From NCBI GenBank assembly GCA_040905475.1, contig JBBDRM010000142.1, positions 26,574 to 84,418 of the forward strand: 57,845 nt of DNA, read 5' to 3'. The notes beneath the pieces are model-generated. The model did not search any database. It was not told the DNA's origin and was given only the letters and a program-made list of their open reading frames with translations. This DNA comes from Actinomycetota bacterium (lineage in GTDB: Bacteria > Actinomycetota > AC-67). The translations under genes and the position numbers were made by a program. Positions 1 through 57,845 of the stretch are shown one piece after another (the stretch's first letter is position 1; each line of letters begins with the position of its first letter).

Positions 1-73
1 CGATTTCCGCCCTGGACACTGATCTCGGATCGTGCCGGGAGGACGATCGTTGAAGAGAGCGTTGCGCTAGAGC

Positions 74-2560
<2,487 letters not shown>

Positions 2561-2589
2561 TGCTTCTATCCTTTCAGCGCGACGACCTT

Positions 2590-2610
2590 GTGAGGATTAT
2601 ATCGTCCGGG
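2590..2610 (-). promoter_or_regulatory. Putative clpC promoter -10 element
   Basis: The minus strand carries a perfect TATAAT (plus-strand 2596-2601) about 35 bases upstream of the clpC start codon. I see no good -35 at 17 bases; a TTGAAA lies too far upstream (about 28 bases), so an activator or alternative sigma factor may be involved. I found no CIRCE, HspR HAIR or CtsR-like operator in the 2561-2800 gap by eye. The rest of the gap shows no gene. Confidence 0.35.
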
Positions 2611-2800
2611 AGCGGAGGTTCTGGAACGGTTTCAAGTCCTATTCCCTCCGGCCCAACACTTCCATGCATCTACTAGTACGACTCACGAGCCGTCCTGGAC
2701 GTTCCCGGACCGCTTCCGGCCTGGAATCCCGATCAACGAAAAGTCCGATCCGGACATTCCCAGGACTACAGGCCCAGGACAGCGGTACGAGCCGGACGCG

Positions 2801-4279
2801 TTATGACTCCGGCCGCAGGAGCGGGAAAAGGATTACCTCCCTGATGCTTGGGACATCGGCCAGGATCATCGTGAACCGATCGACGCCGAACCCGAGCCCG
2901 CCGGTGGGCGGCATCCCGTATTCGAGGGCTCTCAGGAAATCCTCATCCACGACCATCGCTTCCTCGTCGCCGGCCGCGTGGGCTCGCGCCTGAGCCTCGA
3001 AGCGAGCTCTTTGGTCCACCGGATCGGTCAGCTCGCTGTACGCGGGCCCGACCTCCATCCCGGCGATCACCAGGTCGAAGTGCTCGGTGAAGCGCGGATC
3101 GTCCCGATGCGGCCGGGCCAGCGGCGAGGTCTCGCGCGGGAAGTCGAGCACGAACGTCGGCTCGAACAGGTTGGGCTCGACATGCTTCTCGTAGATCTCG
3201 ACGACGACCTTCCCGGTTCCCCACCCGGGATCGACCGGCACGCCGTGCGCATCGGCGATCTTGCCCACGTCGGCCGGGGACATGTCGAGGTCCAGCTTCT
3301 CGCCGATCGCTTCGGAAGCGAGCTCGATGAGCCGTCGACGCGGGAACGGCGCGGCGAGCGGCATCGGCCTCCCCTGGTAGGTGTGGTCGGTCGTGCCCAG
3401 CACCGTCTGCGCGACGTGACCGATCATCTCCTCGAGCAACGGCATCATGTCGTCGTAGTCGGCGAAGGCTTGATACGCCTCGAGCATCGTGAACTCGGGG
3501 TTGTACTTCACGCTCGTGCCCTCGTTGCGGAAGTTGCGGTTGATCTCGAAGACGCGCTCCAGGCCGCCGACGATCAGCCGCTTGAGGTACAGCTCCGGCG
3601 CGATGCGCAGATACAGGTCGAGGTCGAGCGCGTTCATGTGCGTGACGAACGGCTTCGCGAGCGCGCCCCCGGGTGTCGGCTGAAGCATCGGCGTCTCGAC
3701 CTCCATGAAGCCGCGCGCGCGAAGGAAGGATCGCATCTCGTCGACGGCTCGCGAGCGGATCTCGACGATCCGGCGCGACGCCGGGTTCATGAGGAGATCG
3801 AGATAGCGCTGCCGGTACCGCTGCTCGACGTCGCGGAGGCCGTGCCACTTCTCGGGGAGGGGACGGATCGCCTTGGCGAGCAGCATGAAGCTTTCTATCC
3901 GGACCGAGACCTCCCCGCGCTTGGTCTTCACGACCTCGCCGTGCGCGCCGACCCAATCGCCGAGGTCCATATCCTGGAACAGCTCGTAGGACGCGTCTCC
4001 GAGCCGGGCCTGCTCGACGAACAGCTGGATCTCCCCGGACGCGTCGCGCAGCACCCCGAACGAGAGCTTCCCTTGACGGCGGTTGAGCATGAGGCGGCCG
4101 GCGACGGCGACCCGTTCGCCGGTCGCGGCGCCGGGCTCGATCCCGTCGTGCGCGGCGTGGATCTCGGCCGCGGTGTGCGAGCGATCGAAGCGGACGGGGT
4201 ACGGGTCGATGCCGCTCACGCGCAGCGCTTCGACCTTGGCGATGCGCTGTTGCTCCAGGTCTTCGAGCCGGTCCGCCAT
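2801..4279 (-). CDS. lysS: Lysyl-tRNA synthetase, class II
   Basis: This 492-residue enzyme charges tRNA-Lys using ATP. An N-terminal OB-fold anticodon-binding domain (about residues 55-150) is followed by a class II catalytic core with motif 2 (FRNEGTSVKYNPEFTMLEAY) and motif 3 (GLGFGVDRFTMI near the C-terminus). The length is typical. It sits about 40 bases downstream of coaX on the same strand, matching the coaX-lysS order known from mycobacteria. From memory that block carries lsr2 between lysS and clpC; no such gene is present here. Confidence 0.97.
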   Translation of the reverse strand: MADRLEDLEQQRIAKVEALRVSGIDPYPVRFDRSHTAAEIHAAHDGIEPGAATGERVAVAGRLMLNRRQGKLSFGVLRDASGEIQLFVEQARLGDASYELFQDMDLGDWVGAHGEVVKTKRGEVSVRIESFMLLAKAIRPLPEKWHGLRDVEQRYRQRYLDLLMNPASRRIVEIRSRAVDEMRSFLRARGFMEVETPMLQPTPGGALAKPFVTHMNALDLDLYLRIAPELYLKRLIVGGLERVFEINRNFRNEGTSVKYNPEFTMLEAYQAFADYDDMMPLLEEMIGHVAQTVLGTTDHTYQGRPMPLAAPFPRRRLIELASEAIGEKLDLDMSPADVGKIADAHGVPVDPGWGTGKVVVEIYEKHVEPNLFEPTFVLDFPRETSPLARPHRDDPRFTEHFDLVIAGMEVGPAYSELTDPVDQRARFEAQARAHAAGDEEAMVVDEDFLRALEYGMPPTGGLGFGVDRFTMILADVPSIREVILFPLLRPES

Positions 4280-4319
4280 CGCGGGGAAGGCTACACCAGG
4301 AGCCCTATCGGGCCCGCCG

Positions 4320-5090
4320 TTACTCTGTGTTGCGGTCGTAGATGATGCGCAGGCCCTGCAGCGTCAGCCAGGGCTCATGATGATCGATCGTCACGGTCTC
4401 CGGCATGATCACCGGGGCGAGCCCGCCGGTCGCGACGACCTCGACCTTGCCGCCGAGCTCTTTCGCCATCCGCTCGACGATCGCGTCGACCTGTCCCGCG
4501 AAGCCGTAGAGGACGCCGGACTGGATCGCCTCGACGGTGGTCTTGCCGATGACGCTGCGGGGTGGCGTGTATTCGACGCGGCGGAGCTGTGCGCCGGCGT
4601 TGACGAGGGCGTTGGTCGAGATCTCGACGCCGGGCGCGATCGAGCCGCCGAGGTACTCCCCTTTGACGCTCACCGCGTCGAACGTCGTGGCGGTCCCGAA
4701 ATCCACGACGATGCACGGGCCGCCGTACGATTCGAACGCGGCTACGGCGTTGACGATGCGGTCGGCGCCGACCTCTTTCGGGTTGTCGGTGAGGATCGGC
4801 ATCCCGGTCTTCACCCCCGGCTCGACGATGATCGCCGGGAACCGGAAGTAACGTTCGACCATCTCCCGCATCGCCTGCGTCATGCGCGGGACCACGCTCG
4901 AGATGACGACCCCGGTGATCTGGCGCGTGAACGAAAGGCCGACCTGGCTGAGCAAGCCCTGGATGATCAGCGCCAGCTCGTCGGCGGTGCGGTCGGGATC
5001 GGACGAGATGCGCCAGTGCTGCTCGAGCTCGGCGCGCTCGAACATGCCGATCGTGGTTTGGGTGTTCCCGACGTCAACCCCGAGGAGCAT
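4320..5090 (-). CDS. coaX: Type III pantothenate kinase
   Basis: This 256-residue ASKHA-fold kinase phosphorylates pantothenate, the first committed step to CoA. The N-terminal phosphate-binding motif DVGNTQTTIG, the GADRIVNAVAA segment and the VVDFGTATTFD motif are all present in the right order. The start overlaps the 3' end of nadC by 17 bases, so it is probably translated from the same message. The neighbours panC and panD make the substrate, which supports the call. Confidence 0.96.
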   Translation of the reverse strand: MLLGVDVGNTQTTIGMFERAELEQHWRISSDPDRTADELALIIQGLLSQVGLSFTRQITGVVISSVVPRMTQAMREMVERYFRFPAIIVEPGVKTGMPILTDNPKEVGADRIVNAVAAFESYGGPCIVVDFGTATTFDAVSVKGEYLGGSIAPGVEISTNALVNAGAQLRRVEYTPPRSVIGKTTVEAIQSGVLYGFAGQVDAIVERMAKELGGKVEVVATGGLAPVIMPETVTIDHHEPWLTLQGLRIIYDRNTE

Positions 5091-5916
5091 CGCCGTCTAC
5101 CTCCAGGCTGAAATCGACGGCGGGGGCCGAGTGGGTCAGGGCTCCGACCGAGATCGAACCGACGCCGGTCCGCGCGATATCGCCGATCGTGGAGAGCGTG
5201 ACGCCTCCCGAGGCTTCAGTTTTCGCGCGGCCCTCGGCGAGACGCACGGCCTCCGTCAAGGTGGCGAGGTCCATGTTGTCGAGGAGAAGCTCGTGCGCGC
5301 CGGCTTCGATCGCTTGATGCACCTGCTCGAGCGTGTCGCACTCGATCTCGATCCAGAGCGAAGGGTGAGCGGCCCTCGCCCTCGCGATCGCCTCGGTCAC
5401 CGATCCGGCCACTGCGATGTGGTTGTCCTTGATCAGGTAAGCGTCGCTGAGTCCCATGCGGTGGTTCGCTCCCCCGCCGGCACGTACGGCAGCTTTCTCG
5501 AGGAACCGAAGGCCCGGAGTGGTCTTGCGCGTGTCGCGGATCTCCACCCCGCCGGCGCGCTGTACGAAGGCGTCGGTAAGGGTCGCGACGCCTGAGAGCC
5601 TCTGCACGAAGTTCAACGCGGCGCGCTCGGCGGTGAGGATCCCGCGTAACATTCCCTCGACCGTAGCCACGACGTCGCCGGGTCGCACGCGGTCGCCGTC
5701 CTTCGCGCTCCATCCAACGGTCGCGTCGTGGTCCAGCTCGATGAAGCTCCGCGTGCAGGGCTCGGAGCCGGCGAGGACCGCGTCCTGTTCGGCAACCAGC
5801 CGCGCGAAGCCTCGCACCCTTTCAGGGACGATCGCCTCGGTGGTGAGATCCGAAGCCTCGGCGAGGTCCTCTGCGATCGCCAGGTGAACGGCTTCGTGGA
5901 TCGGGTCGTCGATCAA
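5074..5916 (-). CDS. nadC: Nicotinate-nucleotide pyrophosphorylase (quinolinate phosphoribosyltransferase)
   Basis: This 280-residue enzyme converts quinolinate and PRPP to nicotinate mononucleotide in NAD synthesis. The signature RDTRKTTPGLR, the GGGANHRMGLSDAYLIKDNH segment and IEIECDTLEQ are diagnostic for the type II PRTase family. The length is normal. It lies 8 bases after panD and overlaps coaX. nadA and nadB are not in the window, so quinolinate must be made from genes elsewhere. Confidence 0.96.
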   Translation of the reverse strand: MIDDPIHEAVHLAIAEDLAEASDLTTEAIVPERVRGFARLVAEQDAVLAGSEPCTRSFIELDHDATVGWSAKDGDRVRPGDVVATVEGMLRGILTAERAALNFVQRLSGVATLTDAFVQRAGGVEIRDTRKTTPGLRFLEKAAVRAGGGANHRMGLSDAYLIKDNHIAVAGSVTEAIARARAAHPSLWIEIECDTLEQVHQAIEAGAHELLLDNMDLATLTEAVRLAEGRAKTEASGGVTLSTIGDIARTGVGSISVGALTHSAPAVDFSLEVDGDAPRG

Positions 5917-5924
5917 GGCGATCC

Positions 5925-6320
5925 CTACTCGGCGGCCAGGAAGACCTCGCCGGCGAGGATCTCGTCGGAGATCGACGTGGGACGGTTGCGCTCGTCCACC
6001 ATCACGACGGTCGGATGCAGGTTGCGCGCCTCCGCGTCGGACAGCTGCGCGTACGACATCACGATGATCTTGTCGCCGGCGTTGATCAGGCGCGCCGCGG
6101 CGCCGTTCATCTCGACGACCCCCGACCCGGCCGGCCCCTCGATCGCGTACGTCTCGAGCCGCGCGCCGTTGTCGACGTCGACGACGTGGACCTTCTCGTA
6201 CGGGAGGATATCGGCGGCCTTCATGAGATCCGTGTCGAGCGTGATCGAGCCCACGTACTCGATGTTGGCGTCGGTCACCGTCGCACGGTGGATCTTCGAC
6301 TTGAGCATCGTGCGGTCCAT
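5925..6320 (-). CDS. panD: Aspartate 1-decarboxylase proenzyme
   Basis: PanD makes beta-alanine for pantothenate and is a pyruvoyl enzyme that self-cleaves at a Gly-Ser bond. The expected YVGSITLD site lies at residues 22-29, with cleavage before Ser25, and the product lengths are normal. I place the start at the ATG at 6320, which has an AGGAAAGG ribosome binding site; a GTG two codons upstream overlaps the panC stop and is less well placed. panC ends 2 bases before this ATG, so the two are cotranscribed. Confidence 0.95.
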
Positions 6321-6322
6321 GT

Positions 6323-7237
6323 TCACCCTTTCCTGATCGAGGCCCCGGCTTTCGGGGTCCCCGTCCGGGCGCCTGCGTCGGGCGCCGGGCTTACGGTCAC
6401 ATTATCTATCAAACGAGCATTCCCCACCCAAGCGGCGACCGCCAGGAGGACCGGACCCCCCACTTCTGCCGGTTCGGCCAGGGTGTCCGGATCCACGCAC
6501 GCCGTGTAGTCGAGCTTGGCGAGCGGTTCTTCGCCTATCACGCGGGCCATGGCCTGGGAGATCGCGTCCGCGGAGCCGTGGCCCGCTCCGATCAGGCGAA
6601 CACCCTCGTCGAGGGCCCGCTTGAGAACGGCCGCGGCCACCCGATCTTCGCCGTTCAGGTAGGTGTTCCGGCTGGACATGGCGAGCCCATCTGCCTCGCG
6701 CACCGTCGGGCAGCCGATCACCTCGACGGGGAAATCGAGCTGGCGGGCCAGCCGCCGGATCACGACGAGCTGCTGCGCGTCCTTCTCGCCGAAGTAGGCG
6801 CGGCACGCGCCCGCGATGTTGAAGAGCTTGGTCACGACCGTGGCGACGCCGTCGAAGTGGCCGGGCCGGGTCTTGCCTTCGAGGATGTCGCCGATCGCGC
6901 CGACCGTCACGGTCAGGGTCGTCGGCTCGCGATACATCTCCTCGACCGGCGGATGGAAGACCAGATCGACGTCCGCCGCTTCACAGAGGTCCAGATCCTT
7001 TTCCAGGTCGCGCGGGTAGGCGTCGAAGTCCTCGCTCGGTCCGAACTGCAATGGGTTCACGAAGATGCTGACGAGCACGATGTCGTTCTCCTCCCGCGCC
7101 CGGCGCATGAGGCTCGCGTGGCCTTCGTGGAGGAATCCCATCGTGGGCACGAATCCGATCCGCCGGTTACGCGCGCGGGCTTCGTCGAGCAGGCTCCGGA
7201 GCTCGGCGATCCGTTCCACGACCTTCGGACGAGTCAT
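6323..7237 (-). CDS. panC: Pantothenate synthetase
   Basis: PanC joins pantoate and beta-alanine with ATP to make pantothenate. The 304-residue protein has the HIGH-type nucleotidyltransferase motif in [13 protein letters not shown] (about residues 31-43), [18 protein letters not shown] and the KMSKS-like MSSRNTYL segment. The ATG overlaps the stop of the upstream DUF2520 gene as ATGA (7234-7237), which implies translational coupling. Confidence 0.97.
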
Positions 7238-8124
7238 CGAACGAGCGCTTCCTCGAGCGCCTCGGCCACCGCGCGGGCTGTCGCGGCGTCGAGCCGGCCG
7301 CTGCTCACTGCCCGGTCGAGCGTTCGCCGCGCGTTTGCGACGTACGACTCGATCAGCTTTGGTGCACCCACGGTCAGCGCCGCGAGATGCTTACGCACCG
7401 TCCCCGCATCGCCGCGCACGATCGGACCCGTCAGCGCCTGGTCGGCGCCGAGTCTGGCCACGTTCTCGACCGACTGTGCGATCAGCGGCGCGAGCATCGC
7501 GCGATCGCCGAGAAGATCGGCGGCATCGCCGGCGATCGCGACCGTGAAGTTGGATGCCATCGCGAGCGCCGCGTGGTAGAGGACGCGCGATCCCTCGGGG
7601 ATGTCCACGGGCGTTCCGCCGAGCTCGCCGACGAACCACGCCGCCCAGGACTTCATGTGCTCGGGTGCGGTGACGCCGAAAAAGACGCCGGCGAGGTCGG
7701 TCGTAGGCTCGGGGATCGTCTGAGCCGGGTGGATCGCGGCCACGTTGGGCCCGCACGCCGTCAGGACGTCCGCTCCGGAGATGCCGCTCGTGTGGACGAC
7801 CACGCCGCCGGGCTGCATCCCGGCCGCGACGCGCGAGGCCGCATCGGCGAGCGCGTCGTCGGGGACCGCGCACACGACGACGCTCGCGGAGAGCGCGGCG
7901 TCCTCCGGGCCGACGAGCGGCACGTGTCCAAGAGCGTCGAGCACGCGCTTCGCCGAGTCGGGGTGAGCAACCGTCGCCGCGACGACACGGTGTCCGGCGG
8001 CAAGGAGCGCGCGGCCGATCGAGCAACCGACCCGGCCGGCGCCGACGATGGCGACGTCTAAGGGCGCGCCGGGGAGCTCAGACGGATATGCCCCTCCCGA
8101 AGAGGGGCGCGAAGGTTCGTTCAA
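7234..8124 (-). CDS. Rossmann-like/DUF2520 dehydrogenase, candidate pantoate-pathway reductase
   Basis: This 296-residue protein has an N-terminal NAD(P)-binding Rossmann fold (DVAIVGAGRVGCSIGRAL, about residues 23-40), a second segment resembling the 6-phosphogluconate/ketopantoate reductase superfamily, and the DUF2520 C-terminal helical domain (HPAQTIPEPTTDLAG onward). It overlaps panC by four bases, and the same pairing occurs in many actinobacteria. By location it could supply pantoate by reducing ketopantoate, as reported to my knowledge for the unrelated-looking PanG reductase of Francisella. This is inference; panB and panE are absent from the window. Confidence 0.85.
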   Translation of the reverse strand: MNEPSRPSSGGAYPSELPGAPLDVAIVGAGRVGCSIGRALLAAGHRVVAATVAHPDSAKRVLDALGHVPLVGPEDAALSASVVVCAVPDDALADAASRVAAGMQPGGVVVHTSGISGADVLTACGPNVAAIHPAQTIPEPTTDLAGVFFGVTAPEHMKSWAAWFVGELGGTPVDIPEGSRVLYHAALAMASNFTVAIAGDAADLLGDRAMLAPLIAQSVENVARLGADQALTGPIVRGDAGTVRKHLAALTVGAPKLIESYVANARRTLDRAVSSGRLDAATARAVAEALEEALVR

Positions 8125-8171
8125 CCTGTGGCCCTCCGTTCCGGTCCCAGATGGGTACCGTTCGTGCGGCC

Positions 8172-8624
8172 TTACCCGACGAGTTTATCAAGGTTACTTC
8201 CCCTGAACTCCGGCCGGCCTCCGCCTCGTCGAGCGAAGGTGACCCCTGAGCTGGTACCCAAATGCCAGCAGGGGCACGACGTTCTCTCGACGACAAGTCC
8301 GACCCGATCACTAAGCTGATCTCCGAGTCCGCAGTCGCCGCCACCGCGGCCACTGACAACTTCGACCCTCCTTCCAATCGAACCCTTGACGACCCATTCC
8401 ACGAGGAACGTGTAGGTGACATTTTCGATCCGCCGCCCCCATTCGGCCGGCTTGAGATGAGTTTCCCAACGAACGCGCCATCACGTTGCTGTACGGCCCC
8501 TTCGGGCGGGAGCGGCGAGTAACTACACGCGTAAGCCGTCTGCGCGGAGACCAACACGGTAAAGCATCATCGCGACAAACAGCACCACTCTTGTCGCCCG
8601 TCGTTTGAGCAACTTGCTCACCAT
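8172..8624 (-). pseudogene. Frameshifted secreted netrin/TIMP-like (NTR) protein
   Basis: Coherent protein pieces lie in two alternating frames. From an ATG at 8622-8624 a basic-hydrophobic signal peptide (MVSKLLKRRATRVVLFVAMM) runs until an apparent extra T; the other frame then gives a signal-peptidase site and Cys-first mature end (AQTAYACSYSPLPPEGA ... DGAFVG). After an apparent missing base in the GGG run at 8465-8467, the first frame resumes with ENVTYTFLVEWVVKGSIG and GGGDCGLGDQLSDRVGL. The pattern (Ala-Cys-Ser, Pro, Ala-Phe-Val-Gly, then VxWVVKG, then a later Cys) is that of bacterial NTR/TIMP-like secreted proteins. The two indels cancel, but a TAG lies between them. It may be a real pseudogene or a sequencing error in homopolymers. 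Confidence 0.6.
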
Positions 8625-8676
8625 GCCAGAGTCCACCCGGCGAAAGGAAGAGTCAATGGGATCCGGAGACGCATGA

Positions 8677-8702
8677 TGGAGGGCCCCTTTCGGGGCCCTC
8701 CA
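8677..8702 (-). terminator. Hairpin terminator of the first Asp-rich repeat gene
   Basis: A perfect 11-bp inverted repeat (TGGAGGGCCCC, loop TTTC, then the complement) starts 24 bases past the stop codon of the upstream Asp-rich repeat gene. It lacks a clear U-tract, which is common in high-GC actinobacteria. A close copy sits behind the paralogous gene at 9973-10002. Confidence 0.7.
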
Positions 8703-8725
8703 CTGAGCTTCGGATCCTTGTGCGG

Positions 8726-9826
8726 CTACAGGCCGAGGATCCCGGCAACCACCGCGCAGTTCACCTCGGTGACTACCCCCTGGTCGCCTCCGACGGGAGA
8801 CGGCAGCGCCTGATCGAGGTCGTGGATCGGCGCAGACAGCGGGCCGATCTCGTCCGCATCAGGAGCGAACGCCGAGTGATCGACGCCGTCGCCATCTGGA
8901 TCACCGCAGGTCTTCGGCGGCTCGACATTGGTCTCGTCATTGTCCGTCGGATCATAGGAATCGGGGTTCGTGGCGTCTTCGTCTGTGTGACAGCCGGGAT
9001 CGGCGTCATCGACGAATGTATCCCCATCGTTGTCGTCTCCGTCTGAGCACTGCCAGCCATCGACGATGACGTTGTCCGACTCATCGTTGTCGTTCGGATC
9101 GTAGGAGTCGGGGTTGGCGGCGTCGAGGTCAGAGTGGCAGCCGGGGTCCGCCTCGTCGATGAGCTCGTCCTCCTCGGGATCGTTGTTGACCTCGTCGGAG
9201 CACTCCTTCGTCCGATTGTGCGGGGCCTCGCTGTTGTCGTCCTCGTCGGTGCATTGGGGATCATCAGGGAAGTCGATCAATCCATCCCCGTCGTTATCGA
9301 TCTCGTCCGAACACTCCGGGATGTGATTCCCGCGATCGCTCTCGTCGGGGTCGTCTGGGCTCGAGCACCCCGGATCGGCCGGGAAGTCGATCAACCCGTC
9401 GCGATCGTTGTCGAGCTCGTCCTGGCACTCGTTGTCGGTGCCCTCGTTGTTGTCGTCCTTGTTTGAGCATCCGGGATCGTCGAGGTCGATCATCCGGTCA
9501 TTGTCGTTGTCGAGCCCGTCCTCACAGGGGGCGAGATGCTCGTTGTTGTCGTCGTCGTCGGAGCAGTTCTCGTCGTCGGGGAAGTCGGTGTCGCCGTCCT
9601 CATCGTTGTCGATCCCGTCCGAGCATTGCGGTTCGTTCGTTCCCGACTCGGTGTTGTCGTCTGCACTCGTGCAATCTCGATCGTCGGGGAAATCGACGGC
9701 CTTGTCGTCGTCGTTATCGATGCCGTCGGAACACTGGGGCATTTCCTGGGCCGGCGCGATGACGGCAACACCAACCACGAAGGTGGCGGTCAGCAGGACC
9801 AGAAGCACCATGAAGAACTTGCGCAT
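8726..9826 (-). CDS. Secreted Asp-rich calcium-repeat protein, copy 1
   Basis: The 366-residue product has an N-terminal signal peptide (MRKFFMVLLVLLTATF, cleavage near APAQ) and seven repeats of the type CSDGIDNDxDGxxDFPDDxxC followed by acidic DDxE stretches. The DxDxDG loops resemble thrombospondin type 3 or dockerin-like calcium sites, and the paired Cys probably form disulfides. A conserved C-terminal segment (CGDPDGDGVDHSAFAP ... VAGILGL) is shared with the next gene. I chose the ATG at 9826, which follows GGGGAGGGAACC. The protein is very acidic. The role is unknown; an extracellular calcium-binding or structural role is inferred. Confidence 0.85.
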   Translation of the reverse strand: MRKFFMVLLVLLTATFVVGVAVIAPAQEMPQCSDGIDNDDDKAVDFPDDRDCTSADDNTESGTNEPQCSDGIDNDEDGDTDFPDDENCSDDDDNNEHLAPCEDGLDNDNDRMIDLDDPGCSNKDDNNEGTDNECQDELDNDRDGLIDFPADPGCSSPDDPDESDRGNHIPECSDEIDNDGDGLIDFPDDPQCTDEDDNSEAPHNRTKECSDEVNNDPEEDELIDEADPGCHSDLDAANPDSYDPNDNDESDNVIVDGWQCSDGDDNDGDTFVDDADPGCHTDEDATNPDSYDPTDNDETNVEPPKTCGDPDGDGVDHSAFAPDADEIGPLSAPIHDLDQALPSPVGGDQGVVTEVNCAVVAGILGL

Positions 9827-9972
9827 GGTTCCCTCCCCTACGGCTCGTCGTAGACACTCCATACCAAAGCCGACAACTCGGTAAATCATGCATCCGACGT
9901 ACTCGGGGCATGCCCGGCGCTCTTATGCCGGATTTGGCCAAAGCCGGAAGGGCTTACGGGTCGAGACGAAAG

Positions 9973-10002
9973 GATGGAGGGCCCCTTTCGGGACCCTCCA
10001 TC
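9973..10002 (-). terminator. Hairpin terminator of the second Asp-rich repeat gene
   Basis: A 13-bp inverted repeat with one mismatch (left arm GATGGAGGGCCCC, loop TTTC) lies 19 bases past the stop codon of the second Asp-rich repeat gene. It is nearly the same sequence as the hairpin at 8677-8702, so the terminator was duplicated together with the gene. Confidence 0.7.
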
Positions 10003-10020
10003 GACTTCGTTGTTTGCCCG

Positions 10021-11220
10021 CTACAGACCGAGGATCCCGGCAACCACCGCGCAGTTCACCTCGGTGACTACCCCCTGGTCGCCTCCAACCGGAGACGGCA
10101 GCGCCTGGTCGAGGTCGTGGATCGGCGCAGACAGCGGGCCGATCTCGTTCGCATCCGGAGCGAACGCCGAGTGATCGACGCCGTCACCATCCGGATCACC
10201 GCACGTGACGGGCCCAGCTTCGGTGTCGTCGTTCGCGTCGTCGCAGTCCGGGTCGTCCGGGAAGTCGGTGAACCCGTCACCGTCATTGTCGACACCATCC
10301 GAACACTCCGGATCGCCGCCGCCCAACTCGGTGTCGTCATTCGCGTCGTCGCAGTCCGGATCGTTCGGGAAATCGGTCTGCCCGTCGCCGTCGTTGTCGA
10401 TACCATCCGAACACTCCGGCTCGACGACACCAGCTTCGGAGTCGTCATCGGCGTCATCGCAGTCCGGATCGTTCGGGAAATCGGTCTGCCCGTCGCCGTC
10501 GTTGTCGATCCCGTCCGAGCACTCCGGGTTGCGGTTGTGCGGAGCCTCGCTGTTATCGTCGTCGTCCGTGCAATCCGGGTCGTTGGGGAAGTCGGTCAGA
10601 CCGTCGCCGTCGTTGTCGATCCCGTCGTCGCACTGCGGCTCACGCTCGTCGTCATCGTCGTCGTCTTCGCAGCCCGGGTCCTCCGGGAAGTCACGGCGGT
10701 CGTCGCCGTCGTTGTCCTCACCGTCACGGCACGCCGGCGCCTCGGAGTTGTCGTCGTCGTCCTTGCAGTTCTCGTCGGCGGGGAAGTCGGTGTCCCCATC
10801 GCCGTCGTTGTCGATCCCGTCGTCGCACTGCGGCTCACGCTCGTCGTCATCGTCGTCGTCTTCGCAGCCCGGGTCCTCCGGGAAGTCACGGCGGTCGTCG
10901 CCGTCGTTGTCCTCACCGTCACGGCACGCCGGCGCCTCGGAGTTGTCGTCGTCGTCCTTACAGTTCTCGTCGTCGGGGAAGTCGGTGTCCCCATCGCCGT
11001 CGTTGTCGATCCCGTCGTCGCACTGGGCTTCGCGCTCGGAATCGTCGTCGTCGTTATCGCAGTCCGGATCATCGGGATGATCGGTCCGGCCGTCGCCGTC
11101 GTTGTCGATCCCGTCGGAACACTCGCGCGGGACATCCTGCGCGGGCGCCGACGCGACAGTCCCAATGACGAATGTGAAGGTCACCAGGACGAGAAGCAGC
11201 AGAAGCAGCTTCTTGCGCAT
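10021..11220 (-). CDS. Secreted Asp-rich calcium-repeat protein, copy 2
   Basis: This 399-residue paralogue has a signal peptide (MRKKLLLLLLVLVTFTFVIG, cleavage near APAQ), nine Cys-Asp repeats (CSDGIDNDGDG or CDDGIDNDGDG with DFPxDPxC) and the same C-terminal segment as copy 1. Two internal 65-residue blocks are almost identical, from a recent 195-bp tandem duplication. The ATG at 11220 follows GGGGAAAGAC. The 3' 180 bases match copy 1 with only about eight differences by eye, while the repeat regions differ in number and sequence. The function is unknown; calcium binding is inferred from the DxDxDG loops. Confidence 0.85.
   Translation of the reverse strand: MRKKLLLLLLVLVTFTFVIGTVASAPAQDVPRECSDGIDNDGDGRTDHPDDPDCDNDDDDSEREAQCDDGIDNDGDGDTDFPDDENCKDDDDNSEAPACRDGEDNDGDDRRDFPEDPGCEDDDDDDEREPQCDDGIDNDGDGDTDFPADENCKDDDDNSEAPACRDGEDNDGDDRRDFPEDPGCEDDDDDDEREPQCDDGIDNDGDGLTDFPNDPDCTDDDDNSEAPHNRNPECSDGIDNDGDGQTDFPNDPDCDDADDDSEAGVVEPECSDGIDNDGDGQTDFPNDPDCDDANDDTELGGGDPECSDGVDNDGDGFTDFPDDPDCDDANDDTEAGPVTCGDPDGDGVDHSAFAPDANEIGPLSAPIHDLDQALPSPVGGDQGVVTEVNCAVVAGILGL
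10612..11001 (-). repeat. 195-bp near-identical tandem duplication inside Asp-rich gene copy 2
   Basis: The block at 10612-10806 is repeated at 10807-11001 with only a few substitutions (for example GCAGTTCTCGTCGGCG against ACAGTTCTCGTCGTCG). The unit is exactly 65 codons and holds two Cys-Asp repeats, so the frame is preserved. A third partial copy follows at 11002. The high identity indicates recent unequal crossing-over or slippage. Confidence 0.9.
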
Positions 11221-11298
11221 GTCTTTCCCCCCCCTCGATCTGGACCACGGCCAAAATCCTTCTACCCCACGGTGCAAAGCGGGTAATCCTCCATTAGC

Positions 11299-11327
11299 AG
11301 TATAAACTCCTGCACATCTGGCTGAAA
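11299..11327 (-). promoter_or_regulatory. Putative promoter of Asp-rich gene copy 2
   Basis: On the minus strand TTTCAG is followed by a 17-base spacer and TATACT, which would start transcription about 70 bases before the ATG at 11220. The -10 is good and the -35 moderate. The prediction is by eye only. Confidence 0.35.
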
Positions 11328-11361
11328 AGGGTGCTTTCGAGCGATTCGAGGGCGTGCCGTA

Positions 11362-11859
11362 TCAGGCCAGGGAGCCTGCGGGCCGCACCGTATGGGTCAC
11401 CAGCAGGCGTTCCTCCAGCTCGTGGACCTTCCCGAGGCCCGGCACGGTGATGTACGGAGCGATCTCGGACCAGGGAACGAGAACGAATGCACGTTCAGCC
11501 AATCGGGGGTGCGGGATCTCGAGATCGGGGTCGCTGACGACGATGTCGCCCATCGCGAGCAGATCGAGATCGATCGCTCTGGGACCCCACCGCTCCTCCG
11601 TAGACCGTTCGCGACCGAGCGCGTGCTCGATGGTCATACACGCCTCGAAGAGCGCGCGATGGCCGAGCAAAGTGTTGATCTCGACGACGGCGTTGAGGTA
11701 GTCATCCTGGGCCGGCGGGCCGCCCACCGGCTCCGTCTCGTAGATGCCTGAGAGCTGAACGACGTCGATACCCGGCGTCGCCGCGAGCGCTTTGACGGCG
11801 GTGCGCAGATGATCTGCGCGATCCCCGAGGTTCGAGCCGAGTCCGATGAACGCGCGCAT
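11362..11859 (-). CDS. folK: 2-amino-4-hydroxy-6-hydroxymethyldihydropteridine pyrophosphokinase
   Basis: FolK transfers pyrophosphate from ATP to hydroxymethyl-dihydropterin in folate synthesis. The 165-residue protein opens with IGLGSNLGDR and contains YETEPVGGPPAQDDYLNAVV and the signature RWGPRAIDLDLL. The ATG at 11859 follows folB with only four bases between, so the two are cotranscribed. Confidence 0.96.
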   Translation of the reverse strand: MRAFIGLGSNLGDRADHLRTAVKALAATPGIDVVQLSGIYETEPVGGPPAQDDYLNAVVEINTLLGHRALFEACMTIEHALGRERSTEERWGPRAIDLDLLAMGDIVVSDPDLEIPHPRLAERAFVLVPWSEIAPYITVPGLGKVHELEERLLVTHTVRPAGSLA

Positions 11860-11863
11860 CGTC

Positions 11864-12265
11864 TTATCGTCGCAGATCCGGGGGCCCGAGGTCGTCCCGG
11901 GACCTGCTGACCTCAACGGCAACCTCATCGACCTCCTCGGGGAGCGGAGCTTGCGGCTTCGCGACGCGAACCCAAACGTCGAGCACCCGAGTGTTCCCGA
12001 GGATGGAACGGGCGATGCGATCGGCGAGCGTCTCAAGGAGCGCGTAGGACTCACCTGTCACGATCTTGGAGATTAAGCGCACGGCCTCTTCGTAGTCGAG
12101 CGTCGACGCGAGATCGTCGAGCATCGCCGCGGGTCGTGAATCGAGCCGTGCGGCGAGGCTGACGATGATCGGCTGCTCGGCCTGCCGCTCTTCGTCGGTA
12201 ACGCCGTGACGGCCCCGCAGCTTCAATCCTCGGATCTCGACGAGGTCGGTGCCCTGCTCGTCCAT
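11864..12265 (-). CDS. folB: Dihydroneopterin aldolase
   Basis: FolB converts dihydroneopterin to hydroxymethyl-dihydropterin and glycolaldehyde. The product (about 133 residues) has LRGRHGVTDEERQAEQP with the HGV motif and YALLETLADRIA with the conserved catalytic-region Glu. It lies 17 bases after folP and 4 bases before folK in a compact folP-folB-folK operon. I chose the Met at 12265; a Met four codons upstream is also possible. Confidence 0.94.
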   Translation of the reverse strand: MDEQGTDLVEIRGLKLRGRHGVTDEERQAEQPIIVSLAARLDSRPAAMLDDLASTLDYEEAVRLISKIVTGESYALLETLADRIARSILGNTRVLDVWVRVAKPQAPLPEEVDEVAVEVSRSRDDLGPPDLRR

Positions 12266-12281
12266 CGCTCTCCTCACCCCC

Positions 12282-13469
12282 CTAGACCGGGGCCTCCCTC
12301 GCGGCCAGGACCGCTTCCACCATTCTCACCACACGGGCCATCTCGCGCACGTCGTGGACCCGAACGAGGCTCGCCCCGCCCATCACCGCCAGCGCGACCG
12401 TCGCCGCCGTACCCTCGAGCCGCTCCCCCACCGGGAGATCCCCGAGCGTCGCCCCGATGAACGACTTGCGGGACGTTCCGGCGAGAACCGGGAAACCGAG
12501 ACAGCGAAGCTCGCGCAGGCGCTGCAGCAAGACCAGGTTGTGCTCGCGCGTCTTCCCGAAGCCGAAGCCGGGGTCCACGACGATGCGCTCCCGTCCGACA
12601 CCGGCGTCGATCGCCGCCGCGGCCCGTTCCTCCAGGAACGCCGCGATCTCGCCTACCACGTCGGCGTACCGCGGATCCTTCTGCATCGTGCGAGGCTCGC
12701 CGAGCATGTGCATCAGAACGATCGGAGCCTCGCGCTCGGCGACGAGCGGCAGCAGCGCAGCGTCGAATCGCCCGGCTGCTACGTCGTTCACCATCTGCGC
12801 GCCGGCATCGAGCGCCGCCTGCGCGACGACGGCCTTGGACGTGTCGACACTCACGGGGAGGCCGGTCTTGGCCGCGAGCGCGTCGACGACCGGGACGACG
12901 CGGCCGGATTCATCGTCGGCGGAGACGGGATCGGCGCCGGGCCGCGTGGACTCGCCGCCGACGTCGAGGATGTCGGCGCCCTCGTCGGCGAGCCGGAGCC
13001 CATGATCGATCGCGTCCCCGGCTTCGTAGAAGCGGCCGCCGTCGGAGAACGAATCCGGGGTCACGTTCACGATCCCCATGAGGTGCACGCGCTGGCTCAG
13101 CGGCAGGACGCGTCCATCGGGCAACGCGAGGTCGTGTGCCGGCTCGCTCCAGCGGGCGAGCGCGTGTGATACCGCGCCGCTGAAGGCAACCAGCGCGGGC
13201 TCTTGTCGCAGGCGGTCCAGGATCGCGGCTTGCACGCGCGGGTCGGCGCTCCAGACAAGCCGTCCGTCTTTAAGAACCACGCTCCCGCCGGCGCCGGTGA
13301 TGACCGCGCTCGCGCGGGCGGCCTCTTGCTCGGCAAGACCGTCGACGATCAGGACGCGGCTGGGATGAGAGCCGGCGAGGACGCCGACGTCGTGTCCTCC
13401 GAGTCCGGGCAACGCCCCCGCGATGTCCCGGACCGTCGAGGCGGCCAGGACACGGGCGTCCAGCTTCAC
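12282..13469 (-). CDS. folP: Dihydropteroate synthase with N-terminal extension
   Basis: FolP condenses hydroxymethyl-dihydropterin pyrophosphate with p-aminobenzoate. The TIM-barrel domain starts near residue 127 (MGIVNVTPDSFSDGG) and contains DVGGESTRPGA, VDPGFGFGKT and GTSRKSF. The 395-residue length exceeds the usual 270-290 because of about 120 N-terminal residues. That extension resembles the small accessory domain found in DHPS of some Clostridia (HRV-type segment, GGSVVLKDG), judged by pattern only. It heads the folP-folB-folK operon. Confidence 0.95.
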   Translation of the reverse strand: MKLDARVLAASTVRDIAGALPGLGGHDVGVLAGSHPSRVLIVDGLAEQEAARASAVITGAGGSVVLKDGRLVWSADPRVQAAILDRLRQEPALVAFSGAVSHALARWSEPAHDLALPDGRVLPLSQRVHLMGIVNVTPDSFSDGGRFYEAGDAIDHGLRLADEGADILDVGGESTRPGADPVSADDESGRVVPVVDALAAKTGLPVSVDTSKAVVAQAALDAGAQMVNDVAAGRFDAALLPLVAEREAPIVLMHMLGEPRTMQKDPRYADVVGEIAAFLEERAAAAIDAGVGRERIVVDPGFGFGKTREHNLVLLQRLRELRCLGFPVLAGTSRKSFIGATLGDLPVGERLEGTAATVALAVMGGASLVRVHDVREMARVVRMVEAVLAAREAPV

Positions 13470-13533
13470 AAGTCCGAGCCTAACACCGACCCCTCAGGCA
13501 GGACTGAGCATCCGGCGCGGCGAACGCTGGTTC

Positions 13534-14706
13534 ATGCGCTCGAGGATGCTCTGGGTTGCCGCCGCCGCCTCGCTTGTCCTTTCGATGGCCCCGATGCGGG
13601 GCGGCGCTCTCATCTCGCTCGCCGGACCGAAGTGCGGGACGGCCGCGGGGGCCGAAGCGCCCCCGGTCGCGACCTTGCGGGTGGCGACCTTCAACGTCCT
13701 TCACGGGCTCGAGGAAACCCCGTCTTATCCGACGCACTCGACGTTCGAAGGGCGGCTCGAGCTTCAGGCGCAAGAGATCGCCGCCGAGGGCCTCGACTTG
13801 GTCGGCATGCAAGAGGTGTCGGAGACCGAGGCTCCCGTTGGACACGCGCCCGGCAACGTCGCCGAGCGGCTCGCCGACAGGCTCGCGGATATCACCGGCC
13901 AGGCGTGGTACTGGTGCTGGCACCTCTCGAACCCGCATCTCCCGGTGGAGCCCGACATCGCCGAGGGCGGCGGCGGGCCGGTCACGGACGTGATCGCGTC
14001 GATGGCGTCGGACAAGTACGGTTCGTTCAAGGAAGGCGCCGCCGTTCTGTCCCGGTACCCCATCGTCGCGGCGGAAGCGCGACGCCTACCGCTGCGCTTC
14101 CCAGGTGAGTACGTGCTGTGCCCTCCGGCTGAGATCCCGACGTGCAACCTCACCGCGATCTTCGATCATCGGATCGCCTTGTGGGCACGCATCGACACAC
14201 CGGGCGGTCTCACCGACATCATCGCGACCCACTTCGCGCACCACCTGACCCCGCTGAGCGAAGTATCCAAGTTCACGCACGCCGCGGCCGTGCTCGCGTT
14301 CTCGGAGCAGATGACCGTGCAGAACGGCGAGCCGGCCCGCCGGTTCATCGCCTGTGACTGCAACCTGGAGACGACCGATCAGCCGCCGGGCGTCGGCCTT
14401 ATCACCTCGGCCGGATGGACGGACTCATACGCGTTCGTGCATCCCGGGTCGGCGTGCGCGCCGGGCCAGGACCTCTCGGGCTGCTCGTCGGATCAGGACA
14501 TCGTGACCGAGACCCCCGTAGCGACAGCGACGACGCGGATCGACTACGTGTTCGCACGTGCCGGGTCGTGCGGCCTCGACATCGAAGACAGTGAGCGGAT
14601 CGCGGACACGCCGGCTCTGCAGGACGACGGAACGTACCTCTGGCCGTCGGACCATCTCGCATTCGCGACCGACGTCACGGTCGCCGGGTGCGCCGCCGGT
14701 TACTGA
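13534..14706 (+). CDS. Secreted endonuclease/exonuclease/phosphatase-family protein
   Basis: The 390-residue protein begins with a signal peptide (MRSRMLWVAAAASLVLSMA) and carries the EEP fold motifs: RVATFNVLHG, GMQEV, ATHFAHH, ACDCNLE in place of the usual GDFN loop, RIDYVF and SDHLAF. Members cleave phosphodiesters in nucleic acids, lipids or inositol phosphates; the substrate cannot be told from sequence. Many Cys residues suggest an exported disulfide-bonded enzyme. It is the only plus-strand gene in the folate block and reads opposite to its neighbours, so it is probably an insertion into an otherwise conserved operon region. Confidence 0.85.
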   Translation: MRSRMLWVAAAASLVLSMAPMRGGALISLAGPKCGTAAGAEAPPVATLRVATFNVLHGLEETPSYPTHSTFEGRLELQAQEIAAEGLDLVGMQEVSETEAPVGHAPGNVAERLADRLADITGQAWYWCWHLSNPHLPVEPDIAEGGGGPVTDVIASMASDKYGSFKEGAAVLSRYPIVAAEARRLPLRFPGEYVLCPPAEIPTCNLTAIFDHRIALWARIDTPGGLTDIIATHFAHHLTPLSEVSKFTHAAAVLAFSEQMTVQNGEPARRFIACDCNLETTDQPPGVGLITSAGWTDSYAFVHPGSACAPGQDLSGCSSDQDIVTETPVATATTRIDYVFARAGSCGLDIEDSERIADTPALQDDGTYLWPSDHLAFATDVTVAGCAAGY

Positions 14707-14734
14707 TCCGCGCCGAACCCACCTTCTCCCGGAG

Positions 14735-14770
14735 CGACAGACATGACAGTCATGTCTGTCATGACAGTCA
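14735..14770. repeat. Four tandem 9-nt units forming a long palindrome
   Basis: Four consecutive 9-mers (CGACAGACA, TGACAGTCA, TGTCTGTCA, TGACAGTCA) fill the gap between two convergent genes. Within them 14736-14747 (GACAGACATGAC) is perfectly inverted at 14749-14760 around a single central base. It could be a protein-binding site or a bidirectional hairpin terminator; there is no U-tract on either side. Confidence 0.75.
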
Positions 14771-14788
14771 CTTCCGAGAGAAGCATGT

Positions 14789-15433
14789 CTAAGCGCCGGC
14801 GCGTGCGAGCGAAAGAACCTCGGCGCGGGCGGCGAGATCGTTCGCGAACAGGCCCCGGAACTCTGTGGTGAGCACCGTCGAGCCCGGCTTCCGGACGCCT
14901 CGCATCGTCATGCACCCATGCTCGGCTTCGACCACGACCGCCACGGCAGACGGCGCCAGCGCTGCTTCGAGCGCGTCGGCCACCTGACGAACGAGCCGTT
15001 CCTGCACCTGAGGACGGCGTGCCAGAACCTCGACGACGCGCGCCAGCTTCGAGAGGCCCGTGATGCGCCCGTCGGCGCCCGGCACGTAACCGACCGAAGC
15101 TCTTCCCGAGAAAGGCAGAAGGTGGTGCTCGCAGATCGAGGTGAACGCGATGTCGCGCACCAAGATCAGCCCGGTGCCGCGCTCGTCGGCGAGCGGCTCG
15201 ACGACCGACGCGGGATCGATCGACATCCCGGCGAAAAGGTCCGCGTAGGCCTCGGCGACGCGGCGCGGCGTCTCGACGAGCCCCTCGCGCGACGGATCGT
15301 CCCCGATCGCGATCAGAAGCTCGCGCACCGCAGCCTCGACGCGCGCGCGATCGACCTTCGACGAAGCTCGATCGGGTTCTTCCGCGAGCGCCTCAGAAGC
15401 GTCGACGACGACCCGCGGGTTCCAGGTCGTCAC
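14789..15433 (-). CDS. folE: GTP cyclohydrolase I
   Basis: FolE opens GTP to dihydroneopterin triphosphate, the first folate step. The 214-residue protein has ETPRRVAEAYADLF, the zinc-ligand segment SICEHHLLPFSG, GLSKLARVV and a late CMTMRG with the third zinc Cys. Its ATG overlaps the ftsH stop (ATGA, 15430-15433), so it is translationally coupled to ftsH. Confidence 0.97.
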   Translation of the reverse strand: MTTWNPRVVVDASEALAEEPDRASSKVDRARVEAAVRELLIAIGDDPSREGLVETPRRVAEAYADLFAGMSIDPASVVEPLADERGTGLILVRDIAFTSICEHHLLPFSGRASVGYVPGADGRITGLSKLARVVEVLARRPQVQERLVRQVADALEAALAPSAVAVVVEAEHGCMTMRGVRKPGSTVLTTEFRGLFANDLAARAEVLSLARAGA

Positions 15434-17364
15434 TTGCCGTTGCGCTTGACGCTGCGACGCGCGGGTGCCGCCGCGCCGCCGCGGACCGCCTTGCCGTTCG
15501 GGCTCCGGGCCGGCCGCTTCGTCACCGGAGCGAGGAGGCGCTTCAGCTCTTCCTTCTCGATCGTTTCCTTCTCGAGCAGCGCATCGACGATGTCATCGAG
15601 CGCGGGACGGTACTGGGTGAGGATCTCGAGCGCTTCGGCGTGTGCTTCGTCGATCAGGCGGCGGATCTCCTTGTCGATCTCGAACGCGATCGTGTCCGAG
15701 TAGTCGGCGTGCGACGAGAAGTCGCGACCGAGGAAGACCTGCCCTTCCTTCTGGCCGAGCGTGAGCGGGCCGAGCTTGTCGCTCATCCCGTACTCGGTGA
15801 CCATCTGCCGCGCCATCTTGGTGGCCCGGTCGATATCGTCCTGCGCGCCCGTGGTCGGGTCGTCGAACACCATCTCCTCAGCGACGCGTCCGCCGAGGAA
15901 CATGGCGAGGTCGTCGATCATCTCGCTGCGCGTGACGAGGAACTTGTCCTCCGTCGGCAGCGAGAGCGTGTACCCGAGCGCGCGACCGCGGGGGATGATC
16001 GAGATCTTGTGGACCGGGTCCGCGTTCGGCAGCGCGTGGCCGACCAGGGCGTGTCCGGCCTCGTGGTATGCGATGACGCGCTTCTCCTTGTCGGAGATGA
16101 CACGCGACTTGCGCTCCGGCCCGGCGACGACACGGTCGATCGACTCCTCCAGCTCGTGCATCCCGATCTCTTTCTTGCCGCCGCGCGCGGTCAGCAGCGC
16201 CGCCTCGTTCATGACGTTCGCGAGGTCGGCGCCGGTGAATCCGGGCGTGCGGCGAGCAAGCACCTCGAGCTCGGCGCCGGCGATGATCGGCTTACCGCGG
16301 GCGTGGACCTCGAGGATCGCGAGGCGGCCCTTCAGGTCCGGCCGGTCGACCACGATCTGCCGGTCGAAGCGTCCCGGGCGGAGGAGCGCCGGGTCCAGGA
16401 TGTCGGGCCGGTTGGTCGCCGCGATCATGATGACGCCGGTCTTCGCGTCGAAGCCGTCCATCTCGACGAGCAGCTGGTTCAGCGTCTGTTCGCGCTCGTC
16501 GTGGCCGCCGCCGAGACCGGCGCCGCGCTGGCGGCCGACGGCGTCGATCTCGTCCACGAACACGATGGAGGGCGCGTTCTGCTTCGCCTGCTCGAACAGG
16601 TCGCGGACGCGGGCTGCACCGACGCCGACGAACATCTCGACGAAGTCCGAGCCGGAGATCGAGAAGAACGGAACCCCCGCCTCGCCGGCCACGGCCCTTG
16701 CGAGCAGCGTCTTGCCCGAGCCCGGCGGCCCGTACAGCAGGACGCCCTTCGGGATCTTCGCGCCAACCGCCTGGAACTTGGCGGGGTTCTCGAGGAAGTC
16801 CTTGACCTCGACGAGCTCCTCGACGGCCTCATCGACGCCGGCGACATCCTTGAAGGTGACCTTGGGCATGTCCTTGGTGACCAGACGCGCTTTCGCCTTG
16901 CCGAACGACATGACGCGGTTGCCGCCGCCCTGCATCTGGTTCATGAAGAAGAAGAACAGCAAGATGATCAGCAAGAACGGTAAGAGCTGGAAGATGATCG
17001 ACAGGATCGGCGACGTGCTCTGCGTGTCGACCTTGAGCTCGATGTCGTCACGCTCCTGGAGCAGGTTCGTGATGTCGTCGGCGTAGTCGGTCGGGTACGT
17101 CACGCTGTAGGGCTTGTCGTCGGTGAACTCGCCCTCTACACGTTTGTCCCGGTCGAGGATCGTCGCGGTTTTGATGCGGCCGTCGCGAACCGCGTCGGTG
17201 AACTGATCCAGCGTCAGCGGCTTGTCTTGTGTGCCGCCGAAGTACGACAGGATCGCCCAGAGGACGATGAGTACGAGGATCAGGTAGACGGCGGGGCCAC
17301 GGAAAAGACGCCCCATCGGCGTCTGAGGCTGCTGCGGAGCCTTCCCTGTGCGAAGCGGTGGCAT
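15430..17364 (-). CDS. ftsH: ATP-dependent zinc metalloprotease FtsH
   Basis: FtsH is a membrane-anchored AAA+ protease for quality control of membrane and regulatory proteins. The 644-residue protein has a short N-terminal TM ([15 protein letters not shown]), an extracytoplasmic FtsH_ext domain, a second TM ([15 protein letters not shown]), Walker A GPPGSGKT, the second region of homology around RPGRFD, and the zinc motif HEAGH followed by the distal Asp in [11 protein letters not shown] basic tail follows. The gene order tilS-hpt-ftsH-folE is widespread. Confidence 0.97.
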
Positions 17365-17570
17365 GGATCCTTGCTTTCTCCCTTGTGGGGAACTCTAACG
17401 TAGTTCGAACACCGGCGAAGGTCGCATGAGCCGCGGAAGGGTCAGGCTAGCACCGCGGTCCGGCCCCCGTCGACGCTCCGGCTCCCTGAGCAGGTTAAAC
17501 GCTCCGCAGACGCACGACATTCCTCGCAGTCTCTATCGGGCGAAGCTGAGGGTGGCCTGAGCGCTCGCCC

Positions 17571-17840
17571 TCAGCCGGCCCGGCCGAGAACGGTGATCCG
17601 GACGCCCTGCCCCTCGCGCAAGCCGAGCGACTGCACGACGTCCATCGGAACAAGCAATCCGGGCGTGCGGAGCGAACCATGCACCTTGCCGGTGAACTCC
17701 TGGCCTCTCATCGATGCACGAAGCGTGTCCCCCGGCCTGAGGCCCAGGTCACTCACGACTTCGGCGGCGATCGGGACCCGCGCGTACGGGCTCTTGTTGT
17801 GCATGGTCATCTCGAGGGTCGCTCGGAACATCCTTGCCAT
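17571..17840 (-). CDS. Small DUF1905/AbrB-like beta-barrel protein
   Basis: An 89-residue protein with FRATLEMTM, PYARVPIAAEVVSDLGL, RGQEFTGKVHGSL and a C-terminal LGLREGQGVRITVLG. This order matches DUF1905-type domains, which share a fold with SpoVT/AbrB-like barrels. It lies between ftsH and hpt on the same strand, 25 bases after hpt, so it is probably in the operon. There is no known function. A 206-base gap with no visible gene separates it from ftsH. Confidence 0.6.
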   Translation of the reverse strand: MARMFRATLEMTMHNKSPYARVPIAAEVVSDLGLRPGDTLRASMRGQEFTGKVHGSLRTPGLLVPMDVVQSLGLREGQGVRITVLGRAG

Positions 17841-17864
17841 CTGCCCTGCTCAGCCCCTTAGTCT

Positions 17865-18413
17865 TCAGTCTTCGTAAAGGTGGGGCTTGAGTGTACCCAC
17901 GTAGCTCAGATTCCGGTAACGCTCGCCGTAGTCGAGGCCGTAGCCGACCACGAACACCGGCGGCAGGGCGAAACCGTGATACCGGACGTCGAGCTCCACC
18001 TTCTGGACCTCGGGTTTCGACAGGAGCGCGCACACTTCGAGCGTCGCGGGACGGCGGCCTTTGAGGTTCTTCATGAGATACGACAGCGTAAGGCCTGAGT
18101 CGATGATGTCCTCGACGATCAGCACGTCACGTCCCGAGATGTCGAGGTCGAGGTCCTTCATGATGCGCACGACACCGCTCGTCTTGGTCGCCGACCCGTA
18201 GGACGAGACGGCCATGAAATCCAGCTCGAGCGGGATCGTGATGTGCCGGGCGAGATCGCTCATCAGCATGAAGGCGCCCTTCAGGACGCCGACGAGGAGC
18301 AGGTCGCGACCGCGGTAGTCCTCGGATATCTGCTTGCCGAGCTCGCCCACCTTCGACTGGATCTCGTCGTCCGTTACGAGGATCCGATCGATGTCCGCGT
18401 TGAGCTCCGTCAC
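17865..18413 (-). CDS. hpt: Hypoxanthine phosphoribosyltransferase
   Basis: Hpt salvages hypoxanthine and guanine with PRPP. The 182-residue protein has LLVGVLKGAFMLMSDLAR, the PRPP-binding motif VLIVEDIIDSGLTL and FVVGYGLDYGERYRNL, all in the usual positions. The GTG start at 18413 overlaps the tilS stop as GTGA, consistent with translational coupling in the conserved tilS-hpt pair. Confidence 0.96.
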   Translation of the reverse strand: MTELNADIDRILVTDDEIQSKVGELGKQISEDYRGRDLLLVGVLKGAFMLMSDLARHITIPLELDFMAVSSYGSATKTSGVVRIMKDLDLDISGRDVLIVEDIIDSGLTLSYLMKNLKGRRPATLEVCALLSKPEVQKVELDVRYHGFALPPVFVVGYGLDYGERYRNLSYVGTLKPHLYED

Positions 18414-19789
18414 TTCTCCCCCTCCTGCTCGACCTCGAGCCACAGGAACCGTCGCGTTCCGGCGGTGACCTTGAACCGGTCGTCCGGCCGGTGTCCCACC
18501 ACCCACACGATGTCGGCGCCGGAGGTGATCAGGGGGACCCGATCACGCTCGGAGCGCGGCACCTTCGCGTCGGTGAAGAAGTCCCCGAGCCTTTTGTCTC
18601 CGCGCATGCCGAGCGGACGGAACCGGTCGCCGCGTCGCGGAGAGCGCGCGACGATCGGCGGGCGGGTCCGCGCCGCGTCGAGGACGCAGACCCGCCGGCC
18701 GTCGGGCCACGCCCGCGGCGGCTGAGTCTCGATCCACGTTCGCATGCGCATCGACCAGGGGGGAAGGTCGGTGACGCCGGGGAGCGCGACCGTGACCGGC
18801 CCGGAGGGTTCCGGATCGGGCGTCGCGCGCCCGACGAGCAGGGAACCATAGGAAAGGGTCGCATTCAAGGGTGACGGCAGTCGGACCTGGTCACCGGTCG
18901 ACCCTTCCCGGCAAAGCCGCAGGACGCGGTCGGTGTGCTCGGCATCGAGCGAGACCGCGCGCCGCACGACTCGACGCTGCAGCGCGACCGGGAGGGCGAG
19001 GAGCCGGTCGACGGGGAAGCGCAGCCCGCCGCCCGGGACGATCTCGGGCTCGAGCGCCTCGGCCGCCAGCTCGTCGAGGAGCGCGTCTTCGTCCCGGGCC
19101 AGATCGGCGAGCCGCGCGAGCGCCTCGGGCGTCCGCACGTTGAACCGTTCGATGAGGAACGGCAGCAGCTCGGCGCGGACGGCGTTCCGGGTGAACGCGG
19201 TGTCGGTGTTGGTCGGGTCGCGCCGGGGTCTCAGCCGCAGCGCGCGACAGAAACGTTCGGTGTCGTCGCGTCGCAAGGCGATCAGGGGCCTGATCACACG
19301 GCCGCGCACCGGTGGGATACCGCCGAGCCCGTGTGTCCCCGTGCCGGCCAGCACGCGCATCAGGACGGTCTCGGCCTGGTCGTCGAGCGTGTGCCCCGTC
19401 GCGATCGTGGCCTCCCCCAGCGAGTCGGCCACCTCTTCCAGGAAGGCATAGCGGCGGTCGCGAGCGGCTTCCTCGGGCGAGCGACCCTTCGGGACGAAGC
19501 TCGCGTCGGCGGCGCGAACCGTCGCCGGAAGGCCGAGCCGCGCGGCGGCTCGCCCGACGAACGTTGCGTCGGCGGCGGACGCCTCGCGCAGGCGGTGGTC
19601 GAAATGGGCGACGTGCAGCTCCAGATCGAGCGCCGGCCGAAGGCGGGCGAGCGCGTGGAGCAGACAGAGGGAGTCGGGACCTCCGCTGACGGCCACAACG
19701 ACCGTCTCTCCCCCTTTGAGCATCCCGCGCTGAGCGATCGTCGAACGGACGCGGGCGACGATCTCGCGGACCGCACGCGGCTCGTTCAC
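18410..19789 (-). CDS. tilS: tRNA(Ile)-lysidine synthase
   Basis: TilS modifies the CAU anticodon of tRNA-Ile2 with lysine so that it reads AUA. The PP-loop SGGPDSLCLLHAL (about residues 35-47) is clear, followed by AHFDHRLRE, ATGHTLDDQAETVLMRVLAGTG and a C-terminal TilS domain (SPRRGDRFRPLGM ... VPLITS). I chose the GTG at 19789, four bases after the upstream stop; longer starts overlap that gene. The predicted length is 459 residues. Confidence 0.93.
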   Translation of the reverse strand: MNEPRAVREIVARVRSTIAQRGMLKGGETVVVAVSGGPDSLCLLHALARLRPALDLELHVAHFDHRLREASAADATFVGRAAARLGLPATVRAADASFVPKGRSPEEAARDRRYAFLEEVADSLGEATIATGHTLDDQAETVLMRVLAGTGTHGLGGIPPVRGRVIRPLIALRRDDTERFCRALRLRPRRDPTNTDTAFTRNAVRAELLPFLIERFNVRTPEALARLADLARDEDALLDELAAEALEPEIVPGGGLRFPVDRLLALPVALQRRVVRRAVSLDAEHTDRVLRLCREGSTGDQVRLPSPLNATLSYGSLLVGRATPDPEPSGPVTVALPGVTDLPPWSMRMRTWIETQPPRAWPDGRRVCVLDAARTRPPIVARSPRRGDRFRPLGMRGDKRLGDFFTDAKVPRSERDRVPLITSGADIVWVVGHRPDDRFKVTAGTRRFLWLEVEQEGEK

Positions 19790-19793
19790 GAGC

Positions 19794-20855
19794 TCAGCTC
19801 TGGGAGGGCGGTTGCTCGCGGAGGACGCGCGCGAGCCAAGCCTGTACATCGGTCAGCTCATCGAGCGTCGGCAGGTTCTCGGCTCGCTCCCAAACCAGGT
19901 TCACTCCGCGCATCCCCGCGGAGGCCTCCACGGCCGACACGAACGTCTCGCCCTGTGAGTACTGGGCGTACTTCATGTCGAGGCCCATCGCCCGCTGCAG
20001 CGTACGCTCCGCCATGTTCGTGTTCTGACGTTTCGCCGTCAGCGCCTCTTTCATCTCGGCGAACGTCGCGATGTGTTCCGCGCCGACGCGATCCATGACG
20101 AAGTTGCCGTGTCCCTCGACGACGGTCATGAGCGACTGCATGGATGCAACGACCTCCCGCTGGGCCGGCGACAAGAAAAGGGTCAGGAGATTCGCGCTCT
20201 TCCACGCTTGCGGGCCCTTCGCGATGAGCGAGCGGACGTTTTCGATCGCTTCGCGGACGCGTTTGGCATCGAGCTCCGCCGTCGAGAGGTATCTCTCGAT
20301 GAGCCCGGCGACGTGGTCGCGGAGCCATGGGACGGCCACGAACTGGGTGCGGTGCGTTACTTCGTGGAGCGCGATCCAGAGACGGAAATCCTCGGGGTGG
20401 AACCGCCAGCGACGCTCTGCAGCCACGATGTTCGGGCCGACGAAGTACACCTTGCCTGCGCCTCCGGTCGCGAGCAGCAGGTCGTACTGACCGAGAACCT
20501 TCTGGGAGAGATAACCGAGCAGCAGCCCCACCTGGAAGCCGATCGCGCTCCGGCCGAGCCGCCCGCCGGCCTTCATCCCGCCGAAGCGCTCCGCGAGCGG
20601 GTGCAGCATCGCGCGGAAGCCCTCGACGTTGGCGTTGATCCAGCCGGCCCGGTCGACCACGACGGGCGCGCCGGCCGGCTCTCCGGGACGTAAGCCGGTG
20701 AATTCCGTGACCAATCCGTCGGCGACGCGAACGAACTCCCCGAAGTCGCCGCGAACCTTGGCTCGATCGGCGGCGGATACCTCAGGGCCGGTGCCTGCGA
20801 CCGCGCGCGCAACGCGGGAAGCAAGTCCCCAGTCGGCGACCTCTGCGGGCGGCAT
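19794..20855 (-). CDS. Zinc-dependent metalloprotease-like protein (DUF2342)
   Basis: The 353-residue protein carries the HEVTH zinc motif (within LWIALHEVTHRTQF) and a downstream VEGHGNFVMDRVG segment typical of DUF2342, a family found almost only in actinobacteria. One subfamily correlates with coenzyme F420 genomes to my knowledge. It lies just upstream of tilS, as in mycobacteria. There is no signal peptide, so it is probably cytoplasmic. The substrate is unknown. Confidence 0.85.
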   Translation of the reverse strand: MPPAEVADWGLASRVARAVAGTGPEVSAADRAKVRGDFGEFVRVADGLVTEFTGLRPGEPAGAPVVVDRAGWINANVEGFRAMLHPLAERFGGMKAGGRLGRSAIGFQVGLLLGYLSQKVLGQYDLLLATGGAGKVYFVGPNIVAAERRWRFHPEDFRLWIALHEVTHRTQFVAVPWLRDHVAGLIERYLSTAELDAKRVREAIENVRSLIAKGPQAWKSANLLTLFLSPAQREVVASMQSLMTVVEGHGNFVMDRVGAEHIATFAEMKEALTAKRQNTNMAERTLQRAMGLDMKYAQYSQGETFVSAVEASAGMRGVNLVWERAENLPTLDELTDVQAWLARVLREQPPSQS

Positions 20856-20902
20856 ACCGGGTCACACGCTACCGCGTGGGGGAGGAGCTCGTGGAGGCTC
20901 GC

Positions 20903-21175
20903 TCAGGAAGAGGCCTGCGGCGGTCCGGCCGGGCGCTCGGTTCGGCGGAATCCGGGAGCCTGCACCAGATAGCCCACGATGGTGAGGATCAGTGTGAGCG
21001 ACGCGATCGCGATGGTTGCGATGGCCATGTAGAACGTCCACGACTTCGACGGTGCCGGGTTGGGCAGCAAGCTCGGCGTTCCGGTGGGCGAGGGGCTCTG
21101 GGCGAACGCCGGACCGGCCGTCAGCACAAACGTGACGACCGCGACCCCGAAACACCGAACGAATGAGCCCGCCAA
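20903..21175 (-). CDS. Small secreted or membrane protein of unknown function
   Basis: A 90-residue protein with a signal peptide (FGVAVVTFVLTAGPAFAQS), a short Pro/Ser/Thr linker and one C-terminal TM (MAIATIAIASLTLILTIVGY) with a short basic tail. It lies 47 bases upstream of the DUF2342 gene on the same strand. No family is recognised. The 220-base gap to the whiB-like gene on the right holds divergent promoter DNA. Confidence 0.6.
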   Translation of the reverse strand: MAGSFVRCFGVAVVTFVLTAGPAFAQSPSPTGTPSLLPNPAPSKSWTFYMAIATIAIASLTLILTIVGYLVQAPGFRRTERPAGPPQASS

Positions 21176-21340
21176 AGCGCCGAAATGCTACCACAGCCCC
21201 TTCCGGGCTCCTGGTGTTCCCGAACGCACGAGCCTGGTCGGGGGCCACGCGCGGCGTGCACGACCGCACAGCCGGTGGAACGAGGGCACGAATCACTCGG
21301 GAAACGCGTGATCCCCCGAAAAACAGGCCGTTTCGAGGGT

Positions 21341-21368
21341 TTAACTATTGCAACCGCGGTGTTAAACT
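21341..21368 (+). promoter_or_regulatory. Putative promoter of the whiB-like gene
   Basis: TTAACT, a 16-base spacer and TAAACT lie about 30 bases before the ribosome binding site of the whiB-like gene. It is in an AT-richer patch of the divergent gap. By eye only. Confidence 0.35.
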
Positions 21369-21396
21369 CTAGCTAGCACCCAGAGGAGGAGTTCCC

Positions 21397-21666
21397 ATGA
21401 ACGAGGCTCGAATGACGTGGCAGGAAGATGGTTCCTGTCGCGGCGTCGACCCCGAGGTTTTCTTCCCGATCTCAGACGACGAGGCGTGGCGCGCGAGGGA
21501 GATCTGCACCGCGTGCGCCGTGAAGACGGACTGCCTCGCGTTCTCGCTGCAGAACCGGGAGCGTTACGGTGTCTGGGGCGGGGTCACGGAGCGCGAACGC
21601 CAGGAGATGTTCCGTCGCGGCGTCGCGCAGCGCGTGCTCGCCGAAGCGCTCCAGCGCGCCGGCTAG
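21397..21666 (+). CDS. WhiB-family iron-sulfur transcriptional regulator
   Basis: The 89-residue protein has the four [4Fe-4S] ligands Cys14, Cys37, Cys40 and Cys46 in the CxxC pattern, and the GVWGG turn that follows. WhiB proteins act with the principal sigma factor and sense redox or nitric oxide. No AT-hook basic tail is seen, which argues against WhiB7. A strong AGAGGAGGAG ribosome binding site precedes the ATG. WhiB proteins are restricted to actinobacteria and their phages, so this fixes the phylum. Confidence 0.95.
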   Translation: MNEARMTWQEDGSCRGVDPEVFFPISDDEAWRAREICTACAVKTDCLAFSLQNRERYGVWGGVTERERQEMFRRGVAQRVLAEALQRAG

Positions 21667-21770
21667 CAACCTGAGACTAGTTCTCCATAACCCGCCCGAA
21701 GGGCGGCGCGCTGATCCTCACCACCGTCAAAAGCATGCGCGTAGGCGCGACCCGAGGGTTGGATGCTGGG

Positions 21771-21845
21771 TGGAGCCGGAGGGGAGATTTGAACTCCCGA
21801 CCTGCCGCTTACGAGGCGGCTGCTCTGCCCCTGAGCTACTCCGGC
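21771..21845 (-). tRNA. tRNA-Thr (anticodon CGU)
   Basis: A full cloverleaf is readable on the minus strand: acceptor GCCGGAG paired with CTCCGGC, anticodon stem GCCGC/GCGGC around the loop CTCGTAA (anticodon CGT), T-arm GGGAG-TTCAAAT-CTCCC, and an encoded CCA end. Its 5' end overlaps the last bases of the upstream cNMP-binding gene. Confidence 0.95.
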
Positions 21846-22309
21846 GGAGAAACGGGGGCCATGGTAGCACGCGATTTTGCGGCCCCCGGATCGATCCGTC
21901 GCGCTTCCTCCTCGAGGATCCGTAACGCGATCCGAGGCTGCCGAACGAGGAGCGGGCGGAAGTCGCTCCGCAAGATCCCGAGGCACACCGTCCGCTCCGT
22001 CGCGACGACCGACGCGGTCCGAGGGGTCCCCTCGAGCAACGCGATCTCACCGAAGAACTGGCCCGATCCGATGCGATTCACCTCCGCACCCTCCTGCAAG
22101 ACGACGGCCGCACCGGAGAGCAACAGATAGAAGCCCAGACCTTCCTCGCCTTCGGGAACGATCACGGCGCCGTCCTCGAAGCTCAACAGATGCGCGAGCG
22201 ATGCGATGTCGCGAAGGTCCTCGCCGGAGCAACCCGCGAACAACGGCACCCTCGCGAGCGCCCGCGCGGTGTCGTTCGGATCGAGCCGGATGAGTCGCCT
22301 TTCCGCCAT
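21836..22309 (-). CDS. Cyclic nucleotide-binding domain protein
   Basis: A 157-residue protein made mainly of one cNMP-binding (CAP-like) beta-roll: LLSFEDGAVIVPEGEEG, FYLLLSGAAVVL and the phosphate-binding cassette FFGEIALLEGTPRTASVVA (about residues 85-103). There is no DNA-binding helix-turn-helix, so it is a sensor or adaptor rather than a CRP-type regulator. The ATG at 22309 follows GGAGG. Its stop codon TAG lies within the tRNA-Thr acceptor stem and D-arm boundary, a 10-base overlap. Confidence 0.88.
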   Translation of the reverse strand: MAERRLIRLDPNDTARALARVPLFAGCSGEDLRDIASLAHLLSFEDGAVIVPEGEEGLGFYLLLSGAAVVLQEGAEVNRIGSGQFFGEIALLEGTPRTASVVATERTVCLGILRSDFRPLLVRQPRIALRILEEEARRIDPGAAKSRATMAPVSPPE

Positions 22310-22364
22310 CGTGCCTCCACGGTAAAGGTTCGACGCGACCGGGGAAAGTCCTTTGATCGGCGCG

Positions 22365-23525
22365 TCAGTGAACGGGGAACGCGCCGAGCCCCGCGAACAG
22401 CGCCTCGAGCGCGAGCCGCGGAGCGGCGTTGCGTTCGATCGCCAGTCGCGTGCGCTCGATGAGTTCGAGCGCACGGAGCGCGGAAGACGGATCCGACCGC
22501 AGGCGCGGCGCCGCGTCGTCGACCATGAGTTCCTCGCCGGCGCCGACGGCGCCGATCAAGCGGTCGCGGTAGGCGGTCGCGAGATCGTCGAGCGTGTAGA
22601 GATACGTGTCGAGCTCCGCGCGCCGCGCCTCGCGCTTCTGCCGGTCGGCGAGCCGCTTGCGCTGCGACGCGGTTCCGCGTCCGTCGCCGATGAGCTCGGC
22701 CAGATCCTCGAGCTCGCGCTCGTGCTGCTTCCGCAGCGCTGCGGCTGCGTCTTCGGCTTCGGCTCGTATCTCTTCGGCAGCGCGGATCGCTTCGGAGAGC
22801 TCCGCCGACGCGAGTCGCGCGAGAAGGCCCAGGTGCGCGAGCCTTCGCGTCCCCGCCTCGGGGTCGAAGGCGAGCCGCAACGCCCGGGCGAGGTTGCCGC
22901 CGACGCGGGCGGCCCACGCGGCGCGCTCGGCGTCGAGGTTGTGCTGCTCCACGAGCACCCGGCGGATCGCCTGAGGTCCGAGCGGTACGAAGTCGATCCG
23001 CCGGCACCGCGACACCACGGTCTCGGGCAGCCCTTGGGCGTCCGCCGTCACGAGGAGGAACACCACCCCGGCCGGCGGCTCCTCGAGCACCTTCAGCAAC
23101 GAGTTCGCGGCGTGCGGGTTCATCTGCGACGCGTCCTCGATCACGAAGACCTTCGCGGAGCCTTCGATGGCCGTCCGGTGAGCTTCGGGGATCACCCCCC
23201 GGTCGGTCGTCGAGCCCCGGATCTGGTCGACGAGGATCTGCTGACCCTCGGGGACGATCAGATGCACGTCCGGGTGCGCCCAGCGAAGCACCTTCGCGCA
23301 CGACGAACACTCGCCGCATCCGACGCCGCCGGAGGGACAGTTCAGCGCGGCGGCGAACGCGAGCGCCGCCGGCCGGCGACCGACCCCCTCGGGCCCGACG
23401 AAGAGCCATGCGTGACCGGGGCTGCCCGAGGAGAGCGCCTCGCCGAGCGCGGCGACCGCGGCCTCTTGCCCGACGAGCCGCGACCACATCTGCGGAAGCG
23501 GTGCGCGTTCGGGCTTGCTCGCCAT
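22365..23525 (-). CDS. holB: DNA polymerase III delta' subunit
   Basis: The clamp-loader delta' subunit, 386 residues from the ATG at 23525. It has a P-loop with Arg in place of Lys (GPEGVGRR), the zinc-binding Cys cluster CGECSSCAKVL, and the sensor/SRC motif (VVSRCRRIDF). The arginine-type P-loop is usual in actinobacterial HolB. The start overlaps the thymidylate kinase stop as TGATG, so it is coupled to tmk; a tmk-holB pair is widespread. Confidence 0.93.
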   Translation of the reverse strand: MASKPERAPLPQMWSRLVGQEAAVAALGEALSSGSPGHAWLFVGPEGVGRRPAALAFAAALNCPSGGVGCGECSSCAKVLRWAHPDVHLIVPEGQQILVDQIRGSTTDRGVIPEAHRTAIEGSAKVFVIEDASQMNPHAANSLLKVLEEPPAGVVFLLVTADAQGLPETVVSRCRRIDFVPLGPQAIRRVLVEQHNLDAERAAWAARVGGNLARALRLAFDPEAGTRRLAHLGLLARLASAELSEAIRAAEEIRAEAEDAAAALRKQHERELEDLAELIGDGRGTASQRKRLADRQKREARRAELDTYLYTLDDLATAYRDRLIGAVGAGEELMVDDAAPRLRSDPSSALRALELIERTRLAIERNAAPRLALEALFAGLGAFPVH

Positions 23526-25579
23526 CAGATGCCTTCCCGCATGAATGGGAGGATCGCCGTTCTGACCTGACGCTGCACCTCTTCGATCGAGCCTGCCGCG
23601 TCGATGACGGCGAAGCGGCTCGGGAACGACCGCGCGAGGTGGAGGTACGCCTCGCCGACCTTGCGATGGAACGCGACGTCCTCCTGCTCCATGCGGTCGG
23701 GGTCGCCTTTCGTTCGCGCGAGGCCGAGCTCCGCGTCGAGGTGGAGCAGCAGCACGAGATCCGGAAGCATCTCGTCGGTCGCCCACGCGTTCAGCCGCAT
23801 GACGTCGTCCTCACCCAAGCCGCGGGCGATCCCCTGATACGCCAGCGACGAGTCGAGGTAACGGTCGCAAAGCACGATCGATCCGACCTCGAGCGCCGGC
23901 CGGATCACCTCCGAGACGTGCTGGGCGCGACTGGCCGCATACAGCAAGGCTTCGGTCTTCGGATCCATCTCTTTGCAGTCGGGGTCGAGCACCACGTGAC
24001 GGATGCGCTCGGCTATGCGCGTGCCGCCGGGCTCGCGCGTCACGACAACCTTCCTTCCTTGGGCTTCGAGCACTTCATACAAGAGCTTCACCTGCGTCGA
24101 TTTCCCGCAGCCCTCGACGCCCTCGAAAGCGAAGAACAGGCCGCGGCGCTCGCCCCCGGAGATCGGGCGAGGGTGGAACTGTAGACCCTTGATGCGACCG
24201 CGAACCTTCCCGATGATGGCCTTCGGTCGCATAGCGCGGATCGCGGTGATCCCCGCCAGCATCAGGAACCCGCCGCCCGCCCACATCACGACGCGTACGC
24301 CTGCCAGGTCGATGATGTATCCGCCGGCGTGAACGGTGTGATTGCCGATCGCCCCGGCGAGCAGCGGCCAGCCGCCGAGCGCCACGAACAGCGACAGCAT
24401 GATCCCGGTGTACAGCGTCGCGAAGGTGCGGCCGCGGAGCCGGTCCTCGACGCGCTCTTGGAGCAGCGTGAAGATCGTGACCCACGCGACGCCGGCGCCG
24501 AACCCGACGAAGAGCGTCGCAGCGATCGCCGGAGTAATCGACGTCATCGACGAGACGATGATCACCGAGAAGCCTGAGAGGATCAGCCCCAATGGGAAGA
24601 TGCGCTCGCGAGCCACCCGTCGCGCGATCGCGCCGGCCGTGATCATGCCGCCGACGAGCCCGATGCCGACGGCGACGATCAGCGCGCCCCACGCCGTCTG
24701 TGCGGCCGCCTTGGAGCCGTCCACGATCCGTGAGGCGAAGATCGGGCCGAGGGCGATAACCGCTCCCCCGCCGGTGAAGGCGATCCATGCGCCCGTGACG
24801 AGCGTGCGTACGGTCCGGTCGGAGCGGACGAACCGCAAACCCTCCGCGAAATCGCGGAAGGCATGGGCCGCGTCGAACGTTTCGGTCAGCGCGCGCTTGG
24901 CTTTCATGAGGTGCGCCGGGAACGTGGCGACCATCGCGGCGGAGAAGAGGAACGTCAGGGCATCGACGAAGAACGCGAGCGACGTCGGATGCTCCTTCAA
25001 CACGCTGAAGGCGCTTATGTTGCTGCCGAGCACGCCCGCCAGCCCGCCGAGGCCGGCGACGAGCGCGCCCGCGAGCGGGAACGTTCCGTAAGTAGTGATC
25101 AGCGAGAGTTGGTTCGCCGTCATCAGCTCGTGCCGCTCGACCAGGTTGGGGAGCGTCGCCTCCTTCGCCGGGGACCACAGCAGCGTGAGCATCTCCATCA
25201 CCGCGGACACCAGGAACAGCGCCCAGAGGTGGCGGATCCACGGCAGCGAAGCGATCAGTCCGGCCCGCATGAGGTCGGCCGTGATCATCAAGCGCCGCCG
25301 GTCGAAGCGGTCGGCGAGCACCCCAGCGAACGGTCCGAAGAACAATCCCGGCACGACGCGGAAGAGGAGCACGCCGCCGACCGCGAACTCCGCGTTCCCT
25401 TCGGAGAGGTTCTGGACGAAGATCGTCAGGGCGAAGACGCCGAGCCAGTCCCCCAGGCTCGAAACGGTCGTGACCGCCCATAACCGGCGGAAGTAGCGGC
25501 GCTTCAGCAGCGAGAGAAGGGAAGAAGGCTTCTCACTCGGCGGGACGAGTTCGTGCTGCGTCGAGCGCTTCTCGGCTAT
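23525..25579 (-). CDS. tmk: Bifunctional MFS transporter-thymidylate kinase fusion
   Basis: The C-terminal 210 residues are a complete dTMP kinase (P-loop FEGVEGCGKST, TREPGGT, LCDRYLDSSLAYQG), making dTDP for DNA synthesis. The first 450 residues are a 10-12 TM MFS domain of the EntS/MFS_3 type (FFGPFAGVLADRFDRRR). The same fusion occurs next to topA in Streptomyces to my knowledge. The conserved first TM (RRLWAVTTVSSLGDWLGVFA) is in frame upstream of the GTG at 25372, with no ATG, GTG or TTG available. An ATA at 25577-25579 sits 9 bases after AGGAGG and is the best start. The translation would be 684 residues. Confidence 0.88.
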   Translation of the reverse strand: MAEKRSTQHELVPPSEKPSSLLSLLKRRYFRRLWAVTTVSSLGDWLGVFALTIFVQNLSEGNAEFAVGGVLLFRVVPGLFFGPFAGVLADRFDRRRLMITADLMRAGLIASLPWIRHLWALFLVSAVMEMLTLLWSPAKEATLPNLVERHELMTANQLSLITTYGTFPLAGALVAGLGGLAGVLGSNISAFSVLKEHPTSLAFFVDALTFLFSAAMVATFPAHLMKAKRALTETFDAAHAFRDFAEGLRFVRSDRTVRTLVTGAWIAFTGGGAVIALGPIFASRIVDGSKAAAQTAWGALIVAVGIGLVGGMITAGAIARRVARERIFPLGLILSGFSVIIVSSMTSITPAIAATLFVGFGAGVAWVTIFTLLQERVEDRLRGRTFATLYTGIMLSLFVALGGWPLLAGAIGNHTVHAGGYIIDLAGVRVVMWAGGGFLMLAGITAIRAMRPKAIIGKVRGRIKGLQFHPRPISGGERRGLFFAFEGVEGCGKSTQVKLLYEVLEAQGRKVVVTREPGGTRIAERIRHVVLDPDCKEMDPKTEALLYAASRAQHVSEVIRPALEVGSIVLCDRYLDSSLAYQGIARGLGEDDVMRLNAWATDEMLPDLVLLLHLDAELGLARTKGDPDRMEQEDVAFHRKVGEAYLHLARSFPSRFAVIDAAGSIEEVQRQVRTAILPFMREGI

Positions 25580-25633
25580 GGCTTGGATCCTCCTGTCCGC
25601 CGGGGCCCCTCGCCCCTGCGGTCAGGGTAGCAC

Positions 25634-27988
25634 TCAGGTTTCCGAGCCAGGCGTCTCTGAGGAGGCCGCGCTTTCGGCGGAAGGAGCCGCCCCGACGCGG
25701 GTTTTTTCGAGGGCGTCGGCGGTCGCCGCCTCGATCGCCTCGCGCTCGAACGTGCGCTCGCAAGCCAAGCATTTCGCGCCCGACTCGGCGTCGGCCACGA
25801 CCGGGCCTTTGCACTCCGGGCACGCCCCGATCGGCGGCTCCCAGATCGCGTAATCGCAATCGGGATAGCGGTTGCACGACCAGAACGTCCGCTTCCGCTT
25901 CGTCCGCTTGCGGACGACACGGCCTTCCTTGCATTTCGGGCAGACGATCTCGGGGCCTTCGACCTCGTCGAGATTCTTCGTTCCCTTGCACTTCGGATAG
26001 TCCGGGCATCCGAGGAAGGCTCCGAACCGTCCCACTCGCTTGAGCATCGGCTTGCCGCAGATCGGGCACGGGATGTCGGTCTGCTCGGGCTCGGGACGAC
26101 CCGGCTTCCCGTCGCCTCCCGCTTCCTCGACCGCCATCCTGGCCTTGCAATCGGGGAACCGCTCGCACGATAGGAACCAGCCGTAGCGACCCCACGTCTT
26201 CTTCATCTTCGCACCGGTCTCCGCGCCGCACTCCGGGCAGACGATGTCGGTGGTCTCCATCGGACGTTCGGCCTTCTCTTCGGCCCGCTCCGCGATCTCG
26301 GAGACCTCGTTGAAGAAGGTGCGGACGACCGGCTCCCAGTCGAGTTCGCCCTCTGCGATCTTGTCGAGCTCCTGTTCCATCTCAACGGTGAACCCGAGGT
26401 CGACGACCTTCGGGTAGACGTCGGACAGGAAGTCGCACACGACGATGCCGAGCTCGGTCGGAACCAGCCGTTTCCGATCGGACTCCACGTACTTGCGGTC
26501 GTGCAGCGTCGACATGATCTGCGCGTAGGTCGACGGCCGGCCGATGCCGAGCTCCTCGAGGGCTTTCACGAGAGACGCCTCGGTGAAGCGCGGCGGCGGC
26601 TCGGTGAAGTGCTGCGAGGGGGTCAGCTCGTTGAGCGCGAGCGACTGGCCTTCTTCGAGGTTGGGCAGCGCTCCCTCCTGCTCCTCTTCGGGCGTCGGAT
26701 CGTCGCGGCCCTCGCTGTACACGCGCATGAAGCCGTCGAAGCGGACCGTCTGCCCGCTCGCGCGGAAGGTCCGTTCGCCGGCCGAAACGTCGACCGACAC
26801 GGCGTCGAAGATCGCTTGCGCCATCTGGGACGCGACGGCACGCTGCCAGATAAGGGTGTATAGCCGGACCTGATCCTTCTCGAGGTAGCTCGCGACCGAG
26901 TCGGGGTCACGCAGCGCGGACGTGGGCCGGATGGCTTCGTGCGCCTCCTGCGCCCGCGACTGCTTCGACTTGAAGCGGCGCGGCTTGTCGAGCGCGTACT
27001 CCTTGCCGAAGCGATCCCGGACGACTTCGGAGATCTCGGTGAGGGCCTGATCCGCAACCTGCGGCGAGTCGGTTCGCATGTACGTGATCAAGCCGACCGA
27101 TCCCTCGGTGCCGATCTCGACGCCTTCGTAGAGCTGCTGGGCGACGACCATCGTCCGCTTCGCCGAGAAGCCGAGCTTGCGCGAGGCTTCCTGCTGGAGC
27201 GTAGAGGTGATGAACGGAGGCGCGGGGTTCCGGCGGCGTTCCTGGCGCTTGACCTGCGCGACGCCCCACGACGCGTCGCGGACCTCGTCGACGACCGCTT
27301 GCGCCGTTGCTTCCTCGGGAAGCTCGAACTTCTCCTTCTCGAGGTACGGGTAACGCGCCGTGAATGTCTCGCCCTTGTCGGTGGCGAGCAGCGCCTCGAT
27401 CGTCCAGTACTCGCGCGGCTCGAACGCCTGGATCTCGCGCTCGCGATCCACGACGAGACGCAGCGCCGCCGACTGGACGCGACCCGCGGAGATTCCGCTG
27501 CGGACCTTGCGCCACAGGATGGGAGAGATGCGATAGCCGACGATACGGTCCACCGCGCGCCGGGCTTGCTGCGCGTTGACCAAGTTGTCGTCGATGTCGC
27601 GCGGGTTGGCGAAAGCCTCGCGGATCGCCGTCTGCGTGATCTCGGTGAAGGTCACACGACGCGCGCGTTCGGGCGCCAGCTTCGCGGCGTCGGCGATGTG
27701 CCAGGCGATCGCCTCCCCCTCGCGGTCGTGGTCGGTCGCGAGGAAGACGGTCGGCGCGTCCTTGGCCTCCTTACGCAGGTCGGAGATGAACTTCTTCGCC
27801 TTCGTGATGACGTGATAGTCCATCTTGACGCCGCCGTTGACCTCGACGCCCAGCCCGGTTTTGGTCGACTTCGGCAGGTCCCGGACGTGACCCATCGAGG
27901 CCACGACGTGATAGTCCGGGCCCAAGTACTTGCCGATGGTCTTCGCCTTGGTCGGCGATTCGACTACGACGATGTTCTTCGCCATCAA
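25634..27988 (-). CDS. topA: DNA topoisomerase I
   Basis: Type IA topoisomerase of 784 residues that relaxes negative supercoils. It begins with a TOPRIM domain (VVVESPTKAKTIGKYLG, DHDREGEAIAWH), contains the active-site Tyr in GLITYMRTDS, and ends with four zinc-ribbon repeats (CPECGAET, CPICGKPM, CPKCKEGR, CPECKGPV). Actinobacterial TopA usually has a basic tail instead of several zinc ribbons, so this version looks closer to the general bacterial form. The next Met at 27985 is an equally good start. Confidence 0.97.
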   Translation of the reverse strand: MMAKNIVVVESPTKAKTIGKYLGPDYHVVASMGHVRDLPKSTKTGLGVEVNGGVKMDYHVITKAKKFISDLRKEAKDAPTVFLATDHDREGEAIAWHIADAAKLAPERARRVTFTEITQTAIREAFANPRDIDDNLVNAQQARRAVDRIVGYRISPILWRKVRSGISAGRVQSAALRLVVDREREIQAFEPREYWTIEALLATDKGETFTARYPYLEKEKFELPEEATAQAVVDEVRDASWGVAQVKRQERRRNPAPPFITSTLQQEASRKLGFSAKRTMVVAQQLYEGVEIGTEGSVGLITYMRTDSPQVADQALTEISEVVRDRFGKEYALDKPRRFKSKQSRAQEAHEAIRPTSALRDPDSVASYLEKDQVRLYTLIWQRAVASQMAQAIFDAVSVDVSAGERTFRASGQTVRFDGFMRVYSEGRDDPTPEEEQEGALPNLEEGQSLALNELTPSQHFTEPPPRFTEASLVKALEELGIGRPSTYAQIMSTLHDRKYVESDRKRLVPTELGIVVCDFLSDVYPKVVDLGFTVEMEQELDKIAEGELDWEPVVRTFFNEVSEIAERAEEKAERPMETTDIVCPECGAETGAKMKKTWGRYGWFLSCERFPDCKARMAVEEAGGDGKPGRPEPEQTDIPCPICGKPMLKRVGRFGAFLGCPDYPKCKGTKNLDEVEGPEIVCPKCKEGRVVRKRTKRKRTFWSCNRYPDCDYAIWEPPIGACPECKGPVVADAESGAKCLACERTFEREAIEAATADALEKTRVGAAPSAESAASSETPGSET

Positions 27989-28131
27989 CTCTCCGAGAGG
28001 AGGTGGGTACGGGGGAGATGCGTATAGACCCTTCCGGGGCCGGGCTTGTAGCGCCGCATCCGCGCCCTGTCAACTGCTGGGGCCGCGACCAGGGCAGATA
28101 ACGACGCTCGCGCGGATATCATTCCCGAGCC

Positions 28132-28752
28132 ATGGAAGCGTTCGTCGAGGGGTTCGCGAAGCACGGCTACCTTGCCGTTTTCCTCCTGATGCTCGCAGAA
28201 ACGGTCTTCCCGCCGATCCCCTCCGAGGTGACGATGCCGTTCGCCGGGTTCCTCGCATCCCCCGACCGGCCGCTCGACGCGATACAGCTCAATTTCTTCG
28301 CTGTGGCGCTCGCCGGCGTGCTGGGAAACGTGGTCGGTTCGTGGTTCTGGTACGGGGTCGGATGGAAGCTCGGTCGCGCCCCCCTCGACCGCTACGGCAA
28401 GTACGTCGGCGTCAAGCCCGCAGATCTGGACAAGGTCGAGCTCTGGTGGGGAAAGCACGGGACCAAGGCGGTTCTGTTCGGCCGCCTGATCCCGATGGTG
28501 CGTGCGTTCATCTCGCTTCCGGCGGGGATCGAGCGGATGCCCCTCGGGCGGTTCACGGTGTTCTCGGCCCTCGGCTTCTTGCCGTGGGTCTTCGCCCTGA
28601 CGGCGGTCGGCTACCTGCTCGGGGAGAACTGGAACGCGATCGTCGGTGAGTTCAATCTGGCGAGCTACGTGATCGCCGGGCTGATCCTGGTTGCGGGGGC
28701 CGCGTATCTGATCCGACGCCGGCGAGCGGAACGTCACCCACCGGCGGAATGA
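28132..28752 (+). CDS. DedA/VTT-domain membrane protein
   Basis: A 206-residue polytopic protein with the SNARE-associated/VTT motif (ETVFPPIPSEVTMPFAGFLA), a central FGRLIPMVRAFISLPAG and GFLPWVFALTAVGYLLG. DedA proteins take part in lipid flipping and pmf-linked envelope maintenance. The gene is divergent from topA. Its last 101 bases overlap the 3' end of the convergent membrane-protein gene. Confidence 0.92.
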   Translation: MEAFVEGFAKHGYLAVFLLMLAETVFPPIPSEVTMPFAGFLASPDRPLDAIQLNFFAVALAGVLGNVVGSWFWYGVGWKLGRAPLDRYGKYVGVKPADLDKVELWWGKHGTKAVLFGRLIPMVRAFISLPAGIERMPLGRFTVFSALGFLPWVFALTAVGYLLGENWNAIVGEFNLASYVIAGLILVAGAAYLIRRRRAERHPPAE

Positions 28753-30532
28753 CCCCGAGGCCCGGCGCCAGCGACACGAGCAGCCACGCGTCGGCCGCGA
28801 CGAACCAGAGGACCGCCCCCGAGTAGAAGCCGGAGTCCTCTAGCACCATCGACGCGAGCGCCATGAGCGCGCCGGCGAGCACCGCGACCCGAGCCCGCAG
28901 CGGGCCTTGCTCGGTTCGAAGCCCCCACGCGATCAGCGCTGCGAGCGTCACGAGCAGGAGTGTCACGAAGATCCAGCCACCGGAGAAGTCGCGGATGAGC
29001 TCGACGTTGAGCCGCAGGCGGCCTTCGATGAGATCCCGGGCCGCAGCCCAGCCGTCGCTCGAGATCCGCCGGGCGGCGCGTCCGCCGTGCGAGACCGGGG
29101 AACCCGCGTCTGCCAGGAGTGCGAGGACGAACGCGCCGACCGCGAGCGCTCCCGAGGCCAGCAGTTGCCCCAAGCTCGCGCGACGTCGCACGAGCGCGGT
29201 GATCGCAACGGCCGCACCCAAGACGAAGGTGAGTACGCCCACGAAGTTCGCGCCGATCGCCGGCGCTCCCACGACGATCGCCGCGCCGAGGGCGACGACG
29301 GCGAGGACCCGCGCCGCGAGTCCTGCGAGCACACCCCATACGACCATGCCCGACGCGATGATCGCCGCCTGAACGTTCTGCGCTCCGAAGAACCGCCAGG
29401 AAACCAGGGGGTTCCCCCAGATCGACAACCCCGGCTCACTGCCGGGGTTGAGCGGCGCAATCGCGACGAGGACGGCGAAGCCGAAGGCCGAGCCGAACCC
29501 GACACGAGCCATCGTTCGGACGGGGTCACGCGGATCGATCGCCGCGCCGAGCAGGGCTCCGACGAAGATAGGTATCGCGCGCACCCCCCAGGCGGAGCTC
29601 GGGATGAACTCCGCGAGCACCCAGCCGGGGAGCACGAACACCGCTGCTTGCGCGAGACGCATCGCAAGCGTGGTGCGACTCAGCTTGCGCAGGAGCCATG
29701 CGAAGATCACGAGCAGCCCGCCCGTCCCAACGGCTGAGGCTGCGAGCCCGGGCGCGAACGAGTCGTCACGCTCGAGCCTGCTCGCGAGCGAATCGACTCG
29801 CTGCAGCGCATCCGGATCCGGCTCGCTCGTGAGCGGCTCTCCGATGAAGCCTTCTGGTATCGGCGAGACGCCGAGTCGATCGAGGATGGTTACGCCGAGG
29901 TCGTAAGGCGTCACGATGCCGGGCCGCCGCGTGATACCTCCCTTCAAGACGCCCGGCGGCGACGACCGTCCCCGCTCTAAGCAGGCTCTCTCGCAGATCC
30001 CGATGCGAACCGGGCTTCGGTCGCCGACGCCGAGCACGATGACCGGTCCATCCGTGATGCCGATGATCCTGTCCATCGTTGTCGCGCTGGAGAGCGAGTA
30101 GACCTCGAGCCTCCGGTCGCCCCCGAAGGAAGGGTTGAAACCGGGCTCGAACGCAGCTTCGATCGCCTCGATCACCTCCCGACGGCCTTCGAGCCCAGGG
30201 GGGAACACTTGCACCCTGTCCGAGCGCAGCGCCTGCGGAAGGCTCGGTGGCTGGTCATCTGCGTCGGGCTCCTGGCTCGGAGACCCGTAACCGACCTCAC
30301 GGATGAAACGAACCGGATCGCGGCTCGGCGGAAAGACGCCCAGCCCTACTTGGAATGGGCGCGATGCGAAAACGCTCAGCGCCTCGGTCTCGGGAAGGAC
30401 GACGAATGCCGCCCTCCTCGGCGCGGCATCCGGCGGGGTTTGAGCGCCGACTCCACGGACACTTCCGAGGACGCCGACCGCACTTGCTACAAGCAGCGCG
30501 ATCGCAGGGATCGCCGCGCGTTTGGAGGCCAT
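28652..30532 (-). CDS. Large multi-TM exported protein with phosphatase-like N-terminal domain, unknown function
   Basis: About 626 residues from the Met at 30532. A signal peptide (AIPAIALLVASAVGVLG) leads to a 230-residue extracytoplasmic domain that ends with VTPYDLGVTILDRLGVS, a pattern seen at the end of alkaline phosphatase/sulfatase-like folds. The metal-binding residues of active sulfatases are not evident. Roughly ten TM segments follow from about residue 270. The last 33 codons overlap the DedA gene in the convergent direction. I do not recognise a named family. Confidence 0.7.
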   Translation of the reverse strand: MASKRAAIPAIALLVASAVGVLGSVRGVGAQTPPDAAPRRAAFVVLPETEALSVFASRPFQVGLGVFPPSRDPVRFIREVGYGSPSQEPDADDQPPSLPQALRSDRVQVFPPGLEGRREVIEAIEAAFEPGFNPSFGGDRRLEVYSLSSATTMDRIIGITDGPVIVLGVGDRSPVRIGICERACLERGRSSPPGVLKGGITRRPGIVTPYDLGVTILDRLGVSPIPEGFIGEPLTSEPDPDALQRVDSLASRLERDDSFAPGLAASAVGTGGLLVIFAWLLRKLSRTTLAMRLAQAAVFVLPGWVLAEFIPSSAWGVRAIPIFVGALLGAAIDPRDPVRTMARVGFGSAFGFAVLVAIAPLNPGSEPGLSIWGNPLVSWRFFGAQNVQAAIIASGMVVWGVLAGLAARVLAVVALGAAIVVGAPAIGANFVGVLTFVLGAAVAITALVRRRASLGQLLASGALAVGAFVLALLADAGSPVSHGGRAARRISSDGWAAARDLIEGRLRLNVELIRDFSGGWIFVTLLLVTLAALIAWGLRTEQGPLRARVAVLAGALMALASMVLEDSGFYSGAVLWFVAADAWLLVSLAPGLGVIPPVGDVPLAGVGSDTRPPQPGSARRSRSSPD

Positions 30533-30587
30533 CCGACCCACGATACGCGGAGCGGGCTCGGGCGCTGGGGACGTTCGGGCGGAGCGC

Positions 30588-31133
30588 TCAGGCCAGGCCG
30601 ATGTCGGCCGCGACCAGCTGCAGGCCTTCGATGCCGAGCCCGATGAAGGTGTCCATCTCCAATCCGAGCTCGGTACACGCGGCGATCTCCTCGCGGTTCA
30701 CGCCCGGCGCGAAGGAAGACTCCTTATATTTCTTCTTCACGCTGGACACCTTCATCCCCACCGCCTTCTCGGGCCGGACCAGCGCCGCGGCAACGAGCAA
30801 CCCGGCGACGGCGTCCGCGGCGACCACAGCCTGCGACATGAGGTCGGTCCGATACTCGGCGTGCGCGTGGGCCAGGACGGCGTTGACGACGGCGGCGTCG
30901 ACGTCGCGCTCGCGGAGCCACGACGCAGCCAGGTTGGCGTGGCGCTCGGGATCGTCGGCCGTAACGTCCTGGTCGAGGTCGTGGAAGAGCCCTGTCAGCG
31001 CCCACCGGTGCTCGCCCTCGCCGAAGTGCTGAGCGAGCCGGCGCATCACTCCTTCGACGGAGATCAAGTGCCGGGCGGTGATGTCTTTGGTGGTCTTCTC
31101 TTGCACCAGCGCACGAGCCTCCTGGATGTCCAT
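30588..31133 (-). CDS. HD-domain phosphohydrolase
   Basis: A 181-residue protein with the HD-superfamily metal motif (WALTGLFHDLDQD, about residues 44-56), an upstream His and downstream His/Asp segments (ERHANLAASWL, HAHAEYRTD). Members hydrolyse nucleotides or related phosphates; the substrate is unknown. The ATG at 31133 starts a few bases after the YjbQ stop (31136-31138), so the two are probably in one operon. Confidence 0.87.
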   Translation of the reverse strand: MDIQEARALVQEKTTKDITARHLISVEGVMRRLAQHFGEGEHRWALTGLFHDLDQDVTADDPERHANLAASWLRERDVDAAVVNAVLAHAHAEYRTDLMSQAVVAADAVAGLLVAAALVRPEKAVGMKVSSVKKKYKESSFAPGVNREEIAACTELGLEMDTFIGLGIEGLQLVAADIGLA

Positions 31134-31135
31134 CG

Positions 31136-31549
31136 TTACTCCCCGATCACCTTGACCACGACACGCTTCCGCCGCCGGCCGTCGAACTCCGCGTAGAAAA
31201 CCTGCTGCCAAGGGCCGAGGTCGAGCGCTCCTTTGGTGATCGGGAGAACGACCTGGAAGCCGGTCAGCATGTTCTTGAGATGCGCGTCGCCGTTGGTCTC
31301 GCCGGTCTCGTGGTGCCGGTAGTCGGCGCCCTCGGGCGCGATCCGCTCCAGCATGTCGGTCAGGTCGGACCGGAAGCCCGGCTCGTCGTCGTTGACGTAG
31401 ACGCCGGCGGTGATATGCATGGCGGAGACGAGACAGAGTCCTTCTTTCACGGCGCTCTTGGAGACGGCCTCGGCGACCTGGTCGGTGATGTTCAGATACT
31501 CGCGGGTTTCCTTGGTGTTGAACGTGAGGTATTCGGAATGGGATCTCAT
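31136..31549 (-). CDS. yjbQ: YjbQ/UPF0047 family protein (secondary thiamine-phosphate synthase-like)
   Basis: A 137-residue protein with [32 protein letters not shown] and [14 protein letters not shown], the YjbQ signature. The E. coli member has weak thiamine-phosphate synthase activity; the real role is unclear. I chose the ATG at 31549 because GGAGGTG lies right before it; longer starts add low-complexity residues. Confidence 0.93.
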
Positions 31550-31659
31550 GGGGAACACACCTCCTGTTTCCGGCGGCCGATGATAAGCGATTGGCCTCCC
31601 CGTCCGACGGGCCGCATCATGCAGGCTCGATGAAGACGATCGTCGGCCCAGCCGCATAG

Positions 31660-33939
31660 ATGCCGAACGTCGGTCGCACGTTCAAGCGATTCCTGTTCGG
31701 CCGTCCCCTCGCCAGCGATCAGGCCGGCCACCAGCTCCTCCCCAAGCTGGTTGCCTTGCCGGTTTTCGCGTCGGACGCGCTGTCCTCGAACGCGTACGCC
31801 ACCGAGGAGATCATGCACGTGCTGATCCTGGCGGGGCCGATGGCCCTCGGCTGGTCGCTTCCCATCGCCCTGGCGGTGTCCGGTCTCATGCTCATCGTCG
31901 TGACGTCCTATCGCCAGACCGTCCGCGCCTACCCGCGCGGCGGCGGCTCCTACATCGTGACCAAAGACAACGTGGGCACGATCCCAAGCCTCGTCGCCGC
32001 CGCGTCCATCCAGCTCGCTTACGTGCTTACGGCGGCCGTGTCCATGGCCGCCGGCGCTTTCGCCGTCGCCTCGCTCGTCGAGCCGCTGAACGACCACCGC
32101 GTCGCCATGGCGTTGACGTTCCTCGCGGTGATCATGCTCATGAACCTGCGAGGAGCGAAGGAGTCGGGGACGCTGTTCGCGGCGCCGACCTATGCGTTCA
32201 TCACTTCGATCTTCGTCATGATCGGGATCGGCGTCTTTCGCTGCACGGTCGGGACGTGCCCGCGCGTCGCCGTCACCGGCGAGCACGCCGCAACGACACA
32301 GGCCGTCGGGCTTTTCCTGATCCTGAAGGCTTTCTCGTCCGGTGCCACCGCGCTCACGGGGGTCGAGGCGATCGCCGACGGCGTCGCCGCGTTCCGTGGA
32401 CGGAAGCCTTCGGAGCAGGCGGCGAATGCGGCCGCCACCCTTGCCATCCTCGCGGTGCTTTCTATCTCGATGTTCATCGGCATCACGTTCCTCGCCAACC
32501 AGATGCACGCGCGCCCGACCGGCGAGAAGTCCGTCGTGGCACAGGTCGCGAACGCAACCTTCGGCGGTGGCATCGGATTCGGCGCCGTTCAGATCACCAC
32601 CGCGTTGATCCTCATCCTTGCGGCGAACACCGCGTACCAGGACTTCCCGAGGCTATCTTCGATCCTGGCTCGAGACCGGTTCATGCCGAGGCAGTTCATC
32701 AACCGCGGCGACCGGCTGGTGTTCTCGAACGGGATCCTCATGCTTTCCGCGCTGGCCGCACTCCTGATCGTCATCTACGACGCCGACGTGACCCGGCTGA
32801 TCCCGCTTTACGTGGGGGGCGTCTTCGTGACGTTCACGCTCTCCCAGACCGGGATGGTGCTTCGCTGGCGGCGACTGCGGCCACCGGGATGGCGACGGCA
32901 GGCGGCGATGAACGCAGCCGGCGCGATCACGACCGGCATCGTCTGCATCGTGGTGATCTCTACCAAATTCACACAGGGCGCCTGGATCATGGTCGTCGTC
33001 GTCCCGCTGATCGTCATGCTCTTCCGCGGGATCAACCGCCACTACGCCTCCGTCGCGACCCAGCTACGTGCGGACGAGGTTCGGCTGCCGATGCCCACCG
33101 GCACACGCGCGGTCGTGCTCATCGGCGTGGTGGACGAGGCCGCGATGCGCGCGCTCGGCTACGCGCGCGCCCTGCGTCCGCTCGAGGTGCGAGCGCTCGT
33201 CGTCGCCGACTCATCGTCCGCCGCCGACGCCGCGAGAACGGAATGGGTCGCGCGGAGGCTCACCGTGCCCCTCGACGTGGTCGAGGACGACGACGACCAG
33301 ATCGAGGCGATCCGCCGGCACATCCGCGAGATCCGCCGAGGTGAAGATGAGTTCGTGACGCTCGTCATCCCCGAACGGCTCCATCTTCGCCGGTTCGGCC
33401 GTCTGCTTCGGCAGCGCCGCGAGCTCATGCTCAAGGCCGCCATGCTGTTCGAGCCGATGGTGGTCGTCACCGACGTGCCGAGCATCATCGAGGACAACGC
33501 TTCGTCGGCCGCGATCTCGGGTCCGATCGCACCGACTCGCAACGTGGCCATCGTGCTGGTCTCGGCCGTGCACAACGCGACGCTACGAGCCATCTCGTAC
33601 GCAAAGGCGATCCGACCGACCGAGCTACGAGCCGTCACGTTCAACGTCGAGGAGGAAGAGACCGAGAAGATGATGCGTGCTTGGGGCCAGGCGGCCGTCG
33701 ACATCCCGCTCGAGGTCGTCGATTCTCCCTATCGCGAAGTGACCGAGCCGCTCGTGAGGATGATCCGGCAGATCCGGGCTGCCGGCCCGGACACGGTCGT
33801 CACCGTCATCGTGCCCGAGTTCGTCGTGTCGAAGTGGTATCACCAGTTCTTGCACAATCAGACGGCGTTGTCGATCAAGCGCGTGATGCTCTTCGAGCCC
33901 GGCGTCGTGGTGACGAGCGTGCCGTATCACCTCATGTGA
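31660..33939 (+). CDS. kimA: KimA-family K+ permease, paralogue 1, with duplicated cytosolic domain
   Basis: An APC-superfamily permease of 759 residues that matches Bacillus KimA, a K+/H+ symporter inhibited by c-di-AMP. Shared motifs are [15 protein letters not shown] (Asp39 and Tyr46 equal KimA Asp36 and Tyr43), [45 protein letters not shown] and the terminal WYHQFLHNQ. About 12 TMs end near residue 465. Then come two tandem USP-like domains (about 481-610 and 627-759), where KimA has one. The KimA Asp117 position is Ala120. No ribosome binding site is evident and TAG immediately precedes the ATG, so the start is fixed and may be leaderless. It ends by overlapping kdpE by 8 bases. Confidence 0.9.
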
Positions 33940-34621
33940 CGGACTCTTCGGCCCAGCGATAGCCGAGACCGGGCTCGGTGAGGATCCAGCGAGGCCGCGA
34001 CGGCTCATCCTCGAGCTTCCTCCGGAGCTGGGCGACGTAGACCCGGACGTAGTGGCTCTCCCCCCCGTAGGCCCCGCCCCACACCTTCGACAAGAGCCAT
34101 CGGTGGGTGAGCAGCTTCCCCGGATTCCTGACGAGCGCCTCGAGCAGGTCGTACTCGGTCGGCGTCAGGTGCAGCGCCTCGCCGTCCTTGCGGACGAGCC
34201 GCTTGGCCAGGTCGATGTCGATCGAGCCGAAGGTCAGGGTCGCGGGCCCCGGGCTTGCCTCGGGGATGCGGCGGAGCGCCGCTCGGATCCGCGCGAGCAG
34301 CTCGTCCATCCCGAACGGCTTGGTGAGGTAGTCGTCGGCCCCGGCGTCGAGCGCGGCAACCTTGTCGTCCTGCGCGTCGCGTACCGACAGGACGATGATC
34401 GGCACCTGCGACCAGCCGCGGAGCCGTCGCGTCACCTCGACGCCGTCGATGCCGGGAAGACCCAGGTCCAGCACGATCACGTCGGCGGGGTTCGAGGCAT
34501 GACGCTCCAGCGCGGTCTCGCCGTTGCCGGCCGTGTCGACGTCGTAGCCCCGCGCGGAGAGCGCCACGCGCAAGGCCCGGGCGATCTGCGGCTCGTCGTC
34601 GACGACCAGCACCCGCGTCAC
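33932..34621 (-). CDS. kdpE: KdpE-like response regulator
   Basis: A 229-residue OmpR/KdpE-type regulator. The receiver domain has VLVVDDEPQIARAL, the phosphorylation Asp in VIVLDLGLPG (about residue 52) and the Lys in DDYLTKPF. The C-terminal winged helix (LTPTEYDLLEALVRNPGKLL) resembles KdpE closely. The GTG at 34621 overlaps the sensor stop as GTGA. Its 3' end overlaps the kimA paralogue 1 stop, convergent. The probable targets are the flanking K+ permease genes. Confidence 0.88.
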   Translation of the reverse strand: MTRVLVVDDEPQIARALRVALSARGYDVDTAGNGETALERHASNPADVIVLDLGLPGIDGVEVTRRLRGWSQVPIIVLSVRDAQDDKVAALDAGADDYLTKPFGMDELLARIRAALRRIPEASPGPATLTFGSIDIDLAKRLVRKDGEALHLTPTEYDLLEALVRNPGKLLTHRWLLSKVWGGAYGGESHYVRVYVAQLRRKLEDEPSRPRWILTEPGLGYRWAEESVT

Positions 34622-36042
34622 GTCGGCGTCCCCCCTGCGGCCGGGAGGCGGATCGCCACGGTCGCTCCGCCCCCTGGCGCTCCTTCGATCCAGATCTCCC
34701 CTCCGTTCGCCCGCACGAGCGCGCGTGCGACCGCGAGCCCGAGTCCCGTTCCGGCGGCCCGGCCGTCGCCGGCACGATAGAACTCGTCGAAGACCTTGTC
34801 CCTCGACTCGGGTTCGATGCCGGGACCTCGATCGCTGATCCGCACCTCGACCGAGCCATGCCATCGAGACGCGGTGACTTTGATCTCGGAACGCGCCGGG
34901 GCGAACTTCGTCGCGTTCTCCACGACGTTACGCAAGACCTGACCTACTTGGATGGGATCGACTTCCAGGGGCGGCACGTCCGGCCGCACGCTGATCGAGA
35001 GCGGGCGATCCGCCAGCGTCGAGCGCAACCCCGCCAGTACGTCCTCGAGTATCTCATCGAGGGAAACCACAACGCGCTCGGGCGCGAGAGCGCCCGAGCG
35101 GATCCGCGTGAGGTCGAGAAGGTTCGCAACCAGCCGCTCGAGCCGCTCCGTCTCCTCGAGCGCGGTGTTCAGGAGCTCGGTCGCATCCTCCGACGCCAAC
35201 GGCACCACGGGCCCGGATCCTCGCCCCGGGATCAGGGCGGTCACCGCAGCCTTTATCGAAGCGAGCGGCGTCCGGAAGTCGTGACTCACCGCGGAAAGGA
35301 TCGCTCGTCTGAGGCGGTTCGTCTCGATGCTCAGTCGTGCCTCGCGAGCCTCTCGCTCGAGGTCTCGCCGCTCGATCGCGGCGGCCGTCTGCCGGGCGAA
35401 GATCGCCGCGACACGATGCTCCGCCTCGCCGAGGGGCGATGAGCCCGGCTCGAGGAGCAACATGCCGAGCTCGCCGCGAGCGGCGGAAAGCGGGATCCGA
35501 ACTACGGCTCCGCCGCCCGACTCGCCGTCGGCGACCACCGTCGCGCCGTCCGCTCCGGCTACGTGCACCTCGCATCGTGCGAGTCCCAGCAGCCGCCGCA
35601 ACGCCGATGCGAGATCCGCCAGCGCCTCGTCGAGGTCGCCTTCGCCGAGCATGCGACTCGAGATCGCGTAAAGGCTGCGAGACTCCAGCTCACGGCGCTC
35701 GGCCCTCAAGCGCTGACTCCGCTCGAGCGCGACCAAGCCGCTCACGACGATCCCGACCGAGATGAACACGGCGAGCGCGATCAGGTCGTCGGTCTTGGCC
35801 ACCGAGAACGTCCTGCGGGGTGGGGTGAAGAAGAAGTTCAGGCCGAGGAAGCTGAGCACGGAGGCGACGATGCCGGGAACGAGCCCGGCGATGGCGGCCA
35901 CACCGAGTACCGCGAGGATGTAGGCGAGCGCCGCCGCGGTCGTGCGCTCCGCCCCGATCGCCAGCCCGAGTCCGGTAGCTGCCGCGGGCCCGAGCAGTGC
36001 GGCGGCGGCTCGCGCCGCGGAACCGGGATCGTAGCGCTTCAC
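34618..36042 (-). CDS. kdpD: KdpD-like sensor histidine kinase lacking the N-terminal KdpD domain
   Basis: A 474-residue kinase with the four-TM DUF4118 domain of KdpD (ALAYILAVLGVAAIAGLV ... GLNFFFTPPRRTFSV), a GAF-like segment (about 155-250), HisKA with SHDFRTPLASIKAAV and a HATPase (NVVENATKF, DRGPGIEP, GTGLGLAVARALV). The roughly 350-residue KdpD sensor and USP region before the TMs is missing. The GTG at 36042 is the only reasonable start after the preceding basic stretch. It precedes kdpE with a four-base overlap. It is divergent from the second kimA unit. Confidence 0.88.
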   Translation of the reverse strand: MKRYDPGSAARAAAALLGPAAATGLGLAIGAERTTAAALAYILAVLGVAAIAGLVPGIVASVLSFLGLNFFFTPPRRTFSVAKTDDLIALAVFISVGIVVSGLVALERSQRLRAERRELESRSLYAISSRMLGEGDLDEALADLASALRRLLGLARCEVHVAGADGATVVADGESGGGAVVRIPLSAARGELGMLLLEPGSSPLGEAEHRVAAIFARQTAAAIERRDLEREAREARLSIETNRLRRAILSAVSHDFRTPLASIKAAVTALIPGRGSGPVVPLASEDATELLNTALEETERLERLVANLLDLTRIRSGALAPERVVVSLDEILEDVLAGLRSTLADRPLSISVRPDVPPLEVDPIQVGQVLRNVVENATKFAPARSEIKVTASRWHGSVEVRISDRGPGIEPESRDKVFDEFYRAGDGRAAGTGLGLAVARALVRANGGEIWIEGAPGGGATVAIRLPAAGGTPT

Positions 36043-36188
36043 ACCTACAGGATGGGGTCGTCCTGTGGACGAAACAAGCGGAGCCCCGGCCCGGCGCCGA
36101 GGATTGACGATTTCTTTACACCCCTGCCCGGTTTCCTGACGGGTCGTTGACGGTCCTCGTCCGATGCTGTCATCGGAAGGAGGCCGCG

Positions 36189-36362
36189 ATGGCCGAGTTG
36201 GACAAGATAGTCGCAGCGGCGTTCCTCGCCGGAACGGCCGGCGTTGTTCTGGTGCGCGCACTGCGTGCCTGGACGCGATTCCGGCTCCAGGAACGCACCC
36301 TCCGGATCCTCACGAAGGGTTTGACCGAGCTGGAACGCCCGCGCGAGCGGCCTCGTACATGA
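36189..36362 (+). CDS. Small one-TM protein coupled to kimA paralogue 2
   Basis: A 57-residue protein: a short N-terminus, one hydrophobic segment (IVAAAFLAGTAGVVLV) and a basic, helical C-terminus (RTLRILTKGLTELERPRER). A strong AAGGAGG lies 6 bases upstream of the ATG. Its TGA overlaps the kimA paralogue 2 ATG as ATGA (36359-36362), so the two are translationally coupled. By analogy with KdpF it could be an accessory peptide of the transporter; this is inference. Confidence 0.65.
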   Translation: MAELDKIVAAAFLAGTAGVVLVRALRAWTRFRLQERTLRILTKGLTELERPRERPRT

Positions 36363-38683
36363 CGACGTCATCCGGGTCGGCGATCAAGAGGGCACTACTC
36401 GGGCGGCGACTCGCCACCGAAGAGGCAGGGCACCAGCTCCTTCCGAAGGTCCTCGCGTTGCCCGTATTCGCGTCCGACGCGTTGTCGTCCAACGCATACG
36501 CGACCGAAGAGATCCTCCTCGTGCTGATCACGGCGGGGACGGGCGCGCTCACGAGGTCGATCCCGATCGCGGCGGCGGTGGCCACGTTGATGATCATCGT
36601 GATCACGTCGTACCGGCAGACGGTGATGGCCTACCCGAAAGGCGGAGGCTCCTACATCGTCACCAAGGAGAACATCGGCGTCACCCCCGGCCTGATCGCC
36701 GCGGGCGCCCTGCTCACCGACTACATCCTGACCGTCGCGGTGAGCGTCGCCGCCGGGGCCTTCGCCGTCGCCTCGCTCATCCCCGGATTGCTGCACCATA
36801 GGGTCGCGCTCGCGCTCGGGTTCATCGCGTTCGTCACGATCATGAACCTGCGCGGCGTGAAGGAGTCGGGAACCTTGTTCGCCGTCCCGACCTACGCGTT
36901 CATCGGCTCGGTGCTTATGACGTTGATCGTCGGCGCCGGGCGATGTCTCGCCTCGGAGTGTCCGCAGGCAGAGATCGCGGAAGCGACCCGCGGCCTCGGC
37001 GATCAGGCGTTCCCGGTCGTGCACTCCCTGAGCCTCTTCGTCGTGCTGAAGGCGTTCTCCTCGGGATCCACGGCGCTCACCGGCGTCGAGGCGATAGCCG
37101 ACGGAGTGACCGCGTTCCGCCGGCCGCAAGCACGCAACGCTGCCAGGACGCTCGCGGTGCTGGGTGTAGTGGCGATCACGATGTTCATCGGGATCACGAT
37201 GTTCGCCAACCTCACGCACGTGCGGCCGCTAAACGCCGAGACCGCACATCGCCTCACGAAGCTGCTCGGCCACCCCGTCGAAGAGAAGTCGGTGCTCGCG
37301 CAGATCGGAGAAGCCGTGTTCGGAGGAGGGGTAGGTTTCGTCGCGCTCCAGATCACGACGGCGCTCGTGCTCGTGCTGGCCGCCAACACCGCCTACCAGG
37401 ACTTCCCCCGCCTCTCCTCCATCTTGGCGAAGGACCGGTTCATGCCCCGGCAGTTCATCAACCGCGGTGACCGGCTGGTGTTCTCGAACGGCGTCATCCT
37501 GCTCGCGGTCTTCGCGTCTGTTCTGGTGGTGATCTACGACGCCGAAGTGACCCGGCTCATACAGCTCTACGTCATCGGAGTGTTCACGAGCTTCACGCTG
37601 TCGCAGACCGGCATGGTGATCCGCTGGCGTCGGATGCGGCCGCCGGCGTGGAAACGGAAGGCAGCCGTCAACACCGTGGGCGCGATCACGACCGGCCTGG
37701 TGCTCATCGTCGTGGCGACCACGAAGTTCCTCGGCGGCGCATGGATCATCATCACCGCGGTGCCGTTTATCGTGATGCTGTTCAAGGCGATCCATCGCCA
37801 CTACCAGTCGGTCAAAGAGCAGCTCCGGGTTCTCGAGGGGCGCCCTCGGCAAGCGATCGGCACACGGGTCATCGTGCTGGTACCGCAGGTCGACGAAGCC
37901 GCGATGCGCGCGCTGGGGTACGCGCGAGCCCTTCGCCCCCTCGAGGTCCGGGCCTTGCACGTCGCGGAGAACGGCACCGCCGCGGCGGTGCGCGCGGCAT
38001 GGGCCGAGCGGCGGATCGCCGTGCCGCTCGAAGCGCTCGAGGCCGGGGGCGACCTCGCCGACGTCGTCCGCGAGCGGGTACGCGCTCTGCGGCAAAGCGA
38101 CGACGAGTACATCACCGTCGTCCTCCCCGAAAGGATCCACCGCAACGGACTCCAGCATTTCCTGCGTACACGCCGGGAGTTGATGCTCAAGGCCTCCCTG
38201 CTATTCGAGCCGCAGGTCGTGGTGACCGACGTGACGACGGTCGCCGACGGAGAGGGAAGATCGGGTCCGATCGCGCCCACGCGCAACGCGGCGATCGTGC
38301 TGGTGTCGGGGGTCCACAACGCAACCCTGCGAGCGCTCGGATACGCCCGGTCCATCCGGCCGACCGAGCTGCGCGCGGTCACATTCAACATCGACGACGA
38401 GGAAACCGACAAGATCATGCGTGAATGGTCGAGCGTCGCGGTGGACACGCCGCTCGAGGTGCTCGACTCTCCCTACCGCGAGGTGACGCAGCCGCTCGTC
38501 CGGCTCGTCCGGCAGATCCGGGCCGGCTCGTCCGACACGGTCGTCACGGTGATCCTGCCGGAGTTCGTCGTGTCGAAGTGGTACCACCAGTTCCTGCACA
38601 ACCAAACCGCGCTGGGGATCAAGGGCGCCCTGCTGTTCGAGCCGGGGGTCGTCGTGACGAGCGTGCCGTTCCACCTGCAGTAG
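36359..38683 (+). CDS. kimA: KimA-family K+ permease, paralogue 2, with duplicated cytosolic domain
   Basis: A 774-residue paralogue of the permease at 31660. It retains all the KimA ion-site motifs, including Asp40, Tyr47 and, unlike paralogue 1, the Asp121 in LTDYILTVAVS (KimA Asp117). About 12 TMs are followed by two tandem cytosolic domains from about 502 and 641 ([18 protein letters not shown] against [18 protein letters not shown]). The ATG at 36359 overlaps the small TM gene by four bases. The trkA pair follows 57 bases downstream on the same strand and is probably cotranscribed. Confidence 0.91.
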   Translation: MTTSSGSAIKRALLGRRLATEEAGHQLLPKVLALPVFASDALSSNAYATEEILLVLITAGTGALTRSIPIAAAVATLMIIVITSYRQTVMAYPKGGGSYIVTKENIGVTPGLIAAGALLTDYILTVAVSVAAGAFAVASLIPGLLHHRVALALGFIAFVTIMNLRGVKESGTLFAVPTYAFIGSVLMTLIVGAGRCLASECPQAEIAEATRGLGDQAFPVVHSLSLFVVLKAFSSGSTALTGVEAIADGVTAFRRPQARNAARTLAVLGVVAITMFIGITMFANLTHVRPLNAETAHRLTKLLGHPVEEKSVLAQIGEAVFGGGVGFVALQITTALVLVLAANTAYQDFPRLSSILAKDRFMPRQFINRGDRLVFSNGVILLAVFASVLVVIYDAEVTRLIQLYVIGVFTSFTLSQTGMVIRWRRMRPPAWKRKAAVNTVGAITTGLVLIVVATTKFLGGAWIIITAVPFIVMLFKAIHRHYQSVKEQLRVLEGRPRQAIGTRVIVLVPQVDEAAMRALGYARALRPLEVRALHVAENGTAAAVRAAWAERRIAVPLEALEAGGDLADVVRERVRALRQSDDEYITVVLPERIHRNGLQHFLRTRRELMLKASLLFEPQVVVTDVTTVADGEGRSGPIAPTRNAAIVLVSGVHNATLRALGYARSIRPTELRAVTFNIDDEETDKIMREWSSVAVDTPLEVLDSPYREVTQPLVRLVRQIRAGSSDTVVTVILPEFVVSKWYHQFLHNQTALGIKGALLFEPGVVVTSVPFHLQ

Positions 38684-38740
38684 GACGGTTGCCCGAGCAG
38701 GTTTCGCCGTCGCGTGCTCCGGAGTAAGGTTCCCGGCCGT

Positions 38741-39400
38741 ATGCACGTCGTCATCGCAGGCTGTGGACGGGTCGGTTCCGACCTCACCGTGTCGCTCTCG
38801 CGGCAGGGTCACACCGTGTCGGTCATCGACAAGAACCCCCACGCCTTCGAGCGCCTCCCTCCCGGCTTCGAGGGCCAGACCCTCGTCGGGATGGGGTTCG
38901 ACCGGGACACCCTCGAGGCGGCCGGGATCAAGGAGGCCGGCGCCTTCATCGCGGTGACCAACGGCGACAACTCCAACATCGTGTCGGCCCGGATCGCGCG
39001 CGAGCACTACAACGTCGACAAGGTCGTCGCGCGGATATACGACCCACGACGGGCGGAGATCTACCGGCGGATCGGCATCCCCACCGTCGCGACCGTCCAG
39101 TGGGCTTCCGCCGAGATCTACGACCAGGTCTTCCACGGCATCGAGCACACGGAGCTGGCGATCGGCGACGGCGACATGGTGATCCTCCGCCTCGAGATCC
39201 CCGGGGAGCTCGCCGGGACGCCGGTCTCGGCGCTCGGCTCGCCGGGCCGGGCGATGGTCGTCGCGGTCGACCGGATGGGCGGCGCGATCATCCCGACCGA
39301 CGACCTCACGTTCCAGCAAGGCGACGTCGCGCACGTGATCGTGCGGCGGGACGCGCTCGACGAGCTGCGTTCAAGACTGAAGAAGCAGGAGGACCACTGA
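38741..39400 (+). CDS. trkA: TrkA/CeoB-type NAD-binding K+ regulatory protein, first of pair
   Basis: A 219-residue RCK protein with a Rossmann motif (VIAGCGRVGSDLTVSL, residues 4-19) ending in Asp for NAD binding (VIDKNP), and a C-terminal TrkA_C domain (ELAIGDGDMVILRLEIP). Such proteins gate K+ channels or carriers in response to NAD(H) or c-di-AMP. It overlaps the next gene as TGATG. The membrane subunit TrkH or KtrB is not in the window. Confidence 0.93.
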   Translation: MHVVIAGCGRVGSDLTVSLSRQGHTVSVIDKNPHAFERLPPGFEGQTLVGMGFDRDTLEAAGIKEAGAFIAVTNGDNSNIVSARIAREHYNVDKVVARIYDPRRAEIYRRIGIPTVATVQWASAEIYDQVFHGIEHTELAIGDGDMVILRLEIPGELAGTPVSALGSPGRAMVVAVDRMGGAIIPTDDLTFQQGDVAHVIVRRDALDELRSRLKKQEDH

Positions 39401-40086
39401 TGCGAGTCGTCGTCGCGGGCGCTGGGAACGTCGGCCGTTTCCTCGCCGCCGACCTCACGACGCGCGGACACGACGTCACCGTCATCGAGCAATCGAGCGA
39501 CGTCTACCAGAAGGCGAAGGCAACCGTGGACGCCAACTGGATCCACGGCGACGCGTGCGAGCCGTGGGTGCTCGACAAGGCGGACCTGGCCCGCGCCGAC
39601 GTGCTCGTCGCGGCGACCGGCGACGACGAGGACAACCTCGTCATCTCGCTGCTCGCGAAGCAGGAGTTCGCCGTCCCGCGTGTCGTCGCGCGCGTGAACC
39701 ATCCGAAGAACCGGTGGCTGTTCACCGAGTCGTGGGGCGTGGACATCTCGATGAGCCCGCCGCACATCCTCACCTCGCTGGTCGAGGAGGCGGTCACGGT
39801 CGGGGGACTCGTCGAGCTGCTCAGCCTCGAGCATGGCAAGGTCCGCCTCGTAGAGCTGACGATGCCACCGGAGTCGCCGCTGGCCGGGAAACACGTGTTC
39901 GACCTGCGACTCCCGCACGACACGCAACTGATCGCCGTCGTACGTGACGGCCACGTGATCATCCCCGAGCTCGAGACACCGCTCGTCGCAGGCGACGAGA
40001 TCCTCGCCATCACCTCGCAAGACTCCGAGGAAGGGCTCCGAGCGGCGCTGACCGGCGGGCCGCCTCCCAACGGTTCGAACCCTTAG
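39400..40086 (+). CDS. trkA: TrkA/CeoC-type NAD-binding K+ regulatory protein, second of pair
   Basis: A 228-residue RCK protein with VVAGAGNVGRFLAADL and a following Glu (VIEQS), a conserved ATGDDEDNLVISLLAKQEF, and a TrkA_C domain. The ATG overlaps the previous stop by one base. In mycobacteria such a ceoB-ceoC pair lies next to an APC permease gene, so the link with KimA-type permeases looks general. It ends in a 4-base convergent overlap with the OB-fold gene. Confidence 0.93.
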   Translation: MRVVVAGAGNVGRFLAADLTTRGHDVTVIEQSSDVYQKAKATVDANWIHGDACEPWVLDKADLARADVLVAATGDDEDNLVISLLAKQEFAVPRVVARVNHPKNRWLFTESWGVDISMSPPHILTSLVEEAVTVGGLVELLSLEHGKVRLVELTMPPESPLAGKHVFDLRLPHDTQLIAVVRDGHVIIPELETPLVAGDEILAITSQDSEEGLRAALTGGPPPNGSNP

Positions 40087-40466
40087 TGGGGCTCGGGGCT
40101 CCCCGCGAACTCGTACCGCGGATTCATGACCTGCATCGCCGCCGGCTCGCCGCCGAGGCGCCCCTCCAGGATGAGACGGCACCCGAGCGTGAGACCGGGG
40201 AGCATCCGTCTGCCGAGCCACACGGCGGTGACGGTGCCCGACCCGTCGGTCACCACCGCCTCGATCGCCGGGACCCCTTCGCGCGGCCGCACGCGTATCC
40301 CCTCGACGACCCCGGCCACACGCGCTACCGTCCGCGGCTTCGCCCCGGCGATCGGCGTCGCGCCCGGGATGCTCGCGGCCCACTCCCGGATCGACTCGGC
40401 TCTGCGCTCCCCCTCGTCTTGAGCGAAGCGGCCGAATGCCTTCTTGAAAAGCCCCATGGTCGTCAT
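40083..40466 (-). CDS. OB-fold nucleic acid-binding-like protein
   Basis: A 127-residue protein with a short N-terminal helix and an OB-fold (ARVAGVVEGIRVRPREG, VEAVVTDGSGTVTAVWLG, LEGRLGG). It resembles small conserved actinobacterial proteins encoded beside ceoBC. The Met at 40457 (MGLFKKAF) is an alternative start. Nucleic acid binding is inferred from the fold only. Confidence 0.75.
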   Translation of the reverse strand: MTTMGLFKKAFGRFAQDEGERRAESIREWAASIPGATPIAGAKPRTVARVAGVVEGIRVRPREGVPAIEAVVTDGSGTVTAVWLGRRMLPGLTLGCRLILEGRLGGEPAAMQVMNPRYEFAGSPEPH

Positions 40467-40551
40467 TGTTACCTAGGAAGGATGAGGATTCCTGCACGGG
40501 CGAGCCTTCGGGTGCCTGTGGGGAAAGCCACAGGGATAGCGCTCGCCGGCG

Positions 40552-42846
40552 CTACTTAGCCGTCGCCGCGGCAGCCTCCGCCTCGCTCGGCACGAGCTTC
40601 TCGACCTTCTGCCGCTTCGAGTACGTGATCGCCAGCCCGAGGATGATGACCCCCACGATCGGCACGACGATCCGCAGACCGTCGTTGTCGCTGTTGGTCA
40701 CGATCATCGGCACGATGAGCAGCGCCACCAGGTTCATGACCTTGATCAGCGGGTTGAGCGCCGGACCCGCGGTGTCCTTGAACGGGTCGCCGACCGTGTC
40801 GCCGATGACGGTCGCCTTGTGCGACTCGGAGCCCTTCCCGCCGTAGAGGCCTTCCTCCACGAGCTTCTTGGCGTTGTCCCACGCGCCTCCGGCGTTGGAG
40901 AGCATCACGGCGAGCAGCTGCCCCGACAGGATGACGCCGGCCAGGTAGGCACCGAGCGCCTCGGCCTGCAACGCGAACCCGACGACGATCGGCGTGATCA
41001 CCGCGAGCAGGCCCGGCGTCATCAGCTCCCGGAGAGACGTCTTGGTGCAGATGTCCACGACGGCCGCGTAATCGGGTTTCTCGGTGTAATCCATGATGCC
41101 GGGGTGGTCGCGGAACTGCTTGCGCACCTCGACGACGACCTGACTGGCTGCGCGCCCGACGGCACGGATCGCGAGGGACGCGAACAGGAAGGCAACCGCG
41201 CCTCCGATCAGCAGCCCGACGAGCACGTCCGGCTGATCGATGCGGATGCCTCCCGGCCATGCATCGTTCTCGATCAAGATCTCGCGGAACGAACCGAACA
41301 GCGATGTGGCGGCGATGACCGCCGTCGCGATGGCCATCCCCTTGGTGATCGCCTTGGTCGAGTTCCCCACGGCGTCGAGGCCGGTCAGGATCTCGGCCGG
41401 CCGGCCCTCGAACTCTCCCGACATCTCCGCGATCCCCTGGGCGTTGTCCGAGATCGGGCCGTAGGTATCCATCGACACGATCACGCCGACGGTGGTGAGC
41501 ATCCCCATGCCGGTCAGCGAGATGAAGTACAGACGCTCGGAAATGGTGTCGCCCAACGCGAAAGCGCCGATGATCGCGCCGGCGACCGCCAGGAGCGCCC
41601 ACACGGTGGACTCCATCCCGACCGAGAAACCGGACAGGATGGTGGTGGCCGGGCCGGTCTGCGATGCGTCGGCGATCTCTTGCACCGGCTTGCGCGTGGT
41701 CGAGGTGTAGTGCTCGGTGAGGACCTGGATCACGCTCGACAGGAGCAAGCCGATGACGACCGCCCAGAACACCCTCAGGTCGCCGTTCGGATGCGCGTCG
41801 GTCTTGACGTAGAGCTTGGCCACGACGAACGTCGCGCCCGCGCTCAGCAACGCCGAGGCGAAGAACCCCCGGTTGATCGCCTTCATCCCGTGCTCCTCCT
41901 CGGAGCGCGGGCGCACCATGTAGATGCCGATGATCGAGGTGATGACGCCGATCGCGCGGACGAACAGCGGGAACATGACGCCGAGGATCGCGAACTTGGT
42001 GCCGTCGGGACCCGACGTCGTGAACGCGGCGGCCCCGAGGATGATCGACGCGACCAGCGTCACCTCATACGACTCGAAGAGATCGGCCGCCATCCCTGCG
42101 CAGTCGCCGACGTTGTCGCCGACGTTGTCGGCGATCGTCGCAGCGTTGCGAGGGTCGTCCTCGGGGATGCCCTTCTCGACCTTGCCGACCAGGTCGGCGC
42201 CGACGTCTGCCGCCTTGGTGAAGATGCCTCCGCCGACCCGCATGAACATGGCGAGAAGCGCGCCGCCAAAGCCGAACCCGACCAGAACCTGCGCCGCGTC
42301 GGCCTTGTAGATGAGGAGCACGACCGTAGCGCCCAGCAGCCCGAGCCCGACGGTGAACATCCCGGCGACGCCGCCGGCACGGAACGCGATGGTGAGTGCG
42401 CGGCGCAGTCCCGACTCGCGGGCTGCGTTGGCGACGCGGACGTTCGCGCGGACGGCCAGCGACATGCCGATGAACCCGGTCAGCGCACTGAAGCCGGCAC
42501 CGATGATGAACGCGACCGATCGACCGAACCGCAGCGCGAACTCGGAGTGCTCCGCATCATTCGGAACCGGCAGAACGAAGAACAGGAAGATGAAAAGCAG
42601 CCCGATGAAGACGCCCACGGTGCGGAACTGGCGGTTGAGGTAGGCGCTCGCACCCTCCTGGATCGCCTTCGCGATCTCGATCATCTTGGGCGTGCCCTCG
42701 GGGTGTTTGAGAACGCCCTTCACCAAGACGTAGGCCACGGCGAGCGCGAGGAACGAGATGCCGAGGATCACCCAAAGTGCGTTGTTCTCGAGCGTTCGGA
42801 AGGTGGCTTCGATCTTGCCGCCTTCCTGAGCAAGCACGACCGGCAT
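40552..42846 (-). CDS. hppA: K+-independent membrane-bound proton-translocating pyrophosphatase
   Basis: A 764-residue polytopic H+-PPase that pumps protons using pyrophosphate. It has the acidic substrate signatures DVGADLVGKVEKGIPEDDPRN and NVGDNVGDCAGMAADLFE. The diagnostic segment near residue 490 reads GNSTKAITKG with Lys where K+-dependent enzymes have Ala, so it should work without K+. The ATG at 42846 follows AGGAGGTCAT. It stands alone on the minus strand next to the K+ cluster, and its proton pumping would energise KimA-type K+/H+ symport. Confidence 0.95.
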   Translation of the reverse strand: MPVVLAQEGGKIEATFRTLENNALWVILGISFLALAVAYVLVKGVLKHPEGTPKMIEIAKAIQEGASAYLNRQFRTVGVFIGLLFIFLFFVLPVPNDAEHSEFALRFGRSVAFIIGAGFSALTGFIGMSLAVRANVRVANAARESGLRRALTIAFRAGGVAGMFTVGLGLLGATVVLLIYKADAAQVLVGFGFGGALLAMFMRVGGGIFTKAADVGADLVGKVEKGIPEDDPRNAATIADNVGDNVGDCAGMAADLFESYEVTLVASIILGAAAFTTSGPDGTKFAILGVMFPLFVRAIGVITSIIGIYMVRPRSEEEHGMKAINRGFFASALLSAGATFVVAKLYVKTDAHPNGDLRVFWAVVIGLLLSSVIQVLTEHYTSTTRKPVQEIADASQTGPATTILSGFSVGMESTVWALLAVAGAIIGAFALGDTISERLYFISLTGMGMLTTVGVIVSMDTYGPISDNAQGIAEMSGEFEGRPAEILTGLDAVGNSTKAITKGMAIATAVIAATSLFGSFREILIENDAWPGGIRIDQPDVLVGLLIGGAVAFLFASLAIRAVGRAASQVVVEVRKQFRDHPGIMDYTEKPDYAAVVDICTKTSLRELMTPGLLAVITPIVVGFALQAEALGAYLAGVILSGQLLAVMLSNAGGAWDNAKKLVEEGLYGGKGSESHKATVIGDTVGDPFKDTAGPALNPLIKVMNLVALLIVPMIVTNSDNDGLRIVVPIVGVIILGLAITYSKRQKVEKLVPSEAEAAAATAK

Positions 42847-43006
42847 ATGACCTCCTGCGAAGAGAAAGGGCCCGTAAACCTCGGAAAGGTGCCGGAGGAT
42901 GCTATCCCGCGTCCTTGGGGCTGGCAAAGCGGATGGGAACCCGTTCGCACGCGCGCTGACCTGGGTGCTTGCCGGTCGCGAACCCCACCGTTAGGCTCCC
43001 GCGCAC

Positions 43007-43669
43007 ATGCCCGAAAGCGCGTCTTTCTCCGTGCGTCGTCCCAACTACCGCCGCCGCAGAACCTTCACAGTGCTCGGGTTGTTGGGTGCATCGGTAGTGG
43101 TCGTCTTGCTGTTGACGCGCGGCGGCGGACCGCTCGGCGGGTCCGACGAGCCGCCGATCCCGAAGCTTGAGTTCGCGGCCCAGGTGAAGCACGTTTTCCA
43201 GGGGAAGGCGGCCGGTGCGAGCTCCCAGCAAGGTGAGATCGACGGCCTTACGGAGATGTTCAACGAGTACTACCAGCAAGCGTTCGTCGACCCGGGCGCC
43301 TGGGGCGACGGAACCTTCGAGGATCTCGCCGGGCTGTTCGTCGAGGAAGCGAGGGCCTCGTTCCAGAGGGATCTGCCGGCGCTCACGATCGGAGAAGCCC
43401 GCACGGAGCTGAAACGCGTCGACCTCGGCAGTAACTCGTTCGCCTTGAGCATCTACTGGGACTCGAAGCAGAAGCCGACGTTCGCGGTGGCATCGGTGCA
43501 GTTCGAAGGCCGCGGAATCTTGAAGCGCTCGGGCCCGGCGGTGACCATCAGCCAGGCGGCGACCTACTACCTCCAGAAGGTGGGGTCGAGCTGGAAGATC
43601 TCCGCGTACGACACGACGGAGACCCAGACCACGCCGACGCCGTCCCCCACCGCGAGCCCATCCTCATGA
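43007..43669 (+). CDS. Membrane-anchored protein of unknown function, LCP-linked
   Basis: A 220-residue protein with a basic N-terminus, one TM (VLGLLGASVVVVLLL, about residues 22-36), an extracytoplasmic domain with no recognised motif, and a Thr/Pro/Ser tail (TPTPSPTASP). Its TGA overlaps the start of the LCP gene (43666-43669), so the two form an operon and may act together at the cell wall. Confidence 0.75.
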   Translation: MPESASFSVRRPNYRRRRTFTVLGLLGASVVVVLLLTRGGGPLGGSDEPPIPKLEFAAQVKHVFQGKAAGASSQQGEIDGLTEMFNEYYQQAFVDPGAWGDGTFEDLAGLFVEEARASFQRDLPALTIGEARTELKRVDLGSNSFALSIYWDSKQKPTFAVASVQFEGRGILKRSGPAVTISQAATYYLQKVGSSWKISAYDTTETQTTPTPSPTASPSS

Positions 43670-44619
43670 GCCGCAGCCGGAGCTTGATCGTGCTGAGCGC
43701 ACTCGGGCTCGCGGCCGCGCTCGCCTGGACAACAGTGGGCGGCGTGACCGTCGCACAGTCCCAAGAAAAGCCGATCGTGATCAACCGGGCGCACGCGGGT
43801 TCGCACCGTCCTTCGTTCGACAAGCCGATCTTCGTGCTCGCCCTCGGGAGCGACGCGGGGTCGCCCAAGTACAAGCGCGGCGGGAAGGTCCAGAGCGGAC
43901 GAGCGGATTCGATCCATATCATCGCGATCGAGCCCACGCTGAAGAAGGCTTCGATCGTGGGGATCCCGCGCGACTCCTACGTCCCGGTGACCTGCTTCAA
44001 TAGGGACACCAAGATCACCGGCGGCTTGTTCTTCGGTGGGGCCGAGTGCATGGTCAGCACGGTCGAGCGGCTCGTCCGCGACCACGGAGGACCGGCGACG
44101 TTCAAGTTCGACTACTACATGCTCGCCGGGTTCGAGCATCTGGCGAACATGGTGAACGACCTTGGAGGGATCCCCGTCAACGTGCCCTACGCTATGAACG
44201 ACAAGGCGTCGCGCGCCAATCTCAAGAAGGGTCCCCAGACGCTGAGCGGCGCCGAAGCGCTGGCGATGTCGCGCAATCGCAAGGACGCGCCGCTCGGAGA
44301 TCTCTCGCGTTCGGAGAACCAGGGCCTCGTCATGATCGGCGGGCTAACCAAAGCACGCGCGCTCGTCGCGAAGGATCCGAGCAAGACCCTCGAGTTCGTG
44401 CGATCGATCTTCCGCAACGTGAAGATGGATATCCCGCTGGTCGACGCGTTCCGGCTCGGGCTTGTGCTGCTGCAGATCGCGCCGAAGGACGTCACCAACA
44501 TCGTCCCCCGCGCGGATACCGGAACTACTGATGCCGGGTCGAGCGTGCTCCTGGACGAACGCTCGTATCGCGTCTACCGCGACGTGGCCGACGACGGTGT
44601 GCTCGGCTCCAGCGGCTGA
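43666..44619 (+). CDS. LytR-CpsA-Psr (LCP) family cell-wall glycopolymer transferase
   Basis: A 317-residue protein with an N-terminal signal anchor (LIVLSALGLAAALAWTTV) and an LCP catalytic domain: FVLALGSDAG, RADSIHIIAI with the conserved Arg-Ala-Asp, IVGIPRDSYV with Arg, LGGIPVNVPYAM and LSGAEALAMSRNR. LCP proteins attach polymers to peptidoglycan from undecaprenyl carriers. It is coupled by ATGA to the upstream gene. Confidence 0.93.
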   Translation: MSRSRSLIVLSALGLAAALAWTTVGGVTVAQSQEKPIVINRAHAGSHRPSFDKPIFVLALGSDAGSPKYKRGGKVQSGRADSIHIIAIEPTLKKASIVGIPRDSYVPVTCFNRDTKITGGLFFGGAECMVSTVERLVRDHGGPATFKFDYYMLAGFEHLANMVNDLGGIPVNVPYAMNDKASRANLKKGPQTLSGAEALAMSRNRKDAPLGDLSRSENQGLVMIGGLTKARALVAKDPSKTLEFVRSIFRNVKMDIPLVDAFRLGLVLLQIAPKDVTNIVPRADTGTTDAGSSVLLDERSYRVYRDVADDGVLGSSG

Positions 44620-44830
44620 GACCTCGGCCGCGGCCGCCCCTCAACGTTGCACGCGATAACTCAGGTCCCATTAAAGACGGATTTCCCGAGCGCAGGCCTA
44701 GGCACTTCGGTGACGGGACTACGCTGGAATTAGTCCACCTACTTGGCCCACACGGGCTATACATCCCACCGCACTTCTCCCGAGATACTGCGTGGCAAGT
44801 TCGCAGAAGCGGATCAGGGAGATGAGGCTG

Positions 44831-46534
44831 ATGACGGCCACCGCACTTCGCACTCGCTCCGCGCTTGTCTTCTTGCTCTTCGCAGGACTGCTCGCCGCGG
44901 CTACTCCGGCGCTGCCTCCGGTGACTTCATCGAGCTCGGGCGGCGCCGTCGAGCTCGACCCGGCGCTTACATCCATCACCACCGGAGACGTCAACCTGAT
45001 CGTGCGCGCTCGCCCCGGCGCGGTGCGGGAAGCGGTTCGCGCCGTGACGCGTGCCGGCGGCATCGTGACGAAGGACCTGCCGATCGTGAACGGCTTCGCC
45101 GCGGTCGTGCCGGCTTCCGAGATCGCCGACATCGCGAGCGTCGCGGGCATCTACACGCTGACGCTGGATCGCAAGGTCACGGTCGCCGAGAACGGGAACC
45201 CGTCCACGCCCAACTCCGTCTACCGGAAGGTCGTTCGCGCCGACGACGTGAACAACGCGGGTTATTCCGGAAGCGGTATCACGGTCGCCGTAATCGACAC
45301 CGGGATCACCGAGGTCGCCGACCTCGCCGGCCGCGTCGTGGACGTGAGCGACGGAGGGCTGTTCGGCGGGACGAGCTCATGCAAGAACTTCTCCGGCGAA
45401 CCCACATGCGACGACTCCTTCGGCCATGGGACGTTCATCGCTGGGATCATCGCCGGCAACGGCGCCGCGTCCGGAGGCAAGTGGAAGGGCATCGCCCCTC
45501 AGGCGAAACTCCTGTCGGTCAAGATCGCGGGTGCGTCCGGCTCGACCGACGTGAGCACGCTCCTTGCCGCGATCCAGTGGGTGGTCTCCTTCAAGAGCGA
45601 GTACAACATCAAGGTCCTCAACCTTTCGCTGGGCACGAACGGTACGCAGACCTACCGCACCGACCCGCTCAACTACGCGGTCGAGAAGGCGTGGGACGCG
45701 GGGATCGTCGTCGTGGTGGCCGCGAGCAACCTCGGTCCCGAAGCCGGCACGATCTCCAAGCCCGGGGACGATCCGTGGGTGATCACCGTCGGCGCGACCG
45801 ACGACATGGGAACGAACGGTCTCGGCGACGACGAGCTGCCGAACTACAGCTCGCGGGGGCCGACGGGCTCCGATGGGATCGCCAAGCCCGACGTCGTCGC
45901 CCCCGGGTCACACATCGTCTCCCTGCGTGCTCCCGGGAGCGCGATCGACACCCAGTTCCCGAACTACATCGACGGTTCGTACCGGAAGGGAAGCGGCACG
46001 TCGCAAGCGACCGCCGCAGTTTCGGGCGTCGCCGCGCTGATGCTTCAGCGCAACCCGACCTGGAGCCCCGACCGGGTGAAGTACGCGATGAAGTCGACCG
46101 CCCGAGATGCTGCATCCGATGACCCCATGGCCGTCGGAAGCGGCGTTGTGGACGCCTACACCGGCACGTTCTCCGCACCGTCTGGGACGGCGAACGCGGG
46201 GCTCGATCGCTCGAACGGGATGGGCGCTCTGGACGCGAGTCGCGGCACGGTCGAGGTGCAAGCCGACGACTCCGAGCAGACCGTTGTCAACGGCGTGCTC
46301 ACCCTGCAGCTTCTCCTGTGGAACCCGATCGTCTACACGGGGGTGCCGTGGAACTCGCTCACGTGGAGCCTGTCGCAATGGTACGGCAACTCGTGGCACG
46401 GGAACTCCTGGCACGGGAACTCCTGGCACGGGAACTCCTGGCACGGCAGCACCTGGTACGGGAACTCATGGCACGGGAACTCCTGGCACGGGAACTCGTG
46501 GCACGGCTCGGCGTGGTACGGCGCGTGGGAGTAA
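44831..46534 (+). CDS. Secreted S8 subtilisin-like protease with Trp-His repeat tail
   Basis: A 567-residue protease with a signal peptide (ALVFLLFAGLLAAATPA), an I9-like propeptide region, and the S8 triad: Asp in VAVIDTGITEVADL, His in FGHGTFIAGIIAG and Ser in GSGTSQATAAVSG. The last 50 residues are WHGNS-type pentapeptide repeats. AGGGAG lies 9 bases before the ATG at 44831; an ATG at 44822 and a GTG at 44792 are alternatives. A sensor kinase gene starts 6 bases after it, suggesting cotranscription. The 210-base gap upstream has a TATACA at 44759 but no clear promoter. Confidence 0.93.
   Translation: MTATALRTRSALVFLLFAGLLAAATPALPPVTSSSSGGAVELDPALTSITTGDVNLIVRARPGAVREAVRAVTRAGGIVTKDLPIVNGFAAVVPASEIADIASVAGIYTLTLDRKVTVAENGNPSTPNSVYRKVVRADDVNNAGYSGSGITVAVIDTGITEVADLAGRVVDVSDGGLFGGTSSCKNFSGEPTCDDSFGHGTFIAGIIAGNGAASGGKWKGIAPQAKLLSVKIAGASGSTDVSTLLAAIQWVVSFKSEYNIKVLNLSLGTNGTQTYRTDPLNYAVEKAWDAGIVVVVAASNLGPEAGTISKPGDDPWVITVGATDDMGTNGLGDDELPNYSSRGPTGSDGIAKPDVVAPGSHIVSLRAPGSAIDTQFPNYIDGSYRKGSGTSQATAAVSGVAALMLQRNPTWSPDRVKYAMKSTARDAASDDPMAVGSGVVDAYTGTFSAPSGTANAGLDRSNGMGALDASRGTVEVQADDSEQTVVNGVLTLQLLLWNPIVYTGVPWNSLTWSLSQWYGNSWHGNSWHGNSWHGNSWHGSTWYGNSWHGNSWHGNSWHGSAWYGAWE
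46379..46528 (+). repeat. 15-nt repeat array encoding WHGNS pentapeptides
   Basis: Ten consecutive 15-base units (consensus GGCACGGGAACTCCT) encode W(H/Y)G(N/S)(S/T) at the subtilase C-terminus. The units are in frame with few changes, some identical. They are a coding tandem repeat and not CRISPR. Confidence 0.9.
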
Positions 46535-46540
46535 GGACTG

Positions 46541-48844
46541 GTGCGCGCCGAAACTGACGAGCTCGCGCCGCGGGTGAGCGATGCCGACCCGAGCAGGTCG
46601 TCCCCCAGCCGGATAGCCCTGTTCACCGGGATCCTCTTCGGGGTCGCGATCGCTTCGGCACTGGCCTCGACGAACCTGCCCGGCACGGCCAACACCTCCT
46701 TGCCGGGCTCGGCCGCGCTCTTCGCCTTGCTCGTCGCCGCCGAGCGCTTGATGATGCGCTTCCGCTACCGAGGACACATCGACGGGATCACCCTCTTCGA
46801 GGCGGCGCTCGCGCCTGCGATCCTGACCTTGCCGACCCCCGTTCTCGTCTTGGTCGTCGGCATGGCTCAGGCGGTGGCCGCCATCATCGGACGCGACGCG
46901 TTCGTCAAGGCGTCGTTCAACGTCGCGCAATGGAGCGCGGCGGCCGCTCTCGGAAGCATGGTGTTCAACCTACTGCCGACCGGCGCCGGCCTCGATGTGG
47001 CCAATACGCTCGCCCTCATCGTGGCCATCACCGTCGTCATCGTCACGAACATCGTGACCTTCACCTACGCGATGCACCTCGTTCAGCGTGAGCCGATCCG
47101 GAACGTCCTCCGTAGCTTCGCGCCGCTGGTCCCGGTATGGGGGATCACATGGATCCTGAACGTGGCGTTCGGGATCATCTTCGCCGCGACCTACACATGG
47201 AGCACGGCGGGGGTCCTCCTCTTCTCCGTTCCGCTGGCGCTGCTCCACTGGGCGTCGAAAGCCTACGCGGCCGCCGTTGTGGACCAGGAGCGCCTCGCAG
47301 GGCTCCACCGCGCGACCCTGGAGCTCGCAACCCCCGTCGACCCGCGGGACGCGATCCCCAGATTCCTCGGCGAGGTCCGGCAGTCCTTCGGCGGCGATGC
47401 GGTCGACCTCGTCCTGTTCTTCAGCGGAAGGATCCGCACCGTGCATCGCGTGGACCACGATGGATATCGGGAATACGACGAGCCCTGGGAGCTGCAGACG
47501 CTCGCCGCAGCGCTGTCCGAGCGACGCCGCGTGGTGCGCGTGAACGCGGCGGGGCCGGATCCGATCGCGGCGGCACTGCTCGATCTCGAAGGCTGGCGTG
47601 ACTGCCTCGCGGCCCCGCTGCTCGACGGAGAGCGCACGCTGGGCGTCCTCTGCCTCTACAACCGCCAAGGCCTCGAGGGGTTCGAGCGCGGGGAAGAGGC
47701 CGTCCTCCAGGCGCTCGCCGTCGAAGCCGCTCGCGGGATGAACAAGGCCAGCCTGCTCGACGCGATCCTCGAGGAACGACAGAAGCTGGCCGACATCGTG
47801 GGACGCACGTCGGACGGGATCCTCACGATCTCGCCGGCCGGAACGATCAAGACCTGGAACCTGGCCCTCGAACGGATCACCGGCCACGGCGCCGCCGAGA
47901 TGATCGGATCGCGGCTGTTCGGCACGCTGACGCCGCGCGACACCGAGGGTGTGGCGGTCTGGCTCGAGCGGTGGGCCGATGACGAGAACGAGCTCGCTTC
48001 CGACATCGAGATCACCACGCGCGCCGGAGAGACCCGATGGCTGTCCTGCTCGTACACGCGCGTCTCGGACCCCGATGGCCGGCCATCCATGCTGATCGTG
48101 GTCGCCCGTGACGCGACCGAGGCTCGCGAGCTCGAGCGGCTGAAGGACGACTTCGTCGCGACGGTTTCGCATGAGCTTCGGACTCCGCTCACGCCGATCA
48201 AGGGTTGGGCGGTCACTCTGCTTCAGCTCGGCGAGCATCTTTCACCCCAGCAGCGTGAGGAGGGCGTACAAGCGATCCTCCGTCACGCCGAGCGCCTCGA
48301 ACGCCTTATCACGAACATCCTCGAGGTCTCGAAGGTGGAACGCGGGCTGTCCGATCGGCGTGACGCCGTCGTCGACGTGCTCGCGGTCGCGGAGAAGACC
48401 GTGGCGGACTTCCGTGCGGAGAACGGACACCGCGAGATCGTGTTCCACGCGAGCGCCGATCACCATCTCACGCGCGGAGATGAGGTTTGGGTCGAGCAGA
48501 TCCTTACCAATCTGCTTTCAAACGCGATGAAGTACTCGCCGGCCGACCGGCCGATAGAGGTCGCGGTGACGGAAACACGCGACGCCATCGAGGTTTCGGT
48601 CACCGACCGGGGACCCGGCATCCCCGAGCACGAGATGGAGCGCATCTTCGAGCGCTTCAAGCGCCTCGGCGATCACATGACGCGCAGCCAGGGCGGCACG
48701 GGCCTCGGCCTCTACATAGCCCGCCAGCTCGCTCGGGCGATCGGCGGCGAGCTATCGGTGTGCAGCGAGCCGGGCCGGGGCGCCACCTTCACGCTGCTTC
48801 TCGTCCCCGAGTACGAGCCTGCCCCCCTCGCGTCGGCGTCGTAG
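46541..48844 (+). CDS. Sensor histidine kinase with 7TM-like input, GAF and PAS domains
   Basis: A 767-residue kinase with about seven N-terminal TMs (residues 25-230), a GAF domain (about 255-400), a PAS domain (ILTISPAGTIKTWNLALERITG, from 425), HisKA with the phospho-acceptor in FVATVSHELRTPLTPIKGW, and a HATPase (NLLSNAMKYSP, DRGPGIPE, GTGLGLYIARQLA). GTG start with AAGGA before it. No response regulator gene is adjacent. It is transcribed directly behind the subtilase. Confidence 0.9.
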   Translation: MRAETDELAPRVSDADPSRSSPSRIALFTGILFGVAIASALASTNLPGTANTSLPGSAALFALLVAAERLMMRFRYRGHIDGITLFEAALAPAILTLPTPVLVLVVGMAQAVAAIIGRDAFVKASFNVAQWSAAAALGSMVFNLLPTGAGLDVANTLALIVAITVVIVTNIVTFTYAMHLVQREPIRNVLRSFAPLVPVWGITWILNVAFGIIFAATYTWSTAGVLLFSVPLALLHWASKAYAAAVVDQERLAGLHRATLELATPVDPRDAIPRFLGEVRQSFGGDAVDLVLFFSGRIRTVHRVDHDGYREYDEPWELQTLAAALSERRRVVRVNAAGPDPIAAALLDLEGWRDCLAAPLLDGERTLGVLCLYNRQGLEGFERGEEAVLQALAVEAARGMNKASLLDAILEERQKLADIVGRTSDGILTISPAGTIKTWNLALERITGHGAAEMIGSRLFGTLTPRDTEGVAVWLERWADDENELASDIEITTRAGETRWLSCSYTRVSDPDGRPSMLIVVARDATEARELERLKDDFVATVSHELRTPLTPIKGWAVTLLQLGEHLSPQQREEGVQAILRHAERLERLITNILEVSKVERGLSDRRDAVVDVLAVAEKTVADFRAENGHREIVFHASADHHLTRGDEVWVEQILTNLLSNAMKYSPADRPIEVAVTETRDAIEVSVTDRGPGIPEHEMERIFERFKRLGDHMTRSQGGTGLGLYIARQLARAIGGELSVCSEPGRGATFTLLLVPEYEPAPLASAS

Positions 48845-48890
48845 CGACGCCTAACGACGGAAACGCGTCCGGACCCAGGTACCGACTTGC

Positions 48891-49004
48891 TATCATCCGT
48901 CCACGAGGGAAATATCCCTAACGCCGCCGTCGCCACAGGGGGATCCCTGCGATTGGACCAGAGCTCTTGCCCCTCGATGATGCTCGCGATCGAGGACGAC
49001 GCTG
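48891..49004 (+). promoter_or_regulatory. Structured leader of terC with sequestered ribosome binding site
   Basis: A TATCAT -10 at 48891-48896 is followed by three hairpins: AGGGA/TCCCT (48906-48919), CAGGG/CCCTG (48936-48949) and a 7-bp CCTCGAT/ATCGAGG stem (48972-48978 with 48989-48995). The last hairpin covers most of the GAGGA ribosome binding site (48992-48996). The yybP-ykoY manganese riboswitch consensus was not found by eye. Translation control by refolding is inferred. Confidence 0.45.
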
Positions 49005-50051
49005 ATGCTTGAAACGCTCGCGGCGTGGGCATCAGCCGCGCCAGAGCCCGCCAAGCAGTTCGCGAGTTTCGACGTGCCGCTGTGGGTTTGGGCGGCACTC
49101 CTCGCCGGCGTAGCGGCGCTGCTCGTCGCGGATCTCCTGATCGTGCACCGCACGGCGCACGTAATCACCTTCCGCGAGGCCGCGATCGAGAGCGCGGTCT
49201 GGGTCACGCTCGGCCTCTCCTTCGTCGGGGTGATCCTGTGGTGGCAGGGCAGCCAGGCCGCCGGCGAGTACCTCGCGGGGTACCTGATCGAGAAGAGCCT
49301 CTCCGTCGACAACGTCTTCATCTGGGTCGTGATCTTCTCGTACTTCTCCGTGCCACGTGAGTACCAGTTCCGTGTCCTCTTCTGGGGCATCTTCGGCGCC
49401 CTCGTGATGCGCGGCATCTTCATCTTCACCGGCGTCGCGCTGATCGAGGCCTTCGACTGGATCCTTTACGTCTTCGGGGCGTTCCTGCTCTTCACCGCGT
49501 TCAAGATCGCGCGGCACGACGAGGCCGAGGTGCATCCGGAGCGCAACCCGATCCTGCGGCTGGTGCACCGCTTCATCGCGTCGACCACGGAGTACGACGG
49601 ACAGCGGATGTTCACGAAGAAGGACGGTCGCCGGCTCGCGACGCCGCTGTTTGCCGTCCTGATCGTCGTCGAGAGCACCGACGTGATCTTCGCCGTCGAC
49701 TCGGTGCCGGCGATCCTCGCGGTCAGCCGCGAGCCGTTCATCGTCTTCTCGTCGAACGCGTTCGCCATCCTCGGGCTGCGTGCGCTGTACTTCCTACTGG
49801 CCGGAATGGCGGGGCGGTTCCGGTACCTCAACATCGGCCTGGGCGTCATCCTGGCGTTCGTCGGGGTCAAGATGCTGCTGGCGAACGTCTACCACTTCCC
49901 GACCTGGATCTCCCTGCTCGTGATCGCCGCGATCCTCACCGTCACGATCTGGGCGTCGATCGCGGCGACCAACCGCGAGGAGACCCGGCGTGTGGACGCC
50001 CCCGAGGTCCCGGCGCCGGCCGACGAGGGATCCGATCCGCATCCGCGCTGA
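49005..50051 (+). CDS. terC: TerC-family membrane protein
   Basis: A 348-residue TerC protein with about eight TMs; it has the conserved EKSLSVDNVFIWVVIF and VESTDVIFAVDSVPAI repeats with metal-linked Asp residues, and FGAFLLFTAFK. TerC proteins are linked to manganese efflux and metallation of exported proteins, as well as tellurite resistance. The leader upstream has RNA structure around its ribosome binding site. It ends 16 bases before the convergent CDF gene. Confidence 0.92.
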   Translation: MLETLAAWASAAPEPAKQFASFDVPLWVWAALLAGVAALLVADLLIVHRTAHVITFREAAIESAVWVTLGLSFVGVILWWQGSQAAGEYLAGYLIEKSLSVDNVFIWVVIFSYFSVPREYQFRVLFWGIFGALVMRGIFIFTGVALIEAFDWILYVFGAFLLFTAFKIARHDEAEVHPERNPILRLVHRFIASTTEYDGQRMFTKKDGRRLATPLFAVLIVVESTDVIFAVDSVPAILAVSREPFIVFSSNAFAILGLRALYFLLAGMAGRFRYLNIGLGVILAFVGVKMLLANVYHFPTWISLLVIAAILTVTIWASIAATNREETRRVDAPEVPAPADEGSDPHPR

Positions 50052-50066
50052 ACGACGCCGCGCGGG

Positions 50067-50690
50067 TCAATCGTCGCCGCGCCAGGCGTGCACACCTTCG
50101 CGGCCGATGAAGTAAGCGGCGCCGATCGCTGCGACGGGATCGGCCCACCACCAGCCGGCCACCTGGTTCACAAGCAGACCGGCGACCGCCAAGAGCGACA
50201 GCCACCAACAGGCGGTCGTCTGGAAGGCGTCGGCCATGAGGGCACGACTCCCGAGTCGCCGCGCCGCATCGCGCTTGGCCCGCGCCAGCCACCACATGAC
50301 GGCGAGCGAGAGGCTCGTCACGGCGATGCCGACCGCCGACGCCTCGGGCCGCTCCTCCTGGACAAGCGAGATCGTCGCGTCGACGGCGAGGTACCCGGCG
50401 AGGGCGAACAGCGACGCGCCGACCAGCCGCCGGGCGCGCAGCTCGATCGCGTCGACCCGCTCGGGGTCGCTCGCGCGCCGCTCGGCGAGAAGGCGCCAGA
50501 CGAGGACGCCTCCGGAGGCGCTCTCGATGAAGCTGTCGATCCCGAAGCCGAGGAGGACAACGCTGCCGGCCGCCATGGCGGCCGTGATCGAGACGACCCC
50601 TTCGACGACGTTCCATCCGACGGTCAGGTACTCGAGCCCGAGCGCGCGACGGAGCAGCGCATCGCGATCGATGTCCGGTGACCGGCTCAC
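50067..50690 (-). CDS. Cation-diffusion-like transporter
   Basis: A 207-residue protein with the CDF core of about six TMs: GFGIDSFIESASGGVLVWRL and LMADAFQTTACWWLSL hold the paired Asp/Glu/His positions, with some changed (no HxxxD in TM5). It lacks the cytoplasmic C-terminal domain, so it is a short form. The metal specificity is unknown. It is convergent with terC and divergent from the helicase gene. Confidence 0.82.
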   Translation of the reverse strand: MSRSPDIDRDALLRRALGLEYLTVGWNVVEGVVSITAAMAAGSVVLLGFGIDSFIESASGGVLVWRLLAERRASDPERVDAIELRARRLVGASLFALAGYLAVDATISLVQEERPEASAVGIAVTSLSLAVMWWLARAKRDAARRLGSRALMADAFQTTACWWLSLLAVAGLLVNQVAGWWWADPVAAIGAAYFIGREGVHAWRGDD

Positions 50691-50758
50691 CCGCGGATTG
50701 TCGCACAGGCTACGGGCGCCGATCGCACGCCACGGCGCCGTGTCGCTGGAGAGATACG

Positions 50759-53047
50759 ATGCCCTCAGTGGACGCTCTGCTCGTGCTCGATCGGCTCCGC
50801 GCGCGCTCGGAGAGTGGCGAGCAGCTCGTCCATCTCGAGACCATCCCCGCCCGCGAGCCGGCGGCTGCGGCAGATCTGATTCTGGCGCCGGAGCTGTCGG
50901 TCCGGCTGCGCCGGCTCGGCGTCCAAGGGCTCTGGGAGCATCAGGCAGCGGGGCTTCGCGCCGTCCGAGCCGGACGCAACGTCGCCGTCGCGACGGGAAC
51001 GGCGAGCGGCAAGAGCCTCGTGTATCAGCTCGCGACGATGGAGAGGCTCACCGCCGATCCGAAAGCGACGGCGCTCTACCTGTTTCCAACGAAGGCGCTG
51101 GCGAACGACCAGCTCCGCGCGATCCGAGGGTTCGCCCTTCCCGCGATCCGCGCCGCCGTCTACGACGGCGACACGCCGGGGCCCGAACGCGGCTGGGCGC
51201 GCCGCAATGCCAACCTTCTCATCACCAACCCCGACATGCTCCACTACGGGATCCTGCCCACGCACGACCGCTGGGCGACGTTCTTGAAGCATCTATCCAT
51301 CGTCGCGGTCGACGAGATGCACATCCTGAGAGGCATCTTCGGCTCGCACGTCGCCAACGTCTTGCGACGGCTCCGCCGGCTCGCGGCCCGCTACGGCGCG
51401 TCGCCCCGGTTCGTCACGGCTTCGGCGACGATCGGCAACCCCGCCGAGCTCGCGGAGCGGCTCACCGGCCTCATGTTCGAGGCCGTCGCCGACGACGCGT
51501 CCCCGCGTGGGAAGAAGCATTTCGCCCTGTGGAATCCGCCCCTGGTCGACGAAGCCTCCGGCGCGCGGCGCAGCCCGAACGCGGAAGCGGCCGCGCTCCT
51601 TGCAACGCTCGTCGGCGAGGGCGTCCGCACGATCGCGTTCGCCAAGTCTCGCAAGAGTGCCGAGCTGATCTCTTCCTTCGCCCGCGAGCGTCTCGAGCGC
51701 GAGCGCCCTCATCTGGCCGACCGCGTCGCCGCCTACCGGGCCGGCTACCTTCCCGAGGAGCGTCGCGCGCTCGAGCGAGCGCTCGTCGACGGCGACCTGC
51801 TCGGCATCGCCGCCACCAGCGCGCTCGAGCTCGGCATCGACATCGGCGGCCTCGACGCGTGCATCCTGGCCGGTTACCCGGGGACGGTCGCGAGCACGTT
51901 CCAGCAAGCGGGTCGCGCGGGGCGAACACGGCAGGACTCGCTCGCGATCATGGTCGCCGGGGAGGACCCGCTCGATCAGTACCTGATCGCTCATCCCGAG
52001 GAGCTGTTCGGGCGCACCCACGAGTCGGCCCTCGTCGACCACTCCAACCCGAACATCCTGGATCCGCACCTCGGGTGCGCCGCGTACGAGCTTCCGCTCG
52101 CCGATGGCGACGCCGAGTTCTACGGCCCGGCCCTGCCCGAAGCGATAGAACGCGGCACGGCCGCAGGGACGCTCCGCAAGCGTGGCGCCAAGCACTACTG
52201 GTCCGGGCGTGGCTCGCCGGCGCAGGAGATCGACATCCGGTCGGCCGGCGGCATCGTTCAGATCGCCGACGCCGATACCGGCGCGCTGCTCGGCACGGTC
52301 GATGAGTCGCGTTCGCATTTCGCGGTCCATCGCGGAGCGATCTATCTGCATCAGGGCCGGCAGTACCTGGTCGAGCAGCTGGATCTCGACGCCCGTGTCG
52401 CGCTGGTCCGGCCGACGGAGGACGACTGCTACACGCAGGCCCGCGATGTGACCGACATCCGGATCTTGGAGATCGAGCGGAAGGCCCGCGTCGGCGTGGC
52501 CGACCTCTTCTATGGGAGCGTCGACGTGACGTCCCAAGTCGTGTCGTACGTGCGGAAGCGTCTGTACACGGGCGAAGTGCTCGATATCGTCCCGCTCGAT
52601 CTTCCCGAGATGCGGCTCGAGACCCGTTCGGTTTGGTACACGGTTCCAGAACAGCTTCTGCAAGCGGCGCGGATCGCGCCGGCCGACGTCGGCGGGTCGG
52701 CGCATGCAGCCGAGCATGCGCAGATCGGGATCCTGCCGTTGTTCGCGATGTGCGACCGGTGGGACATCGGCGGCGTCTCGACGGCCGAGCATCCCGACAC
52801 CGGCCTGTGCACCATCTTCATCTACGACGGATACCCGGGCGGTGCGGGGATCTCGGAACGCGGGTTCGATGCCGGCGCCGACCACCACCGCGCGACGCTC
52901 GACGCGATCCGCGCGTGCCGATGCGAGCGTGGCTGCCCGTCCTGCGTGCAGTCGCCGAAATGTGGGAACGGCAACGAGCCCCTCGACAAGGGCGGCGCGG
53001 GGCGGCTTCTCGCCGCGGTGCTCGGCGATCCAGGACCGCGACGATGA
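50759..53047 (+). CDS. DEAD-box helicase with C-terminal zinc-binding DUF1998 (MrfA/YprA-like)
   Basis: A 762-residue helicase with the Q-loop region, Walker A TGTASGKS, motif II DEMH, SATIGNP, motif V-VI GRAGRTRQ, and a C-terminal four-Cys zinc site (CRCERGCPSCVQSPKC, residues about 720-735). Members of this family (YprA/MrfA) take part in DNA repair, for example after mitomycin C. The ATG at 50759 follows GGAGAG. It is alone on the plus strand. Confidence 0.93.
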   Translation: MPSVDALLVLDRLRARSESGEQLVHLETIPAREPAAAADLILAPELSVRLRRLGVQGLWEHQAAGLRAVRAGRNVAVATGTASGKSLVYQLATMERLTADPKATALYLFPTKALANDQLRAIRGFALPAIRAAVYDGDTPGPERGWARRNANLLITNPDMLHYGILPTHDRWATFLKHLSIVAVDEMHILRGIFGSHVANVLRRLRRLAARYGASPRFVTASATIGNPAELAERLTGLMFEAVADDASPRGKKHFALWNPPLVDEASGARRSPNAEAAALLATLVGEGVRTIAFAKSRKSAELISSFARERLERERPHLADRVAAYRAGYLPEERRALERALVDGDLLGIAATSALELGIDIGGLDACILAGYPGTVASTFQQAGRAGRTRQDSLAIMVAGEDPLDQYLIAHPEELFGRTHESALVDHSNPNILDPHLGCAAYELPLADGDAEFYGPALPEAIERGTAAGTLRKRGAKHYWSGRGSPAQEIDIRSAGGIVQIADADTGALLGTVDESRSHFAVHRGAIYLHQGRQYLVEQLDLDARVALVRPTEDDCYTQARDVTDIRILEIERKARVGVADLFYGSVDVTSQVVSYVRKRLYTGEVLDIVPLDLPEMRLETRSVWYTVPEQLLQAARIAPADVGGSAHAAEHAQIGILPLFAMCDRWDIGGVSTAEHPDTGLCTIFIYDGYPGGAGISERGFDAGADHHRATLDAIRACRCERGCPSCVQSPKCGNGNEPLDKGGAGRLLAAVLGDPGPRR

Positions 53048-53091
53048 GCGACGCCGGAGGACGCGGTGCGGCTGGCGCTCGAGCGGGTCGG

Positions 53092-53358
53092 CTAGCCGGA
53101 CTCGTCCTCGCTACCGCCGTCGAGCAAGCGCTCGAGCGACTCCACGAGCGACTCTCCCTCCTCCTGCGAGCCCATCAAGGATTCCTCGAGCGTCCGGCCG
53201 GCTTGCAGGTCGCCGATGCGGTACACGGAATGGCACGACGCGCACACGACGTAGTCCGTGTTACGCCGGAAGCTGATCGGGTCGCCGCCGACAGGAGTGA
53301 CGCCTCCTTGCGAGAGGTCGTCGAGCAACGGAGCGCCGCAACGGCAATCCAAGGCCAT
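53092..53358 (-). CDS. Small zinc-ribbon-like protein, unknown function
   Basis: An 88-residue protein with two Cys pairs (CRCG near residue 5 and CASC near residue 39) that would bind a zinc, and an acidic C-terminal helix (EEGESLVESLERLLDG). It is convergent with the helicase gene. No family is recognised. Confidence 0.6.
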   Translation of the reverse strand: MALDCRCGAPLLDDLSQGGVTPVGGDPISFRRNTDYVVCASCHSVYRIGDLQAGRTLEESLMGSQEEGESLVESLERLLDGGSEDESG

Positions 53359-53410
53359 ATCGCAAGCCTAACGGGGGGTCGGCGCCGGCGCCGGGAGGCC
53401 CGGCACTGCG

Positions 53411-54643
53411 CTAGAGATGGAGCAGCAGCCTGCGGACGTGGGCTGCGGAGAGGAACGCGAGGAGCCCGCCGGCCACCGGCAACATGACGGTACGGAAATC
53501 AGGAGCCGTCTCGCTCACGACCTCACCTTGGTAACCGTCGGCCTGCGGCGAGGAAGTCGCGCTCCCGCCGCCGAGGATCATCGTGCGCGGCTGGTACGGA
53601 AGCGTCTCGGAGTAGGTGCCTGAGTAGAACCCGCCAGAGCTGCCGAACGAAAGTACCCGCGGGGCGCCCGAGCCGCTGCTGCCACCACCGCTCGCGCCGG
53701 GCTTGCTCGACGGAGTTCCGGGTGCAGTCGTTCCGGGCGGTGGTGTGCTCGGCTGGTCCGTGGGGGTTGGGGTAGGCGTGGGTGCTACCAGCGAGACGCC
53801 TTGGATCTGGCTGCCTTTGGACACAACACACGGCTTGGACGAGATCTGGCATTCGATCTTTTCGTCCTCGCTCGAGTTGTACGCCGGTCGTTCACGGAGC
53901 GCGACGACGCCGTAGTTGTAATCGCCGGTGTATGCCTCGGGGAACGCGTTGTCCTGACATGTGTAGACGTTCGATTCCAGCGGCGAGCAGCCCGACCCGA
54001 CCGGGTTGGACGCCGACACCGGCGCGATCTTGAGGCCGTCGGGCCCGCTGCGCAGGATGTGGTACTCGAGGACGTCGTCCTCCGCGTTCTTCTTCCAGCG
54101 CAGCGTCACGCTGGCCGAGCCGTCGGATGCGGCGACCGGGGCGGAGGACCATTCCGGCGCCACGGCGGGGTTGGCGACCTTCGCCTTGACGGAGTGGCTG
54201 CCTGACCCCGGTTTGTCGCTGGGACACTTGTCGAGGAGGTTAGTGGTGGTCTTCTCTGTCACATCGAGTCTGACCGTATAGATCCCGTTTTTGAGCGGCT
54301 GCGTGTTCCATTGGGTCGGATGGCTTCCAGCCCAGCTCGGATCGCTGGATGAGAGCGTAGAGAAAGCCGGCACGGAAGAAGGCCCCGTAATAGTGAACTT
54401 GATCGTCTGCCACCCCTGCTCGCATGTGGTCGTGGCTTGGCCCTTGAGGGTGAACTTGAACCCGCTGGGCGTCCCGTCGGAGTCGAACGACCCGTCGATG
54501 ACCTCGTCATCGGTCGGATCCGTCACCTTCACGCTCGATGTGTTGACGTCGGCCGTAGCCGGCATGACACCCACGAACACAGCAACCGCGGCGGCGAAGA
54601 TCACCGCTGCGGTCCGCGCGATACGTGTCTTTCGCGTCATCAT
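53411..54643 (-). CDS. Secreted surface protein with FN3-like domain and C-terminal TM
   Basis: A 410-residue protein with a signal peptide (AAVIFAAAVAVFVGVMPATA), an Ig-like region, an FN3-like domain (SASVTLRWKKN, YNYGVVALRE), a Pro/Thr-rich linker (TPTPTPTDQPSTPPPGT), a Gly/Ser stretch and a C-terminal TM (VMLPVAGGLLAFLSAAHV). It is anchored in the membrane and exposed outside. There is no sortase motif. Confidence 0.75.
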   Translation of the reverse strand: MMTRKTRIARTAAVIFAAAVAVFVGVMPATADVNTSSVKVTDPTDDEVIDGSFDSDGTPSGFKFTLKGQATTTCEQGWQTIKFTITGPSSVPAFSTLSSSDPSWAGSHPTQWNTQPLKNGIYTVRLDVTEKTTTNLLDKCPSDKPGSGSHSVKAKVANPAVAPEWSSAPVAASDGSASVTLRWKKNAEDDVLEYHILRSGPDGLKIAPVSASNPVGSGCSPLESNVYTCQDNAFPEAYTGDYNYGVVALRERPAYNSSEDEKIECQISSKPCVVSKGSQIQGVSLVAPTPTPTPTDQPSTPPPGTTAPGTPSSKPGASGGGSSGSGAPRVLSFGSSGGFYSGTYSETLPYQPRTMILGGGSATSSPQADGYQGEVVSETAPDFRTVMLPVAGGLLAFLSAAHVRRLLLHL

Positions 54644-54758
54644 GAGTACATTGACCAGGGGTTTTGGGGGCCTCGCAGAGTATAACGTTCGACGACCCGA
54701 ACGGTTATGCGGTTCTCCCCCCTCCCGTCTCTTCCGATACGCCCCGAAACATCCCGAT

Positions 54759-55601
54759 TCAGTCGGCCAGCTCCTCGGCCCACGCGCGGCGGCCGAGATA
54801 GGCCTCCTCGACCCGGGGATCGCCGGCCAGCTCCGCCGCAGACCCTTCGAGCGTCAGCGAACCGAGCTCGAGAACGTAGAGCCGATGGCTGATGGAGGTC
54901 GCGAGGCGCGCCAGCTTCTCGATGAGGAGGAGCGTCGTGCCCTCCCGCCACAGCTCGCGGAGGAGCTCGAAGACCTGGCCGACCACGATCGGCGCGAGGC
55001 CCATCGAAGGCTCGTCGAGGATCATCAACCGTGGACGTCCCATCAGGCCCCGCGCGATCGACAGGATCTGCTGCTCGCCGCCCGACAACGTGCCGGCGAG
55101 CTGGCCGGCCCGGCGGCCGAGCACGGGGAACCGCTGCTTCATGTCCTCGAGGTTGCGGCGCATGCGGGCGCGGTCCCGGCGGTAGGAGTGTGCGCCGAGG
55201 AGGAGGTTCTCCTCGACCGTCTGGTCGGGGAACACCTCCCGGCCGGTCGGCACCTCGATGATCCCGCGACCGACGACGGCGTGCGGCGGCAGGGCGGTGA
55301 TGTCCTCCCCCTGGAAGCGGATGCGACCGCGTACGTGCGGCACCAGGCCCATCACCGCGGCGACGAGCGTGGTCTTGCCGGCGCCGTTCGAGCCGAGGAC
55401 CGTGACGACCTCGTGCTCGCGCACCTCGATCGAGACGCCGTGCAGCACCTCGGTGAGCCCATCGTAGGAGGCGTGCAACCCGTCGACGCGGAGGAGCTCG
55501 AACGGCGGGAGGGCAACCATCTCCGGGGGCGCGGCGGCTTCGACGCGCTCGGGCGCCGCGCGCTTCCGTTTCGGTGCGGCGCTAGGCACCGGTCGCTCCA
55601 A
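54759..55601 (-). CDS. livF: Branched-chain amino acid ABC transporter ATP-binding protein LivF
   Basis: A 280-residue ATPase: Walker A GSNGAGKTT, signature LSGGEQQ, Walker B MILDEP. A 35-residue Ala/Pro/basic N-terminal tail precedes the domain. The usual EQN of the switch region is EKL here. The ATG is within the livM-livG end (20-base overlap), so it is part of the same operon. Confidence 0.93.
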   Translation of the reverse strand: MERPVPSAAPKRKRAAPERVEAAAPPEMVALPPFELLRVDGLHASYDGLTEVLHGVSIEVREHEVVTVLGSNGAGKTTLVAAVMGLVPHVRGRIRFQGEDITALPPHAVVGRGIIEVPTGREVFPDQTVEENLLLGAHSYRRDRARMRRNLEDMKQRFPVLGRRAGQLAGTLSGGEQQILSIARGLMGRPRLMILDEPSMGLAPIVVGQVFELLRELWREGTTLLLIEKLARLATSISHRLYVLELGSLTLEGSAAELAGDPRVEEAYLGRRAWAEELAD

Positions 55602-57354
55602 GGTAGGCCTCGACGACGGCCGGGTCCGTACGCACGGACGCCGGAGGTCCTTCGGCGACGACGCGACCCTCGTCGAGAACCGTCACGGTGTCGGCGAGCG
55701 ACAGCACGAAGTTCATGTGGTGCTCGACGAGCAGGATCGTGAGCCCCGCGGCGCGGAGTCGCTTCAGGAAGCGGCCGAGCTCCAGGATCTCCGGCTCGTT
55801 GCGCCCGGCCGCCGGCTCGTCGAGCAGCAGCAGCCGCGGATGGAGCGCCAGCGCGCGGGCCAGCTCCAGACGCTTGCGCTGCCCGTAGGAGAGCGCCCGC
55901 GCCGGGTCGCGCTCCTTGCCCTCGAGTCCGACCGTCGAGAGCAGGGACCACGCTTCTCGGATCGCGTCCGTCTCCCCCACCGTCGGCAACCCCACCGCTC
56001 CGACGAGGAGGCCGCCGCGCATGCGGAGATGCGCGCCGACGAGCACGTTCTCCTCCGCGGTCATCGAGCCGAACAGCGCGACCTGTTGGAAGGTACGCGC
56101 GACCCCGAGCGCCGCGACCTTGTGCGGAGCCAGCCCGTCGAGCCGGCGCCCGGTGAGCGCGATCTCACCGTCGCCGGGCCGCAGCAGGCCGGTCACGCAA
56201 TCGAGCAGCGTCGTCTTGCCGCTCCCGTTCGGACCGATGAGCGCGTGGATCGTGCCGGCGCGCACCTGGAACGACACGTCGTGGAGCGCGCGCAGCCCGC
56301 CGAACGACTTCCCGAGGCCCCGGACGACGAGCATCGGCTCACCGGCTCGCTCGGCGGGCGCCCGAAGGACCGGTGGTTCAGGTGCCGCACTCGGTACGTC
56401 CCGGAAACTCGAACGCCCGCGCATCCTCCGGACGAGCCCGGAGACGACGCCGGCCACTCCGTCCGGCCACCGGAACACCACGAGCAGCGCAACCGGTCCC
56501 CACGCCACGATCTGGTACTGCTCCAGCCAGTCGAACGCGGAAGGGAACAGCTCCGACGGACCGAGGATCATGAGCACGCCGAGCGCGCCCCCGTACGGAG
56601 AAGTGAGCCCACCGAGCACGACGGCGAGCAGGAGCGTGAAGGAGACGCGCGGGTCGAACTGTCCCGGCGCGATGAACCCCTCGGCATGGGCGAAGAGCGC
56701 GCCGGCCGCGCCGGCGATCCCGGCCGATAGGACGAACGCCGACAGCTTCGCGGAGAAGATCGAGATGCCCGACGCCTGGGCGCCGGTCTCGCCGTCGCGC
56801 ACCGCGCGGAACGCACGCCCGGCGCGGGATCGCTCGATGTTTCCGGCGGCGAACAAGGCGAACGCGAGCAGAGCCATCGCGAGCACGGCGGAACCGAACG
56901 GACCGAACGGGTGGCCGGCCGCGCTCGGGGGCGGCACGCCGGCCAGGCCGAAGTCGCTTCCCGTGAGCGATCCGGTCTCCCGGATGATCTGCCAGATGAT
57001 GAACCCGCCGCCGAGCGTCGCGAGCGCCAGGTACTGACGTCGCACGCGGAGCGAGGGCACGCCGAACGCGAGGCCGACGGCGGCCGCGAGCGCGGTGCCT
57101 GCGGCCCACGCCGCGGCGAACGGCCAGCCGGCGTGCACCGCGAGCCCGGCCGAGGTGTACGCGCCGGCCGCCATGAGTCCGGCGTGACCGAGCGAGATCT
57201 GTCCCGCGACGCCGCTGACGAGCGCCAGCCCGGTGGCCGCAGCCGCGAACGTTCCCACCCGCGCGAGGGCGAACTGCGTGAGCTCGTCGCGCAGCACGAG
57301 CGGAAGCGCGAGGAGCGCGAGGAACCACAGGCGGCGTCGCGCGTCGGCGCGCAT
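55582..57354 (-). CDS. livM/livG: LivM permease fused to LivG ATPase
   Basis: A 590-residue fusion. Residues 1-320 form a LivM-type permease with eight or more TMs (GQISLGHAGLMAAGAYT, RAGRAFRAVRDGE), and from about 345 on a LivG ATPase (Walker A GPNGSGKTT, signature SYGQRKRLELARAL, Walker B LLLLDEPAAG, VEHHMNFV). Fused LivM-LivG is known in some bacteria. The ATG at 57354 overlaps the livH stop (TGATG). Confidence 0.93.
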   Translation of the reverse strand: MRADARRRLWFLALLALPLVLRDELTQFALARVGTFAAAATGLALVSGVAGQISLGHAGLMAAGAYTSAGLAVHAGWPFAAAWAAGTALAAAVGLAFGVPSLRVRRQYLALATLGGGFIIWQIIRETGSLTGSDFGLAGVPPPSAAGHPFGPFGSAVLAMALLAFALFAAGNIERSRAGRAFRAVRDGETGAQASGISIFSAKLSAFVLSAGIAGAAGALFAHAEGFIAPGQFDPRVSFTLLLAVVLGGLTSPYGGALGVLMILGPSELFPSAFDWLEQYQIVAWGPVALLVVFRWPDGVAGVVSGLVRRMRGRSSFRDVPSAAPEPPVLRAPAERAGEPMLVVRGLGKSFGGLRALHDVSFQVRAGTIHALIGPNGSGKTTLLDCVTGLLRPGDGEIALTGRRLDGLAPHKVAALGVARTFQQVALFGSMTAEENVLVGAHLRMRGGLLVGAVGLPTVGETDAIREAWSLLSTVGLEGKERDPARALSYGQRKRLELARALALHPRLLLLDEPAAGRNEPEILELGRFLKRLRAAGLTILLVEHHMNFVLSLADTVTVLDEGRVVAEGPPASVRTDPAVVEAYLGATGA

Positions 57355-57845
57355 CAGTGCCGCTCCTCGACGACGCGCCCCATGATCCCGGCCGGCCGCA
57401 CCATGAGCACGAGGATGAGGACGCCGAACGCGATCGCGTCCCGGTAACCCGCGCGCACATAGATCAACGCCTCCTGCTCGACGAGCCCGAGCACGAGCCC
57501 GCCGAGGAACGCGCCGCGGGCCGAACCGAGCCCGCCGATCACTGCGGCGGCGAGGCCTTTGAACGTGAACAGCGCTCCCAGCTGAACCTGCACGAACGTC
57601 AGCGGCGAGAACATGATCCCGGCGAGCGCTCCGAGCCCGGCCGAGAGCCCAAAGGCGATCACCATGGTGCGCTCGGTGTCGATCCCCATGAGCGCCGCCG
57701 TGCGGCGCGAGTGCGCCACCGCGCGCACCGCCCTTCCGAACGCGGTGCGCATGAGCAAGAGGTCGAGCGCGACCATGAGCACCACGCCGGCGACGAACAG
57801 CCACACGTAGATCGCGGGGAAGATGAAGTCGCCCCAGTGGAAGAT
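57354..57845 (-). CDS. livH: Branched-chain amino acid ABC permease LivH (partial)
   Basis: The C-terminal 163 codons of a LivH permease; the frame stays open to the window edge, so the start lies outside. It shows the conserved TAFGRAVRAVAHSRRTAALMGI and FSPLTFVQVQLG region and GGLGSARGAFLGGL. It ends in a TGATG overlap with livM-livG. Confidence 0.92.
   Translation of the reverse strand: MFHWGDFIFPAIYVWLFVAGVVLMVALDLLLMRTAFGRAVRAVAHSRRTAALMGIDTERTMVIAFGLSAGLGALAGIMFSPLTFVQVQLGALFTFKGLAAAVIGGLGSARGAFLGGLVLGLVEQEALIYVRAGYRDAIAFGVLILVLMVRPAGIMGRVVEERH

Follow-up and report, generated by a model that had tools for sequence, protein, structure and literature searches.

KimA-type permeases beside a TrkA pair and a KdpDE-like system in Actinomycetota: a candidate RCK-controlled K+ uptake module

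Channels and CPA exchangers are established targets of RCK proteins, among which the TrkA proteins are peripheral subunits. KimA (YdaO) of Bacillus subtilis, a K+/H+ symporter of the KUP family, functions without TrkA. Residues D36, Y43 and E233 of B. subtilis KimA are essential for K+/H+ symport, and Y377 is an affinity residue (PMC6994465, PMC10284832). In mycobacteria, the TrkA proteins CeoB and CeoC have been presented as together forming a low-affinity K+ transporter (PMC4553272, PMC13163235), and insertions in ceoB and in the adjacent Rv2690c of Mycobacterium tuberculosis gave a common phenotype (PMC12216072). The CeoBC literature searched for a membrane partner of the two proteins does not name one. 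In Streptomyces venezuelae the RCK protein Vnz_27460, encoded beside a KimA-like gene by locus number, did not bind c-di-AMP (PMC10117811).

Gene content and the two permeases

The window analysed here is a stretch of 57,845 nucleotides from an Actinomycetota bacterium (GCA_040905475.1). A first-pass annotation, made from the letters alone, had described a potassium cluster at 31660-40086, and its coordinates and gene content were correct on re-check (Table 1). A KdpD/KdpE-like pair does lie between two KimA-family permeases, as confirmed by coordinates, Pfam and PDB matches, and the couplings it described, of a small single-TM protein to kimA2 and of two TrkA proteins after kimA2, were borne out by ATGA overlaps and, for each TrkA protein, by TrkA_N and TrkA_C domains.

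Table 1. Features of the potassium locus, in positions of the window
Feature	Position	Strand	Description
kimA1	31660..33939	+	759 aa; KimA-type permease, two cytosolic domains; Ala at B. subtilis position 117
KdpE-like response regulator	33932..34621	-	GTG start; 4-bp overlap with kinase stop
KdpD-like sensor kinase, truncated	34618..36042	-	DUF4118-HisKA-HATPase; without KdpD_N, without Usp
KdpE-type operator (predicted)	36104..36152	+	two TTNACR-N5-TTNACR boxes, 32 bp apart; between divergent kinase and 57-aa/kimA2 genes
57-aa single-TM protein	36189..36362	+	translationally coupled to kimA2 (ATGA overlap)
kimA2	36359..38683	+	774 aa; KimA-type permease; K+/H+ and c-di-AMP pocket residues intact
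trkA1	38741..39400	+	RCK protein, TM1088A/CeoB type; TrkA_N+TrkA_C
trkA2	39400..40086	+	RCK protein, TM1088B/CeoC type; TrkA_N+TrkA_C; ATGA overlap with trkA1
OB-fold protein	40083..40466	-	recurrent neighbour of trkA pair; Pfam match just under cut-off
Membrane pyrophosphatase (H_PPase)	40552..42927	-	neighbour in relatives too

Both permeases matched Pfam AA_permease_2, and the sole match of either one in the PDB sequence set was B. subtilis KimA, 6s3k (E about 1e-130). In the alignment to this protein D36, Y43, E233 and Y377 are present in both copies. KimA2 keeps D36/Y43/D117/T121/S125/T230/E233/Y377 together with an intact c-di-AMP pocket (R337 and HNQT), while KimA1 has A117 in place of D117 and is predicted to lack K+ trans-inhibition. 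The TM core, the K+-site and proton-coupling residues, and the pocket residues of the last cytosolic domain (R337 and H579-N580-Q581 in both copies) are thus shared with B. subtilis KimA. The window proteins differ from it in A117 of KimA1, in a second, degenerate cytosolic domain (CD1) inserted ahead of the canonical one, and in their linkage to a TrkA pair, KdpDE and a small TM protein. CD1 is without HNQ in both copies and is similar to CD2 (E=4e-24). Since the Pfam label is amino acid permease, and transport by actinobacterial members is a prediction (according to PMC10117811 none of the S. venezuelae candidates has been studied), the two proteins might be amino-acid or other APC permeases rather than K+ transporters; we consider this very improbable, given the residues named above in both copies, KimA as sole PDB relative and a KdpE-type operator at kimA2.

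Control of KimA by c-di-AMP, taken as known in the first-pass annotation, keeps its basis in the pocket residues but is uncertain in this organism, because no DAC domain or DisA was found in its 97% complete assembly (G000), either by domain search or with the protein of a relative, though the relatives G001-G003 have DAC. Each of the two window TrkAs differed from the RCK_C c-di-AMP signature by 3-4 mismatches at its best match, and TrkAs of every partner class mostly by 3-5, which makes the signature uninformative. A tblastn search with the 57-aa protein gave no match; similar small TM ORFs occupy the same slot in 4 other genomes, found by position and TM-motif search only.

The KdpDE-like pair and its predicted operator

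The two-component pair had been called a truncated KdpDE. By domain content this holds for the sensor kinase alone, in which a domain search found neither KdpD_N nor Usp domains, and not for the response regulator; full-length KdpD at other loci carries KdpD_N. The closest named structure to the regulator was E. coli KdpE, whose DNA contacts R193, R200 and T215 are all present (residues mapped by hand on the alignment; PMC3264566). Direct repeats noticed on visual inspection were afterwards searched for in whole genomes. At up to 3 mismatches the double TTNACR-N5-TTNACR box occurs nowhere else in the genome, and a reversed-motif control gave no match in the genome. One of the boxes is identical at 14 of 17 positions to the footprinted KdpE site of M. 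smegmatis (PMC5401905). In these three residues and in a TTTAYA-N5-TTTACA-like operator the pair shows the marks of KdpDE (PMC3264566). Searching the promoters for common k-mers returned GC-rich words only, and a sigma-70 promoter scan returned nothing.

Elsewhere the double box was found 280-380 bp upstream of kdpA (G052, G061, G094, G095 and G096), and upstream of kimA or trkA in genomes with truncated KdpD. Relatedness of the regulator, DNA-contact residues and the 6-5-6 direct-repeat operator are the same as in KdpDE-kdpFABC of E. coli and M. smegmatis (PMC3264566, PMC5401905). The present system differs from these in that KdpA was not found in the genome, that KdpD is without the KdpD_N and Usp domains, and that two boxes stand at kimA2, which they are predicted to control. 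The earlier proposal that KdpDE regulates KimA has direct sequence support, the operator, at kimA2, and is not supported at kimA1, upstream of which no operator was found. In the close relatives G002 and G003, kimA-trkA1-trkA2 is not accompanied by truncated KdpDE within the region read, and a search whose sample included G002 but not G003 found no double box in G002 at up to 1 mismatch; the KdpE layer thus varies even inside the family.

Linkage of kimA and trkA pairs across genomes

Co-occurrence of kimA with trkA pairs and absence of TrkH, a check suggested by the first-pass annotation, was examined in 179 actinobacterial genomes. Of the best TrkA2 relatives, 48/56 lay within 5 kb of kimA. 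KimA and TrkH were anti-correlated (15 genomes with both, 53 with KimA only, 90 with TrkH only and 21 with neither; p=5e-15, uncorrected for phylogeny), and TrkH occurred in 9/49 KimA-TrkA-linked genomes versus 96/130 others (p=1.6e-11, also uncorrected). In the TrkA2 tree a branch with support 99 split all 44 KimA-linked rows from all TrkH-linked rows, and in the TrkA1 tree the 44 KimA-linked rows and one other grouped apart. Three genomes, G157, G176 and G166, each have one KimA-linked and one TrkH-linked TrkA pair. Orientation and spacing vary (co-directional, divergent, OB-fold gene inserted, two-component system inserted), yet the adjacency of kimA and trkA persists, and the arrangement, whose conservation in relatives had been in question, is widely conserved. 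KimA-linked and TrkH-linked genomes partly track families, and without correction for phylogeny the linkage could reflect inherited synteny without any functional tie, and the absence of TrkH could simply follow lineage. This appears improbable, since adjacency was kept through repeated changes of orientation and spacing, and two sorted TrkA pairs were kept in genomes with both transporters.

The absence of kdpFABC, trkH and ktrB noted for the window held for the whole assembly: TrkH/KtrB, KdpA and also Kup were not found in the 97%-complete genome (PF02386, PF03814, PF02705), the TrkH/KtrB search being positive in 11/14 controls. A rival partner of the TrkA pair, trkH or ktrB elsewhere in the genome, was thus not found. 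Compared with Trk/Ktr (TrkH-TrkA, KtrB-KtrA), the locus lacks the usual channel, and the candidate membrane partner is a LeuT-fold symporter. Both window proteins qualify as TrkA-type RCK subunits; the NCBIfam TrkA models, whose curated cut-offs were chosen with tandem TrkA in view, score under those cut-offs. As in Thermotoga maritima TM1088A/B, they form a two-subunit RCK pair with overlapping genes (PMC4380455). The RCK-regulated K+/H+ antiporters KhtTU/CpeABC likewise combine an RCK-type protein, a secondary transporter and a small partner ORF, but the transporter is a CPA-type exporter there and an APC-type importer here.

Linkage, phylogeny and the swap of transporters favour the earlier suggestion that the TrkA pair regulates KimA; physical RCK-KimA interaction is a prediction from the linkage. 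In most lineages kimA and trkA are divergently arranged, so that co-transcription is not a general feature, and 8,396 long open frames contained no natural KimA-TrkA or KimA-kinase fusion. KimA occurs without linked TrkA in several genomes, and TrkA pairs adjoin P-type cation ATPases in several, which means that the pair might have further targets; in G041 (L145) a pair lies beside kdp genes. Together with the known targets of RCK proteins and the TrkA-independence of B. subtilis KimA, these neighbours suit a reading in which KdpE does control KimA, while the target of the TrkA pair is a different transporter (channel, CPA exchanger or P-type ATPase) and the pair is here through clustering of K+ genes. 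We regard it as unlikely: in many families it is KimA that recurs as the membrane neighbour of this TrkA clade, KimA-linked and TrkH-linked TrkAs separate even inside one genome, and the organism's own genome has only two TrkA2-type matches.

Proposed module and its mycobacterial counterparts

Our preferred reading, to which we give a probability of roughly two in three, is that the locus is the main K+ uptake module of the organism. KimA2 would act as a K+/H+ symporter, and a two-subunit RCK ring of TrkA1 and TrkA2, probably nucleotide-sensing, would bind it and control its activity (ligand and direction of control being predictions), so that KimA2 would replace the usual TrkH/KtrB channel as target of the ring. 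The truncated KdpD may sense low K+ and phosphorylate KdpE, which would bind the double box and switch on the 57-aa protein, kimA2 and, by putative read-through, trkA1-trkA2, as well as the divergent kdpD-kdpE genes. kimA1 would be a duplicate outside the KdpE switch.

A kimA gene together with two trkA genes is also found at mycobacterial and Streptomyces loci. The neighbourhood of ceoBC and an APC permease that the first-pass annotation had mentioned for mycobacteria was seen in two genomes, assigned to Mycobacterium by PE/PPE genes, and a published ceoB primer (PMC4553272) matched trkA1 exactly. In these genomes kimA lies beside trkA1-trkA2, as Rv2690c neighbours the CeoB/CeoC 'Trk system' of M. 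tuberculosis; unlike in the window, kimA is divergent there and encodes a single cytosolic domain. We lean slightly towards direct control of the LeuT-fold K+/H+ symporter KimA by a TrkA-type RCK ring across Actinomycetota, by which CeoB/CeoC would be the regulator of the KimA-type permease Rv2690c. The whole is apparently an undescribed, recurrent rewiring of known parts; a search of the literature accessible without subscription found no statement of KimA-TrkA or KdpE-KimA wiring in Actinomycetota.

For CeoB/CeoC the conserved linkage points to a candidate membrane partner, the adjoining KimA-type permease. If the proposal is true, RCK control reaches a new transporter fold, kimA and trkA join kdpFABC in the KdpE regulon, and the K+ homeostasis of Streptomyces and of mycobacteria would be open to testing.

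Gene content of the potassium cluster

The cluster contained all seven genes that the first-pass annotation had described. Both permeases were recognized by their match to B. subtilis KimA, the sole relative of either in the PDB sequence set, and are presumably functional transporters. The kinase consisted of DUF4118, HisKA and HATPase domains and lacked both KdpD_N and Usp, so that of the pair first described as truncated KdpDE only KdpD is truncated, and not KdpE. The 57-residue frame and kimA2 overlapped by ATGA, as did the two RCK genes trkA1 and trkA2. No terminator was listed by the terminator scan in the 57-bp gap between kimA2 and trkA1, and read-through as one operon seems plausible. 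A membrane pyrophosphatase, a recurrent neighbour in relatives, carries GNSTKA, the Lys form, which is K+-independent.

Features of the potassium locus (window positions)
Feature	Position	Strand	Remark
kimA1, KimA-type permease	31660-33939	+	sequence match to B. subtilis KimA
KdpE-like response regulator	33932-34621	-	closest named structure E. coli KdpE
KdpD-like kinase	34618-36042	-	DUF4118, HisKA, HATPase
box 1, TTGACGATTTCTTTACA	36104		between divergent kinase and 57-aa gene
box 2, CTGACGGGTCGTTGACG	36136		between divergent kinase and 57-aa gene
kimA2, KimA-type permease	36359-38683	+	sequence match to B. subtilis KimA
membrane pyrophosphatase	40552-42927		GNSTKA

No homologue of the 57-aa protein was found by tblastn. 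Single-TM frames were present between the divergent kinase and kimA in four other genomes (loci L090, L163, L164, L165), sharing with it a sequence like TM-R-x-x-x-W-x-x-[FW]-R. A motif search among 39,272 short open frames gave five matches, four of them in the kinase-kimA slot. The protein may have an accessory role like KdpF or KhtS.

Domain searches of the own assembly (4.24 Mb in 173 contigs, completeness 97%, contamination 4.4%) gave no match to TrkH/KtrB (PF02386), KdpA (PF03814) or Kup (PF02705), which leaves KimA, in two copies, as the sole dedicated importer of K+ that these searches revealed. A trkH or ktrB gene elsewhere, which had been named as evidence against the initial reading, did not appear in this assembly.

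KimA residues were numbered as in B. subtilis and their roles taken from PMC6994465 and PMC10284832. Both copies kept D36, Y43, T121, S125, T230, E233 and Y377, and in both the c-di-AMP pocket (R337 and H579-N580-Q581) was placed in the last cytosolic domain, CD2. An additional cytosolic domain, CD1, was inserted ahead of this canonical one; it was homologous to CD2 (E=4e-24 in KimA2) and lacked the HNQ pocket. Such tandem domains, the first degenerate, were seen in KimA of the source and related lineages, while Streptomyces and mycobacterial copies have one. In a KimA subgroup (L084, L085, L086, L100, L104, L115), often the paralogue adjoining trkA, HDR replaced HNQ and Glu stood at 457. Control of KimA by c-di-AMP, a premise of the first-pass annotation, is uncertain for the source organism in spite of the pocket residues, since no diadenylate cyclase domain was detected in its 97% complete assembly; the domain (DisA) was present in the family relatives G001-G003, and its lack reflects either loss or an assembly gap. 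KimA1 has Ala at position 117. The B. subtilis D117A variant transports and is impaired in growth at high K+ only, which was read as lost trans-inhibition (PMC6994465), and KimA1 is accordingly predicted to be the less self-limiting copy.

Linkage of KimA with a distinct class of TrkA pairs

KimA, TrkA2 and TrkH were each searched in the same 179 actinobacterial genomes. KimA was found in 68, TrkH in 105 and both in 15, an anti-correlation (Fisher p=5e-15, not corrected for phylogeny). kimA lay within 5 kb of 48 of the 56 best TrkA2 matches; the remainder were on other contigs, 80 kb off, or in a genome where the KimA search gave nothing. TrkH was present in 9/49 genomes with linked KimA-TrkA vs 96/130 others (p=1.6e-11, not corrected for phylogeny; counted by hand from the search tables). 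Among 80 KimA loci of named genomes, 51 had TrkA within 10 kb, many Streptomyces, Frankia, Nonomuraea and Saccharothrix among them; no TrkA was that near at any locus with a Nitrospira, Chloroflexi, Rokubacteria, Acidobacteria or Cyanobacteria title. Neighbourhood reading showed that in many families kimA, trkA1 and trkA2 cluster with an OB-fold gene, in varying orientation, and the arrangement is conserved in relatives; these regions were chosen for linkage, and its frequency is therefore given by the 48/56 and 51/80 counts only.

In the TrkA2 tree one branch (support 99) had every one of the 44 KimA-linked rows on one side and every TrkH-linked row on the other, the KimA label needing 4 changes vs 28 in shuffles; in the TrkA1 tree the KimA clade comprised the 44 plus one row (support 93). 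In each of three genomes (G157, G176, G166) a KimA-linked pair coexists with a TrkH-linked one, and these pairs grouped by the kind of partner, an argument against the split being purely an effect of the species tree; in G166 the permease adjoining the pair is devoid of the K+-site residues. Direct contact of the RCK proteins with KimA would fit this split. A third class of pairs adjoined P2-type cation ATPases (L125, L126, L140, L143, L146, L148-L150, L152, L154; the P-type class label was assumed for L141, L142 and L151). One cluster, L145 (G041 C227), held kdpA/kdpB, a DUF4118 kinase and a KdpE-like regulator, followed by a trkA1-trkA2 pair.

The mycobacterial neighbourhood of ceoBC and an APC permease, mentioned in the first-pass annotation, was recovered: kimA is divergent from trkA1-trkA2 in G146 and G096, taken as Mycobacterium from their PE and PPE genes, and the ceoB primer of PMC4553272 matched trkA1 exactly. 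CeoB/CeoC were described as a Trk transporter built of two TrkA proteins (PMC4553272, PMC13163235). The CeoBC papers searched for TrkH, PMC4553272 among them, make no mention of it, and neither Rv2690c nor KimA is named in those searched for them. Transposon insertions in M. tuberculosis ceoB and the adjacent Rv2690c both enhance survival in rifampicin (PMC12216072).

A KdpE-type operator at the module

The two boxes are direct repeats (TTNACR-N5-TTNACR) with an internal period of 11 bp, set 32 bp apart. Many relatives, and one Rokubacteria locus, have a pair so spaced in the interval that separates the KdpD-like kinase from kimA or trkA1; it was absent from L083, L085a, L090 and L164. In the own genome the pattern matched only once even at three mismatches, and its reversed control never. 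Across the 179 genomes, one mismatch allowed, 24 matches were obtained vs one control match, six double-box matches being loci that supplied the pattern and hence circular; all seven exact matches lay at kimA, trkA or kdp promoters. Among the independent double boxes were those about 280-380 bp upstream of kdpA (G052, G061, G094, G095, G096), upstream of kimA (G037, G038) and beside a KdpE-like regulator (G172). G095 has a full-length KdpD with kdpFABC and a truncated KdpD with kimA/trkA, with a double box at each.

The reverse-complemented M. smegmatis KdpE site (PMC5401905) was identical to box 1 at 14/17 positions, all mismatches being transitions. The E. coli KdpE site reads TTTATA-N5-TTTACA (PMC3264566); the residues by which E. 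coli KdpE contacts DNA, R193, R200 and T215, were kept in the window regulator when mapped by hand on the alignment. KdpDE control had been suggested for both KimA copies; the predicted operator stands ahead of kimA2, and none was found upstream of kimA1. Such control would presumably be activating.

Two further double boxes with one mismatch, L244 (G146 C1:3318051) and L261 (G096 C7:242600), each precede a PE-PPE pair by 144 bp, with kdpA at a distance of 6-8 kb, and the pair is a candidate for KdpE control. In L183, on a contig titled Chloroflexi, kimA, a truncated-type KdpD, a KdpE-like regulator and kimA stand in a row without trkA.

G002 and G003, although closely related to the source organism, have no truncated KdpDE at their kimA loci. 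The TrkA-KimA part is spread over many families of the phylum, and the truncated KdpD with its operator is limited to some lineages. We regard the redirection of the KdpDE regulon to a KimA-TrkA module as a new variant assembled from known parts.
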